Source of the DNA: Desulfuromonadales bacterium
GTDB lineage: Bacteria; Desulfobacterota; JAENJC01
Assembly (NCBI GenBank): GCA_919902985.1
Contig: CAKKSC010000067.1
Span: 1 to 43,224, forward strand
Direction of reading: 5' to 3'
DNA: 43,224 nt
Shown: in pieces, positions 1-43,224 of the stretch
Layout: the number at the start of each line of letters is the position of its first letter
Position numbering within the stretch: position 1 is the stretch's first letter
Program-made: the position numbers and the translations under genes
The notes under the pieces: generated by a model
Seen by the model: the letters and a program-made list of their open reading frames with translations, nothing else
The model's database searches: none
Told to the model about the DNA's origin: nothing

Positions 1-147
1 TTAACGGCAGGTTACCATCTTAAACTATTGTCCGAAAATTGGGGTCCACTATAGGATTCTTCCGGCTCAATCCCTCTACCCTCGATGTAGCGGTCTAAAA
101 GCCACTCCATCCGATCAACGACTTTTCATTTATCATATCATTTGATG
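1..147. other. Left-edge non-coding stretch, possible IS end
   Basis: No convincing gene is seen here. Bases 30-54 resemble the terminal inverted repeat of an IS3-type element (TGTCC, then an A/T-rich step, then GGGGTCCACTA), but no transposase is present inside the window. On the minus strand a 32-codon open frame runs through the same bases from about 107 to 12 and is too short to call. The resemblance is from memory and weak. Confidence 0.2.
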
Positions 148-175
148 TTGCAAATCTGGACAAAATATGTATAAT
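148..175 (+). promoter_or_regulatory. Promoter of brnTA
   Basis: A -35-like TTGCAA (148-153) is separated by 16 bases from a perfect TATAAT (170-175). The expected transcription start falls near 181-183, on the ATG at 182, so the brnT message may be leaderless. Loose ATCA/TGAT arms at 137-146 could be part of an operator, since BrnA-type antitoxins repress their own promoter; that part is inference. Confidence 0.5.
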
Positions 176-181
176 ATCATC

Positions 182-454
182 ATGAAGTTCGAATGGGATA
201 GCGACAAGAGCAGTTCAAACAAGTCGAAACATGGCATTGATTTTGAAACTGCGAAAGAGTTATGGCTGGATGAAAGTCGTATTGAAATATATGCACCATA
301 TCCTATTGAGGACAGATGGGTCGTGATCGGCAAGTGCCAAAAGAAGATATGGACGGCAATATACACCATCCGTAGGGAATCTATCCGTATCATTTCGGTC
401 AGACGGGCAAGAAAAAAGGAGGTAGAGCTATATGAAAGCGAAAAAAACGGCTAA
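182..454 (+). CDS. brnT: BrnT-family ribonuclease toxin
   Basis: This small toxin of a type II toxin-antitoxin pair has a RelE-like fold and is expected to cleave RNA when free of its antitoxin. The sequence shows the BrnT hallmarks: an N-terminal KFEWD, then NKSKHGIDFE, a central IEDRWVVIG and the C-terminal IRIISVRRARKKE. It is about 90 residues long, the usual family size. I chose ATG 182 because MKFEWD is the family start and because the upstream ATG at 167 overlaps the -10 box. No ribosome-binding site precedes 182, in keeping with a leaderless message. The 3' end overlaps brnA by 23 bases, so the two are co-transcribed with the toxin first, the usual brn order. Family call is secure; activity is inferred. 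Confidence 0.9.
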   Translation: MKFEWDSDKSSSNKSKHGIDFETAKELWLDESRIEIYAPYPIEDRWVVIGKCQKKIWTAIYTIRRESIRIISVRRARKKEVELYESEKNG

Positions 455-701
455 AAGCAGCGCTGAGTTTGATCGCCGCTTTGATTCCGGCGAAGATATC
501 CATGATCTCATTGACATGTCAAAGGCAAAAGTCATACGTCATGGGAAAAAGGTGCGCCTTACATTGGACGTTGCGGAATCGCTGGTTAACGAGATTGACG
601 AAATCCGTGAGGAAATCGGTGTTGATCGCGGTGCGCTGATAAAGGTCTGGCTGCATGAGAGAGTAAAACAGGAAAAGGCTGCACACGGAGCGCAGCTATA
701 A
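432..701 (+). CDS. brnA: BrnA-family antitoxin
   Basis: This is the antitoxin partner of brnT, a DNA-binding ribbon-helix-helix (CopG-like) protein expected to neutralise BrnT and repress the operon. In the 89 residues one sees a basic N-terminus, the FDRRFDSGEDIHDLID block typical of BrnA, and a C-terminal helix with VDRGALIKVWLHERV, the region that forms the RHH dimer in relatives. It starts inside brnT (23-base overlap), preceded by AAGGAGG at 416-422, a strong ribosome-binding site within the brnT 3' end. Nothing suggests damage. Together the two genes form an intact, probably self-regulated module. Confidence 0.88.
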   Translation: MKAKKTAKSSAEFDRRFDSGEDIHDLIDMSKAKVIRHGKKVRLTLDVAESLVNEIDEIREEIGVDRGALIKVWLHERVKQEKAAHGAQL

Positions 702-765
702 GCAGAGCATGTTTTGGATTTAAATACGGTCTAAAAATCAGTAAAAACCTATTCAGGCCCTTTGG

Positions 766-801
766 CGCCGTTCGTCCTGAGCTTGTCGAAGGAGAACGGC
801 G
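766..801. repeat. Hairpin repeat with TCGACAAGCTC core
   Basis: A short palindromic repeat: CGCCGTTC and TCCT on the left pair with AGGA and GAACGGCG on the right around a GAGCTTGTCGA loop. The same core reappears twice in inverted orientation inside the element at 4430-4558. Such sequences are common dispersed repeats in environmental genomes. It could also act as a weak terminator behind brnA, but there is no T-run. Confidence 0.6.
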
Positions 802-1109
802 GCCTTATGACAGGCGTGTTGAACCATCGAAACACATTCACCTTGCTCTGCGGATGCTTCATTTTGGGCCAAAAGCGGGCTTCTCAGGTAAAAGACTATT
901 CTATAAAGGTTTAATGTCGAGTACTATTGCAGATCCAGCATCCATTATAGTTACCGCGAGATATTGGGGACGTTGTTTCTATTCGTGATATTAATATCCG
1001 CCGCCTCGTTTCGCCCTCACAATGAAACCCATGGAGCCCCCGGTTTAAATTTCCTTCCCATCGCCGACAAAACCGCTTCTGACAGTAATTTGCAGTAAAT
1101 TTACGGGTC
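802..1109. other. Gene-free stretch between brnA and vapC
   Basis: About 300 bases between brnA and the vapC region. A 44-codon open frame begins at 850 but has no ribosome-binding site or recognisable content. The stretch around 960-980 (ATTGGGGACGTTGTTT) looks like sequence often found beside REP-type elements. Nothing functional can be supported. Confidence 0.3.
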
Positions 1110-1128
1110 TCAATACGGCTTTAAAACC

Positions 1129-1485
1129 TCAATATCCTTCATCGGATAGTGCTGTCACAAGGCTCAACTTCATTTCGCTTGCGGTTGCGGCTATGACGGC
1201 ATCCCCAATGTTCAGGGCGTGGCTCTTGCTGAACCTCCTCAGATATTCCCCAGCCGTATCAGCGATTGCAGCGTCAACGTTTACGGGCGTTATTATCTCA
1301 AAGAGGCTGCACACGATCTCCTCTTCTCCCTTCCTGATACCTGCATAAATCTCCGCCCGGCTGATAACGGAAAGAAATAGGAGGGAACCCTTCTCTATCT
1401 CTGCATCGAGGAAATCGAGGGCCTTCTTTTCTTTCCTCAGATGGTCAATGAGTATGTCGCTGTCTATGAGCAGGGACTTGTGCAT
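1129..1485 (-). CDS. vapC: VapC PIN-domain toxin with frameshifted C-terminus
   Basis: A type II toxin with a PIN ribonuclease fold that, when intact, cleaves RNA using clustered acidic residues and Mg2+. D8 and D10 (LLIDSDILIDHL), E45 (SRAEIYAG) and D95 (NIGDAVIAATA) are present. The frame ends abruptly after SLVT with ALSDEGY (118 aa). The expected VapC tail is encoded in another frame directly over this point: HYPMKDIEVLKPY ends at a TGA at 1110-1112. A small deletion near 1148-1156 therefore seems to have removed the residue after the LVT strand (normally an Asn or Asp near the active site) and shifted the frame. The gene may be inactive or weakened. It follows vapB with a TGATG stop-start overlap. 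Confidence 0.8.
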   Translation of the reverse strand: MHKSLLIDSDILIDHLRKEKKALDFLDAEIEKGSLLFLSVISRAEIYAGIRKGEEEIVCSLFEIITPVNVDAAIADTAGEYLRRFSKSHALNIGDAVIAATASEMKLSLVTALSDEGY

Positions 1486-1742
1486 CAGCCCCTTATCCTT
1501 TCAAGGCGGGACTCCCATCCTTTCCGTATCTCCTCTACATACTCTATGCTGTCTTTTATATCCTTCCTATCGGCCCAAATCCCAAAGCTCTTTCTAAGAA
1601 GCTTCTTCTTGGACACAGCGGGAACTTTTTCACGACCAGCTAACATCTCCTGGAGGAACCTCTGTTGAGATTCGGTGAGTGACTGTATCTTCTCTATGAC
1701 ATCGGCAAATATGTCTTTCTCCATAGTCCTTGCATGTCCCAT
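1485..1742 (-). CDS. vapB: VapB-like antitoxin
   Basis: This 85-residue protein lies directly before the PIN toxin gene and shares one base with it (TGATG), the arrangement of a vapBC operon. The N-terminal part is helical and charged; the C-terminal part, SFGIWADRKDIKDSIEYV followed by a WESR-containing tail, matches the toxin-wrapping region seen in many VapB antitoxins. ATG 1742 has AGGGGG upstream at about 9 bases. A second ATG at 1724 (MEKDIFADV) is an alternative start. It would neutralise VapC and repress the operon. The antitoxin is intact although the toxin end is not. Confidence 0.75.
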   Translation of the reverse strand: MGHARTMEKDIFADVIEKIQSLTESQQRFLQEMLAGREKVPAVSKKKLLRKSFGIWADRKDIKDSIEYVEEIRKGWESRLERIRG

Positions 1743-1777
1743 ATTGTTTACCCCCTGACGTTTTTTCTTTAGAAGAG

Positions 1778-1805
1778 ATTATCAGTACATAACTAAAGTT
1801 GTCAA
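1778..1805 (-). promoter_or_regulatory. Promoter of vapBC
   Basis: On the minus strand a perfect TTGACA (1800-1805) is followed after 16 bases by GATAAT (1778-1783, five of six matches). It lies about 36 bases from the vapB start and is the best promoter in this part of the window. Confidence 0.6.
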
Positions 1806-2389
1806 GGATTTTGGCAGGTTAGCCGCTCCGCAGACTGCCTTACTCCATCCGCTTTACTCCTTCCGTTGCGGCAGACTGCTCCGCTTGGAAAAGAGCATGG
1901 TTGGCGGCTGCGGGAAGTCAAGGCCGTCATGCACTTTGCAGTTAAAGCAATCTACCCGCCGTCCTTCACTCCCCTTGCCGCCGGTTTTTACGGGGACAGT
2001 CAAATAAAACCACCCCTCACCCTGACCCTCTCCCCATGAGGGGCGAGGAGAATATCAGAGGTAATGGGGGGAATTGAAAAAAGAATTTGCCGCCAAAGGA
2101 TTTTTTTGCTAATATACAAAACTCGAAATCGCCAATCCGAAAGGGTCGCTTCCGATGGCGGGCGGAAGGGGGGCATGGGGGGAATCCTTCGACGTTGCTC
2201 AGGACAGGTCCCGCCCGCCCTGCGGTTATTTTGAAAAATCGGTTCGCTATTTTCGAATGCACTCCGCCATTTTAAAAAAAGCGCGAACTGATTTGGACGA
2301 TGATAAAGTGAGGATCAGGCTTTGCCTGTCCGAGTACGGGGCTTGGGGGCATCGGAGGCAGAAGGCCGGACGGGCCCTCATTGAAAATT
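1806..2389. repeat. Gene-free, repeat-rich stretch before tRNA-Ser
   Basis: No gene is seen. Bases 2009-2050 carry a CCCTCACCCTGACCCTCTCC / GAGGGGCGAGG hairpin of the same type as 8545-8630. Bases 2148-2167 form a CTTCCG/CGGAAG hairpin, and near 2188-2207 is CTTCGACGTTGCTCAGGACA, a familiar dispersed repeat. Open frames on both strands here have no family likeness and overlap these repeats, so I leave them out. Confidence 0.5.
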
Positions 2390-2480
2390 GGAGAGATGGC
2401 CGAGCTGGTTGAAGGCGGTTGACTCGAAATCAACTGTAGGGGAAACCTTACCGGGGGTTCGAATCCCTCTCTCTCCGCCA
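2390..2480 (+). tRNA. tRNA-Ser (anticodon CGA)
   Basis: A complete class II tRNA. The acceptor GGAGAGA (2390-2396) pairs with TCTCTCC, followed by discriminator G and an encoded CCA (2478-2480). The D arm contains GCCGAGCTGGTTGAAGGC. The anticodon stem GTTGA/TCAAC encloses the loop CTCGAAA, giving anticodon CGA at 2425-2427, which reads UCG. A long variable arm (AGGGGAAACCTT) is typical of serine tRNAs, and the T arm has GGTTCGAATCC. It sits 50 bases upstream of ffs. Confidence 0.97.
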
Positions 2481-2530
2481 ATAAAAAAAGATAGATAGTG
2501 TCAGTGACCACTGAAGTTTTGTGGTTAGTC

Positions 2531-2636
2531 TTGATAGCTGGGTCCTGCGCAGCGGATGACCGTAAACCCCGCCAGGTCCGGAAGGAAGCAACGGTAGCGG
2601 CCCTCTCCGGGTGCCGCAGGGGTGCCTAGCTATCAA
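2531..2636 (+). ncRNA. ffs: SRP RNA (4.5S, small bacterial type)
   Basis: The RNA of the signal recognition particle, which binds Ffh and targets membrane proteins to the translocon. The conserved domain IV with CAGGTCCGGAAGGAAGCA is at 2573-2590. The ends TTGATAGCT (2531-2539) and AGCTATCAA (2628-2636) pair perfectly, fixing the length at about 106 nt; there is no Alu domain. Position between tRNA-Ser and dnaX is a common bacterial arrangement. Confidence 0.95.
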
Positions 2637-2651
2637 TAGTAACCATAAATT

Positions 2652-2700
2652 CCGTAAGCTGTGAGTAGTAAGCAGTTTTTAAACAATTCACGGCTTACGG
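2652..2700. repeat. Inverted repeat upstream of dnaX
   Basis: CCGTAAGCTGTGA (2652-2664) and TCACGGCTTACGG (2688-2700) are inverted repeats with one mismatch, enclosing a T/A-rich loop. It lies in the dnaX leader and resembles dispersed short intergenic palindromes. It also explains a false upstream GTG start for dnaX at 2661. Confidence 0.55.
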
Positions 2701-2714
2701 CTCACGGAGTTCCA

Positions 2715-4346
2715 ATGTCCTACCTCGTTTTAGCCCGTAAATGGCGCCCCCAGGTTTTCGAAGATGTTGTCGGACAGGAGCACGTCACAAGGACCCTTCA
2801 GAATGCCATAAAGACAGGCAGAGTGGCCCATGCATACCTTTTTACAGGGGCAAGGGGTGTCGGAAAGACCTCGGCAGCAAGGATATTGGCCAAGGCCCTT
2901 AACTGCATCAACGGTCCCACCCCTGTTCCTTGTAATATATGTGAATCCTGTAAGGAGATTGCCGGCGGTTCCTCTATGGACGTCTTTGAGATAGACGGCG
3001 CATCGAATACAGGTGTAGATGACATCAGGGAGCTCAGGGAGAATATCAAGTTCCCTCCAATAAAAGGCAGATACAGGATTTACATAATTGACGAAGTCCA
3101 CATGCTTTCAACGAACGCCTTTAACGCGCTCCTCAAGACCCTTGAGGAACCCCCTCCCCATGTAATCTTTGTATTTGCCACAACAGACCCACAGAAGATA
3201 CCGGTCACCATCCTTTCCAGATGTCAGGAGTTTGATTTCAAGAGGATCCCGGCCCTCCTTATCCAGGAACGACTGAAGGAGATCGCGGAAAGTGAAAAAA
3301 TAAAGATAACTGACAGGGGTCTTCATATCATCGCCAGAGAGGCCGATGGCGGGATGCGGGACGCTCAAAGTATCCTCGATCAGGTGATATCGTTTGCAGG
3401 AGAGGACGTCAGCGATGAGGATGTGGCAAAGTCGCTCGGTGTGATAGACAGGGAAGTGCTTAAAAATGTAGTAAAAAGCATTATGGAAAGAACACCTGCT
3501 GGATCTATAAAGGTGGTTGAAAGGGTTTATGATTATGGTTATGACGTAAGACTCTTTTGCAAAAACCTCCTGGAATACATACGCAACCTCACTGTATTGA
3601 AGGTGATAAAAGACCCGGGTCAATTGATCGACCTCCCTGATGGAGAGATAGCAGAGCTTAAAACTCTTTCAGACGGTTTTTCTCAGGATGAACTTCAACA
3701 GTTGTTTGCCATACTTTCGAGAGGGGAGGAAGAGCTTAAGAGGTCTTCATCACCACGCCTTTCCCTTGAGATGACTCTTATAAAGATGGCGACCCTTAGG
3801 CCCTTGATACCTGTCTCCGAGCTGTTGGAAAGGGTAAAGGGTTTGGAGGAAGGACTCGGGGTTCGGGGTCTGGGGAAGAAAGAAGTTGAGAAGATGAGAA
3901 GTTTAGAAGCTGAGAAAAAAATCTCAACCTCTCAACCTCTCAACCTCTCAGCCTCTGTAAGTGAGGAGAAGGTTGAGGCTCATATAGAGTTAGAGGAGCC
4001 CGGAGACACATGGAAGAGTTTTATGCAGCTTGTACGAAAAAAGAGGCCGCCCCTTGCATCTAAGCTTGAGCATGGGAGGTTGATCGAATTAAGCGACACA
4101 GAGGTAAGGGTTGGCTTTGATAAAGGCATTTATCTTGACATGATAAGTAAAGAAGATATAAAGGCGCTGGAGGAGATGTTAAACGGCTATCTGAGCCGAA
4201 GCATGAAGGTGGCTATTGTCCCGCTTGTCAAGGAAAGCAAAGCGCATGAACCTGTAAAGAAGGAGCAGCCGAGGCAGCCGATCATAGAAGAGGCGCTGAA
4301 GGTCTTCGGGGGCAGGATAGTAGCGGAGAGCATGGCCTCAAAGTAA
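2715..4346 (+). CDS. dnaX: DNA polymerase III subunits gamma/tau
   Basis: The clamp-loader ATPase of the replicative polymerase, 543 residues from ATG 2715 (MSYLVLARKWRPQ, the family start, with GGAG seven bases before). Visible features are the Walker A GARGVGKT (about 45-52), zinc ligands C64, C73, C76 and C79, Walker B/DEVH (126-129) and the SRC sensor motif (168-170) before the linker and tau-like tail. Residues about 388-413 are encoded by low-complexity repeat DNA (3880-3957), an in-frame insertion in the flexible region. No programmed frameshift site is obvious. It heads dnaX-ybaB-recR, a conserved replication/repair set downstream of ffs. Confidence 0.96.
   Translation: MSYLVLARKWRPQVFEDVVGQEHVTRTLQNAIKTGRVAHAYLFTGARGVGKTSAARILAKALNCINGPTPVPCNICESCKEIAGGSSMDVFEIDGASNTGVDDIRELRENIKFPPIKGRYRIYIIDEVHMLSTNAFNALLKTLEEPPPHVIFVFATTDPQKIPVTILSRCQEFDFKRIPALLIQERLKEIAESEKIKITDRGLHIIAREADGGMRDAQSILDQVISFAGEDVSDEDVAKSLGVIDREVLKNVVKSIMERTPAGSIKVVERVYDYGYDVRLFCKNLLEYIRNLTVLKVIKDPGQLIDLPDGEIAELKTLSDGFSQDELQQLFAILSRGEEELKRSSSPRLSLEMTLIKMATLRPLIPVSELLERVKGLEEGLGVRGLGKKEVEKMRSLEAEKKISTSQPLNLSASVSEEKVEAHIELEEPGDTWKSFMQLVRKKRPPLASKLEHGRLIELSDTEVRVGFDKGIYLDMISKEDIKALEEMLNGYLSRSMKVAIVPLVKESKAHEPVKKEQPRQPIIEEALKVFGGRIVAESMASK
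3880..3957 (+). repeat. Low-complexity repeat inside dnaX
   Basis: Degenerate copies of AAGTTGAGAAG (3882-3918) are followed by nearly complementary direct repeats of CTCAACCT (3922-3949). The two halves form an inverted repeat. Just upstream, 3855-3876 repeats GGGGTCT-like units. Such repeats usually lie between genes; here the reading frame stays open through them. Confidence 0.7.
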
Positions 4347-4390
4347 CGACTTGTTTTTTTTAACTTTTAGTGTATGCTTCATACAATTTA

Positions 4391-4646
4391 TAGCAAGTTG
4401 CTTTCAAATTATATAATTATTGCCATTAGAGCCTCTTGCAAAACTATCTTTTGTGGTTCGACAAGCTCACCACGAACGGGGAAAAGTCAATGATTTTAAC
4501 CCTGCCACCGTTCACCTTGAGCTTGTCGAAGGGTAATTTCGGACTTTTGCAAGAGGCTTATTATTGAAAGCTTACTTGGTATTTATACCCGGATGGGTAT
4601 TATGCACGGGCATTCAAATGTCTTTATTTGAATGCGAATTGGTATT
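4391..4646 (+). repeat. Structured dispersed repeat, copy A (interrupted)
   Basis: One of three copies of a repeat running from an AGTTGCTTTCAA start to a GCGAATTGGTATT end. Within it are a GAAAGCTTACTTGGT arm (4565-4580), the hairpin ATACCC-GGAT-GGGTAT (4585-4600) and the hairpin GCATTCAAAT/ATTTGAATGC (4610-4635). Compared with the copies at 20421 and 15702 it carries an extra element of about 130 bases at 4430-4558. Its right end abuts the ybaB ribosome-binding site, so it lies in the ybaB leader. Confidence 0.8.
4430..4558. mobile_element. MITE-like element nested in repeat copy A
   Basis: A 129-base element with perfect 14-base terminal inverted repeats AGCCTCTTGCAAAA (4430-4443) and TTTTGCAAGAGGCT (4545-4558). 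Inside lie inverted copies of TTCGACAAGCTCA (4457-4469 and 4516-4529), the core seen at 766-801. TTA triplets flank the ends (4426-4428 and 4559-4561), a possible 3-base target duplication. It has no coding capacity. A 13-of-14 match to one terminus is at 16067-16080. Confidence 0.65.
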
Positions 4647-4658
4647 AGGAGGAATAGA

Positions 4659-4982
4659 ATGAAGGGTGGTTTGGGTAATATTGTAAGGCAGGCCCAGAAG
4701 ATGCAGGCCAATATGCAGAAGCTTCAGGAGGAGCTGGCAGGAAAGACTGTTGAGGCCTCTTCGGGTGGCGGTATGGTGAAGGCTGTAGTTAGTGGAAAAC
4801 AGGAGCTTCTCTCTGTTACAATAGAGCAGCAGGTTGTCAATCCATCTGATGTGGAGATGCTTCAGGATCTGGTTGTTGCCGCAGTCAATGAGGCCATCAA
4901 GAGGTCCCAGGCGATGATGAACGAGGAGATGGGGAAGCTTACAAGCGGCCTGGGAGTGCCTGGACTTAGCGGCCTGTTTTAA
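4659..4982 (+). CDS. ybaB: YbaB/EbfC nucleoid-associated protein
   Basis: A small dimeric DNA-binding protein of the YbaB/EbfC family, 107 residues, which coats DNA and is linked to recombination and gene regulation. The start at ATG 4659 (MKGGLGNIVRQAQKMQ) follows AGGAGG at 4648-4653; a longer frame from 4632 would begin inside the upstream repeat and is unlikely. The N-terminal coiled region, the central GGGMVKAVVSGKQELLSVTI strand pair and the C-terminal GLGVPGLSGLF tail are typical. It ends one base before recR, so the two are tightly coupled. Confidence 0.93.
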   Translation: MKGGLGNIVRQAQKMQANMQKLQEELAGKTVEASSGGGMVKAVVSGKQELLSVTIEQQVVNPSDVEMLQDLVVAAVNEAIKRSQAMMNEEMGKLTSGLGVPGLSGLF

Positions 4983-4983
4983 T

Positions 4984-5583
4984 ATGAATTCCCTGAGATG
5001 TGTAGCGACTCTTGTAAAGGAGCTATCCAGGCTTCCTGGAATAGGAGAAAAGACGGCCCAGAGGCTGGCCTTTTATATACTAAAACTTTCCAGAGTGGAT
5101 GCGGAAGCACTCGCCAGAAGCATACTGGAGGTCAAGGAAAAAGTCAGGATATGCTCCCGTTGCTTCAATATCACTGAAGAAGACCCATGCCATATATGCC
5201 GGGATTCCGGCAGGACAGAGAGGCAGATATGCGTTGTCGAGGAGCCCCATGACCTCCTGGCAATAGAAAGGGCGGGCGTTTTTAAAGGGAAGTACCATGT
5301 ACTCCAAGGCTCCCTTTCTCCCCTTGACGGAAGAGGGCCTGATGATATCAGGGTCAGAGAGCTACTGGCGAGGCTTAAAGGTAACGGGGTTGACGAGGTC
5401 ATAATCGCCACGAACCCCAATAACGACGGAGAGACTACGGCCCATTATCTTGTCAAGGTTATAAAACCGCTTGGGGTGAAGATTACCAAGATAGCGCAGG
5501 GGATCCCCATGGGGGGCGACCTGGAGTATACGGATAACGTAACTGTCGGCAGGGCGCTTGAGGGACGAAGAGAGGTATCTTAA
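4984..5583 (+). CDS. recR: Recombination protein RecR
   Basis: A 199-residue ring-forming protein of the RecFOR pathway that helps load RecA at single-strand gaps. The helix-hairpin-helix RLPGIGEKTAQRLAF (16-30), the zinc finger C57/C60/C69/C72, the Toprim domain from CVVEEPHD on, and the Walker-B-like C-terminal segment IPMGGDLEYTDNVT are all present. Length is normal. It starts two bases after the ybaB stop codon and shares its transcript. Confidence 0.96.
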   Translation: MNSLRCVATLVKELSRLPGIGEKTAQRLAFYILKLSRVDAEALARSILEVKEKVRICSRCFNITEEDPCHICRDSGRTERQICVVEEPHDLLAIERAGVFKGKYHVLQGSLSPLDGRGPDDIRVRELLARLKGNGVDEVIIATNPNNDGETTAHYLVKVIKPLGVKITKIAQGIPMGGDLEYTDNVTVGRALEGRREVS

Positions 5584-5600
5584 AATACGGAGTGTGAATC

Positions 5601-5870
5601 ATGTATGTGGAATTAACTCCGAGTTCCGTATATGATAGAAGGATTATGGCGTTAACAGAGAGAAGATTTAGACCGATCCTGGACGCTCAGAAGTGCATCA
5701 ATTGCAAGCTTTGCTGGGAAAATTGTCCGGATTCAGCCGTGGTTCTTAAGGGTGGACTTGTGGCAGGTTTTGATTTGGCGCGCTGCAAGGGGTGCGGGAT
5801 TTGCGCCAAGGTGTGCCCACCAAGGATAGCTGCTATAGCAATGGAGCCCGAGTTAAAGGGACCGTTTTAG
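5601..5870 (+). CDS. 2[4Fe-4S] ferredoxin, PorD-like
   Basis: An 89-residue soluble iron-sulphur protein with two Cys motifs, CINCKLCWENCP and CKGCGICAKVCPP, each binding one [4Fe-4S] cluster. Spacing and the short N-terminal strand resemble the delta subunit of pyruvate/2-oxoacid:ferredoxin oxidoreductases, but no alpha, beta or gamma subunit genes are here. A ferredoxin between recR and mglB recurs in Nitrospirota and related genomes; its partner is unknown. ATG 5601 has GGAGTG seven bases before; ATG 5646 is an alternative start. Confidence 0.85.
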   Translation: MYVELTPSSVYDRRIMALTERRFRPILDAQKCINCKLCWENCPDSAVVLKGGLVAGFDLARCKGCGICAKVCPPRIAAIAMEPELKGPF

Positions 5871-5938
5871 GGATTTCTTCTCGGCCGACTGTGGCGGATC
5901 GGGGGTTGGGTCTGCTGATGACACTTTATCTCAGGGGC

Positions 5939-5967
5939 TTGCATTTATGTGGGATATGCTATATATT
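5939..5967 (+). promoter_or_regulatory. Possible promoter of mglBA
   Basis: TTGCAT (5939-5944) and TATATT (5962-5967) are spaced by 17 bases in the 176-base gap before mglB. The -10 matches five of six positions, the -35 only three. This would let mglBA be expressed apart from recR. Confidence 0.4.
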
Positions 5968-6046
5968 GCCACGGGTACAGCTACATGCCGTGGAGACTGT
6001 TTATCTGATGAAGAGGGCTGGAGAGTAGGCGAGTAAAGGAGATATT

Positions 6047-6538
6047 ATGGCGGTTCCTCAATTAGTGATGTATGAAGAAGAATCTCAGCAGATCAGTGTC
6101 GTTCTTGAGAGACTTAACAGGGAAGCTAATTCTAAGGTTGTCTTCCTTGTAGATAAAAATGGACAGTTGATATCTGCCGCCGGAGACACAAAAAACCTTG
6201 ACACAACTTCACTTGCCTCCCTTACAGCAGGGAACATTGCAGCAACAGGGGGGTTGGCAAAGCTGATAGGGGAAAAGGAGTTTTCCATCCTTTTTCACGA
6301 GGGGGAAAAGGACAATATCCACATATCCATTATAGGGCAACGTGTAATCCTTGTTGTTGTATTTGATACGAGATCATCCCTGGGGCTGGTAAGGCTCCGC
6401 GTCAAGAAGGCCAGCGATGAGTTGAAGACGATATTTGACGGTTTGCTTGCCAAGATGGAACAGAAGGAAGCCACAAATGTGGAATCTCCCTTTGCGGAGA
6501 TAACTGATGACGATATAGATGGTCTTTTTAGTGAATAG
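6047..6538 (+). CDS. mglB: MglB-like Roadblock/LC7 protein
   Basis: A 163-residue Roadblock/LC7-domain protein. In Myxococcus and Thermus, MglB dimers act as the GTPase-activating protein for MglA and help set cell polarity. The domain spans about residues 14-125, with [17 protein letters not shown], a Leu/Ala-rich central helix and the strand [19 protein letters not shown]. The C-terminal 40 residues are acidic and may be flexible. It has a good ribosome-binding site (AAGGAGATATT) and lies 11 bases before mglA, the usual mglBA order. Confidence 0.9.
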
Positions 6539-6549
6539 GAGGATCAGAT

Positions 6550-7137
6550 ATGTCTTTTATTAATTATTCCTCAAAAGAGATCAACTGCAAGATAGTATTT
6601 TATGGGCCAGGGCTTTGCGGCAAGACCACAAACCTTCAGTATGTTTACGGCAAGACCAATCCGGTAGCCAAGGGGAAGATGATCTCTCTGGCCACGGAGA
6701 CTGAGAGGACCCTTTTCTTTGACTTTCTGCCGCTGACCCTTGGGGAAATAAAGGGATTCAAGGTAAGGTTCCATCTGTACACTGTGCCGGGCCAGATATT
6801 TTATGATGCCAGCAGAAAGCTTATCCTCAAAGGTGTTGACGGAGTCGTGTTCGTTGCTGATTCCCAGGTTGAGAGGATGGAGGCCAATATAGAGAGTTTT
6901 GAAAACCTGGCAGTCAACCTGAAAGAGCAGGGTTATGACCTTGATAAGATCCCTTGTGTTGTTCAGTACAATAAGAGAGACCTACCTAACGCTGCGCCTT
7001 TGGAAGAGTTAAGGAATCTCCTCAATCCGAAAGGCATCCCGGAGTTTGAGGCGTGTGCCGCTACAGGGGAAGGTGTGTTTGAGACATTGAAGGGGATCTC
7101 AAAACTTGTACTGACAGAATTAAAGAAGGGACGCTGA
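6550..7137 (+). CDS. mglA: MglA-like small GTPase
   Basis: A 195-residue Ras-like GTPase of the bacterial MglA family, the polarity switch for gliding and type IV pili in Myxococcus. The P-loop GPGLCGKTT lies at about 19-27, the family-specific TVPGQ replaces the usual DxxGQ, and the NKRD guanine-specificity motif is near residue 137. [18 protein letters not shown] gives the switch region. MglB directly precedes it. In this genome the likely client is the Glt-like complex at 31-41 kb, which is inference from co-occurrence. Confidence 0.95.
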
Positions 7138-7193
7138 CCCCATTTTTGCTCTTGACATCTCCTGATAATTAAATATACTTAGGGACTTAGAAA

Positions 7194-7462
7194 TTACAAA
7201 TATACCTCTTTAGGACTTATACTTCTATCCCACCACTGCAACTCTGGAGCGCGTTGCAAACGTTGTTCGAGTTTCGCTTTCTCCCTTATACACACTTTGA
7301 CTCCCTTCTCATATAATGCATCCAACAGACCCACTGCGTGCATATCCCTTTCCAGCAAAAGCTGGAAGTTCTATTCAGCACTGTATCCACACTGTCCAGG
7401 AGATATCCGTTCCACGACTTCTCCAAAAAACCGCGGAAATCTGTTGAAAAAATAACTGCCAT
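7194..7462 (-). pseudogene. Frameshifted remnant, transposase-like C-terminus
   Basis: Two minus-strand frames join into one plausible protein segment. The first reads MAVIFSTDFRGFLEKSWNG, then LLDSVDTVLN, from ATG 7460-7462. After a frame change near 7365 the second reads LLLERDMHAVGLLDALYEKG and ends with WWDRSISPKEVYL before a TAA at 7194-7196. It reads like the 3' end of a transposase, though I cannot name the family. A frameshift and lack of an upstream half mark it as a relic. Confidence 0.45.
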
Positions 7463-7524
7463 CTGTTAACTTCTTATGCGCAACACGCGCGTCTAACTAT
7501 ATCAATAATAAAAGGAGATATCCC

Positions 7525-8541
7525 TTGACCCACGATCTGATCATACTGTTTTTCTCCTTACTCGTAATTATTGTAGCCGCCGAGATATTCACCAATGCCA
7601 TTGAGTCCCTTGGCGCAAAGCTTAAGTTCTCTGAAGGAGTTACAGGGAGCATATTTGCAGCCGTAGGCACTGCCCTCCCTGAGACGATGGTCCCGCTGGT
7701 CGCCATATTTGCGGGGAACTCCGCACATGTCAGCGAAGAGGTCGGTGTTGGAGCCATCCTGGGCGCTCCATTCATGCTTTCTACCCTGGCCATGTTCCTT
7801 GTTGGAACGGCTGCGCTGGTATTTAAGGAGAGGCGTAGAAAGGCCCATATCGAGCCTGAGCCAACCGGATACAAGCGAGACCTTCAGTTTTTCCTCTTTG
7901 TCTTTTCTCTGGCCTTCTTTGTTGCCTTTACTCCTGTGGACTGGCGCATATTGAGGGTGTTTGTTGCCATTGTCCTTGTCCTCTCCTATTTTTACTATGT
8001 AATGGAAACCATAGAGGCCAGCGAGGCGCTTGCTAAAGAGGGACATGCGACAGAGGAGAGCAAGAACCTTTACATATCTGCCATATTCAAAGACCACATG
8101 TTCTTTGTGGTGGTCCAGCTCTTTATTGCCTTGGCCCTCATAATTGCCGGGGCCAAGGGGTTTGTCGGAGGCGTCGAGCACCTGGCTGAGCTGCTCCAGA
8201 TCCCCGTCATCGCCCTTTCCCTTCTTATAGTCCCTATCGCCACAGAACTCCCTGAAAAGGTGAACAGCATCCTCTGGATAAGACAGGGAAAGGATACTAT
8301 GGCTGTAGGAAACATCACCGGCGCCATGGTATTCCAGGGGAGCGTCCTCCCTGCAATTGGTATATTCCTTACCCCCTGGACATTGAACCTCACTGTTACG
8401 GCAAGCAGTGTTATTACACTTCTGGCGGCTGTATGGCTTTATATTTTTGCCGTCAGAAAGATACAGATGACGCCGCCAAAACTTATTATCAACGGAATAC
8501 TTTATGTGACGTTCGTTACTATTGTCTTAGTGAATATATAG
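7525..8541 (+). CDS. Sodium/calcium exchanger family protein
   Basis: A 338-residue inner-membrane antiporter of the cation/Ca2+ exchanger superfamily. The two inverted alpha repeats are clear: GTALPETMVP near residue 51 and ATELPEKVNS near residue 242, each followed by an N/G-rich helix (GAILGAPFML; GNITGAMVFQGS). About ten hydrophobic segments are seen, with a charged loop at 100-120. It begins with TTG at 7525, supported by AAAGGAGA seven bases before. Exact ion use cannot be told; relatives exchange Ca2+ or other cations for Na+ or H+. It stands alone between a relic and trxB. Confidence 0.85.
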   Translation: MTHDLIILFFSLLVIIVAAEIFTNAIESLGAKLKFSEGVTGSIFAAVGTALPETMVPLVAIFAGNSAHVSEEVGVGAILGAPFMLSTLAMFLVGTAALVFKERRRKAHIEPEPTGYKRDLQFFLFVFSLAFFVAFTPVDWRILRVFVAIVLVLSYFYYVMETIEASEALAKEGHATEESKNLYISAIFKDHMFFVVVQLFIALALIIAGAKGFVGGVEHLAELLQIPVIALSLLIVPIATELPEKVNSILWIRQGKDTMAVGNITGAMVFQGSVLPAIGIFLTPWTLNLTVTASSVITLLAAVWLYIFAVRKIQMTPPKLIINGILYVTFVTIVLVNI

Positions 8542-8544
8542 TTT

Positions 8545-8630
8545 ACCCCATCCCCACCCTGACCCTCCCCTTGAAGGGGAGGGAATAAATATTCTCCCTC
8601 TCCATCAGGGAGAGGGTTGGGGTGAGGGTG
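8545..8630. repeat. CCCTGACCCTCCCC-type hairpin repeat
   Basis: CCCCATCCCCACCCTGACCC with CCTCCCCTTGAAGGGGAGG forms the left arm; CCCTCTCCATCAGGGAGAGGG and TTGGGGTGAGGG form the right arm, giving two small hairpins inside one long imperfect inverted repeat. The same family occurs at 2009-2050. It fills most of the 108-base gap before trxB and ends eight bases before its ribosome-binding site. Confidence 0.7.
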
Positions 8631-8649
8631 TGATTTTCCAGGAGGTAAT

Positions 8650-9567
8650 ATGTCAGACATCTATGACGTGATAATTATCGGCGGAGGACCGGCAGGGCTG
8701 ACTGCTGGGATTTACTGCGCCAGGGGCAGATTCAAGACACTAATGCTGGAAAAGCTGATATCCGGCGGGCAGGTGATGACCGCCTTTATGATAGAAAACT
8801 ACCCAGGCTTTCCTGAAGGGATACAGGGGCCTGAACTCATGGAAAAGTTTATCGAGCAGGGCAAAAGGTTTGGCCTTGAAACAGACAGCGGGACAGTTGA
8901 AAAGATAACGGTCGAAGAGGATATTAAGCTGATCCACCTTGAGGATAGGACCATAAAGTGCAAAGCTGTGATAATAGCTTCAGGCGCTGCACCCATCAAG
9001 CTTAACATCCCGGGGGAAGGGCTGTATGTCGGGCGCGGCGTCTCTTACTGCGCGACATGCGATGGGGCATTCTTCAGAAACCAGGAGGTAGCCGTCATTG
9101 GAGGAGGCAATTCAGCCCTGTCGGAGGCCTTTTTCCTGACCAGGTTTGCCAGCAGGGTCCATATAATCCACAGGCGTGACAAGCTCAGGGCTGATGCCAT
9201 TGTTCAGGAAGAGGCCCACGCCAATCCAAAGATAACCTTCATCTTGGATACAGTAGTTGATTCAGTGGAGGGCGATGACTCTGGAATGACCAGACTAAAA
9301 GTAAGGAACATAAAGAGCGGGGCGACATCAGAACTTCCGGCCCAAGGGGTCTTTATATATGTCGGGATGCACCCAAATACCGAATTCCTAAAGGGTTTTG
9401 TTGAACTTACTCCTGACGGGTATATTGTTGCAGATGAGGAGGGGAGGACTTCTATCCCGGGGATATTTGCAGCAGGGGATGTGAGGAAGAAGGAATTGAG
9501 GCAGATTGCAACAGCAGTAGGAGATGGTGCATCAGTGTCGTTTACTGTGGAGAAATACCTTAAATGA
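8650..9567 (+). CDS. trxB: Thioredoxin reductase
   Basis: An FAD- and NADPH-dependent flavoprotein of 305 residues that reduces thioredoxin. The N-terminal FAD-binding GGGPAG (11-16), redox pair C134-A-T-C137 in VSYCATCDGAFF, NADPH-binding GGGNSA and C-terminal FAD motif GIFAAGDVR are all present. AGGAGGT precedes the ATG. The stop overlaps the gpsA start by four bases (ATGA), so both are co-translated. Confidence 0.95.
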   Translation: MSDIYDVIIIGGGPAGLTAGIYCARGRFKTLMLEKLISGGQVMTAFMIENYPGFPEGIQGPELMEKFIEQGKRFGLETDSGTVEKITVEEDIKLIHLEDRTIKCKAVIIASGAAPIKLNIPGEGLYVGRGVSYCATCDGAFFRNQEVAVIGGGNSALSEAFFLTRFASRVHIIHRRDKLRADAIVQEEAHANPKITFILDTVVDSVEGDDSGMTRLKVRNIKSGATSELPAQGVFIYVGMHPNTEFLKGFVELTPDGYIVADEEGRTSIPGIFAAGDVRKKELRQIATAVGDGASVSFTVEKYLK

Positions 9568-10565
9568 AGATCGGTGTCATAGGCGCAGGAAGCTGGGGAA
9601 CCACAATCGCGGACATGCTGGCCTTAAACGGCCATGACGTTACTCTCTGGGTCTACGAAGCAGACCTCTGCGATAGGATGAGGGACAGGGGCGAAAATGA
9701 CCTCTACCTGCCGGGATTTGCCCTTTCAAAAAATATAAAATTCATGAACTCACTCGAAGATGCTGTGTCAGGGATGGAGATGGTGGTATCCGCCGCCCCT
9801 GCCCAGGTGGTAAGAAGAGTTGTTTCAAAGGCGGTCCCGTATATTTCTGCAACCACCATAATAGTCAGTCTCTCCAAGGGGATAGAGGAAGGGACCCTTA
9901 TGCTGATGAGTGACCTTCTGAAAGAGACCCTGCCCAAATCCCTGAATAAAAATCTCTGCTTTCTTTCAGGGCCAAGTTTTGCGAAAGAGGTCGCATTGAA
10001 GTTGCCAACTGCGGTAGTTATTGCATCCGGGAACAAAGAGGCAGCGCAGAAGGCCCAGAAGGTCTTTTCAACACCGTATTTCAGGATATATACCCATGAC
10101 GACGTGACAGGAGTTGAGCTCGGAGGCGCTGTAAAGAACGTCATAGCCATCGCAACGGGAATAGCCGATGGCCTTGGCTTTGGATACAACAGCCGGGCAG
10201 CCCTCATAACCAGGGGACTGGCAGAGATAGCAAGACTTGGGGCAAAGATGGGGGCAAATCCCCTTACCTTCTCAGGCCTGGCCGGACTCGGCGATCTGGT
10301 ATTGACCTGCACAGGTGAGCTTTCTAGGAACAGGACAGTGGGGTATAAGATTGGAAAAGGGGCGACCCTTAAAGAGGTCACAGACGGCATGAATATGGTG
10401 GCCGAAGGGATTGCCACATCCAAGGCTGTTCACTATCTCTCAAAAAAGATCGGCATAGAGATGCCGATAACAGAACATGTCTATAAAATCCTATATGAAG
10501 GGCTTCCTGCAAAGGATGCCGTGATCAACCTCATGTCTAGAGACCTCAAGAGAGAGGTGGAATAA
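9564..10565 (+). CDS. gpsA: Glycerol-3-phosphate dehydrogenase [NAD(P)+]
   Basis: This cytosolic enzyme (333 aa) reduces dihydroxyacetone phosphate to sn-glycerol 3-phosphate, the backbone for phospholipids. The N-terminal Rossmann motif GAGSWGTTIA, the central SGPSFAKEV and the catalytic-lysine segment GAVKNVIAIATGIADGL are visible, followed by the GLAGLGDLVLTC signature. It overlaps trxB by four bases. Its lipid role matches psd and pssA elsewhere in the window, though those genes are in a separate operon. Confidence 0.96.
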   Translation: MKIGVIGAGSWGTTIADMLALNGHDVTLWVYEADLCDRMRDRGENDLYLPGFALSKNIKFMNSLEDAVSGMEMVVSAAPAQVVRRVVSKAVPYISATTIIVSLSKGIEEGTLMLMSDLLKETLPKSLNKNLCFLSGPSFAKEVALKLPTAVVIASGNKEAAQKAQKVFSTPYFRIYTHDDVTGVELGGAVKNVIAIATGIADGLGFGYNSRAALITRGLAEIARLGAKMGANPLTFSGLAGLGDLVLTCTGELSRNRTVGYKIGKGATLKEVTDGMNMVAEGIATSKAVHYLSKKIGIEMPITEHVYKILYEGLPAKDAVINLMSRDLKREVE

Positions 10566-10586
10566 TAGGTACAAAGTGGAGATATC

Positions 10587-10614
10587 GAAACACCTCCACT
10601 CGCGCGGGGAAAAC
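10587..10614. repeat. Solitary sequence resembling a type I-E CRISPR repeat
   Basis: A 28-base stretch whose reverse complement begins GTTTTCCCCGCGCGAG and ends GTGGAGGTGTTTC. This has the length and layout of type I-E CRISPR repeats (G/C stem around GCGA, terminal GTGTTTC), with two stem positions changed. Only one clear copy is present. ACCTCCAGTC at 10650-10659 repeats ten bases of it, 58 bases away. No cas gene is in the window. The rest of the gap to 10721 is featureless. Confidence 0.3.
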
Positions 10615-10721
10615 TTCCATAACATCATCTGCTATTGGAGAGAAGTAGAACCTCCAGTCAAAATCCTGTCCAGTCAAACCTTTGTGTCCTCTGTCGTATT
10701 TCCTTGAGCATTTCATCCTCT

Positions 10722-11564
10722 TTAAAAGCGCAAAACTGCTATTATTCCTTGCCCGCCTGGCAGAGAGATCGGTAGCAGGTAGACGCTGCCGGTATCCTTC
10801 CTCTTATGCAGGTAAACTATGCTTTTACCGGCCACTATTCCTATGACTGCTCCGGCAAAGACGTCCGAGGCCCAGTGCTTGTCTCCATAAATCCTCTGGA
10901 TACCGACCATGGAGGCGAGACCATAGGCCGTTACATCAACTACAGGATTGTCATATTCCTCGGCAAAGACCGAGGCGATTGAAAAGACGCTTATGGTATG
11001 CCCTGACGGCATGGCGGTGTGGTCTGAATCGGTTGAGAAAGACGAGTATCGTGTGCTTCCATCCTCCATATATGGCCTTGACCGTCCGATCCCTATCTTG
11101 GCCGCCGTTCCTACAGTATTTGCGACGATAAATGATTCAAGGGACAGAAGGGCCGTCTCCTGCATCTTTTCGTTCCCGATGAAGTAGCCGCTACCCCCAT
11201 ATATGGCAAGGAAGCCGAGGTCATACAACCCGTCTCCAAAGTTTGCCGCTACCTCGGAGATGTCGTCTCGGGATGAGGTCCTTCGGTCCTGGAAATAGCT
11301 CCTTATTTTCTCATCCTGGCTGTACATTGCTGCACCGGCGCCGATGATGCCGAATGTGATGAGGGCGCTCTTCTTCTCCATCCTCGAAGGAGAGGTGACT
11401 GCATAGGTGACGTCCTCCTTCAGGTTCCTGAAAAGCGAATACCTTTCCTCTGCATTGGCGCTGCCGAAAAACATCAGGAGCACAATTACGGAAATAAGGA
11501 ATGCTGGAATGACCTTTATTGGATTCCCCCCTGCGCTGGCTGTTATTTTCATCTTTATTGACAT
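10722..11564 (-). CDS. Secreted PAP2-family phosphatase
   Basis: A 280-residue protein with a type 2 phosphatidic acid phosphatase domain facing the periplasm. The three phosphatase motifs are present: KIGIGRSRP, the PSGHT core, and IYGDKHWASDV with the catalytic His. An N-terminal signal segment ends in FFGSANA-EE. I start at ATG 11562-11564 because AAAGGAGG stands eight bases upstream; a longer frame to 11696 would begin inside the leuA terminator and is not credible. Substrate is unknown: lipid phosphates such as undecaprenyl or phosphatidylglycerol phosphate are possible. It lies downstream of leuA beyond a terminator, so it is probably transcribed separately. Confidence 0.85.
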   Translation of the reverse strand: MSIKMKITASAGGNPIKVIPAFLISVIVLLMFFGSANAEERYSLFRNLKEDVTYAVTSPSRMEKKSALITFGIIGAGAAMYSQDEKIRSYFQDRRTSSRDDISEVAANFGDGLYDLGFLAIYGGSGYFIGNEKMQETALLSLESFIVANTVGTAAKIGIGRSRPYMEDGSTRYSSFSTDSDHTAMPSGHTISVFSIASVFAEEYDNPVVDVTAYGLASMVGIQRIYGDKHWASDVFAGAVIGIVAGKSIVYLHKRKDTGSVYLLPISLPGGQGIIAVLRF

Positions 11565-11644
11565 GTATAAACCTCCTTTATCTATCCATCCCCTCAAAAA
11601 GAGGTCAATAACATCTGCCATGCCATGGATGAGAATCTTACCAA

Positions 11645-11678
11645 AATAAAAAAACCCCTGCATGATCTTTGCAGGGGC
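11645..11678 (-). terminator. Rho-independent terminator of the ilvC-leuA operon
   Basis: On the minus strand CCCCTGCA and TGCAGGGG form a perfect 8-bp stem around a 7-base loop (11655-11677), followed by seven T residues. It starts 36 bases after the leuA stop codon. Confidence 0.88.
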
Positions 11679-11713
11679 AATCTGTTTTCTTTGCAAAGGG
11701 TTTCTGTCAATGC

Positions 11714-13249
11714 CTATGGCAGATCGGTCCAGGTCTTTTTCTTCCTGTACTCAAGCTTGTTCAAGGCATTTATATAAGCCTTGGCTGAGGCAACGATGAT
11801 GTCAGTATCGGTTCCCTGGCCTATAGCTGTTTTACCGCCTTCCTCAAGCCTCACAGTAACCCCGCCCTGGGCATCGGTTCCACCTGTTATGGCGTCAACA
11901 GAATAACGTAAAAGCTTGCTTTTAGTCTTTGTTATTGTCGCAATAGTCTTAAAAACAGCATCCACAGGCCCTACACCAAAGCCAGCCTTCAATACCTTCT
12001 TATCATCTACCTCCAGTTCTACGGTAGCCGTTGGCACAGTAACGCTTCCGCTGGATACATTCAGGTATATAAGTTTGATCTTATCCGGTATTCTCAGGAC
12101 CTCATCGGCTACTATGGCATCCAGGTCCTCATCAAATATCTCCTTCTTCTGGTCTGCAAGCTTCTTGAACCTCTCGAAGGCAAGTTCTAAATCCTTTTCC
12201 GAGAGGTCATACCCCAACTCTTTCAGACGCGCCTTAAATGCATGTCTGCCTGAATGTTTACCAAGTACAATAGCGCTCTGAGATACTCCAACCGACTCTG
12301 GAGTCATTATCTCGTATGTTGCCTTCTCCTTAAGCATCCCGTCCTGATGAATACCTGCCTCATGGGCGAAGGCATTGGCGCCAACAACCGCTTTGTTCGG
12401 CTGAACGACTATTCCTGTTATATGGCTCACAAGGCGGCTTGTGGAATAAAGCTGTTCTGTGACGATATCAGTATCGAAACCAAACAACGCCTTCCTTGTC
12501 TTAAGGGCCATCACTATCTCTTCAAGGGAGGCATTCCCTGCCCTCTCTCCAATCCCGTTTATAGTGCATTCAACCTGTCCGGCCCCGTTCTGGATTGCGG
12601 CAAGGGAGTTGGCCACTGCCAGGCCAAGATCGTTGTGACAGTGGACTGAGATGACTGCCTTCCCGATATTCGGAACGTGCTCCTTCAGGTACTTTATCAG
12701 GTTCCCGAATTCAGAAGGTATCGCATAACCCACCGTATCAGGAATGTTTACCGTTTTTGCCCCGGCAGAAATAACTGCCGCTACAACCTTGGACAGATAT
12801 GCCTTATCGCTGCGGACCGCATCCTCTGCGGAAAACTCAACATTCTCAGTATATTTACAGGCATATTTCACGGCCCTTACAGCAGCCTCCAGAACCTCTT
12901 CCCTGCTTTTCTTCAACTTATACTTAAGGTGTATGTCGGAGGTGGCAAGGAAAGTATGTATCCTCGGTTTTTTTGCGTGTTTCAGCGCCTCCCATGCCCT
13001 GTCTATATCCTTTTCGTTGGCCCTGGCAAGGCCCGCAACCTCACAGCGAGGCACAGCCTTGGCTATACGCCTTACAGCCTCAAAATCGCCCTCTGATGCG
13101 ATTGGGAAGCCGGCTTCTATAACATCTACGCCCAGCTTCTCCAACTGCTTGGCAACCCTGAGCTTCTCATCAATGTTCATAGAGGCCCCGGGAGACTGCT
13201 CACCGTCACGCAGGGTCGTATCAAATATCTTTATAAATTTCTTTTTCAT
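11714..13249 (-). CDS. leuA: 2-isopropylmalate synthase
   Basis: This enzyme condenses acetyl-CoA with 2-oxoisovalerate, the first step of leucine synthesis. The 511 residues are the full-length form: a TIM barrel with [15 protein letters not shown] near the N-terminus, the HCHNDLG metal site, a linker, and the C-terminal allosteric domain (from about 370, including [10 protein letters not shown] and ending [20 protein letters not shown]) that binds leucine. It starts two bases after pssA and is the last gene of ilvC-psd-pssA-leuA, just before the terminator. Confidence 0.95.
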
Positions 13250-13251
13250 GG

Positions 13252-14022
13252 TTAACCTTTTTTTGCCTCTTCGCCTCTTATCTCCTTCCTCTTTCCGTAA
13301 AACAATAACCCTTCTATTGGTCCTGAAAGGGCATAACCTGCAGCCAGGATAAATAGCATTATCTCATGCTCTGCTATTATCAGGATTAGCAGGATCAGTA
13401 CAACCACAAAGATGTAAAATGGCTGCCTTTTGAAAAGGCTCGGATCTTTGAAACTATAATATTTCACATTGCTGACCATAAGAAAGGCCAGGATGTATGT
13501 TGTGAGGACGATGGTGATATGCTTTGTAGTTCCAGTTCCGCCGAAGTAATAGAACAGCAGAACAGTTGTTGCAATCACACCTGCGGCGGCAGGTGTTGCA
13601 AGGCCGTTGAACCTCTTGGACTCCACCGTTGCGACCTGTATATTGAACCTGGCCAGCCTGAGCGCAGCACATATCACATATGAAAAACCGGCAACCCACC
13701 CGAATTTACCGAATGACTGTAGACCCCAGACATATATCAAGACCCCGGGCGCAACGCCGAATGCCACCAGATCAGCCATAGAGTCGAATTCAATACCGAA
13801 CCTGGAGCTCGTGCCTGTAAGCCTTGCAATCTTTCCATCAAGGCCGTCCAAAACGCCTGATATAAGTATATAAACAGCTGCATCATGGAAGTGGCCGTTA
13901 AATGCTGCGACTATCGCCCTGAAGCCGAAGAAAAGGGAGGCGGCTGTGATAGCATTGGGAAGGATGTAAATCCCCCTCTTTACAGTATCAGCGCCAACAT
14001 CTTCCCTTTTAAATTTCTTCAC
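13252..14022 (-). CDS. pssA: Phosphatidylserine synthase
   Basis: An inner-membrane enzyme (256 aa) that makes phosphatidylserine from CDP-diacylglycerol and serine. The CDP-alcohol phosphotransferase signature is complete: D62-G63-x2-A66-R67-x8-G76-x3-D80-x3-D84. Six or so hydrophobic segments follow. It overlaps psd by four bases (ATGA), matching the two consecutive steps to phosphatidylethanolamine. The C-terminus is charged. Confidence 0.93.
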
Positions 14023-14660
14023 TTCAAATACCCCAGTACGGTTTCTCCAGCCACTACCTTATCTCCTATCTTGACGTTTAAGGTTGACCCGGAAGGGAGG
14101 TAGACGTCAACCCTGGAGCCAAAACGGATAAGCCCCATCCTCTTCCCTTTTTCGACAGTATCCCCAGGTTTCAGATAGCAGACGATCCTTCTTGCTATGA
14201 GACCTGCTATCTGCACAAACATGATCCTCTTCCCGCTGCCTGTATCAAGAATAACTGCGTTCTGTTCGTTATCCATGGAAGCCTTGTCCATATTGGCAGA
14301 TATAAACTTACCCTTGTTGTAAATGACATCCTTAACCTTTCCGCTGTATGGCACCCGGTTTACATGGACATTGAAAACATTCATGAATACGCTTATCTTC
14401 AGGGCTTTTTCCTTCAGATATCTATCCTCCTTAACCTCATCTGCCACAATAATTCTGCCGTCTGCGGGGGATATTACTGCAGATGGGGCCTCGGGAGCAA
14501 ACCTCTCAGGATTTCTGAAGAACCAGAGGACAAATACCGTCAGGAGAGTGAAGAAGATTGCAGGATACCGCACTCCGAAATACCAGAGTGCGGCACTCAG
14601 GATCAGCAGAGGTATCGCAAAGGGAAGTCCCTCCACCGCTATGGGTATATTTTCATTCAT
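14019..14660 (-). CDS. psd: Phosphatidylserine decarboxylase (short form)
   Basis: This pyruvoyl-dependent enzyme (213 aa) converts phosphatidylserine to phosphatidylethanolamine. It is of the short type: two N-terminal membrane helices (about 12-48), ISPADGRI, the FMNVFNVHVNRVPYSG block (92-107), and the self-cleavage pair G181-S182 in RFGSRVDVYLP, whose serine becomes the pyruvoyl group. It lies two bases downstream of ilvC and overlaps pssA. Confidence 0.93.
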   Translation of the reverse strand: MNENIPIAVEGLPFAIPLLILSAALWYFGVRYPAIFFTLLTVFVLWFFRNPERFAPEAPSAVISPADGRIIVADEVKEDRYLKEKALKISVFMNVFNVHVNRVPYSGKVKDVIYNKGKFISANMDKASMDNEQNAVILDTGSGKRIMFVQIAGLIARRIVCYLKPGDTVEKGKRMGLIRFGSRVDVYLPSGSTLNVKIGDKVVAGETVLGYLK

Positions 14661-14662
14661 GA

Positions 14663-15691
<1,029 letters not shown>

Positions 15692-15701
15692 TTAATTATT
15701 A

Positions 15702-15803
15702 TACCAAGTTACTTTCAAATATTAATTTATTGCAATTATGGAAAGCTTACTTGATATTATACCTAAGCCTTCATTTCTTATCATTTGAAGGCGAATTGGT
15801 GTT
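15702..15803 (+). repeat. Structured dispersed repeat, copy C
   Basis: Starts TACCAAGTTACTTTCAA and ends GCGAATTGGTGTT like copies A and B. The central GGGTAT hairpin is eroded, but the third hairpin is kept with a changed pair: GCCTTCA/TGAAGGC here against GCATTCA/TGAATGC in copy A. It lies 25 bases upstream of ilvC. Confidence 0.75.
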
Positions 15804-15889
15804 AAACGGTAATATATACTGCATACAGCGAAATTGGCATTATTGAGTGTGATGCAGAATATCAAAATATGTACCTAAACTCAAGATTT

Positions 15890-15958
15890 TTATATGGACG
15901 GAAATAATCTCCCTTGAAATGTCCCCATTAACCATGATACAGTTTCTTTGAGTTTCAT
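15890..15958 (-). pseudogene. 5' remnant of a transposase-like gene
   Basis: A 22-codon frame reading MKLKETVSWLMGTFQGRLFP and ending in SI has a perfect AAGGAGG five bases before its ATG and stops at TAA. The start resembles the N-terminus of transposases found in such genomes, cut after about 20 residues. Together with the repeats on both sides it marks the 15.7-16.1 kb gap as insertion debris. Confidence 0.35.
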
Positions 15959-16066
15959 CGGTGCCTCCTTGCTTTAAGCCTTCTGGATAAAGGTATTATA
16001 GCATGTATGGCCCTGCTAAACTCATATTTTCAACACTTTAAGATGTATTCAGCTTTCTATATATAG

Positions 16067-16080
16067 TTTTGCAAGAAGCT
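16067..16080 (+). repeat. Lone terminus of the MITE-like element
   Basis: TTTTGCAAGAAGCT matches 13 of 14 bases of the terminal repeat of the element at 4430-4558. No partner terminus is found nearby. Bases 15804-15889 and 15959-16066 hold nothing else I recognise. Confidence 0.4.
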
Positions 16081-16114
16081 CAAGAAATAAGGGATTTAAG
16101 AAAGGAATTTTACT

Positions 16115-17536
16115 ATGAGAAATATCTTAAAGTTTATATTAATATTTTTATCATTGTCGGCCTACCCTGCCTTTGCAGGCGAAGAGGTTCCAAATATCGG
16201 CGAAACTCTCCCTCTTTACAGTGTGATACCATTTGTGGGGATGCTTTTATCAATCGCCCTTTTCCCATTACTGGCGCCAAAGTTCTGGCACCATCACTTT
16301 GGCAAGGTCTCGGCATTCTGGGCAATAATTACAATTATACCTTTATTGATAGGCTATAAAGGAATTGCTGTCGATGAGACACTTCATGTTGTAATAGGAG
16401 ACTATCTGCCTTTCATTATCCTCCTCGGCTCCCTTTACACTGTCTCAGGCGGCATCCTGCTTAGAGGAACCTTGCGCGGCACACCGCTGGTTAATACCAT
16501 TATGATTGCACTGGGAACATTTTTGGCCTCATGGATGGGGACAACAGGCGCATCAATGTTGTTAATCCGCCCGTTTCTAAGGGCAAATGCCGATAGAAAG
16601 AACAGGGCTTTTATGGTTGTATTCTTTATCTTCCTTGTTTCTAATATTGGAGGCGCGCTAACACCTTTAGGCGACCCGCCCCTGTTTTTAGGGTTTTTAC
16701 GCAAGGTACCCTTCTTTTGGACATTCAGACTTATCCCGCACATGATAGTTGCATCTGTAATAATTCTTGCCATATATTTTCTCCTTGATACATATTTTTA
16801 TAAAAAGGAGGAAATTAAAATCTCTCCGGATAACAACACCAAGGAGCCATTAAGGCTTGATGGTACGGTTAATTTTATATTCCTAACAGGTATAATCTTT
16901 GCAGTTCTTTTGAGCGGCATAGTAGACTGGGGGGAGATATCCATTTTTGCCGTTCATAGAAGCGTGCAGGATGTTGTCAGGGATGGACTTTTAATATTGA
17001 TGGCAGCCCTTTCCATAATATTCACAAAGAGAAAGGTCAGGGAGGACAATGCCTTTACATGGTCTCCTATAGAGGAGGTGGCTATCCTTTTTATAGGCAT
17101 ATTCCTCACCATGCTGCCATGCCTGAAGATGTTGCAGGCAGGGCCAAAGGGAGAGCTTGCTTTTATCATTAACACTGTAAGGGAGCCTGCGCATTATTTC
17201 TGGATAACCGGCGCGCTATCTTCTTTTCTTGATAATGCGCCTACATACCTTACCTTTCTAAATACCGCGCTTGGCGCATTCTACCCCGGCGTTGCTGAAA
17301 CAGAGGCGGTTCAGATGCTCATTAAGGAACACCCTGATTATCTGAAGGCAATCTCTGCAGGCGCTGTATTTTATGGGGCAGTCACCTATATTGGCAATGC
17401 CCCGAATTTTATGGTGCGGTCAATTGCCGAAGAGGCAGGGACAGAAATGCCGAGCTTTTTTGGGTATATGATAAAATATTCATTGCCGGTATTGATGCCG
17501 GTTTTTATAATAATAACATTAATTTTCTTTAGATAA
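16115..17536 (+). CDS. NhaD-like sodium:proton antiporter
   Basis: A 473-residue polytopic membrane protein of the ion transporter superfamily (citrate transporter/ArsB/NhaD type). It begins with a signal-like segment ending YPAFAGEE, then about a dozen hydrophobic helices. Typical sequences are WMGTTGASMLLIRP, SNIGGALTPLGDPPLFLGFL and SFLDNAPTYLTFLN, the last two being the paired discontinuous-helix motifs of this family. Na+/H+ exchange is the most likely role. A universal stress protein gene follows after ten bases, probably in the same transcript. Confidence 0.85.
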   Translation: MRNILKFILIFLSLSAYPAFAGEEVPNIGETLPLYSVIPFVGMLLSIALFPLLAPKFWHHHFGKVSAFWAIITIIPLLIGYKGIAVDETLHVVIGDYLPFIILLGSLYTVSGGILLRGTLRGTPLVNTIMIALGTFLASWMGTTGASMLLIRPFLRANADRKNRAFMVVFFIFLVSNIGGALTPLGDPPLFLGFLRKVPFFWTFRLIPHMIVASVIILAIYFLLDTYFYKKEEIKISPDNNTKEPLRLDGTVNFIFLTGIIFAVLLSGIVDWGEISIFAVHRSVQDVVRDGLLILMAALSIIFTKRKVREDNAFTWSPIEEVAILFIGIFLTMLPCLKMLQAGPKGELAFIINTVREPAHYFWITGALSSFLDNAPTYLTFLNTALGAFYPGVAETEAVQMLIKEHPDYLKAISAGAVFYGAVTYIGNAPNFMVRSIAEEAGTEMPSFFGYMIKYSLPVLMPVFIIITLIFFR

Positions 17537-17546
17537 GGAGAATTAC

Positions 17547-18434
17547 ATGAAGATAGAAAGATTATTGTTCCCAACAAAATTCGGAGAGCTTGACTTAAAT
17601 TCCTTAGAGTCCTTATTTATGCTTAAAGATGCAGGGCTGAAGGAGGTCATACTTTATTATGTGATACCCAGAGAAGAAGTAGGCTTTGTGCCATACGGCG
17701 GATACCTCAAGGAAGAGGAGGAGAGGATTAGAGAAGAGGTGCGGATAAGGTTTGAGGATTGGCAGAAATCTTTATCTGCAAAAGAGATAAACAGCAGGAT
17801 AATAATAGAGGTCGGCGAGCCTGTCCCTAATATATTAAATATAGCAGAAAAAGAGAAGGTCAATCTCATAGTGATTGGCAAAAAGAAAAAGGTGGCGCAT
17901 GATGGGCGTTTCGTCGGTTCAAATGCCCTTCAGATTATAACAAGGAGCCCGGTGCCAACATTGGTGAGCAAATACCTGGTCCAGTTTGAATGTGATGGGG
18001 AGGTTGTAACGCGTACAAATGATGATATATTTAAGCGGCCGCTTCTTGCAGCAGACTGGTCAGTGCCCTCAGAGAGGGCATTAGAATTATTAATCTCCCT
18101 TAAAGGACTTATTGAAAAGGCATTTGTATGCCATGCAATCGACGTTAAGATTTCAAAGTCCATTGATAAAACCGAATTGCACCGCATAGAAAAGGAAAGC
18201 AAGGAAAGGCTTGAGAAATACTGCGAGCGGTTAAAATCTGCAGGGATTACTGCAGAGCCGCATCTTGGGGCAGGCAGAACCATGATGGAGATAATAAGAA
18301 TTTCAAGGGATGTAAAGGCGAGCACGATTATTATGGGGACAACAGGTAAAGACCGCCTGCACGATTTTTTTCTTGGAAGCGTTTCACATCGTGTCTCAGG
18401 GATGTCTGAATTGCCGACACTCCTTGTGCCGTGA
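17547..18434 (+). CDS. Tandem-domain universal stress protein
   Basis: A 295-residue cytoplasmic protein with two UspA domains. The first (about 1-145) has the ATP-loop-like GKKKKVAHDGRFVGSNALQI; the second (about 160-295) has the fuller GTTGKDRLHDFFLGSVSHRV, fitting the G-2x-G-9x-G-S nucleotide-binding motif. Such proteins bind ATP or AMP and help survival under stress. AGGAG precedes the start. Placement behind an antiporter gene suggests a link to ion or pH stress, which is inference. Confidence 0.9.
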   Translation: MKIERLLFPTKFGELDLNSLESLFMLKDAGLKEVILYYVIPREEVGFVPYGGYLKEEEERIREEVRIRFEDWQKSLSAKEINSRIIIEVGEPVPNILNIAEKEKVNLIVIGKKKKVAHDGRFVGSNALQIITRSPVPTLVSKYLVQFECDGEVVTRTNDDIFKRPLLAADWSVPSERALELLISLKGLIEKAFVCHAIDVKISKSIDKTELHRIEKESKERLEKYCERLKSAGITAEPHLGAGRTMMEIIRISRDVKASTIIMGTTGKDRLHDFFLGSVSHRVSGMSELPTLLVP

Positions 18435-18487
18435 AATCCCGGCTTTACTTCAATCATCCTTGATTATACAGCCTCTTAAACAGAACC

Positions 18488-20350
18488 TTACTGTAGTGCT
18501 CCTGCCTTTTCGTCAAATTCCCTCGCCTTTGTATCGTGTTCAATAGTCAAGGTCTCGAGCTCCTTGAAAAGTGCATTGAGCTTTTCTGTGGATTCGTGGA
18601 TAGATATTGACAGGGTGGAGATGGCCTCTCCATCTCCCTTTTCTGCTGCCTCCTGAATTGCTGTATTGTCATTTTCCATATACTTTTCCAGCTGCATGAT
18701 GGCCGTCTCTATCTCTAAAATCTTTTTTTGAAGATTCCCAAGGACCTTGGTGCGGCTGGATGCAAGCTCTGCCCTGACCTTCTTTGCCTCCTTTTCGCCG
18801 ACCACCTTTTTGCCGGGCATCCCCTTCTTCTTCCCAACAGGCGCCTCTGTGTTCTCTTCGTCCTTCCATCCGACACTGTCCAGGAAGTCCTGGTATGTCC
18901 CTTCAAACAGGTTTACCTCTCCGCCGTCAAAGACTATCAGCCTTGTTGCAACGGTATGGAGTATCAACTCACTGTGGGTTACGATTACGACAGCGCCCTC
19001 AAAGGCGTCAATGGCCTCTGTCAGGGAATCTATGGAATCCATATCAAGGTGATTGGTCGGCTCATCCAGAAGGAGGATGTTTGCAGGGGTGACGAGGAGC
19101 TTTCCCAGCAGCACCCGGCTTTTTTCTCCGCCGGAGAGTACCGATATCTTTTTCAAGGCTGCGTCCCCGCTGAACATCATTATCCCTGCAATCTTCCTGG
19201 CCACCCCCCTGTTATGGTCAGGGTGGACCTCCATTATCTCCTGTTCTACTGTCTTTGCAGGGACAAGGCGGTTGATATTTGTCTGACCGAAATAGGCAAT
19301 CCTGGTATTCGGATGATGGTTCACCGAGCCACGTATGGGCTTAAACTCAGCTGACAGTACGTTCAAAAGGGTGGTCTTTCCCTTCCCGTTCTTCCCGATA
19401 ATGGCTATGCGGTCGTTCTTTCCCACTGACAGGTTCAGTCCGTCGAACAGAGGGGGCTCTTCCAGCTTATAGGAAAAGGAGATGTCCTCAGCAGTGATCA
19501 GGTGTTTTGCATTGAAAGGGGCTGAGTTGAACTCAAAGTCAAGCGTCCTTATGTCGGAAAGCTTTTCCATCTTCCCCATCCTGTCAAGGGCCTTGATCCT
19601 GGACTGAACTGCCTTGGCCTTGGTGGCCTTGGCCCTGAAGCGGTTTACGAACTCCTCTATCTCCTTCCGCTTCTTGTCGTCATTTACACGTGTCTTCTCG
19701 TAGACCTCCTCTTCAGTTGCTATCTGCTCGTACAGCTTGTAAGTATTGCCGGCAATCTTCTTTATCTTGCTGCGATGGATGGCCATAGTGTGGGTTGTCA
19801 CGTTGTCCATGAAATCCCTGTCATGGGTGATTATCATCAGCTCATTCGGCCAGTCACGCAGAAACCTTATCAGCCATCTTACAGAGACGATATCCAGGTA
19901 GTTGGTAGGCTCGTCAAGAAGCAACAGATTAGGTTCGGAGACCAGGACCTTGGCCAGATTCAGCCGGACCTGATAGCCTCCGGAGAACTCACTGGGATTG
20001 CGGTCGAAATCCTCTTCGGAAAATCCAAGACCTATAAGGATGGCCTTCACCTTGTAAGACTCATCGATCCCGTATTCGGAAGGTTTCAGTCCAAGGCATC
20101 CCTCTTTCAGGACCGTATCCTCGGTAAAGTGGATATGCTGGGACAGATGACCGATGGTGTAATAGCTGGGGCGGGTGATAACCCCTGCATCGGGCTGCTC
20201 CTCTCCCAGGATCATCCTGAAAAGTGTAGTCTTCCCGTGCCCGTTCTTGCCAACCAGGCCGACCCTCTCCCCGGGATTGATTATAAAACTGACATTGTCA
20301 AAAATTTCCTGCCTGCCGTACGACTTCTCTAATCCGCTGACCTTGAGCAT
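18488..20350 (-). CDS. ABC-F family ATPase
   Basis: A soluble protein of 620 residues with two ABC ATPase domains and no membrane part, as in ribosome-associated ABC-F factors. Domain 1 has Walker A GLVGKNGHGKTTLF and signature FSGGYQVRLNLAKV with DEPTNYLD; domain 2 has IGKNGKGKTTLL and LSGGEKSRVLLGK with DEPTNHLD. Between them lies the charged P-site interaction linker (about 215-285), and a coiled-coil tail closes the protein (about 515-620). Closest to the YdiF/Uup-like group; exact role in translation cannot be told. Upstream lies repeat copy B. Confidence 0.93.
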   Translation of the reverse strand: MLKVSGLEKSYGRQEIFDNVSFIINPGERVGLVGKNGHGKTTLFRMILGEEQPDAGVITRPSYYTIGHLSQHIHFTEDTVLKEGCLGLKPSEYGIDESYKVKAILIGLGFSEEDFDRNPSEFSGGYQVRLNLAKVLVSEPNLLLLDEPTNYLDIVSVRWLIRFLRDWPNELMIITHDRDFMDNVTTHTMAIHRSKIKKIAGNTYKLYEQIATEEEVYEKTRVNDDKKRKEIEEFVNRFRAKATKAKAVQSRIKALDRMGKMEKLSDIRTLDFEFNSAPFNAKHLITAEDISFSYKLEEPPLFDGLNLSVGKNDRIAIIGKNGKGKTTLLNVLSAEFKPIRGSVNHHPNTRIAYFGQTNINRLVPAKTVEQEIMEVHPDHNRGVARKIAGIMMFSGDAALKKISVLSGGEKSRVLLGKLLVTPANILLLDEPTNHLDMDSIDSLTEAIDAFEGAVVIVTHSELILHTVATRLIVFDGGEVNLFEGTYQDFLDSVGWKDEENTEAPVGKKKGMPGKKVVGEKEAKKVRAELASSRTKVLGNLQKKILEIETAIMQLEKYMENDNTAIQEAAEKGDGEAISTLSISIHESTEKLNALFKELETLTIEHDTKAREFDEKAGALQ

Positions 20351-20420
20351 TTATAAAACCTCACTTTATTTAAAAATCACTGTTTTGACACATAGGCACA
20401 GATATATATCTTTGATTTTG

Positions 20421-20525
20421 TACCAAGTTGCTTTCAAGCCTAATGAAAGCTTACCTGGTGTTTATACCCGGATGGGTATTATACCTGAGCATTCAAAAGT
20501 TTTTATTTGAACGCGAATTGGTATT
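20421..20525 (+). repeat. Structured dispersed repeat, copy B (intact)
   Basis: The uninterrupted copy, about 105 bases. TACCAAGTT at the left can pair with AATTGGTA at the right. Inside are ACCAAGTTGCTTTCA/TGAAAGCTTACCTGGT, then ATACCC-GGAT-GGGTAT, then GCATTCAAA/TTTGAACGC. Folding gives up to three hairpins closed by an outer stem. It lies between the RNase J 3' end and the ABC-F start; bases 20526-20636 show nothing recognisable. Confidence 0.8.
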
Positions 20526-20636
20526 GTAAGGGATAGTTCAGCTGAGGAACAAGGCCGCAACATTGGATGTTGGACAACGACAGCATCTGCCCAACCTGCA
20601 TCTTCTGTCTGTACAACTCAGTGTTCTTTGCAGGAC

Positions 20637-22304
20637 CTACATTTCCATGATTATAGGGAATATGACGGGTTTACGCTCCATCTTCTTGTTGTAATAGCGT
20701 CTGAGGGCCTTTCTGATCTCTACTTCCATCTCCGACCAGTCAGTTTTGGCTTCTATGTTCCCTGTCTCTATTGTATCAAGGACTATCCTCTTGCTCTCAT
20801 CAATAAGTTCCGAGCTTTCCTTTACGAAGACAAACCCCCGCGTGGTAATATCCGGCCCAATGACGACCTCTCCGGTCTGCTTGTTGATCACCAGTACGAC
20901 TATTACCATCCCGTCTTCAGAAAGGTGTTTCCTATCCCTGAGAACCATCTCCCCTACGTCACCGACACCCTTGCCGTCAACAAATATTCTCCCTGCCTCG
21001 ACCTTACCTGTAATAACTGCTGAATTACCTGTAAGCTCCAGGACATCCCCGTCCTCCATCAGGATGGTCCTCTCCTCAGGAAGACCCAGCTTCTGGACAA
21101 GCTTGGCGTGCATTGCAAGGTGCCGGAATTCTCCGTGGACAGGAATGAAGAACTTTGGGTGTACTATATTGTACATTATTTTAAGCTCTTCCTGGCTGGC
21201 GTGGCCGGAGACATGTATCTCGGAGACCTTTTCGTGTATGACGTCAGCTCCCCGCCTGCATAAGTGATTTATGAGGTTAGAGATCGTCTTTTCATTCCCT
21301 GGTATAAACTTTGAGGACAGGATGATGGTGTCGCTCCTTTCTATCTTCAGGTACTTGTGCTCATCCATTGACATGAGCATCAGGGCGCTCATCGGTTCCC
21401 CCTGACTCCCTGTAGTGATGATGGTTATCTCGTTCAATGGATAACGGTGTGCTTCTTTTATATCCACTATCGACTCATCCAGTATGCTGAGATAGCCAAG
21501 CTCCCTCGCGATCCTGACATTTGCCAGCATGCTCCTGCCGTTAAATACTATCTTGCGGCCGTATTTCATGGCCACGTTGACTACCTGCTGGACCCTGTGA
21601 ATGTTTGAAGAGAAGAGGGCGACAAATATCCTTCCCTGTCTCCTTTCCCTGAATATCTCATCTATGGTGACGCCTACCTCTCTCTCGGAGATGGTGTATC
21701 CTTCCCTTTCCACGTTGGTCGAGTCGGCCATAAGGGCCAAGACGCCCCTTTCTCCGTATTCTGCAAACTTATTCAGATCAGTAACCTGCCCGTCTACCGG
21801 TGTCTGATCCAGCTTGAAGTCGCCTGTATGTATAACAACCCCGGCAGGTGTTGATATAGCAAGGCCCACGCCATCAACTATGCTGTGGCTGACCCTTATG
21901 AACTCCACCTCAAAAGAACCAATAACAACCTTTTCCCTGGGCTTTACCGGATTCAGGGATACCTGAGAAAGGAGTTTATGCTCTGTAAGCTTTTCCTGGA
22001 CGAACCCCAGTGTAAGGCGTGTGCCATAGATCGGCGGATTTATCTCCCTGAGGAGGAACGGAAGGGCCCCGATGTGGTCTTCGTGCCCATGGGTAAGCAT
22101 TATCCCTCTTATCTTTTCGCTGTTTTTTTTCAGGTATGTTATGTCCGGGATGACGATGTCAACCCCAAGCATGTAACTTTCGGGGAACATCAGGCCGGCA
22201 TCAATAACAATGATATCATCGCCGTATTCCAGGGCCATGATGTTCATCCCAATCTCTCCAAGGCCTCCGAGGGGGATTATCTTTAAAGGAATTAGATTAG
22301 AAAT
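20637..22304 (-). CDS. rnj: Ribonuclease J, probable AUU start
   Basis: A metallo-beta-lactamase/beta-CASP nuclease that matures and degrades RNA with 5'-exo- and endonuclease activity. The zinc motif THGHEDHIG, GDFKLD, the beta-CASP motifs around STNVEREGYT and HVSGHASQEE, and the C-terminal domain are all present. The first ATG is at 22247 (MNIMALEYGDD), but the in-frame DNA before it encodes LKIIPLGGLGEIG, the conserved first strand of RNase J. No ATG, GTG or TTG lies between this and an upstream TAA (22311-22313). The ATT at 22302-22304 stands nine bases after GGAGG and gives 555 residues, the usual length. I take AUU as the start. ssb lies upstream on the same strand. Confidence 0.9.
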   Translation of the reverse strand: MSNLIPLKIIPLGGLGEIGMNIMALEYGDDIIVIDAGLMFPESYMLGVDIVIPDITYLKKNSEKIRGIMLTHGHEDHIGALPFLLREINPPIYGTRLTLGFVQEKLTEHKLLSQVSLNPVKPREKVVIGSFEVEFIRVSHSIVDGVGLAISTPAGVVIHTGDFKLDQTPVDGQVTDLNKFAEYGERGVLALMADSTNVEREGYTISEREVGVTIDEIFRERRQGRIFVALFSSNIHRVQQVVNVAMKYGRKIVFNGRSMLANVRIARELGYLSILDESIVDIKEAHRYPLNEITIITTGSQGEPMSALMLMSMDEHKYLKIERSDTIILSSKFIPGNEKTISNLINHLCRRGADVIHEKVSEIHVSGHASQEELKIMYNIVHPKFFIPVHGEFRHLAMHAKLVQKLGLPEERTILMEDGDVLELTGNSAVITGKVEAGRIFVDGKGVGDVGEMVLRDRKHLSEDGMVIVVLVINKQTGEVVIGPDITTRGFVFVKESSELIDESKRIVLDTIETGNIEAKTDWSEMEVEIRKALRRYYNKKMERKPVIFPIIMEM

Positions 22305-22310
22305 GGTTTG

Positions 22311-22355
22311 TTACCTCCGGGCGGGAAAAACAAAAAAAGGGGCGAGCCAGCGCAT
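22311..22355 (-). CDS. Possible 14-codon leader ORF before RNase J
   Basis: The frame MRWLAPFFVFPARR starts at ATG 22353-22355 behind GTAGGAG and ends at TAA 22311-22313. It is in the same frame as RNase J and its last codons overlap the RNase J ribosome-binding site (CGG AGG TAA). It could be a leader peptide affecting initiation at the AUU, or a chance frame; a long T-run inside may be a pausing or slippage site. No homology is recognised. Confidence 0.35.
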   Translation of the reverse strand: MRWLAPFFVFPARR

Positions 22356-22374
22356 CTCTCCTACACAAATCAAC

Positions 22375-22788
22375 TTAAAACGGGATATCATCCTCAGATG
22401 ATCCGAATGACTGCGGTTCCGCAGAGGCCGCTACTTCCTTCCCTCCGCCTTCACCTGAACCGGAACCGAGCATCACCATGTTGTTTATATTTACTTCTGT
22501 AGTGTATCTCTTGTTCCCTTCCTTGTCTTCCCAAGAGTTGGTCTGGAGCTTTCCCTCCACATATACCTGCTTCCCTTTGGATAGATATTCACCACATATT
22601 TCACCAAGCTTCCCGAATGCCACCACCCTGTGCCACTCGGTCTTTTCCTGTTTTTTACCTTCCTTGTCCTTATATGTCTCAGATGTGGCAAGGTTGAATT
22701 TGGCCACAGCGGTCCCGCCGGCTGTATATCTTACTTCCGGGTCTGCGCCAAGCCTTCCGAGCAGGATTACCTTGTTTACTCCAGACAT
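22375..22788 (-). CDS. ssb: Single-stranded DNA-binding protein
   Basis: A 137-residue SSB that covers single-stranded DNA in replication and repair. The OB fold covers residues 1-107, with [25 protein letters not shown] at the start represented by [18 protein letters not shown] and the [20 protein letters not shown] segment. A Gly/Ser-rich linker leads to the acidic tip DDIPF, which recruits partner proteins. ATG is preceded by AAGGAGGGG. RNase J follows 70 bases later on the same strand, with the leader ORF in between. Confidence 0.95.
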
Positions 22789-22823
22789 CTTTAACCCCTC
22801 CTTATTGAGTACAACCTGTAACT

Positions 22824-23105
22824 TTAATTATATGTTATCGCAAACCCTTTAAATTCGTCTTTATACTCTTCCCATTTTACATCAACACCTGAAACTCTTG
22901 CGCCTGGGGGGCCGTCATGGCACCAGTCTATGACAGAGGCCACGTCTTCTTCATTCCCTTCAAAAACAGCCTCTACCTTGCCGTCACCCCTGTTTTTTAC
23001 CCATCCGCTAACGCTAAACTTCTCTGCAAAATCCCTTGTGTGTGCCCTGAAGAAGACGCCCTGGACATGACCTGATATGATGACGTGAGCCCTTACGTTA
23101 GGCAT
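22824..23105 (-). CDS. acyP: Acylphosphatase
   Basis: A small enzyme (93 aa) that hydrolyses acyl phosphates such as acetyl phosphate. It has the family signature [19 protein letters not shown], whose Arg binds phosphate, and [20 protein letters not shown], whose Asn orients the water. Length is normal. It lies 16 bases downstream of the ferredoxin-like gene, in a series of small leftward genes. Confidence 0.93.
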
Positions 23106-23121
23106 TGATATTCAGCGGTAG

Positions 23122-23439
23122 TTATTGTTCTAATTTGTAATGAAACAGCCTTTCTACAACCTTTCCCTTCTTTATATGTTTATCAAGAATCTCATCAATA
23201 TTGTCTGTATCTACCCTTTCATACCAAATCCCCTCAGGATAGACAACGACTACCGGGCAAAGGATACCCCTTTCCTCTGTCTCTTTGCAGACGCCGAAGC
23301 AACCTCCTTTTGAGGTTTTTATACCTTTCAGCCCGTCCTCGTCGATATTCTCCCGCAATCGTTTAAGCACATCCTCTGAACCTTTAGTAGCGCAGGTCTT
23401 TCCTGTACATAGAAGGATGTGCTTACTGTACGGTTTCAT
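23122..23439 (-). CDS. Thioredoxin-like [2Fe-2S] ferredoxin
   Basis: A 105-residue protein of the thioredoxin-fold [2Fe-2S] ferredoxin type. The pattern is LLCTGKTCATKGS (C11, C16) and GGCFGVCKE further on, so four cysteines in the C-x4-C ... C-x3-C arrangement that binds one cluster. PVVVVYPEGIWYERV completes the fold. Relatives occur alone or as hydrogenase/NADH dehydrogenase subunits; no such partner is nearby, so the electron partner is unknown. It is three bases from the preceding small gene's stop. Confidence 0.85.
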   Translation of the reverse strand: MKPYSKHILLCTGKTCATKGSEDVLKRLRENIDEDGLKGIKTSKGGCFGVCKETEERGILCPVVVVYPEGIWYERVDTDNIDEILDKHIKKGKVVERLFHYKLEQ

Positions 23440-23442
23440 TTC

Positions 23443-23667
23443 TTATATCTCTTCCACTGTAATGATATTACCCATATTTACAGCCACGAACCTTCTTTCT
23501 TTAGTCTCCTCATTAATTACCTTGGCATCGGTTATGGACATGAACTTGTCTTTACTGTTTAAGATATCCAGTGTCCTTGATTGTTCGGTCTTGTTCAGAT
23601 ACCCCTCGATGACATTCTTAGATGTTGTGACCCTGACCATTATCCTTGTTTTTTCTATTGTAGCCAT
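23443..23667 (-). CDS. Small conserved-looking beta-rich protein, unknown
   Basis: A 74-residue protein I cannot name with certainty. It is predicted nearly all beta: RIMVRVTTSKNVIEGYLNK, RTLDILNSKDKFMSITDAKV and RRFVAVNMGNIITVEEI. The layout (a strand, IEGY, a turn, DILN, FMSITDA, then FVAVN) resembles small Sm-like barrel proteins, but this is only pattern likeness. AAGGAGGT stands before its ATG. It lies between the FmdB zinc ribbon and the ferredoxin gene, three bases from the latter. Confidence 0.7.
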   Translation of the reverse strand: MATIEKTRIMVRVTTSKNVIEGYLNKTEQSRTLDILNSKDKFMSITDAKVINEETKERRFVAVNMGNIITVEEI

Positions 23668-23676
23668 TTTACCTCC

Positions 23677-23710
23677 TTAAATAGAAAGGGAGGCAAGCCT
23701 CCCTATTTAA
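23677..23710 (-). terminator. Strong hairpin between fmdB-like gene and next gene
   Basis: AGGGAGGC (23687-23694) pairs with GCCTCCCT (23697-23704), and outer TTAAATA/ATTTAA arms extend it. On the minus strand the stem is followed by TTTCTATTT, a moderate T-run, so it may terminate or attenuate transcription before the downstream small genes. Confidence 0.55.
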
Positions 23711-23721
23711 ATTAAACCGGG

Positions 23722-23967
23722 TTAAGCAGACTCACAGCTTCCGCACGAGGCCGATTTACTCTCGCAAGATCTATCTTTACTGCCTTTATTAGAGGAATAA
23801 CCATCGGCATACCACCCCCCGCCCTTAAGGAGAAAGTTGCCGGATGATATGAGTTTTGTCACCTCTCCGCCGCATTTTTCACAGATATTGATCGGGGAGT
23901 CGCTCATCTTCTGCTGAACCTCGAATTCGTGACCACATTTACTGCAAAGATAATCGTAAGTTGGCAT
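23722..23967 (-). CDS. FmdB-type zinc ribbon protein
   Basis: An 81-residue protein with the FmdB/CxxC_CxxC_SSSS zinc ribbon: MPTYDYLCSKCGHEFEVQQK, then CEKCGG, giving a four-Cys zinc site at C8, C11, C33 and C36. The GNFLLKGGGWYADGYSS segment is typical. The tail carries extra cysteines (SCGSCESA). Function is not established; relatives are proposed regulators. It is transcribed divergently from coaBC. Confidence 0.88.
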   Translation of the reverse strand: MPTYDYLCSKCGHEFEVQQKMSDSPINICEKCGGEVTKLISSGNFLLKGGGWYADGYSSNKGSKDRSCESKSASCGSCESA

Positions 23968-24058
23968 ATATTTACCTCCTTTTACAAAACTGTATCCAAT
24001 TATTTACCATAGAGCGGCTGAAATTGCAAGTTAATTATAGATGACCGCCAAAATGCCC

Positions 24059-24087
24059 TTGTAATACCAGTACTGATTTGTTATATT
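24059..24087 (+). promoter_or_regulatory. Promoter of coaBC
   Basis: TTGTAA (24059-24064), 17-base spacer, TATATT (24082-24087; five of six). It lies in the 154-base divergent gap with the FmdB-like gene, about 30 bases before coaBC. Confidence 0.5.
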
Positions 24088-24121
24088 TCCCTATCTGCAT
24101 TTAACCCTTAGACTGGCGGCA

Positions 24122-25339
24122 ATGTGCCACAGAGAAACCATGTCAATCAGAGATAAAAACATAGTCCTGGGTATAACAGGTGGGATTGCGGCATACAAGG
24201 CATGTGAGCTGATAAGGCTCATGGCAAAGTCCGGTGCCAATGTCAATGTCATCATGACTAAGGGGGCTGCTGAGTTCGTTACCCCTCTCACCCTCCAGAC
24301 CCTTTCAAGGAATCCGGTCCATACAGATCTTTTCAGCCTGACCCAGGAGGCGGAGGTTGGCCACATATCCCTGGCAGACAGGGCAGACCTCTTTGTCATT
24401 GCCCCTGCCACTGCCAATGTCATAGGTAAGATAGCCGGAGGGATTGCTGACGACCTTCTGACAACCACTGTCATGGCTACCAGGGCCCCTGTCCTCCTTG
24501 CCCCTGCCATGAACTGCAACATGTACGGGAACCTGATCGTGCAAGAGAACATGGATAAGCTTAAAGGGTATGGTTACAACTTCATAGACTCCGAAACAGG
24601 AGAGTTGGCCTGCGGTTACGAAGGGAAGGGGAGGATGGCGGAACCGGGCGATATAATGGAGGAGATAGAGACGATTCTTTCACCAAAAGATCTTAAAGGC
24701 GAAAGGATAGTTGTCACTGCAGGGCCGACATACGAGGCGATTGACCCGGTGAGGTTCATAGGCAACCGCTCTTCAGGGAAGATGGGTTATGCCCTGGCAA
24801 GAATGGCGTTAAGGAGGGGAGCGGAAGTAACATTGATAAGCGGTCCCTCTTCTCTATTGTCTCCGAGGGGGGCAAGGTTTATATCGGTTGAGTCAGCAGA
24901 GGAGATGAGCAAGGCCGTTACCGCTAACCTGAAAGATGCGACTATAGTAATCATGGCAGCGGCTGTGGCTGACTACAGGCCAAAGAAAGCGGCATCAGAG
25001 AAGTTGAAGAAAGGCGCAGTTTCGATCTCTCTTGACCTTGAAAAGACCGAGGACATCATTTCTGAGATAGGAAGGAGAAAAAGAAAGAGGCTCATTATAG
25101 GCTTTGCAGCGGAGACGAATAACCTTTGGGCTAATGCAAAGAAAAAACTTAAGGAAAAGAACCTTGACCTGATTATTGCCAATAACGTAAAAGAGCCGGG
25201 AGCAGGGTTTGGAGTTGATACCAATATCGTGACTATCCTTGATAAAAATGGCATTATTGAAGAACTTCCAAAGGTGAGCAAGGATGCGGTGGCCTGGAAG
25301 GTTTTGGATAGAGTTGCCTCCTTAAAAGTGATTTACTGA
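24122..25339 (+). CDS. coaBC: Bifunctional phosphopantothenoylcysteine synthetase/decarboxylase
   Basis: Two consecutive steps of coenzyme A synthesis in one protein (405 aa). The N-terminal CoaC flavoprotein half (about 10-190) has GITGGIAAYKACELIR, the catalytic-His GHISLADRAD, PAMNCNMY and the substrate flap ELACGYEGKGRM. The C-terminal CoaB half has DPVRFIGNRSSGKMGYALA and the ADYRPKKAASEKLKK lysines. The start is ATG 24122 or ATG 24140 (MSIRDKN); neither has a strong ribosome-binding site and the latter fits the family length better. tkt follows after 15 bases. Confidence 0.95.
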   Translation: MCHRETMSIRDKNIVLGITGGIAAYKACELIRLMAKSGANVNVIMTKGAAEFVTPLTLQTLSRNPVHTDLFSLTQEAEVGHISLADRADLFVIAPATANVIGKIAGGIADDLLTTTVMATRAPVLLAPAMNCNMYGNLIVQENMDKLKGYGYNFIDSETGELACGYEGKGRMAEPGDIMEEIETILSPKDLKGERIVVTAGPTYEAIDPVRFIGNRSSGKMGYALARMALRRGAEVTLISGPSSLLSPRGARFISVESAEEMSKAVTANLKDATIVIMAAAVADYRPKKAASEKLKKGAVSISLDLEKTEDIISEIGRRKRKRLIIGFAAETNNLWANAKKKLKEKNLDLIIANNVKEPGAGFGVDTNIVTILDKNGIIEELPKVSKDAVAWKVLDRVASLKVIY

Positions 25340-25354
25340 TTAAAGGGAGGACTC

Positions 25355-27400
25355 ATGGATATTGACAGACTCTGCATAAACACAATAAGAATGCTCTCAC
25401 TGGATACGGTCCAGAGGGCAAACTCAGGGCACCCGGGCATGCCCCTTGGAGCTGCTCCAATGGCATATGTGCTCTGGTCGCGATTTCTCAGATTTAATCC
25501 AAAAAACCCTTCATGGCAAGACAGGGACCGGTTTGTCCTTTCAGCCGGTCACGGATCTGCCCTTCTTTACTCGATCCTGCACCTGGCTGGATACGATATT
25601 CCCATTGAGGAACTGAAACGGTTCAGGGAGTGGGGAAGTTTAACCCCAGGGCACCCCGAAAACAACATCAAATACGGCATCGAGGCGACAACAGGCCCTC
25701 TGGGTCAGGGGTTCGCCAATGGGGTCGGCATGGCTGTGGCTGAGCGTCACATGGCTGCAAAGTTCAACCGCCCCGGTCACGAGATAGTCAACCACTACAC
25801 CTATGCAATAGTCAGTGACGGCGACCTTATGGAGGGGATATCAGCGGAAGCTGCTTCCCTGGCAGGGCACTTAAGGCTTGGCCGGCTCATATACCTCTAT
25901 GACAGTAACGGGATCACACTGGCTGGAGAGACAAAACTCACATTTACAGAAGATACATGCAAACGGTTCGACTCATATGGCTGGCATGTGCAATCCGTAA
26001 AAGACGGCAACGACTTAGAGAGCATTGAAAAGGCTATTGAGTGCGCAAGGGCCGAGATCACCCGCCCATCCCTGATAACAATTTCAACCCACATAGGTCA
26101 TGGAAGCCCTAAACATGATTCATTTGGAGTGCATGGCTCACCCCTCTCGCCCGAAGAGGTCATTGCCACCAAAAAATTCTATGACTGGCCCCTTAAACCC
26201 GAATTTTATCTCCCGGAAGCTGCACTTGGCCATTTCAGGAAGGCGTCAGAAAAAGGGGCCGGGCTTAATTCCCAGTGGGACGCCCTCCTTAGTTCATATG
26301 GAGACAGTTACCCTGATCTCTTGAAGGAATGGGAGGCCGCTGTAAACCGAAAACTCCCTGAAGGGTGGGACAAAGATATCCCCATCTTCCCTTCTGACCC
26401 TAAGGGTATTGCCACAAGGGTTGCAGGAGGCAAGGTCATGAACTCCATTGCCAGACACCTCTCCTCCCTTATAGGAGGTTCTGGAGACCTGGACCCGTCA
26501 ACAAACACACCTCTTGCAGGCAAAGGGAGCTTCCAGTGCCCTGGAACAGGTAGTGAGACGTTACAGGGCGCAGCATCGGGGCAATGGGGGTACGAGGGGT
26601 CAAACATTGCCTTCGGGGTCAGGGAGCATGCAATGGGAGGAATCCTGAACGGCATGGCCCTCCACAATGGATTAATCCCATTTGGGAGCACTTTTCTGGT
26701 CTTTTCGGACTACATGAGACCTGCCATACGCCTTGCGGCCCTGTCTAAGCTCCATGTCATTTATATATTCACCCATGACTCCATAGCCCTCGGGCAGGAC
26801 GGCCCGACCCACCAACCAATTGAACATATTTCAGGCCTGAGGTGCATACCGGGTCTCACTGTAATAAGACCATGCGACGCAAATGAGACTGCGGAGGCCT
26901 GGAAGGCGGCCATCCGTCACATGGAAGGGCCTGTGGCGCTTGTACTTACAAGGCAGAACGTGCCGGTTATAGACAGGACCAGATACTCTTCTGCAGAGGG
27001 ACTGAGATACGGGGCTTATATTTTGGCGGAATCCTCTCCTGGAACTCCTGATCTGATATTTATCGCCACAGGCTCGGAGGTACACGTAACTCTCAAGGTC
27101 TCCGAAATATTGATGAATGAAGGACTAAAGACAAGGGTTGTCAGTATGCCCTCCTGGGAACTGTTTGAAAAACAACCTGTGGAATATCGAAATACAGTTC
27201 TCCCGCCGGAAGTTACAACAAGGATATCCGTTGAGGCTGCTGCCACATTTGGCTGGCACAAGTATGTGGGGGCCTCAGGTGAAACCATAGGGATAGACCA
27301 TTTCGGCGCCTCAGCCCCGGGAGAGGTACTACTGGAAAAGTTCGGATTCACTGTTGAAAGCATCATAAACAAGGCGAAGGGAATTTTTAAGAAGAGTTAG
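25355..27400 (+). CDS. tkt: Transketolase
   Basis: A full-length thiamine-diphosphate enzyme (681 aa) of the pentose phosphate pathway that moves two-carbon units between sugar phosphates. N-terminal [20 protein letters not shown], the cofactor segment [18 protein letters not shown] and DSNGITLAG, the pyrimidine domain with [17 protein letters not shown], and [17 protein letters not shown] are all present. AAGGGAGG precedes the ATG. A weak AGAAAGA/TCTTTCT hairpin at 27406-27438 may end the transcript; 27440-27623 has no other feature. Confidence 0.96.
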
Positions 27401-27623
27401 ATGAGCAGAAAGAATCTTGTGGTATGAAGAAATCTTTCTTGCTTTAAGGCCATAAAAACCTCCTGCCATGCTTTTTTCTAAGTCTATAATAAGCAGTGAG
27501 ATATTAATTCTGGTTTTTGTCTTTTAATATCAAAAGGTTCCCTGTGTTCTCGGTGGTTTGATAGTGAACTTAGGTTTCCTCCCTTTTTTGCAATGGATGG
27601 TTTTATGTGTTATCCTTCCAGAC

Positions 27624-28175
27624 ATGCTTGAATCGCTTATAAAAAGACTTAAAGAGATGCCGGACAACTGGCAGAGAAGGCTTTATTTCGCTGGTATCCT
27701 TACCAAGGCCCTCGAATCAGAGGGAATCCGCCCGATCATAGTTGGGGGTCACGCCGTAGAGTTTTATACCCTCGGCGGGTATGCCACCAGGGACATAGAT
27801 ATTGCCGTCCAGGACAGGGAAAGGCTGAATGGCCTGCTTTCCTCATGGGGATTCAAAAAAGAGGGGCGGCACTGGTACAGCGAAGAGCTGGACATGGCCA
27901 TAGAGGCCCCGGCCTCCGAACTTGCGGGAGATGCCAAAAGGGTAACCGAGGTTGAGGTAGAGGGATTGACTGTATACATCATCGGGATTGAAGACATCAT
28001 AATAGACAGGCTGAATGCCTTTGTTCACTGGAAGTCCCAGAGGGACGGCGACTGGGCAGAGGAGATGCTGGCCATCCATCATAAATCAATAGATCTCAGT
28101 TATCTGAACGAGAGGGCCGAAAAGGAGGAGACGGTCAGGGCCTTGAAAGATATGCTGAAAAGGACAGGGTTATGA
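27624..28175 (+). CDS. Nucleotidyltransferase-like protein
   Basis: A protein of 183 residues (from ATG 27624; a longer frame starts at 27558) with a minimal nucleotidyltransferase core: IIVGGHAVEFYTLGGYATRDIDI gives the GG-hxA and T-x-DID acidic pair, and LDMAIEAPASE continues the fold. It resembles the DUF6036/AbiEii-like nucleotidyltransferases found in toxin-antitoxin and similar modules. The C-terminal half has EDIIIDRLNAFVHWKSQRD, a helix common in that group. The next small gene overlaps by four bases, so the two act as a pair. No ribosome-binding site is clear for either start. Whether it is a toxin is inference. Confidence 0.72.
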   Translation: MLESLIKRLKEMPDNWQRRLYFAGILTKALESEGIRPIIVGGHAVEFYTLGGYATRDIDIAVQDRERLNGLLSSWGFKKEGRHWYSEELDMAIEAPASELAGDAKRVTEVEVEGLTVYIIGIEDIIIDRLNAFVHWKSQRDGDWAEEMLAIHHKSIDLSYLNERAEKEETVRALKDMLKRTGL

Positions 28176-28390
28176 AGAAGGTTGTTCTGGATGAGTATAT
28201 AAGGGAAAACAAGGCGGGATTCACGAGGATAAGGCTCGGGATGGACCGGGGGGATCGTCCTGTCCGGAGGATAAGGGATGCGGAAGAGAAGGCCGTTCTC
28301 TCAAAGCTGGATAGGGCGAGGTGGGGAAAGTGGATTCAAGAGGGAAGGATAGAGGTGGTGGGGGAAAGGAAGTTCAGGGTCAAGCTGTAA
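28172..28390 (+). CDS. Small basic partner of the nucleotidyltransferase
   Basis: A 72-residue, highly charged and basic protein that I do not recognise. It starts inside the stop of the nucleotidyltransferase gene (ATGA). Sequence such as EYIRENKAGFTRIRLGMDR and ARWGKWIQEGRIEVVGER suggests helices plus a small strand pair. Tight coupling fits a two-component module; in relatives a helical DNA-binding partner often accompanies the enzyme. No function can be stated. Bases 28391-28492 hold only a possible promoter (TTGACC near 28439). Confidence 0.6.
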   Translation: MKKVVLDEYIRENKAGFTRIRLGMDRGDRPVRRIRDAEEKAVLSKLDRARWGKWIQEGRIEVVGERKFRVKL

Positions 28391-28492
28391 GGTATAATCT
28401 GAACCCATCCCCGATTCTTTAATATCTATGCTTATTTTCTTGACCTGCATCTACTTTTTTGTTTAAGTTGAGAAAAACTTGTTAAATATATA

Positions 28493-28499
28493 GTTAGGC
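28493..28499 (+). other. Integron-type core site at the 5' edge of the cassette
   Basis: GTTAGGC fits the GTTRRRY core at which integron integrases cut between G and T. It stands 35 bases before the cassette ORF. No attI or integrase gene is visible upstream; the preceding sequence is A/T rich. Confidence 0.6.
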
Positions 28500-28533
28500 T
28501 CCATCTCGCTGCATCATCAAGACGGAAAGTTCA

Positions 28534-29004
28534 ATGACCTCAGAAAACGATACCAAGAAAGATGTGCCATCCTTAGAAGTGCTCTCAGAGTTATGTCGTC
28601 ACTACGATACGACGCTTTGGTCTGTCACGAGCCTCTGGGCAGCAGCAATCGGTGGCTTGCTCGTTTACAACACAGAACACTTTGATATGTGGCTCTCTAT
28701 TTTTGGAATGGGCATGACTGTTTGTGCATTCTTCTTCGCTGCAAGTTTTCGTAAGGTCAACGCGCAAGTTCAAGAAAAAATGCCAGAAGGAATGCGTTTG
28801 CTTTTCCGTTCACCTCCTGGGTTCCGTCAGTGGAACGGCTTTCTTTTAATGTTCCTTTCTCTAGATGTGCTTTGGGTTATGGTGCTTACAAAAAACATGC
28901 ACGAACTAATCTGCATCTGGGCTATATTTGGAGCAATAGCTGGTGGTGCTATCCTCTGTTATTGGTATGCTGCCAAAGGCAAGGGTTGTTCAGGTGGAGC
29001 CTAA
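28534..29004 (+). CDS. Cassette-borne membrane protein, unknown
   Basis: A 156-residue protein with four hydrophobic segments: about 29-47 (SVTSLWAAAIGGLLVYN), 52-71, 103-120 (FLLMFLSLDVLWVMVL) and 126-146 (CIWAIFGAIAGGAILCYWYA), with polar N- and C-termini. No family is recognised. Its TAA stop codon lies inside the attC inverse core, and the ORF starts soon after a GTTRRRY core: the usual format of an integron gene cassette. Codon use looks different from flanking genes (more CGT/GCA, fewer AGG), suggesting transfer. Its role may be protective, as for many cassette proteins, but this is unknown. Confidence 0.7.
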   Translation: MTSENDTKKDVPSLEVLSELCRHYDTTLWSVTSLWAAAIGGLLVYNTEHFDMWLSIFGMGMTVCAFFFAASFRKVNAQVQEKMPEGMRLLFRSPPGFRQWNGFLLMFLSLDVLWVMVLTKNMHELICIWAIFGAIAGGAILCYWYAAKGKGCSGGA

Positions 29005-29061
29005 CCCTGCGCTCAAGCGGGACTGCGCAAAAGCGCGCAGCCCCTTAGCTCCACGTTGGCG
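28999..29061 (+). other. attC recombination site
   Basis: Inverse core GCCTAAC (28999-29005) and core GTTGGCG (29055-29061) bound a 63-base imperfect palindrome. On folding, AAC, GCT, AAG and GGG blocks of the left arm pair with the right arm with extra unpaired bases, as in attC, and CTGCGC/GCGCAG closes on an AAAA loop. The right core is off consensus (GTTRRRY) in its last two bases. Confidence 0.75.
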
Positions 29062-29074
29062 GGGAATATTTAAT

Positions 29075-29218
29075 ATGAAATCCATTTACAACAAGTGTTA
29101 CAAAGCAATTGGTGGCTCGAATAATGAAGATGTAATTTGGTATACAACCAAGCGCCCGGAACTTTATAGGGTCAGGTCTATATTGTTTGACTGCTCGGAA
29201 AATAAGGTCGGAAAATAG
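29075..29218 (+). CDS. Short ORF after attC, perhaps a truncated second cassette
   Basis: A 47-residue frame starting MKSIYNKCYKAIGGSNNEDV, 13 bases after the attC core and preceded by GGGGAA. The first half could be the start of a cassette gene. The second half is encoded by GGGTCAGGTCTATATTGTTT, a phrase typical of REP-associated repeats, so the original gene is probably interrupted there. Bases 29219-29366 hold nothing I can name. Confidence 0.35.
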   Translation: MKSIYNKCYKAIGGSNNEDVIWYTTKRPELYRVRSILFDCSENKVGK

Positions 29219-29366
29219 GGTCAGCGCCCATTTAAAGTTAATCTTTCGCCATACCAGCCCAGCAAAGGGTGGATTCATGAGTCCTCCCTACAAAATGCTC
29301 AAATCTGAACCTGGATAGGTATGCGCGATTGCGATTTCACAAGGGATGGGATAGAATTCGAGAGGT

Positions 29367-30986
29367 ATGGACCCATTCCCCAACATGAAGGACTACAATA
29401 AAGAGTACAGGGAATTCTCCCTGTCGGTCCCTGAGAGGTTTTCATTCCCACTGGATGTCTTTGACAAATGGGGAGATGCAGCGGCCCTCTTCTGGACGGA
29501 CGGCGTCTCTGAAAAGAAGTTCTCCTTCAATGATCTGAAGACCCTCTCTTCAAAGGGGGCGGGGGCCTTAAGAAAAATGGGCATCGGGAGGGGAGACAAG
29601 GTGCTTGTCATGCTCCCGAACATCCCTGAGTGGTGGGAGGTGATGCTGGCCCTCATGAGGCTGACCGCCATACCTATCCCTGCCACAACCCTTCTTGCAT
29701 CAAATGACATAGAATACAGGCTGAAGGCGACGGATATAAAGGCCGTCATCTGCACTGAGGAAGACGCTGCAAAGGTGGAGGAGGCGATCAAAGTAGCGGC
29801 TGGAAGCAAGCCTATCCTTATAACCATTGGTGAAGGGGCAGGACACCTTGATTATCTGAAAGAGAGGGAAGGGGCTGAACAGTTTGTGGGGGAAAGGGGA
29901 TCATCCCATGATACGGCATTAATATACTTTACGTCAGGTACTACCGGCCTTCCCAAGATGGTGGTCCATACCCAGGCCTCATATCCACTGGCGCACATGA
30001 TAACAGGCAAATACTGGCTGGATCTCAGACCCGGCGACGTCCACTGGAACATCTCTGATACGGGATGGGCAAAGGCCGCATGGTCGAGTCTCTTCGGGCC
30101 ATGGAACATGGGCGCAACCGTTTTCTCCTATTATAAAAAAGGTAAGTTCGACCCGCTGACAATATTGGATGTTATGCAGAGATATCCGGTCACTACCTTC
30201 TGCGGCCCGCCTACAGCTTACAGGATGATGGCGAAGGAGCTTCCCCCCGGCAAACTGAATCTCAACCCTCGGCACTTTGTTGCTGCCGGAGAGCCGTTGA
30301 ACAAGGAGATAATCCATATCTGGAAAGAGAGAACAGGGAAGTACATCTATGACGGATACGGCCAGACAGAGAGTGTTAACCTCCTCGCCAACTTCAGGTG
30401 TATCCATTCAAAACCCGGCTCCATGGGAGTTCCCACCCCCGGATTTACCATTGCTGTCCTTGGTGAAAATGGGGACCCGGCTCCCACAGGCACCGAAGGG
30501 GAGATAGCTGTAAAGGTCAAGCCTGACAGGCCTGTGGGGCTTTTCAAGGAATACCTCGGCAACCCGGAGGCCACAGCGAATGCCTTCAAGGGCGACTGGT
30601 ATCTCACAGGCGACAGGGGATACAGGGACGATGATGGTTATTTCTGGTTTGTGGGAAGGGCAGATGACATTATTCTTACATCAGGGTACAGGATAGGGCC
30701 TTTTGAAGTGGAGTCTGTCTTAATCGAGCACCCTGCAGTTAAGGAATCGGCTGTTGTCGCCAGCCCTGACGAGGTGAGGGGCGAGGTGGTAAAGGCCTTC
30801 GTTGTCCTCACGAAAAATGTTCCCCCGTCTGATCCCTTGGTAAAGGAACTCCAGGAGTTTGTAAAGATGCATGCCGCCCCTTACAAGTACCCAAGGAAGA
30901 TAGAGTTCGTAGATGAACTGCCGAAGACCATAAGCGGGAAGATAAAGAGGAAAGAACTGAAGAGAAAGGAGTTTGAAAGGGACTGA
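29367..30986 (+). CDS. Acyl-CoA synthetase (medium-chain/ACSM-like)
   Basis: A 539-residue ATP-dependent, AMP-forming ligase that activates a carboxylic acid to its CoA thioester. Motifs: the P-loop-like YFTSGTTGLPKMVVH (about 187-201), YDGYGQTE (about 329-336), YLTGDRGYRDDDGYFWFVGR (about 410-430) and the C-terminal catalytic-Lys segment ISGKIKRKELKRKE. The overall order and N-terminus are like medium-chain/ACSM-type synthetases rather than long-chain FadD; the acid used cannot be told. GAGAGGT precedes the ATG. It is transcribed alone ahead of the Glt-like operon. Confidence 0.9.
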   Translation: MDPFPNMKDYNKEYREFSLSVPERFSFPLDVFDKWGDAAALFWTDGVSEKKFSFNDLKTLSSKGAGALRKMGIGRGDKVLVMLPNIPEWWEVMLALMRLTAIPIPATTLLASNDIEYRLKATDIKAVICTEEDAAKVEEAIKVAAGSKPILITIGEGAGHLDYLKEREGAEQFVGERGSSHDTALIYFTSGTTGLPKMVVHTQASYPLAHMITGKYWLDLRPGDVHWNISDTGWAKAAWSSLFGPWNMGATVFSYYKKGKFDPLTILDVMQRYPVTTFCGPPTAYRMMAKELPPGKLNLNPRHFVAAGEPLNKEIIHIWKERTGKYIYDGYGQTESVNLLANFRCIHSKPGSMGVPTPGFTIAVLGENGDPAPTGTEGEIAVKVKPDRPVGLFKEYLGNPEATANAFKGDWYLTGDRGYRDDDGYFWFVGRADDIILTSGYRIGPFEVESVLIEHPAVKESAVVASPDEVRGEVVKAFVVLTKNVPPSDPLVKELQEFVKMHAAPYKYPRKIEFVDELPKTISGKIKRKELKRKEFERD

Positions 30987-31091
30987 AATTTTTAGTTAGT
31001 TTCGCAAATATTAGAGAGACCTTCACACCAGGAACGCCTCTTCTATCTTGAGTTAACCCCGCCATCATAATATTTAAGCCAGAAAAAAAGC

Positions 31092-31120
31092 TCGACCCAC
31101 TATAATAAAAACGGTATAAT
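31092..31120 (+). promoter_or_regulatory. Promoter of the Glt-like operon
   Basis: TCGACC (31092-31097; four of six) and a perfect TATAAT (31115-31120) with an exact 17-base spacer, 32 bases upstream of the first gene. A second TATAAT-like box is inside the spacer (31101-31106). Bases 30987-31091 show no gene. Confidence 0.6.
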
Positions 31121-31151
31121 AATTAACAAATTAGTTGTGTCAGGAGGTATT

Positions 31152-31709
31152 ATGTCAGATATGCATAAAGGGACCTTAGCAGCAATTGCATCAATGATGA
31201 TGATAATCTTCTCCGACCCAGTGTGTTTTGCAGGAGAGATCAATCGTCCTGAGGCGGCTGAGGCCGTGAGAAATCTAATAATGCAGTTGAACGCCACCTA
31301 TGTGTCCTTAAATAAGTCATTGAAACAGCTTGAGAAAGAAGGTATCGGCTCTCTACCTGATACAATCCTTAATATTTCGGTGAGGAAGCGTGAAAAAGAT
31401 ATTAAACTTCTCGCCTTAGATATACAGGATAACAACAAGCCTTTTGAAAGTCATCTTTATTCACCTTCCGAAGACGAAGCACTTAATGCCGGCGGTCGTC
31501 ATCAGATATTTCGTGGAGCAGTGACCGAGGGTATGCATGAGCTGAAGGTAAAATACTACTGGAAACTACAGGCCTCGACACAAGAGGGGCTGGCAGTTGT
31601 CCCGGTATCAGTAAAGCTTGGGAAGAGCCACTTCATAGATCTGTCTATCCTGAAGGTTGGGGATCGGGTGCAGCTAATAAGTTCTCAGCTTGATTTCAGT
31701 GACAGGTGA
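31152..31709 (+). CDS. Secreted protein opening the Glt-like operon
   Basis: A 185-residue protein from ATG 31152, supported by AGGAGG five bases before. A signal peptide of about 27 residues ends PVCFAGE. The mature part has a helical section (AAEAVRNLIMQLNATYVSLN) followed by beta-rich sequence (HQIFRGAVTEGMHELKVKYYWKLQ), like a small periplasmic beta domain. I recognise no named family. As first gene of an operon with TPR, ExbB/D and TonB-like proteins it is likely a periplasmic part of that complex. It overlaps the next frame near its end. Confidence 0.7.
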   Translation: MSDMHKGTLAAIASMMMIIFSDPVCFAGEINRPEAAEAVRNLIMQLNATYVSLNKSLKQLEKEGIGSLPDTILNISVRKREKDIKLLALDIQDNNKPFESHLYSPSEDEALNAGGRHQIFRGAVTEGMHELKVKYYWKLQASTQEGLAVVPVSVKLGKSHFIDLSILKVGDRVQLISSQLDFSDR

Positions 31710-31713
31710 CAGA

Positions 31714-33549
31714 ATGCGCTGGATTAAGGCTGTATCACTCCTATTACTTATAGTTCTGCCTCATCCCATAATGGCGGAGAATGTCAACCGTGAATCGACG
31801 GTTCATTCCCTTCAGGTAGAATCAGAAACTCTGTCAAAGCTATCGCTTCCACTGAAAGAGTACCAGTATCAGAGTGCTGTATTCTATTATTTAACACAGG
31901 ATTACTTGTCACTAACAGAGGTTAGTGAAGATTTCCTTAAAATCTCGCCCAAAGAAAAAGAAAGGATGCTGCTTCTTCTCAAACTCGCGGATATGAACCG
32001 TTTTTCCATTTCTAAGTCTCCTCCTCTTACATCTCAAATATCTCATGAGGACAATCTTTTTGTTGCCGGACTTCTGGATCTTTCTTACCGTGCAGGATTG
32101 TATGATGAGGTTTTAAACATCAGCACACTCTCAGGGGATAAGGGAATGGCCCGATATTATGAAGGAGTGAGCCTTATACGCAGAAACAAATTAAAGGAAG
32201 CAAGTTCAGCGCTGGCCCAGGTCCTCCCAAATGACAAATTTTACCCTTACGCCAGGATCGCATTGTCCCAGATCGAGGTTATCAGGCATAACTTTGATAA
32301 AGCTGAAGAATACCTTAAGACACTTCTCTCCTACCCTGACCTTAATAAGACCTCCCTTACTTCAAAGGTTCATTTAATGCTTGGGCAACTCCTTTTTGAA
32401 AAAGGAGCTTACCCCATGGCAGAGGAGGAGTTCTCAAAAGTCACTGAGGAAGGCCTTAAGAATGGCGCCCAGATCGGCAGGGCCTGGAGTTTGGTCAAGC
32501 TTGAAAATTATGAAAAAGCCATGCCTATGCTGAAAGGACTGTCATTAACCCCTCCTTATAGTCCAACTGAATGGGAGACACAGATACTCTGCGGTTATTG
32601 TTACCTCAAAACAGATAAAGGAGGCAAGGGAATAGATCATTTTCAGGAACTGCTGGATACCTATTCTCATACAGAAGATAGACTGGATCAGATTATCAAA
32701 GATGAGGCAGCAATTCGACGCTACCGTTCCATCCTCATTAAGGAAGCCCCTCTACAGTTAACTGCAGAGGAGCAACACTACATTGCAGGTCTGCAGAATG
32801 ACCCCATTATAGCCATATATCTGAAAGAGTACGCAGAAATTCAGGCTCTGAAGACGGAATTTTTAAAAAAAGATAGAGATGCCGAAAAAGTTCAGATATC
32901 GATTGACAACAAAATCAAGATGGGCGAAGCAATGTTGAGGGATATGGACAAGGTGATAATCAAGCCTATTCAGAACACGAATACTGTAATAGGAAAGACT
33001 CGTTCGAGGCCAGTTAATGATGTCACCTTCTTTTCGACCTGGATATTCAATTACTGGCATCGGGTGTTGGGCAGGGATGTGTCTGAGGATTCAAAATGGC
33101 TGGTTGAACAGATACTTCAGAAGTTCATGTATGAAGAGAACCTCCAATGCAGGGGGGTTCCTATCCTGTGTCACCTTGTCAGCGTATTCAGCGGCCAGAA
33201 GATAAGGGAGACACCTGAGCAGATACGAGAGATTGTCGAGGTCCTCGAGAGTATTGCAACAGATCTTAAAAGCGTTTCAAAAGGGGAAAAGATCAAATTT
33301 GAGGTCATTGCATCGCGTCTTCGTGAAAGGGGCAATATAATGAATAAAGTAATGGAGACGCTGTGGGGGATTTCAGGAATAAGGGATGAAATAAAAAAAA
33401 CCATCCCTGAAATAGACAGAGGGTTTGCGATCTGTCTCACGAGCCTCGACAAACGGATAAAGGAAAGGCTCCTGTTGGCAAAATACGAGCTTGTGGACTA
33501 TAGAGAGAAGGTTGTTGCTGGATTGACTCTTGCCATGGGTGCGAAGTAG
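31714..33549 (+). CDS. Exported TPR-type protein
   Basis: A 611-residue exported protein from ATG 31714 (MRWIKAVSLLLLIVLPHPIM), with a signal peptide ending IMA-EN. An earlier ATG at 31690 would overlap the preceding gene. The mature part is helical with TPR-like repeats: for example YDEVLNISTLSGDKGMARYY, then KAEEYLKTLLSYPDLN, then YPMAEEEFSKVTEEGLKNGA. The last third is coiled-coil-like and charged. It probably is a periplasmic scaffold of the envelope complex. The next gene follows after two bases. Confidence 0.75.
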   Translation: MRWIKAVSLLLLIVLPHPIMAENVNRESTVHSLQVESETLSKLSLPLKEYQYQSAVFYYLTQDYLSLTEVSEDFLKISPKEKERMLLLLKLADMNRFSISKSPPLTSQISHEDNLFVAGLLDLSYRAGLYDEVLNISTLSGDKGMARYYEGVSLIRRNKLKEASSALAQVLPNDKFYPYARIALSQIEVIRHNFDKAEEYLKTLLSYPDLNKTSLTSKVHLMLGQLLFEKGAYPMAEEEFSKVTEEGLKNGAQIGRAWSLVKLENYEKAMPMLKGLSLTPPYSPTEWETQILCGYCYLKTDKGGKGIDHFQELLDTYSHTEDRLDQIIKDEAAIRRYRSILIKEAPLQLTAEEQHYIAGLQNDPIIAIYLKEYAEIQALKTEFLKKDRDAEKVQISIDNKIKMGEAMLRDMDKVIIKPIQNTNTVIGKTRSRPVNDVTFFSTWIFNYWHRVLGRDVSEDSKWLVEQILQKFMYEENLQCRGVPILCHLVSVFSGQKIRETPEQIREIVEVLESIATDLKSVSKGEKIKFEVIASRLRERGNIMNKVMETLWGISGIRDEIKKTIPEIDRGFAICLTSLDKRIKERLLLAKYELVDYREKVVAGLTLAMGAK

Positions 33550-33551
33550 GG

Positions 33552-36356
33552 ATGTTCTCGATGTTGATGAATATTAAATTTATTTTGTTTATAGCCTGCA
33601 TAATGATGTTTTATGCATGTCAAACTGCTCAAATAAAGGGCATTGGAACGGTTGATGAATTAAGCAAGGCCCGGGAACAAGAAAATAAAAGGATCAGAGA
33701 GTCTGAAGAATATAAAATCAGAGAGTGGGAAGAGTATATGGGCCTTCTGAGAGATCAAGACCTTTCCCATAACACGATCTTAAGGCTCACGGAAGAGTAT
33801 CTTCAGGCAAAAGACATCGTGTATAAAAAAGATATGGAAGAGTACGATAGAAGAACCGCTCTTTACCAGAAGGGACAATTAAAAGAGCTGCCCAAAGAGC
33901 CGGTGCAGGACTATTCAACCCTGATAAGCAGGTTCAAACCTATCGCAAAAAATTACCGATATGGAAAAGGGGCTGACGCTATCCTGTATATTACTGCTTT
34001 TGCCCTTTACGAACATGGAAAGAGAGACGAAGCTGCAAAAATATTTGAGGAAATGCTTAAAACTTATCCATATAGTGATTACTTTCTTGAGGTCTCTTTC
34101 AGACTCGGTGAATTCTACTTTGAAACTGGTCAGATGGGAGAGGCACTGGAAGCGTACAAAAAAGCGATTAACTTTCGCGACTCCCTGCTTTACGAAAAGG
34201 CCCTGTATAAAATCGGCTGGATATATTACAAGATTGATGACTTTGAAAAATCGGCCCAGTCTTTTGTGTCTGTTCTTGATTCTAAATGGAGCCAGGATGG
34301 CAAGCAGGATGGGCTTACCGAGGAGGCGGTGACATCCACTGTAATGGCTCTTTCCCATTTTAAGGGTGCGAAGCAGTCAATTGATTTTTTAACCTCTCAG
34401 GGTACTAAAAAAATGTACCTTCCAGCAGTCATGGTGCAACTTGGCGATAAGCTTACTGAAGAAACAAGGTTTGACGATACGTTGTTGGTATATAAGACCC
34501 TTGAAGAGTGGTTCCCCGAGAATTCAGAACTGCCGGTTATTTATGATAAGATTGCAAATCTATACGATAAGATGTCGAAGGAGAATGACGCCATAGCTAC
34601 AGACTGGTTAGCTATCCATAAGTTTAATCCTGGTACCGCCTGGTACAAAAAGAATTATTACAAATCGAACTACTTTAAAGCTGTTGACGCCCTTCTATCT
34701 AAGAAAATGATCTCAATCTCCAAAAAATATCACGTCAGGGGCAAAAAGGAAGCCAAGCCTGAATATCTGGAGAAGGCAATTGACGGTTACTGGGTATTCC
34801 TGTCTTCCTATCCCGCAATGCCGGAAGCTAAGAATATCAACCTTCTTCTGGCAGAGGCCTTGTTTGATGCAGGAAAATATGCCGAGGCAGCAGAAGAATA
34901 TAAGAAGGCAGCAAATTTATATCCTGCCGGGGCAGAGAGAGGTGATATAGCATTTTCTGCATTGCTGACTTACGAAGTGATATTTTACCAGTCAGAAAAG
35001 GGCGATAAAGAGATCATCAAACCTGCTGAACTGTTAGTTGCGGGGTATGAGTCAGATCTTATAAAAAACGGTAAGTTCGAGAATTCAATTAACAAAATAG
35101 CAGATATGTATACTCAGATAGGTGATTATGATAAGGCCAGAAGCAGTATCAAACTACTTGCAAAGGTGAAAGACCCTACTTTGGTCTCTCTGAAGACCGC
35201 TGAACTTTACCTGAAGGAGAATAACCTGGCAGCTGCCGAAGATCTATATGCCAGATTGAACGAGAAGCAAAGCACTCCTGCAACTAAAGATGCCCTCGCA
35301 AATATCCGTTACAGTATTGCTGAGGAACATGTCAAAGAAGAAAGGTTTAAGGATGCGGTTACCAAATTTAATCAGGTTTTTTCCACTTTCCCTGGTTCCA
35401 AGGTTGGCGAAGCGGCACTGGTTAAGCTGGGGTACCTTTATCTTCAGAAAAAAGAGATAGACAGTGTTGAGGATATTGCCATAAGGTTTGTAAAGGCATA
35501 TCCCGAATCAGGTAAGACCTTACCTCTTATGGTAGAAGCAGGCCGAGGAATTGAGAGGGAAGAACCAGTACGGGCGGCAGGTCTTTATGAAAAAGCTTCT
35601 ACCCTGACAAGAGACCATGTTACTTCGACAAAGCTTGCTCTTGCTGCTGCCCTGCTTTACGAAGCAAACAAAGATTATCAGAAGGCGGAACCCCTTTATA
35701 AGAAATACCTGGAAAGAGAGAGCATTCCTCTTAATGACGAAGCGGATGTTCGTTTGAGATTAGGGACCGTTCAATTTCGAACAGGTAAAAAGAAAGAGGG
35801 TCTGGAAAGTCTGAACATGGTATTGGCATTGGAAGGGAAGGTGAATGAAACTATAATTGGGAAGGCACGGCTGCTTATGCTCGAAGTTAAGGAATCAGTC
35901 TATCTCGGGACAAAGCTCACCCAGTCGTTTGAGGAGACTTTTCAGAAAAAGACTTCTCTTCTTGACGGACTACTCAAGGACTATTCACAGGTCATAAAAT
36001 ATAAGGTGCTTGAACTGCAGCCCGAGGTTTATTTTAAGATGGGAACTGCCCTGGAGAACTTCAAGGAGACCATGATACAGTCAGAGAGGCCTTCCGGTAT
36101 GAGCAAGGAGGAGCTTGAAGAATATAGTTTCCTTCTGGAGGAAAGGGCATATCCTTATGAGGAACAGTCTGTTAAGGCTTTCGAAAAAGGGCTCCTGGCA
36201 GGAGTAAGAAATAGAATAAATAATGATTGGGTAGACAAATGCTTTAAGAAACTTGCCAGTATAAGACCGGCAGTATATAAGAGGGATACCGGAGAAAAGG
36301 GACCGGAGCCATTATTTTTGCGTATAGAACCAGTGAGGCTTGAAAAAGGACTATGA
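33552..36356 (+). CDS. Large TPR lipoprotein
   Basis: A 934-residue protein with a lipoprotein-like signal (IMMFYACQ, Cys about 23) and many tetratricopeptide repeats across most of its length, such as EHGKRDEAAKIFEEMLKTYP, MGEALEAYKKAINF, AGKYAEAAEEYKKAANLYPA and KEERFKDAVTKFNQVFSTFPG. The lipid anchor suggests outer-membrane attachment facing the periplasm. Long TPR proteins such as GltI, and the TPR lipoprotein GltE (AglT), occur in the Myxococcus Glt complex; equivalence is only inferred. Its stop overlaps the next start (ATGA). Confidence 0.8.
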   Translation: MFSMLMNIKFILFIACIMMFYACQTAQIKGIGTVDELSKAREQENKRIRESEEYKIREWEEYMGLLRDQDLSHNTILRLTEEYLQAKDIVYKKDMEEYDRRTALYQKGQLKELPKEPVQDYSTLISRFKPIAKNYRYGKGADAILYITAFALYEHGKRDEAAKIFEEMLKTYPYSDYFLEVSFRLGEFYFETGQMGEALEAYKKAINFRDSLLYEKALYKIGWIYYKIDDFEKSAQSFVSVLDSKWSQDGKQDGLTEEAVTSTVMALSHFKGAKQSIDFLTSQGTKKMYLPAVMVQLGDKLTEETRFDDTLLVYKTLEEWFPENSELPVIYDKIANLYDKMSKENDAIATDWLAIHKFNPGTAWYKKNYYKSNYFKAVDALLSKKMISISKKYHVRGKKEAKPEYLEKAIDGYWVFLSSYPAMPEAKNINLLLAEALFDAGKYAEAAEEYKKAANLYPAGAERGDIAFSALLTYEVIFYQSEKGDKEIIKPAELLVAGYESDLIKNGKFENSINKIADMYTQIGDYDKARSSIKLLAKVKDPTLVSLKTAELYLKENNLAAAEDLYARLNEKQSTPATKDALANIRYSIAEEHVKEERFKDAVTKFNQVFSTFPGSKVGEAALVKLGYLYLQKKEIDSVEDIAIRFVKAYPESGKTLPLMVEAGRGIEREEPVRAAGLYEKASTLTRDHVTSTKLALAAALLYEANKDYQKAEPLYKKYLERESIPLNDEADVRLRLGTVQFRTGKKKEGLESLNMVLALEGKVNETIIGKARLLMLEVKESVYLGTKLTQSFEETFQKKTSLLDGLLKDYSQVIKYKVLELQPEVYFKMGTALENFKETMIQSERPSGMSKEELEEYSFLLEERAYPYEEQSVKAFEKGLLAGVRNRINNDWVDKCFKKLASIRPAVYKRDTGEKGPEPLFLRIEPVRLEKGL

Positions 36357-37267
36357 AAGTCAGAGTAAAAGCGTATATAATACTGATCCTGTGTGCGGGA
36401 TGTGCGGGGCCCGAGGTCAAGCCCTCGATAGAGGGCACATCTTCTCAGGAAAAGGTTGGCATAAGTGATGCTGCAACCAAGGAGCGGATGACAAAGCTCT
36501 TTGATGAAGGTCTCAGAATAATGGATGACAACCCGAAGGGTGCCCTCGCGTTGTTTAATGAGATACTGATGGTTGTTCCCGATAGATGGGAGATATATTA
36601 TAATTCAGGCCTCTCTTATTTGAGACTCAATGAATATGAAAAGGCTGAAGAACGGTTTAAAAAGGCTTTGAAAAACAATGCTCCGCCTGTAAAGGCCTAC
36701 AATGCCATCGGCTCCGTATATCTGGCAAGCGGCAACATGATAAAGGCGGTAGAGACCATCAAAAAAAGTCTGGATATTGAAGAGTCGCAGACGGCAATGA
36801 TCAATATCGCCGGGGCCTATCAGGCCTTGGGACAAAACGATATGGCCGTTAAATATTACCGTAAAGCCGGGCTGGCAGACCCATCGAACAGGGTCATTCA
36901 CAATAACCTTGGCGTTCTCCTTTACAATATGGGGAATTACAAAGGTGCACTGGAAGAGTTCAACAAGGCGTTGGATAAGAAAGGTGATGATGATGCAAGG
37001 CTTCTCATGTACGAAGCCCAGTCAGTTTTAAAGACCGGCGATTATGAAGGGGCGGTAAATACCTTTAAACGTATGCTGGCTGTTGTCCCGGACAACCCCT
37101 CCCCCTTTCTGAACATGGGGATCATATATGAAATTTACCTGATGGATATGGAAAAGGCCGTCGAAAACTTTGAAGCCTACATAAAAAAAGGTGGTCCAAA
37201 GGCTAAGGAAGTTGAAGCATGGCTTGAAATAGCCAGGAATAAGGGAAAGTCAAAGGAGGGGGGCTGA
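36353..37267 (+). CDS. TPR lipoprotein
   Basis: A 304-residue protein with a lipoprotein signal (YIILILCAGCAG) and about six TPR units between residues 55 and 295, for example YEKAEERFKKALKNNAPPVK, GQNDMAVKYYRKAGLADPSN and GNYKGALEEFNKALDKKGD. Likely anchored in the outer membrane and acting as an assembly platform, comparable to PilF-, GltE/AglT-type proteins. Overlaps the previous gene by four bases and the next by one. Confidence 0.82.
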   Translation: MKVRVKAYIILILCAGCAGPEVKPSIEGTSSQEKVGISDAATKERMTKLFDEGLRIMDDNPKGALALFNEILMVVPDRWEIYYNSGLSYLRLNEYEKAEERFKKALKNNAPPVKAYNAIGSVYLASGNMIKAVETIKKSLDIEESQTAMINIAGAYQALGQNDMAVKYYRKAGLADPSNRVIHNNLGVLLYNMGNYKGALEEFNKALDKKGDDDARLLMYEAQSVLKTGDYEGAVNTFKRMLAVVPDNPSPFLNMGIIYEIYLMDMEKAVENFEAYIKKGGPKAKEVEAWLEIARNKGKSKEGG

Positions 37268-37560
37268 TGAAGAGTCTATGTCTTGCAGCTGTTATATTAC
37301 TCTTTTTCGCTGCCGGTGTAAGGTCTGAGGAGACTGCATCAACTAAAAAGTCAATGGGCTCAGGACCTGAAGAGATTGTTGAAAGAATTATTAAGGTCGA
37401 AGGGTCTCTCGAAAGACCGAGGGTGATATTTATACTTCCACGGGCAAAGCTGTGGAAGGAAGACCTCTCAAAGAGGAGCTTCGTTGGAGAAATCCTGGAG
37501 TCGGTGTATCCGGAAACGGTAATTGAAGATATTCTTAGAAATAGAACAGTCAGGAGGTAG
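37267..37560 (+). CDS. Small exported protein of the Glt-like operon
   Basis: A 97-residue protein with a signal peptide (MKSLCLAAVILLFFAAGVRS-EE) and a short charged mature part including EEIVERIIKVEGSLERPRVI and FILPRAKLWKEDL. I do not recognise the family. It is squeezed between the TPR lipoprotein and the ExbB gene with almost no spacing, so it likely belongs to the same complex in the periplasm. Confidence 0.65.
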   Translation: MKSLCLAAVILLFFAAGVRSEETASTKKSMGSGPEEIVERIIKVEGSLERPRVIFILPRAKLWKEDLSKRSFVGEILESVYPETVIEDILRNRTVRR

Positions 37561-37562
37561 TA

Positions 37563-38195
37563 ATGGAAACAATTGCAATGTGGTTTAAAGAGGGTGGCTT
37601 TGTTATGTATGTCATACTGGCCGTTGGGCTGCTCGGCCTGTCTGTAATTATTGAACGGTCAATTGTCCTGATACATAAATACAACGTTGATGCCAGGGCT
37701 CTCTGGGGGAAGGTCAGCAAACTTATCAGAGACGGCAATGCGCCACAGGCCCAGGCTTTATGCAAGGATTCGGACGCTCCGCTCCTCAGGGTTTTACACG
37801 CCGGGATAGCGGCGTCTGACGGCAGTGAAAGGGACATTCAGAACGCCATTGATGAGGTCACCCTGGAGGTCATGCCGACCATTAACAAGAGGTTATCTCA
37901 CCTGCTGACAATAGCCAACATAGCTACTCTTATAGGGCTTCTTGGAACAGTCCATGGTCTGATGGAGGCGTTTGGCGCGTTGGCTAACGCAGACCCTTCT
38001 CAGAAGGCAACAATCCTGGCAAGAGGTATATCCATAGTTCTTTATGCGACGGCCTTCGGGCTTCTGGTAGCTATTCCAATGCTTGGCGCTTATGCAGTCC
38101 TTCAGTCCAAAGCTCATAAGATAATCGACGACATCGATGAATTTTCTGTGAAACTTATAAACCTGCTTCACAGCAGGAGGAAGCATGTCGTATAA
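37563..38195 (+). CDS. MotA/TolQ/ExbB-family motor protein
   Basis: A 210-residue inner-membrane protein with the three-helix TolQ/ExbB plan: TM1 about 13-32 (FVMYVILAVGLLGLSVIIER), a large cytoplasmic loop, TM2 about 115-138 (ATLIGLLGTVHGLMEAF) and TM3 about 155-180 (GISIVLYATAFGLLVAIPML). Such pentamers form the proton channel with ExbD/TolR dimers and power envelope work. In Myxococcus the equivalent AglR drives gliding. It has AGGAGG before its ATG and overlaps the first ExbD gene by 11 bases. Confidence 0.92.
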   Translation: METIAMWFKEGGFVMYVILAVGLLGLSVIIERSIVLIHKYNVDARALWGKVSKLIRDGNAPQAQALCKDSDAPLLRVLHAGIAASDGSERDIQNAIDEVTLEVMPTINKRLSHLLTIANIATLIGLLGTVHGLMEAFGALANADPSQKATILARGISIVLYATAFGLLVAIPMLGAYAVLQSKAHKIIDDIDEFSVKLINLLHSRRKHVV

Positions 38196-38676
38196 GCCAA
38201 GCAGACGTGGACATTCTCAGCATGAAGAGACCGAGTTAAACCTTCTCCCTATGATGAACATGTTCATCATCATAATCAGCTTTCTTATGACAACTGCCAT
38301 CTTTGCCAAGACGGCACTTATCGACGTCTACCTGCCTCAGGAAGGCAGTGGTGGTGGCACTGGCAGCGGTGGACAGGCTGCTTATGCACCTCCGGCCATA
38401 CTGACAGTCAGTACCACTGAAAAAGGTTTTGAGCTTGGCGGAATCGGGGGTGGAAGATTTATACCAAAAAAGGGTGGGAACCTGGATTATTCCCAACTTA
38501 CCGCAGATCTTCTCATGCTGAAACAGAGCTATCCTGACAAAGAGGATGCTATCCTCCTTTTCCCTCCGGAAATGTCATATGACATAGTTGTAAAGGTCAT
38601 GGATGCCTCAAGAGAAACCGAGGAACGCCCAAAACAGACCCTGTTCCCTTTGGCATCCCTGGGGGAGGTGAAATAG
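38185..38676 (+). CDS. ExbD/TolR-like protein, catalytic Asp replaced
   Basis: A 163-residue ExbD/TolR homologue with one N-terminal TM helix (about 23-44, MMNMFIIIISFLMTTAIF) and a periplasmic domain, with a Gly/Ser-rich stretch at 53-63. At the position of the conserved aspartate that carries protons in ExbD/TolR, this copy has Asn25 (LPMMNMF against LTSLMDVF in the next gene). It probably forms a heteromer with the next protein, as AglS and AglQ do in Myxococcus. The gene overlaps exbB-like by 11 bases. Confidence 0.88.
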   Translation: MSYKPSRRGHSQHEETELNLLPMMNMFIIIISFLMTTAIFAKTALIDVYLPQEGSGGGTGSGGQAAYAPPAILTVSTTEKGFELGGIGGGRFIPKKGGNLDYSQLTADLLMLKQSYPDKEDAILLFPPEMSYDIVVKVMDASRETEERPKQTLFPLASLGEVK

Positions 38677-38678
38677 GA

Positions 38679-39176
38679 ATGCCTTTCGCTCCATCAAAAA
38701 GAAAACCTAAAAGGAAAGGAGATGGGCCCATCAATCTGTCTCTTACCTCATTGATGGATGTATTTACCATCATCCTTGTCTTCCTGCTGATGAGCTACTC
38801 CAGCGAGGGTGAGATCCTGACTGCAGACCCAAGACTTAAACTTCCAATCTCAACCTCTGCTCAGTCTCCCAAGCTAAAGCTGTCAGTCCAGTTGACTACC
38901 GATGAGGTCATTGTCGACGGCGTTAAAGTCACAACTGTACAGGAAGCCATGAGCGGAGAAGATTACCTGATCAAGCCGGTTTTAGCGGCCCTCGAAAAGA
39001 ATACCGAGAGGATGAAGTTTATTGCAAAAAGTAACGTCGCCCTGAAGTTTACTGGCGACATTGTAATCATGGGAGACGAACACATCCCCTTTATCCTCAT
39101 CGAGAGGGTAATGTATACGTGCGGCCAGGCTGGATATGGCAATATCTCATTGGCGGTTGCGTCCAGTGATAAATAA
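38679..39176 (+). CDS. ExbD/TolR-like protein, canonical
   Basis: The second ExbD/TolR homologue, 165 residues. The TM helix (about 22-41) keeps the key aspartate D27 in SLTSLMDVFTIILVFLL. The periplasmic domain contains KLKLSVQLTTDEVIVDGVKV and FTGDIVIMGDEHIPFILIERV, the usual beta-alpha fold that contacts peptidoglycan. Paired with the Asn-containing paralogue just upstream and the ExbB-like channel protein, it should make the proton-driven stator. Starts two bases after its neighbour; the next gene overlaps its end. Confidence 0.92.
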   Translation: MPFAPSKRKPKRKGDGPINLSLTSLMDVFTIILVFLLMSYSSEGEILTADPRLKLPISTSAQSPKLKLSVQLTTDEVIVDGVKVTTVQEAMSGEDYLIKPVLAALEKNTERMKFIAKSNVALKFTGDIVIMGDEHIPFILIERVMYTCGQAGYGNISLAVASSDK

Positions 39177-40773
39177 AAAAATATTTTATATATCTGTAAA
39201 TAAGCTTGGCAAAGAGCCTGAAGAGGTCATCCCATCTTCAGGCGCAAGGTCTCTATTTATTGGAACCGGGAAAAACTGCGATATCATCGCTTCCATCCCA
39301 TTGCTTCCGGCCAGACACAGCATATTAAAGAGGAGCATCTCTGGCTACAACCTTGTAGTTCCTCCATCGGCTTCACTTTTCATAACCATAGGCGATTCGA
39401 CAATCCCCATAAAAAGTCTTGTAGACCTCGGTCTTCTTAAAAAGAAGGGGGACTTCTACCTGTTTCCCATTCCTGACAAGGCTCCCTGTACGGTGAAGTC
39501 TGATGACGTCATACTGACTTTCGGGTATAAAGAAAAACCACAACATGTAAAGAAACCGCTGGCAAAAGTCGACAGCTCTCTAAAAAAACACTTCGTTAAA
39601 AAGGAAGACTATGCATTTATAGCTATCCTCGTTACTGTATATATATTCGGTACTTCCTTTGCAGCATACATAAATTCTATGAAGATTACAAAGAAGGAGT
39701 CGGCGCAGATCATCAAGGAAATGCCTCAGAGATTTGCCAAGCTGGTGATGGAGGCTCCAAAGAAGGTCGCTCCCAAGAATATTGGTAAAGGAATGACAAC
39801 TTCCGGGGAAGGTAAATCGGAGACAAAGACCGAGGGAACTCCGGTAGAAGCAGCTAAGGATACCAGAGAAACCAAGGAATCTAAGGAAATTAAGGAAACA
39901 AAAAAGTCGGCCAGAGCTGAGCCATCAGCCGCTGTTGAGGTCGCATCTGCCGGCAGTTCAGCCGCAGTTGTATCAGGTGGTGGAGGCGGTAGTCGAGGTT
40001 CAGGCTCAGGTGGTGGAGGCGGTGGTTCTGGGTCCGGCAGCGGCAGCGTAAAATCCAGAGGGCTTCTCGGGGTGATTATGGCCAAATCGAAGCCACCGGA
40101 ATTCCTGAATCAGGACATGTTCAGTGAGGCAGAAGACACTGGAAGGGCCGCAGCTAGTGGAGCCAGAAGCTCCAGAAGCGGCAGCCAAATGGCTACAAGT
40201 GAGGTCTTGTCCGATATTGTAACTGCCAAGAACCAGGGCGGAGGTACAGGGGGAGGATTTGGAAGCGGAATCGGCAGTGGCAGCGGCGGAGGAGGAGAAG
40301 GCGATGGCGATGGCGGTGGCTTTGGTACCGGGATCGGCACTGGTGAAGGCCCCGGAGTTCCCAAAGGAGGAAAGCAGCGGGCAGCTGATATTATAAAGGA
40401 AAAGAAAGATATCATAGTAGCTGAGATTGAAAAAGAAAAACCCCAGAAGAGGGATGCCGAGACCACGGCAAATCTGAGGAAAAGGGATGAGTCGGAGATT
40501 TACAAGACCATAATTTCCTATGTAGGAGGGTTGAAGTATCTATACAATAATGCCCTCCGGAAGGACTCAACCCTTAAAGGCAAGATATCGGCAAAGATAA
40601 TTGTCGCCCAGGATGGAAAAGTGAGGGAGGCGACCCTGGTATCTTCAACCCTCAATTCTAAAGAGCTGGAAGAAGCCATACTCAGCAGGATACTTAAATG
40701 GAAATTCCCTGAACTGCTTGGTGGTGATGAATTTTCAATAACCTACACGTTTGACTTCTCACCCGTTGGTTAG
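39136..40773 (+). CDS. FHA-like/TonB (AgmX/PglI C-terminal) protein
   Basis: A 545-residue fusion-like protein resembling GltG/GltJ of Myxococcus. Order: a degenerate FHA-like domain (about 15-135; SLFIGTGKNCDIIAS and LLPARHSIL), one TM helix (about 158-178), a charged region, two Gly/Ser-rich blocks (about 281-305 and 365-412), and a C-terminal TonB-like AgmX/PglI domain (about 455-545; KISAKIIVAQDGKVREATLV, LEEAILSRILKWKFPE). The domain order means a cytoplasmic signal-reading head joined through the membrane to a periplasmic arm that could be moved by the ExbB/D motor. The start may be GTG 39166 rather than ATG 39136, which overlaps the previous gene by 41 bases. It closes the operon. Confidence 0.88.
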   Translation: MAISHWRLRPVINKKIFYISVNKLGKEPEEVIPSSGARSLFIGTGKNCDIIASIPLLPARHSILKRSISGYNLVVPPSASLFITIGDSTIPIKSLVDLGLLKKKGDFYLFPIPDKAPCTVKSDDVILTFGYKEKPQHVKKPLAKVDSSLKKHFVKKEDYAFIAILVTVYIFGTSFAAYINSMKITKKESAQIIKEMPQRFAKLVMEAPKKVAPKNIGKGMTTSGEGKSETKTEGTPVEAAKDTRETKESKEIKETKKSARAEPSAAVEVASAGSSAAVVSGGGGGSRGSGSGGGGGGSGSGSGSVKSRGLLGVIMAKSKPPEFLNQDMFSEAEDTGRAAASGARSSRSGSQMATSEVLSDIVTAKNQGGGTGGGFGSGIGSGSGGGGEGDGDGGGFGTGIGTGEGPGVPKGGKQRAADIIKEKKDIIVAEIEKEKPQKRDAETTANLRKRDESEIYKTIISYVGGLKYLYNNALRKDSTLKGKISAKIIVAQDGKVREATLVSSTLNSKELEEAILSRILKWKFPELLGGDEFSITYTFDFSPVG

Positions 40774-40818
40774 CATAACTGATCGGTTTAATAACCCAAC
40801 TGTATTTCATGCAATTGC

Positions 40819-41298
40819 TTATTTCGTTCCCCTTGCAATTGCAACCTTCCCGGTCCTTACAACCTCTTTAATCCCCATAGGCTGTAGAAGATCAATGAGG
40901 GCCTTTATCTTACTATCGTCACCTGTCATCTCAACGGTGTAGGACTTTGGGCTGACATCTACTACCTTCCCCCTGAATATATCGACTATGGAAAGTAACT
41001 CAGAACGGGTCTTGTCGTCAACGGAAACCTTTATCAGGGCCATCTCCCTCTCAACGCATTCACCCTTCTGGAAATCTATGACCTTTATGACATTAATGAG
41101 CTTGTTGAGCTGCTTCATGATCTGCTCAAGGATCTGCTCATTCCCTCTGGTTACAATAGTCATCCTTGATACAGAGGGTTCCAGCGTCTCCGCAACGCAG
41201 AGAGATTCTATATTGAAACCTCTTCCGCTGAAAAGCCCGGCTACCCTGGAAAGGACACCGAACTCATTTTCTACCAGAACTGAAATTGTATGACGCAT
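40819..41298 (-). CDS. ilvN: Acetolactate synthase small subunit
   Basis: The regulatory subunit (159 aa) of acetohydroxyacid synthase. The N-terminal ACT domain, with ISVLVENEFGVLSRVAGLFS and RGFNIESLCVAETLEP, binds valine for feedback control; the C-terminal part includes DIFRGKVVDVSPKSYTVEMTG. It follows ilvB by ten bases. Downstream there is no ilvC; the gene meets the end of the Glt-like operon tail to tail with a 45-base gap. Confidence 0.95.
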   Translation of the reverse strand: MRHTISVLVENEFGVLSRVAGLFSGRGFNIESLCVAETLEPSVSRMTIVTRGNEQILEQIMKQLNKLINVIKVIDFQKGECVEREMALIKVSVDDKTRSELLSIVDIFRGKVVDVSPKSYTVEMTGDDSKIKALIDLLQPMGIKEVVRTGKVAIARGTK

Positions 41299-41308
41299 AT
41301 AACCTCTC

Positions 41309-43000
41309 CTATACTAACAGCATCTTGCTCAGAGGCTGGCCTGCAGGGACCATGGGGTATACCCCTTCCTCAGGGTCAACCTGGAAGTCCATGAACACAG
41401 GCCTGTCCTTCACCTTCAGAGCCTCTTTTATGACCTTCTCCACCTCATCCACCTTTGTAGCCCTGAGTCCAACGGCTCCGTATGCCTCTGCCACTTTCAC
41501 GAAATCCGGGGCGCAGTCTATGCAGGTGTATGAGTACCTCCTGTGGAAGAAAAGCTCCTGCCACTGTCTGACCATACCGAGAAAGTGGTTGTTTAATATC
41601 GCAACCTTTACAGGGATATTGAACTGCACTGCTGTTCCCAGTTCCTGGATGTTCATCTGAATGCTTCCGTCCCCTGCCATGCAGATGACGGTCTTATCCG
41701 GGTTGGCCACCTGCGCCCCTATGGCTGCAGGGAACCCAAAGCCCATGGTTCCAAGGCCGCCTGAGGTTATAAGTGTCCTCGGCTTGTTGAAAGGGAAGAA
41801 CTGGGCTGTCCACATCTGGTTCTGCCCTACCTCGGTGGTTACTATGGCGTCCCCCCTGGTAAGCTCGGCTATCTTCTCTATGACATACTGGGGCTTTATC
41901 GGCCCCTTCTTCTCCTGCCTGTATCCCATTGGATGCGTCTTGTCCCACTCCGCTATCTGTGCCAGCCAGGCCTTCCTGTCAGGCTTCCATGCCCCCTTAT
42001 CGTCCTTCACCAGTTCGTTCATCTTCGAGAGGACATTCTTCACATCACCAACGATGGGGACATCAACCCTGACGTTCTTGCTGATAGACGTCGGGTCTAT
42101 GTCCACATGTATAATCTTGGCATTAGGCGCAAACTCGCTGATCTTCCCTGTGACCCTGTCGTCAAACCTGGCGCCAATGGCAACGAGAAGGTCGCAGTGG
42201 GTCACGGCCATATTGGCCCTGAAAGTTCCATGCATCCCGAGCATACCGAGAGAAAGCTTCTCTTTTGCAGGGTATGCGCCAAGCCCCATTAAGGTCATGG
42301 TTATAGGCAGTTGGAGCTTGTTTACGAACTTTGTCAGTTCTTCCGATGCATTTGATAATATTACCCCTCCACCCGTATAAAGCAGTGGCCTCTTGGCCTC
42401 AAGGATCATTGATACGGCCTGCTTTATCTGTCCCGGATGGCCGCTGTAGGTCGGGTTGTAGCTCCTCAGCTTTACCTCTTCAGGATAATGATATTCCGTA
42501 CTGTCTATCATAACGTCTTTCGGAAGGTCTATCAGCACCGGTCCCGGCCTCCCTGTCCTCGCGATATAGAAAGACTCCTTTATTATCATAGCCAGATCCT
42601 TTACATCCTTTACAAGGTAGTTGTGTTTTGTACACGGCCTTGTGATGCCGACTATATCAGCCTCCTGGAAGGCATCATTCCCTATCAGCATGGTAGGGAC
42701 CTGCCCTGTCAACACCACCATAGGGATAGAGTCCATATATGCAGTTGCTACACCTGTTACAACGTTTGTTGCCCCGGGACCTGATGTGGCAAGGCACACG
42801 CCGACCTTACCTGTCGATCTGGCGTACCCGTCGGCAGCGTGGGCAGCGCCCTGCTCATGCCTGACAAGGACATGCTTTATCTGGTAGTTCAAAAGCTCAT
42901 CGTATATATTTAAAACAGCCCCGCCGGGGTAGCCGAATATGGTATCAACCCCTTCCTTCATCAGGCTCTCTATAAGTATCTGTGCACCTGTCTTTTTCAC
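41309..43000 (-). CDS. ilvB: Acetolactate synthase large subunit
   Basis: The catalytic thiamine-diphosphate subunit of branched-chain amino acid synthesis, which joins two pyruvates or pyruvate and 2-oxobutyrate. [14 protein letters not shown] with the catalytic Glu near [20 protein letters not shown], the FAD-region GMLGMHGT and the cofactor motif [15 protein letters not shown] are present. ATGs at 43024 and 43012 precede the family start; GTG 42998-43000 ([17 protein letters not shown]) has GGAGG five bases upstream, and family proteins begin just here, so I favour it (563 aa). Confidence 0.95.
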
Positions 43001-43132
43001 AACATCCTCCATATCAACAATCAAGAGTAAAACTACTTTATTCTCCTGACGCCTGACTTCTCACGTCTAAATTTATTCAGCTCATATTTACCTTAGGCAT
43101 AAGCCTACGATAGACAAAGGCGCAGGCTATAA

Positions 43133-43161
43133 AATTAATACATTTTGGGGTGGAAAGTCAA
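43133..43161 (-). promoter_or_regulatory. Possible promoter of ilvBN
   Basis: On the minus strand TTGACT (43156-43161) is followed by A/T-rich sequence with TATTAA (43135-43140; spacer 15) or TTAATT (43133-43138; spacer 17). A small TAGGC/GCCTA hairpin sits in the leader near 43093-43110, without a T-run, so attenuation is not supported. The rest of 43025-43224 is featureless. Confidence 0.35.
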
Positions 43162-43224
43162 CAACTGTTTCAGGTCAAACGCATTAAAACTATAGTAACA
43201 ACAAGCTCTCAAAGGTTTATGTTG

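Follow-up and report, generated by a model that had tools for sequence, protein, structure and literature searches.

A compact Agl/Glt core complex with an asymmetric ExbD pair encoded by a Desulfuromonadales bacterium

The Operon and Its Genes

The window, meaning the whole stretch of 43,224 nucleotides that was analysed, contains nine open reading frames that span positions 31152-40773, all on the plus strand, and that either overlap or are separated by 4 bp or less. From orfA to orfI the spacings are +4, +2, -4, -1, +2, -11, +2, and -41 bp. The genes are as follows:

orfA, 31152..31709, plus strand: small exported protein of 185 aa with a signal peptide, a coiled coil, and a beta-sandwich; conserved first gene of the operon
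orfB, 31714..33549, plus strand: exported TPR protein in the GltC position, with Pfam TPR matches
orfC, 33552..36356, plus strand: TPR lipoprotein, GltD homologue, with Pfam TPR matches
orfD, 36353..37267, plus strand: TPR lipoprotein, GltE homologue, with TPR matches; 46 bits against NF033758 (GltE), below the cut-off
orfE, 37267..37560, plus strand: small exported protein, relative of the GltF/CglF family
orfF, 37563..38195, plus strand: AglR-like TolQ/ExbB proton channel (MotA/TolQ/ExbB), PF01618 at 92.8 bits
orfG, 38185..38676, plus strand: first ExbD, in the AglQ position, PF02472 at 50.8 bits; N25 replaces the channel aspartate
orfH, 38679..39176, plus strand: second ExbD, in the AglS position, PF02472 at 46.8 bits; D27 is kept
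orfI, 39136..40773, plus strand: GltG homologue with an FHA-fold cytoplasmic domain, a transmembrane helix, a low-complexity periplasmic linker, and a TonB/AgmX-type tail

A rightward cluster of nine genes encoding TPR proteins, an ExbB/TolQ channel, two ExbD/TolR proteins, and an AgmX/PglI protein had been proposed here in a first-pass annotation, and both its coordinates and its description agree with the list of open reading frames and with Pfam and NCBIfam. The same annotation left the proteins encoded at 31152 and 37267 unnamed. This still holds for orfA, which belongs to no named family, while orfE is a relative of GltF according to hhalign. Neither has a curated match in Pfam or NCBIfam. 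Judged by HMM matches and position, the order of the operon is orfA, GltC, GltD, GltE, GltF, AglR, the ExbD of the AglQ position, the ExbD of the AglS position, and GltG. Homologues of aglR, aglQ, aglS, gltC, gltD, gltE, and gltG are all found in this one region using Pfam, NCBIfam, and the HMMs.

Relationship to the Myxococcota Loci

HMMs built from window-type operons matched several Myxococcota genomes, with the genes in the corresponding order. The orfB HMM matched the open reading frames in the GltC position with E-values of 1e-3 to 2e-14, the orfC HMM those in the GltD position with 2e-79 to 6e-177, the orfD HMM those in the GltE position with 1e-14 to 9e-28, and the orfI HMM matched GltG with 6e-35 to 1e-54. 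The GltE-position proteins of the Myxococcota score 118-153 bits against NF033758. The reference glt loci are from Myxococcota genomes other than M. xanthus and are GltC/E/G/CglF-like, all below the NCBIfam cut-offs; at one of them (L128) the same positions give 289.7 bits for GltC, 118.3 for GltE, 392.1 for GltG, and 61.8 for CglF. The Glt/Agl homology proposed in the first-pass annotation is thus borne out gene by gene, with E-values that vary between the genes from about 1e-3 to 1e-177, and this includes the similarity of the three TPR proteins encoded by orfB, orfC, and orfD to Glt proteins. The matches support the view that the genes are homologues of those encoding GltC, GltD, GltE, GltF, GltG, AglR, AglQ, and AglS, and that they do not constitute an ordinary Tol system.

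Luciano et al. (2011; PMC3169522) describe a core complex, 'Group B', in which GltC, GltD, GltE, and GltG are encoded together with AglR, AglQ, and AglS in one region. These authors found the complex in non-gliding bacteria, assigned it no function, and noted one further gene that lacks homologues in Myxococcales and Bdellovibrionales. The operon is a member of this single-region core complex, and is consequently an already known system found in new host lineages. The complex is a widespread, proton-driven machine that spans the cell envelope and that gave rise, in evolution, to the gliding motor of Myxococcus. The operon has in common with the complex of the 2011 paper the gene set, the arrangement in one operon, and the occurrence in non-gliding lineages, and its orfA may correspond to the one extra gene, but it differs in its host lineages and in containing a GltF-family gene, which the paper places in Group A. 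The literature yielded no experimental work on a compact core complex.

A search of 84,980 species genomes with an AglR alignment gave 80 loci from Deltaproteobacteria metagenome-assembled genomes, Nitrospinota, Nitrospirota, KSB1, Calditrichota, Myxococcota, Bdellovibrionota, Gammaproteobacteria, and others. These relatives are the best AglR matches to the window-type proteins, and the sample is not an unbiased census. The full order from orfA to orfI is seen again in L020, L024, L025, L027, L028, L030, L031, and others, and since these are unrelated metagenome-assembled genomes, the gene order is not due to chance. The order from orfC to orfI, or close variants of it, is far more widespread among the relatives than the full order. 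Groups that share the gene order are Deltaproteobacteria metagenome-assembled genomes, Nitrospinota, Nitrospirota, Calditrichota, KSB1, Gammaproteobacteria, and Myxococcota. One genome (G029, locus L017) has genes of the orfC, orfD, orfE, and orfI type in a row with a gene for an orfA-like exported protein, with no AglRQS genes between them. The motor in this genome must be encoded elsewhere or be shared.

OrfA, GltF, and GltG

The family alignment of orfA has 15 members, including proteins from Gammaproteobacteria and Nitrospirota, and the family is also found in Nitrospinota; it has no family-wide Pfam match. The AlphaFold model (pLDDT 84.8) gave no match to the PDB at E<=0.001, the best hits being generic beta-sandwiches. 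OrfA is a candidate for the additional gene of the core complex described in the 2011 paper.

The orfE family consists of about 38 small exported proteins encoded between gltE and aglR in many phyla. When its profile was compared with that of Myxococcota GltF using hhalign, the probability was 91.7 and the score 41.1 over an alignment of 45 columns, while 30 column shuffles gave at most a probability of 1.6 and a score of 16.9. The window protein alone did not match the curated NF033764. Among the other Glt parts that had been suggested for a search, GltF is accordingly represented by its relative orfE. Because the family profile matches Myxococcota GltF, and because the gene is located between gltE and aglR across phyla, GltF seems to belong to the core complex; the evidence is good but not overwhelming since the alignment is so short. 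Luciano et al. (PMC3169522) put gltF in the later-recruited Group A, limited to Myxococcales and Bdellovibrionales. Placing GltF in the core set would imply that this recruitment scheme needs to be revised.

OrfI scores 89 bits against NF033760 (GltG), which is below the cut-off of 650, and 71.6 bits against NF033768 (AgmX/PglI tail), which is above the cut-off of 40. There is no Pfam FHA match in its N-terminal 150 residues, and only one of 13 relatives has one. However, the top PDB matches for the AlphaFold model (pLDDT 89.8) are FHA domains (Foldseek probability 1.00, best E-value 0.01, none below 0.001), in agreement with the FHA-like N-terminus that had been suggested from the sequence. 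Judged by eye from the family alignment, the canonical phosphothreonine-binding residues look degenerate.

The AglR Motor and Its ExbD Pair

The channel threonines of AglR, T129 and T163 in orfF, are invariant in 79 of 79 AglR-like proteins. The transmembrane channel residue at the aspartate position of the orfG family is asparagine in 46, serine in 11, and cysteine in two of 59 aligned sequences, and aspartate in none, while the orfH family has aspartate in all 65 sequences. When the AglRQS sets of 78 relatives and the window are considered as pairs, 52 are N+D, 12 S+D, two C+D, and 11 D+D, and in two the second ExbD was not read. The 77 sets where both residues were read thus comprise 66 with N, S, or C in the first protein and D in the second, 11 D+D, and no D+N. 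All of the D+D cases come from Bdellovibrionota, from a single Gemmatimonadota, or from Myxococcota genomes with long GltG matches. For a non-redundant count, AglR was collapsed at 90% identity and the loci were classed by architecture, not by residue. The first ExbD (ExbD1) then has asparagine in 37, serine in five, cysteine in two, and aspartate in none of 44 compact operons; among 24 loci that are non-compact or cut by contig ends, eight have aspartate. The scan relied on the channel protein alone and was therefore blind to ExbD.

For M. xanthus it is reported that the aglQ D28N mutation abolishes proton conductance and leaves the motor paralysed (PMC3858216). The aspartate is described for AglQ as well as for AglS, and it is stated to be unknown whether they form hetero- or homodimers (PMC9389320). 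The loss of the ExbD1 aspartate is not mentioned in the available sections of Luciano et al. (PMC3169522). In compact core complexes, one member of the ExbD pair thus naturally has the state that inactivates the gliding motor. Since the channel aspartate is found only in the second ExbD, we infer that the two proteins pair as a heterodimeric axle in which one proton site is active. OrfG may also be structural or regulatory and located outside the AglR pentamer, or orfH alone may supply both copies in the AglR motor. Resolution is lacking in the deep branches of the AglR tree, which does not fix the ancestral ExbD state. We regard it as a serious, if tentative, possibility that the ancestral Agl motor was an obligate hetero-ExbD machine, in which one helix carried the aspartate while the other was locked in a neutral state by Asn, Ser, or Cys. 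Such a motor would have one proton-driven step, compared with two in ExbBD, TolQR, and the D+D gliding motors, the gliding-type motors having two active aspartates. The change from Asp to Asn, Ser, or Cys in one ExbD is natural, near-universal, and spread over many phyla, which opens the heterodimer idea to direct tests, and the ExbD1 residue provides a simple sequence mark that distinguishes compact core complexes from the D+D AglRQS motors.

Proposed Mechanism and Load

The complete Agl/Glt core complex is probably a TonB-like force transducer driven by the proton motive force, with one active aspartate per ExbD pair, and it possibly handles surface polysaccharide. AglR and the two ExbD proteins would form a proton-driven inner-membrane motor similar to TolQR and ExbBD, with orfG and orfH as the axle around one active proton site and orfG in a structural or regulatory role. 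GltG would have its FHA-fold domain in the cytoplasm and extend, by way of a flexible linker in the periplasm, to the TonB-like tail. It would hand the force to three exported proteins, GltF, GltC, and orfA, and also to GltD and GltE, the TPR lipoproteins beneath the outer membrane. While the homology and the architecture are observed, this force path is modelled on M. xanthus, where AglR and GltG interact in a two-hybrid assay (PMC3169522), and on the pulling models that have been reviewed (PMC9389320). No outer-membrane beta-barrel is encoded in the window operon.

The closest paralogue of the Glt complex is Nfs, which works with AglRQS and a Wza-type exporter, and which in M. xanthus moves spore-coat polysaccharide (PMC3858216; PMC3169522). 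The likeness to the window operon lies in the Glt-type transducer and the AglRQS motor, with a surface polymer as the load in Nfs. However, no sporulation or exo genes are seen near the window operon, and its motor is encoded inside the operon. Poly_export/Wza genes are found close to the operons of four relatives (L039, L050, L051, and L052), but this neighbourhood is seen in few lineages, and L049, which is part of the Wza cluster, looks artefactual. Since Wza genes lie near a few of the relatives' operons and Nfs moves spore-coat polysaccharide, the handling of a surface polymer may be suggested as the likeliest job for the operon. The specific form of this explanation, that the complex moves or secretes surface polysaccharide like the Nfs-Exo spore-coat system, is possible, but we hold it with some reserve as no Wza exporter adjoins the window operon or appears among the loci listed for its closest clade.

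Downstream of GltG in L051 (13684-16390) are genes for a small exported protein, a predicted beta-barrel, and a Wza-type exporter, and in L039 (15101-17412) genes for a Wza-type exporter and a Wzz-like protein. These could be the load that the core complex acts on at the outer membrane. The recurrent neighbours of the operon among the relatives are otherwise response regulators and a few clade-specific genes in addition to Wza/SLBB, while many others are antisense artefacts. An ABC-F ATPase that seemed to recur is probably noise.

Comparison with Tol-Pal and ExbBD-TonB

The TolQ/ExbB-type channel, which is closest to TolQ/ExbB in curated libraries, the ExbD pair, and the TonB-like tail of GltG are all shared with the Tol-Pal and ExbBD-TonB systems, and the operon could in principle encode a variant of one of these, serving outer-membrane integrity or uptake. 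However, it differs from both in having two different ExbD genes, one of them lacking the aspartate, an FHA domain, and TPR lipoproteins, and Tol-Pal and TonB systems have neither the GltC/D/E/F set nor an FHA domain. TolA, TolB, and Pal are not encoded in the window operon. TolB (411.7 bits), TolA-like, and YbgF/CpoB-like proteins are encoded on another contig of the genome (C70), which ends just before the expected place of tolQR, and a separate ExbB-ExbD pair is found on contig C22. A Tol or TonB variant is therefore unlikely. An ordinary Tol system, which the first-pass annotation had considered as the alternative, is contradicted by the TolB/TolA-like locus elsewhere in the genome and by the presence of the Glt homologues.

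MglAB and Gliding

The window also encodes MglB (Roadblock, 6047-6538) and MglA (Arf/Ras-like, 6550-7137), located 24 kb from the operon, and in both the window and its relatives recR is followed by mglBA downstream. The presence of mglBA had suggested that the operon might work under MglA/MglB. This is not supported. In none of the 80 relatives is there a match to mglA or mglB in the sequence flanking the operon (up to 10 kb), and MglA is present in 89 of 148 genomes (60%) of the phylum sample anyway. It is found in 37 of the 46 genomes searched from the 80-locus set, but was not detected in any of four Nitrospinota genomes that carry the operon (completeness not reported). Conversely, two congeners (about 86 and 79% complete) have kept both mglA genes but have no DNA matching 30985-40816, while both flanks are 88-97% identical; this absence could partly reflect incompleteness, all genomes of the window clade being metagenome-assembled. 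That the operon occurs without detected MglA, and mglA without the operon, speaks against an obligatory coupling between them, and the genome distribution suggests that the operon does not need MglA. Functional coupling of MglAB and Glt was consequently rejected as a conclusion from proximity. The co-occurrence is weak: in the phylum sample, 15 genomes have a GltG-like match, and 12 of these have MglA, compared to 77 of the 133 others (p 0.16), while MglA is present in all of the eight genomes with the strongest GltG matches compared to 81 of 140 in the rest (p 0.02, not corrected for kinship).

The operon shares homologues of GltC, GltD, GltE, GltF, GltG, AglR, AglQ, and AglS with the M. xanthus Agl-Glt gliding machinery. 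The latter is, however, encoded by three loci instead of one operon, and has D28 in AglQ where the window orfG has N25. It also has GltJ. The only protein with a myxo_SS_tail (AgmX/PglI tail) in the 95%-complete window genome is orfI, so that GltJ is absent as far as the assembly shows; of the GltG/GltJ-type pair that had been assumed, only GltG is present. GltA, GltB, GltH, GltI, and GltK are not seen within the operon. A true Agl/Glt gliding motor steered by MglA/MglB would fit the finding that eight of the nine genes have Glt/Agl homologues, the mglBA and second mglA genes in the genome, and the slight enrichment of MglA with strong GltG matches, but it is the least probable explanation and very doubtful given the missing GltJ, the lack of mgl linkage, the Nitrospinota operons without MglA, the congeners with mglA and no operon, the loss from ExbD1 of an aspartate whose loss paralyses the M. 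xanthus motor, and the D+D state of the AglRQS sets from Bdellovibrionota and from Myxococcota with long GltG matches. Nothing found ties the operon to gliding or to the nearby MglAB switch. The operon also occurs in small genomes in which MglA is not detected, and these would be the place to investigate its original, non-gliding function.

The genome encodes the type IV pilus motor ATPase PilT (above the cut-off), and the type IV pilus motor would be a likelier client for MglA. A second, longer MglA of 341 aa is encoded elsewhere in the genome (L173 5856-6881, G000:C8); it is 63% identical over the MglA part, and its gene adjoins one for a protein of 190 aa.

Genomic Setting

The genome probably belongs to Desulfobacterota in the GTDB sense, as one genome of its phylum (G023) groups with sequences of Deferrisomatales. 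The first 5 kb of the operon have a GC content of 42-43%, compared to about 48-52% in the flanks. Since the operon is not found in the two congeners and has a lower GC content at its start, it may be an accessory unit that has been laterally gained or lost. In one congener (G001), ilvC is found within 24 bp after ilvH (L164) and ilvB near leuA (L167), while ilvH and ilvC are 25 kb apart in the window (15676-40819) with the glt operon between them. A rearrangement would explain this separation; an error in the assembly is the less probable cause.

A segment with a DUF6036 nucleotidyltransferase-like gene (27405-29377), in the gap between the transketolase and acyl-CoA synthetase genes, is missing in both congeners and is possibly a small mobile or toxin-antitoxin-like insertion. 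A dispersed intergenic repeat is found at about 4508-4645, 15699-15800, and 20475-20524. It is common to contigs of the congeners (L164, L162, L163) and lies near one edge of the rearranged segment. At 1129-1485 on the minus strand there is an open reading frame for a weakly VapC-like toxin, with a score of 24.7 bits, which is below the cut-off.
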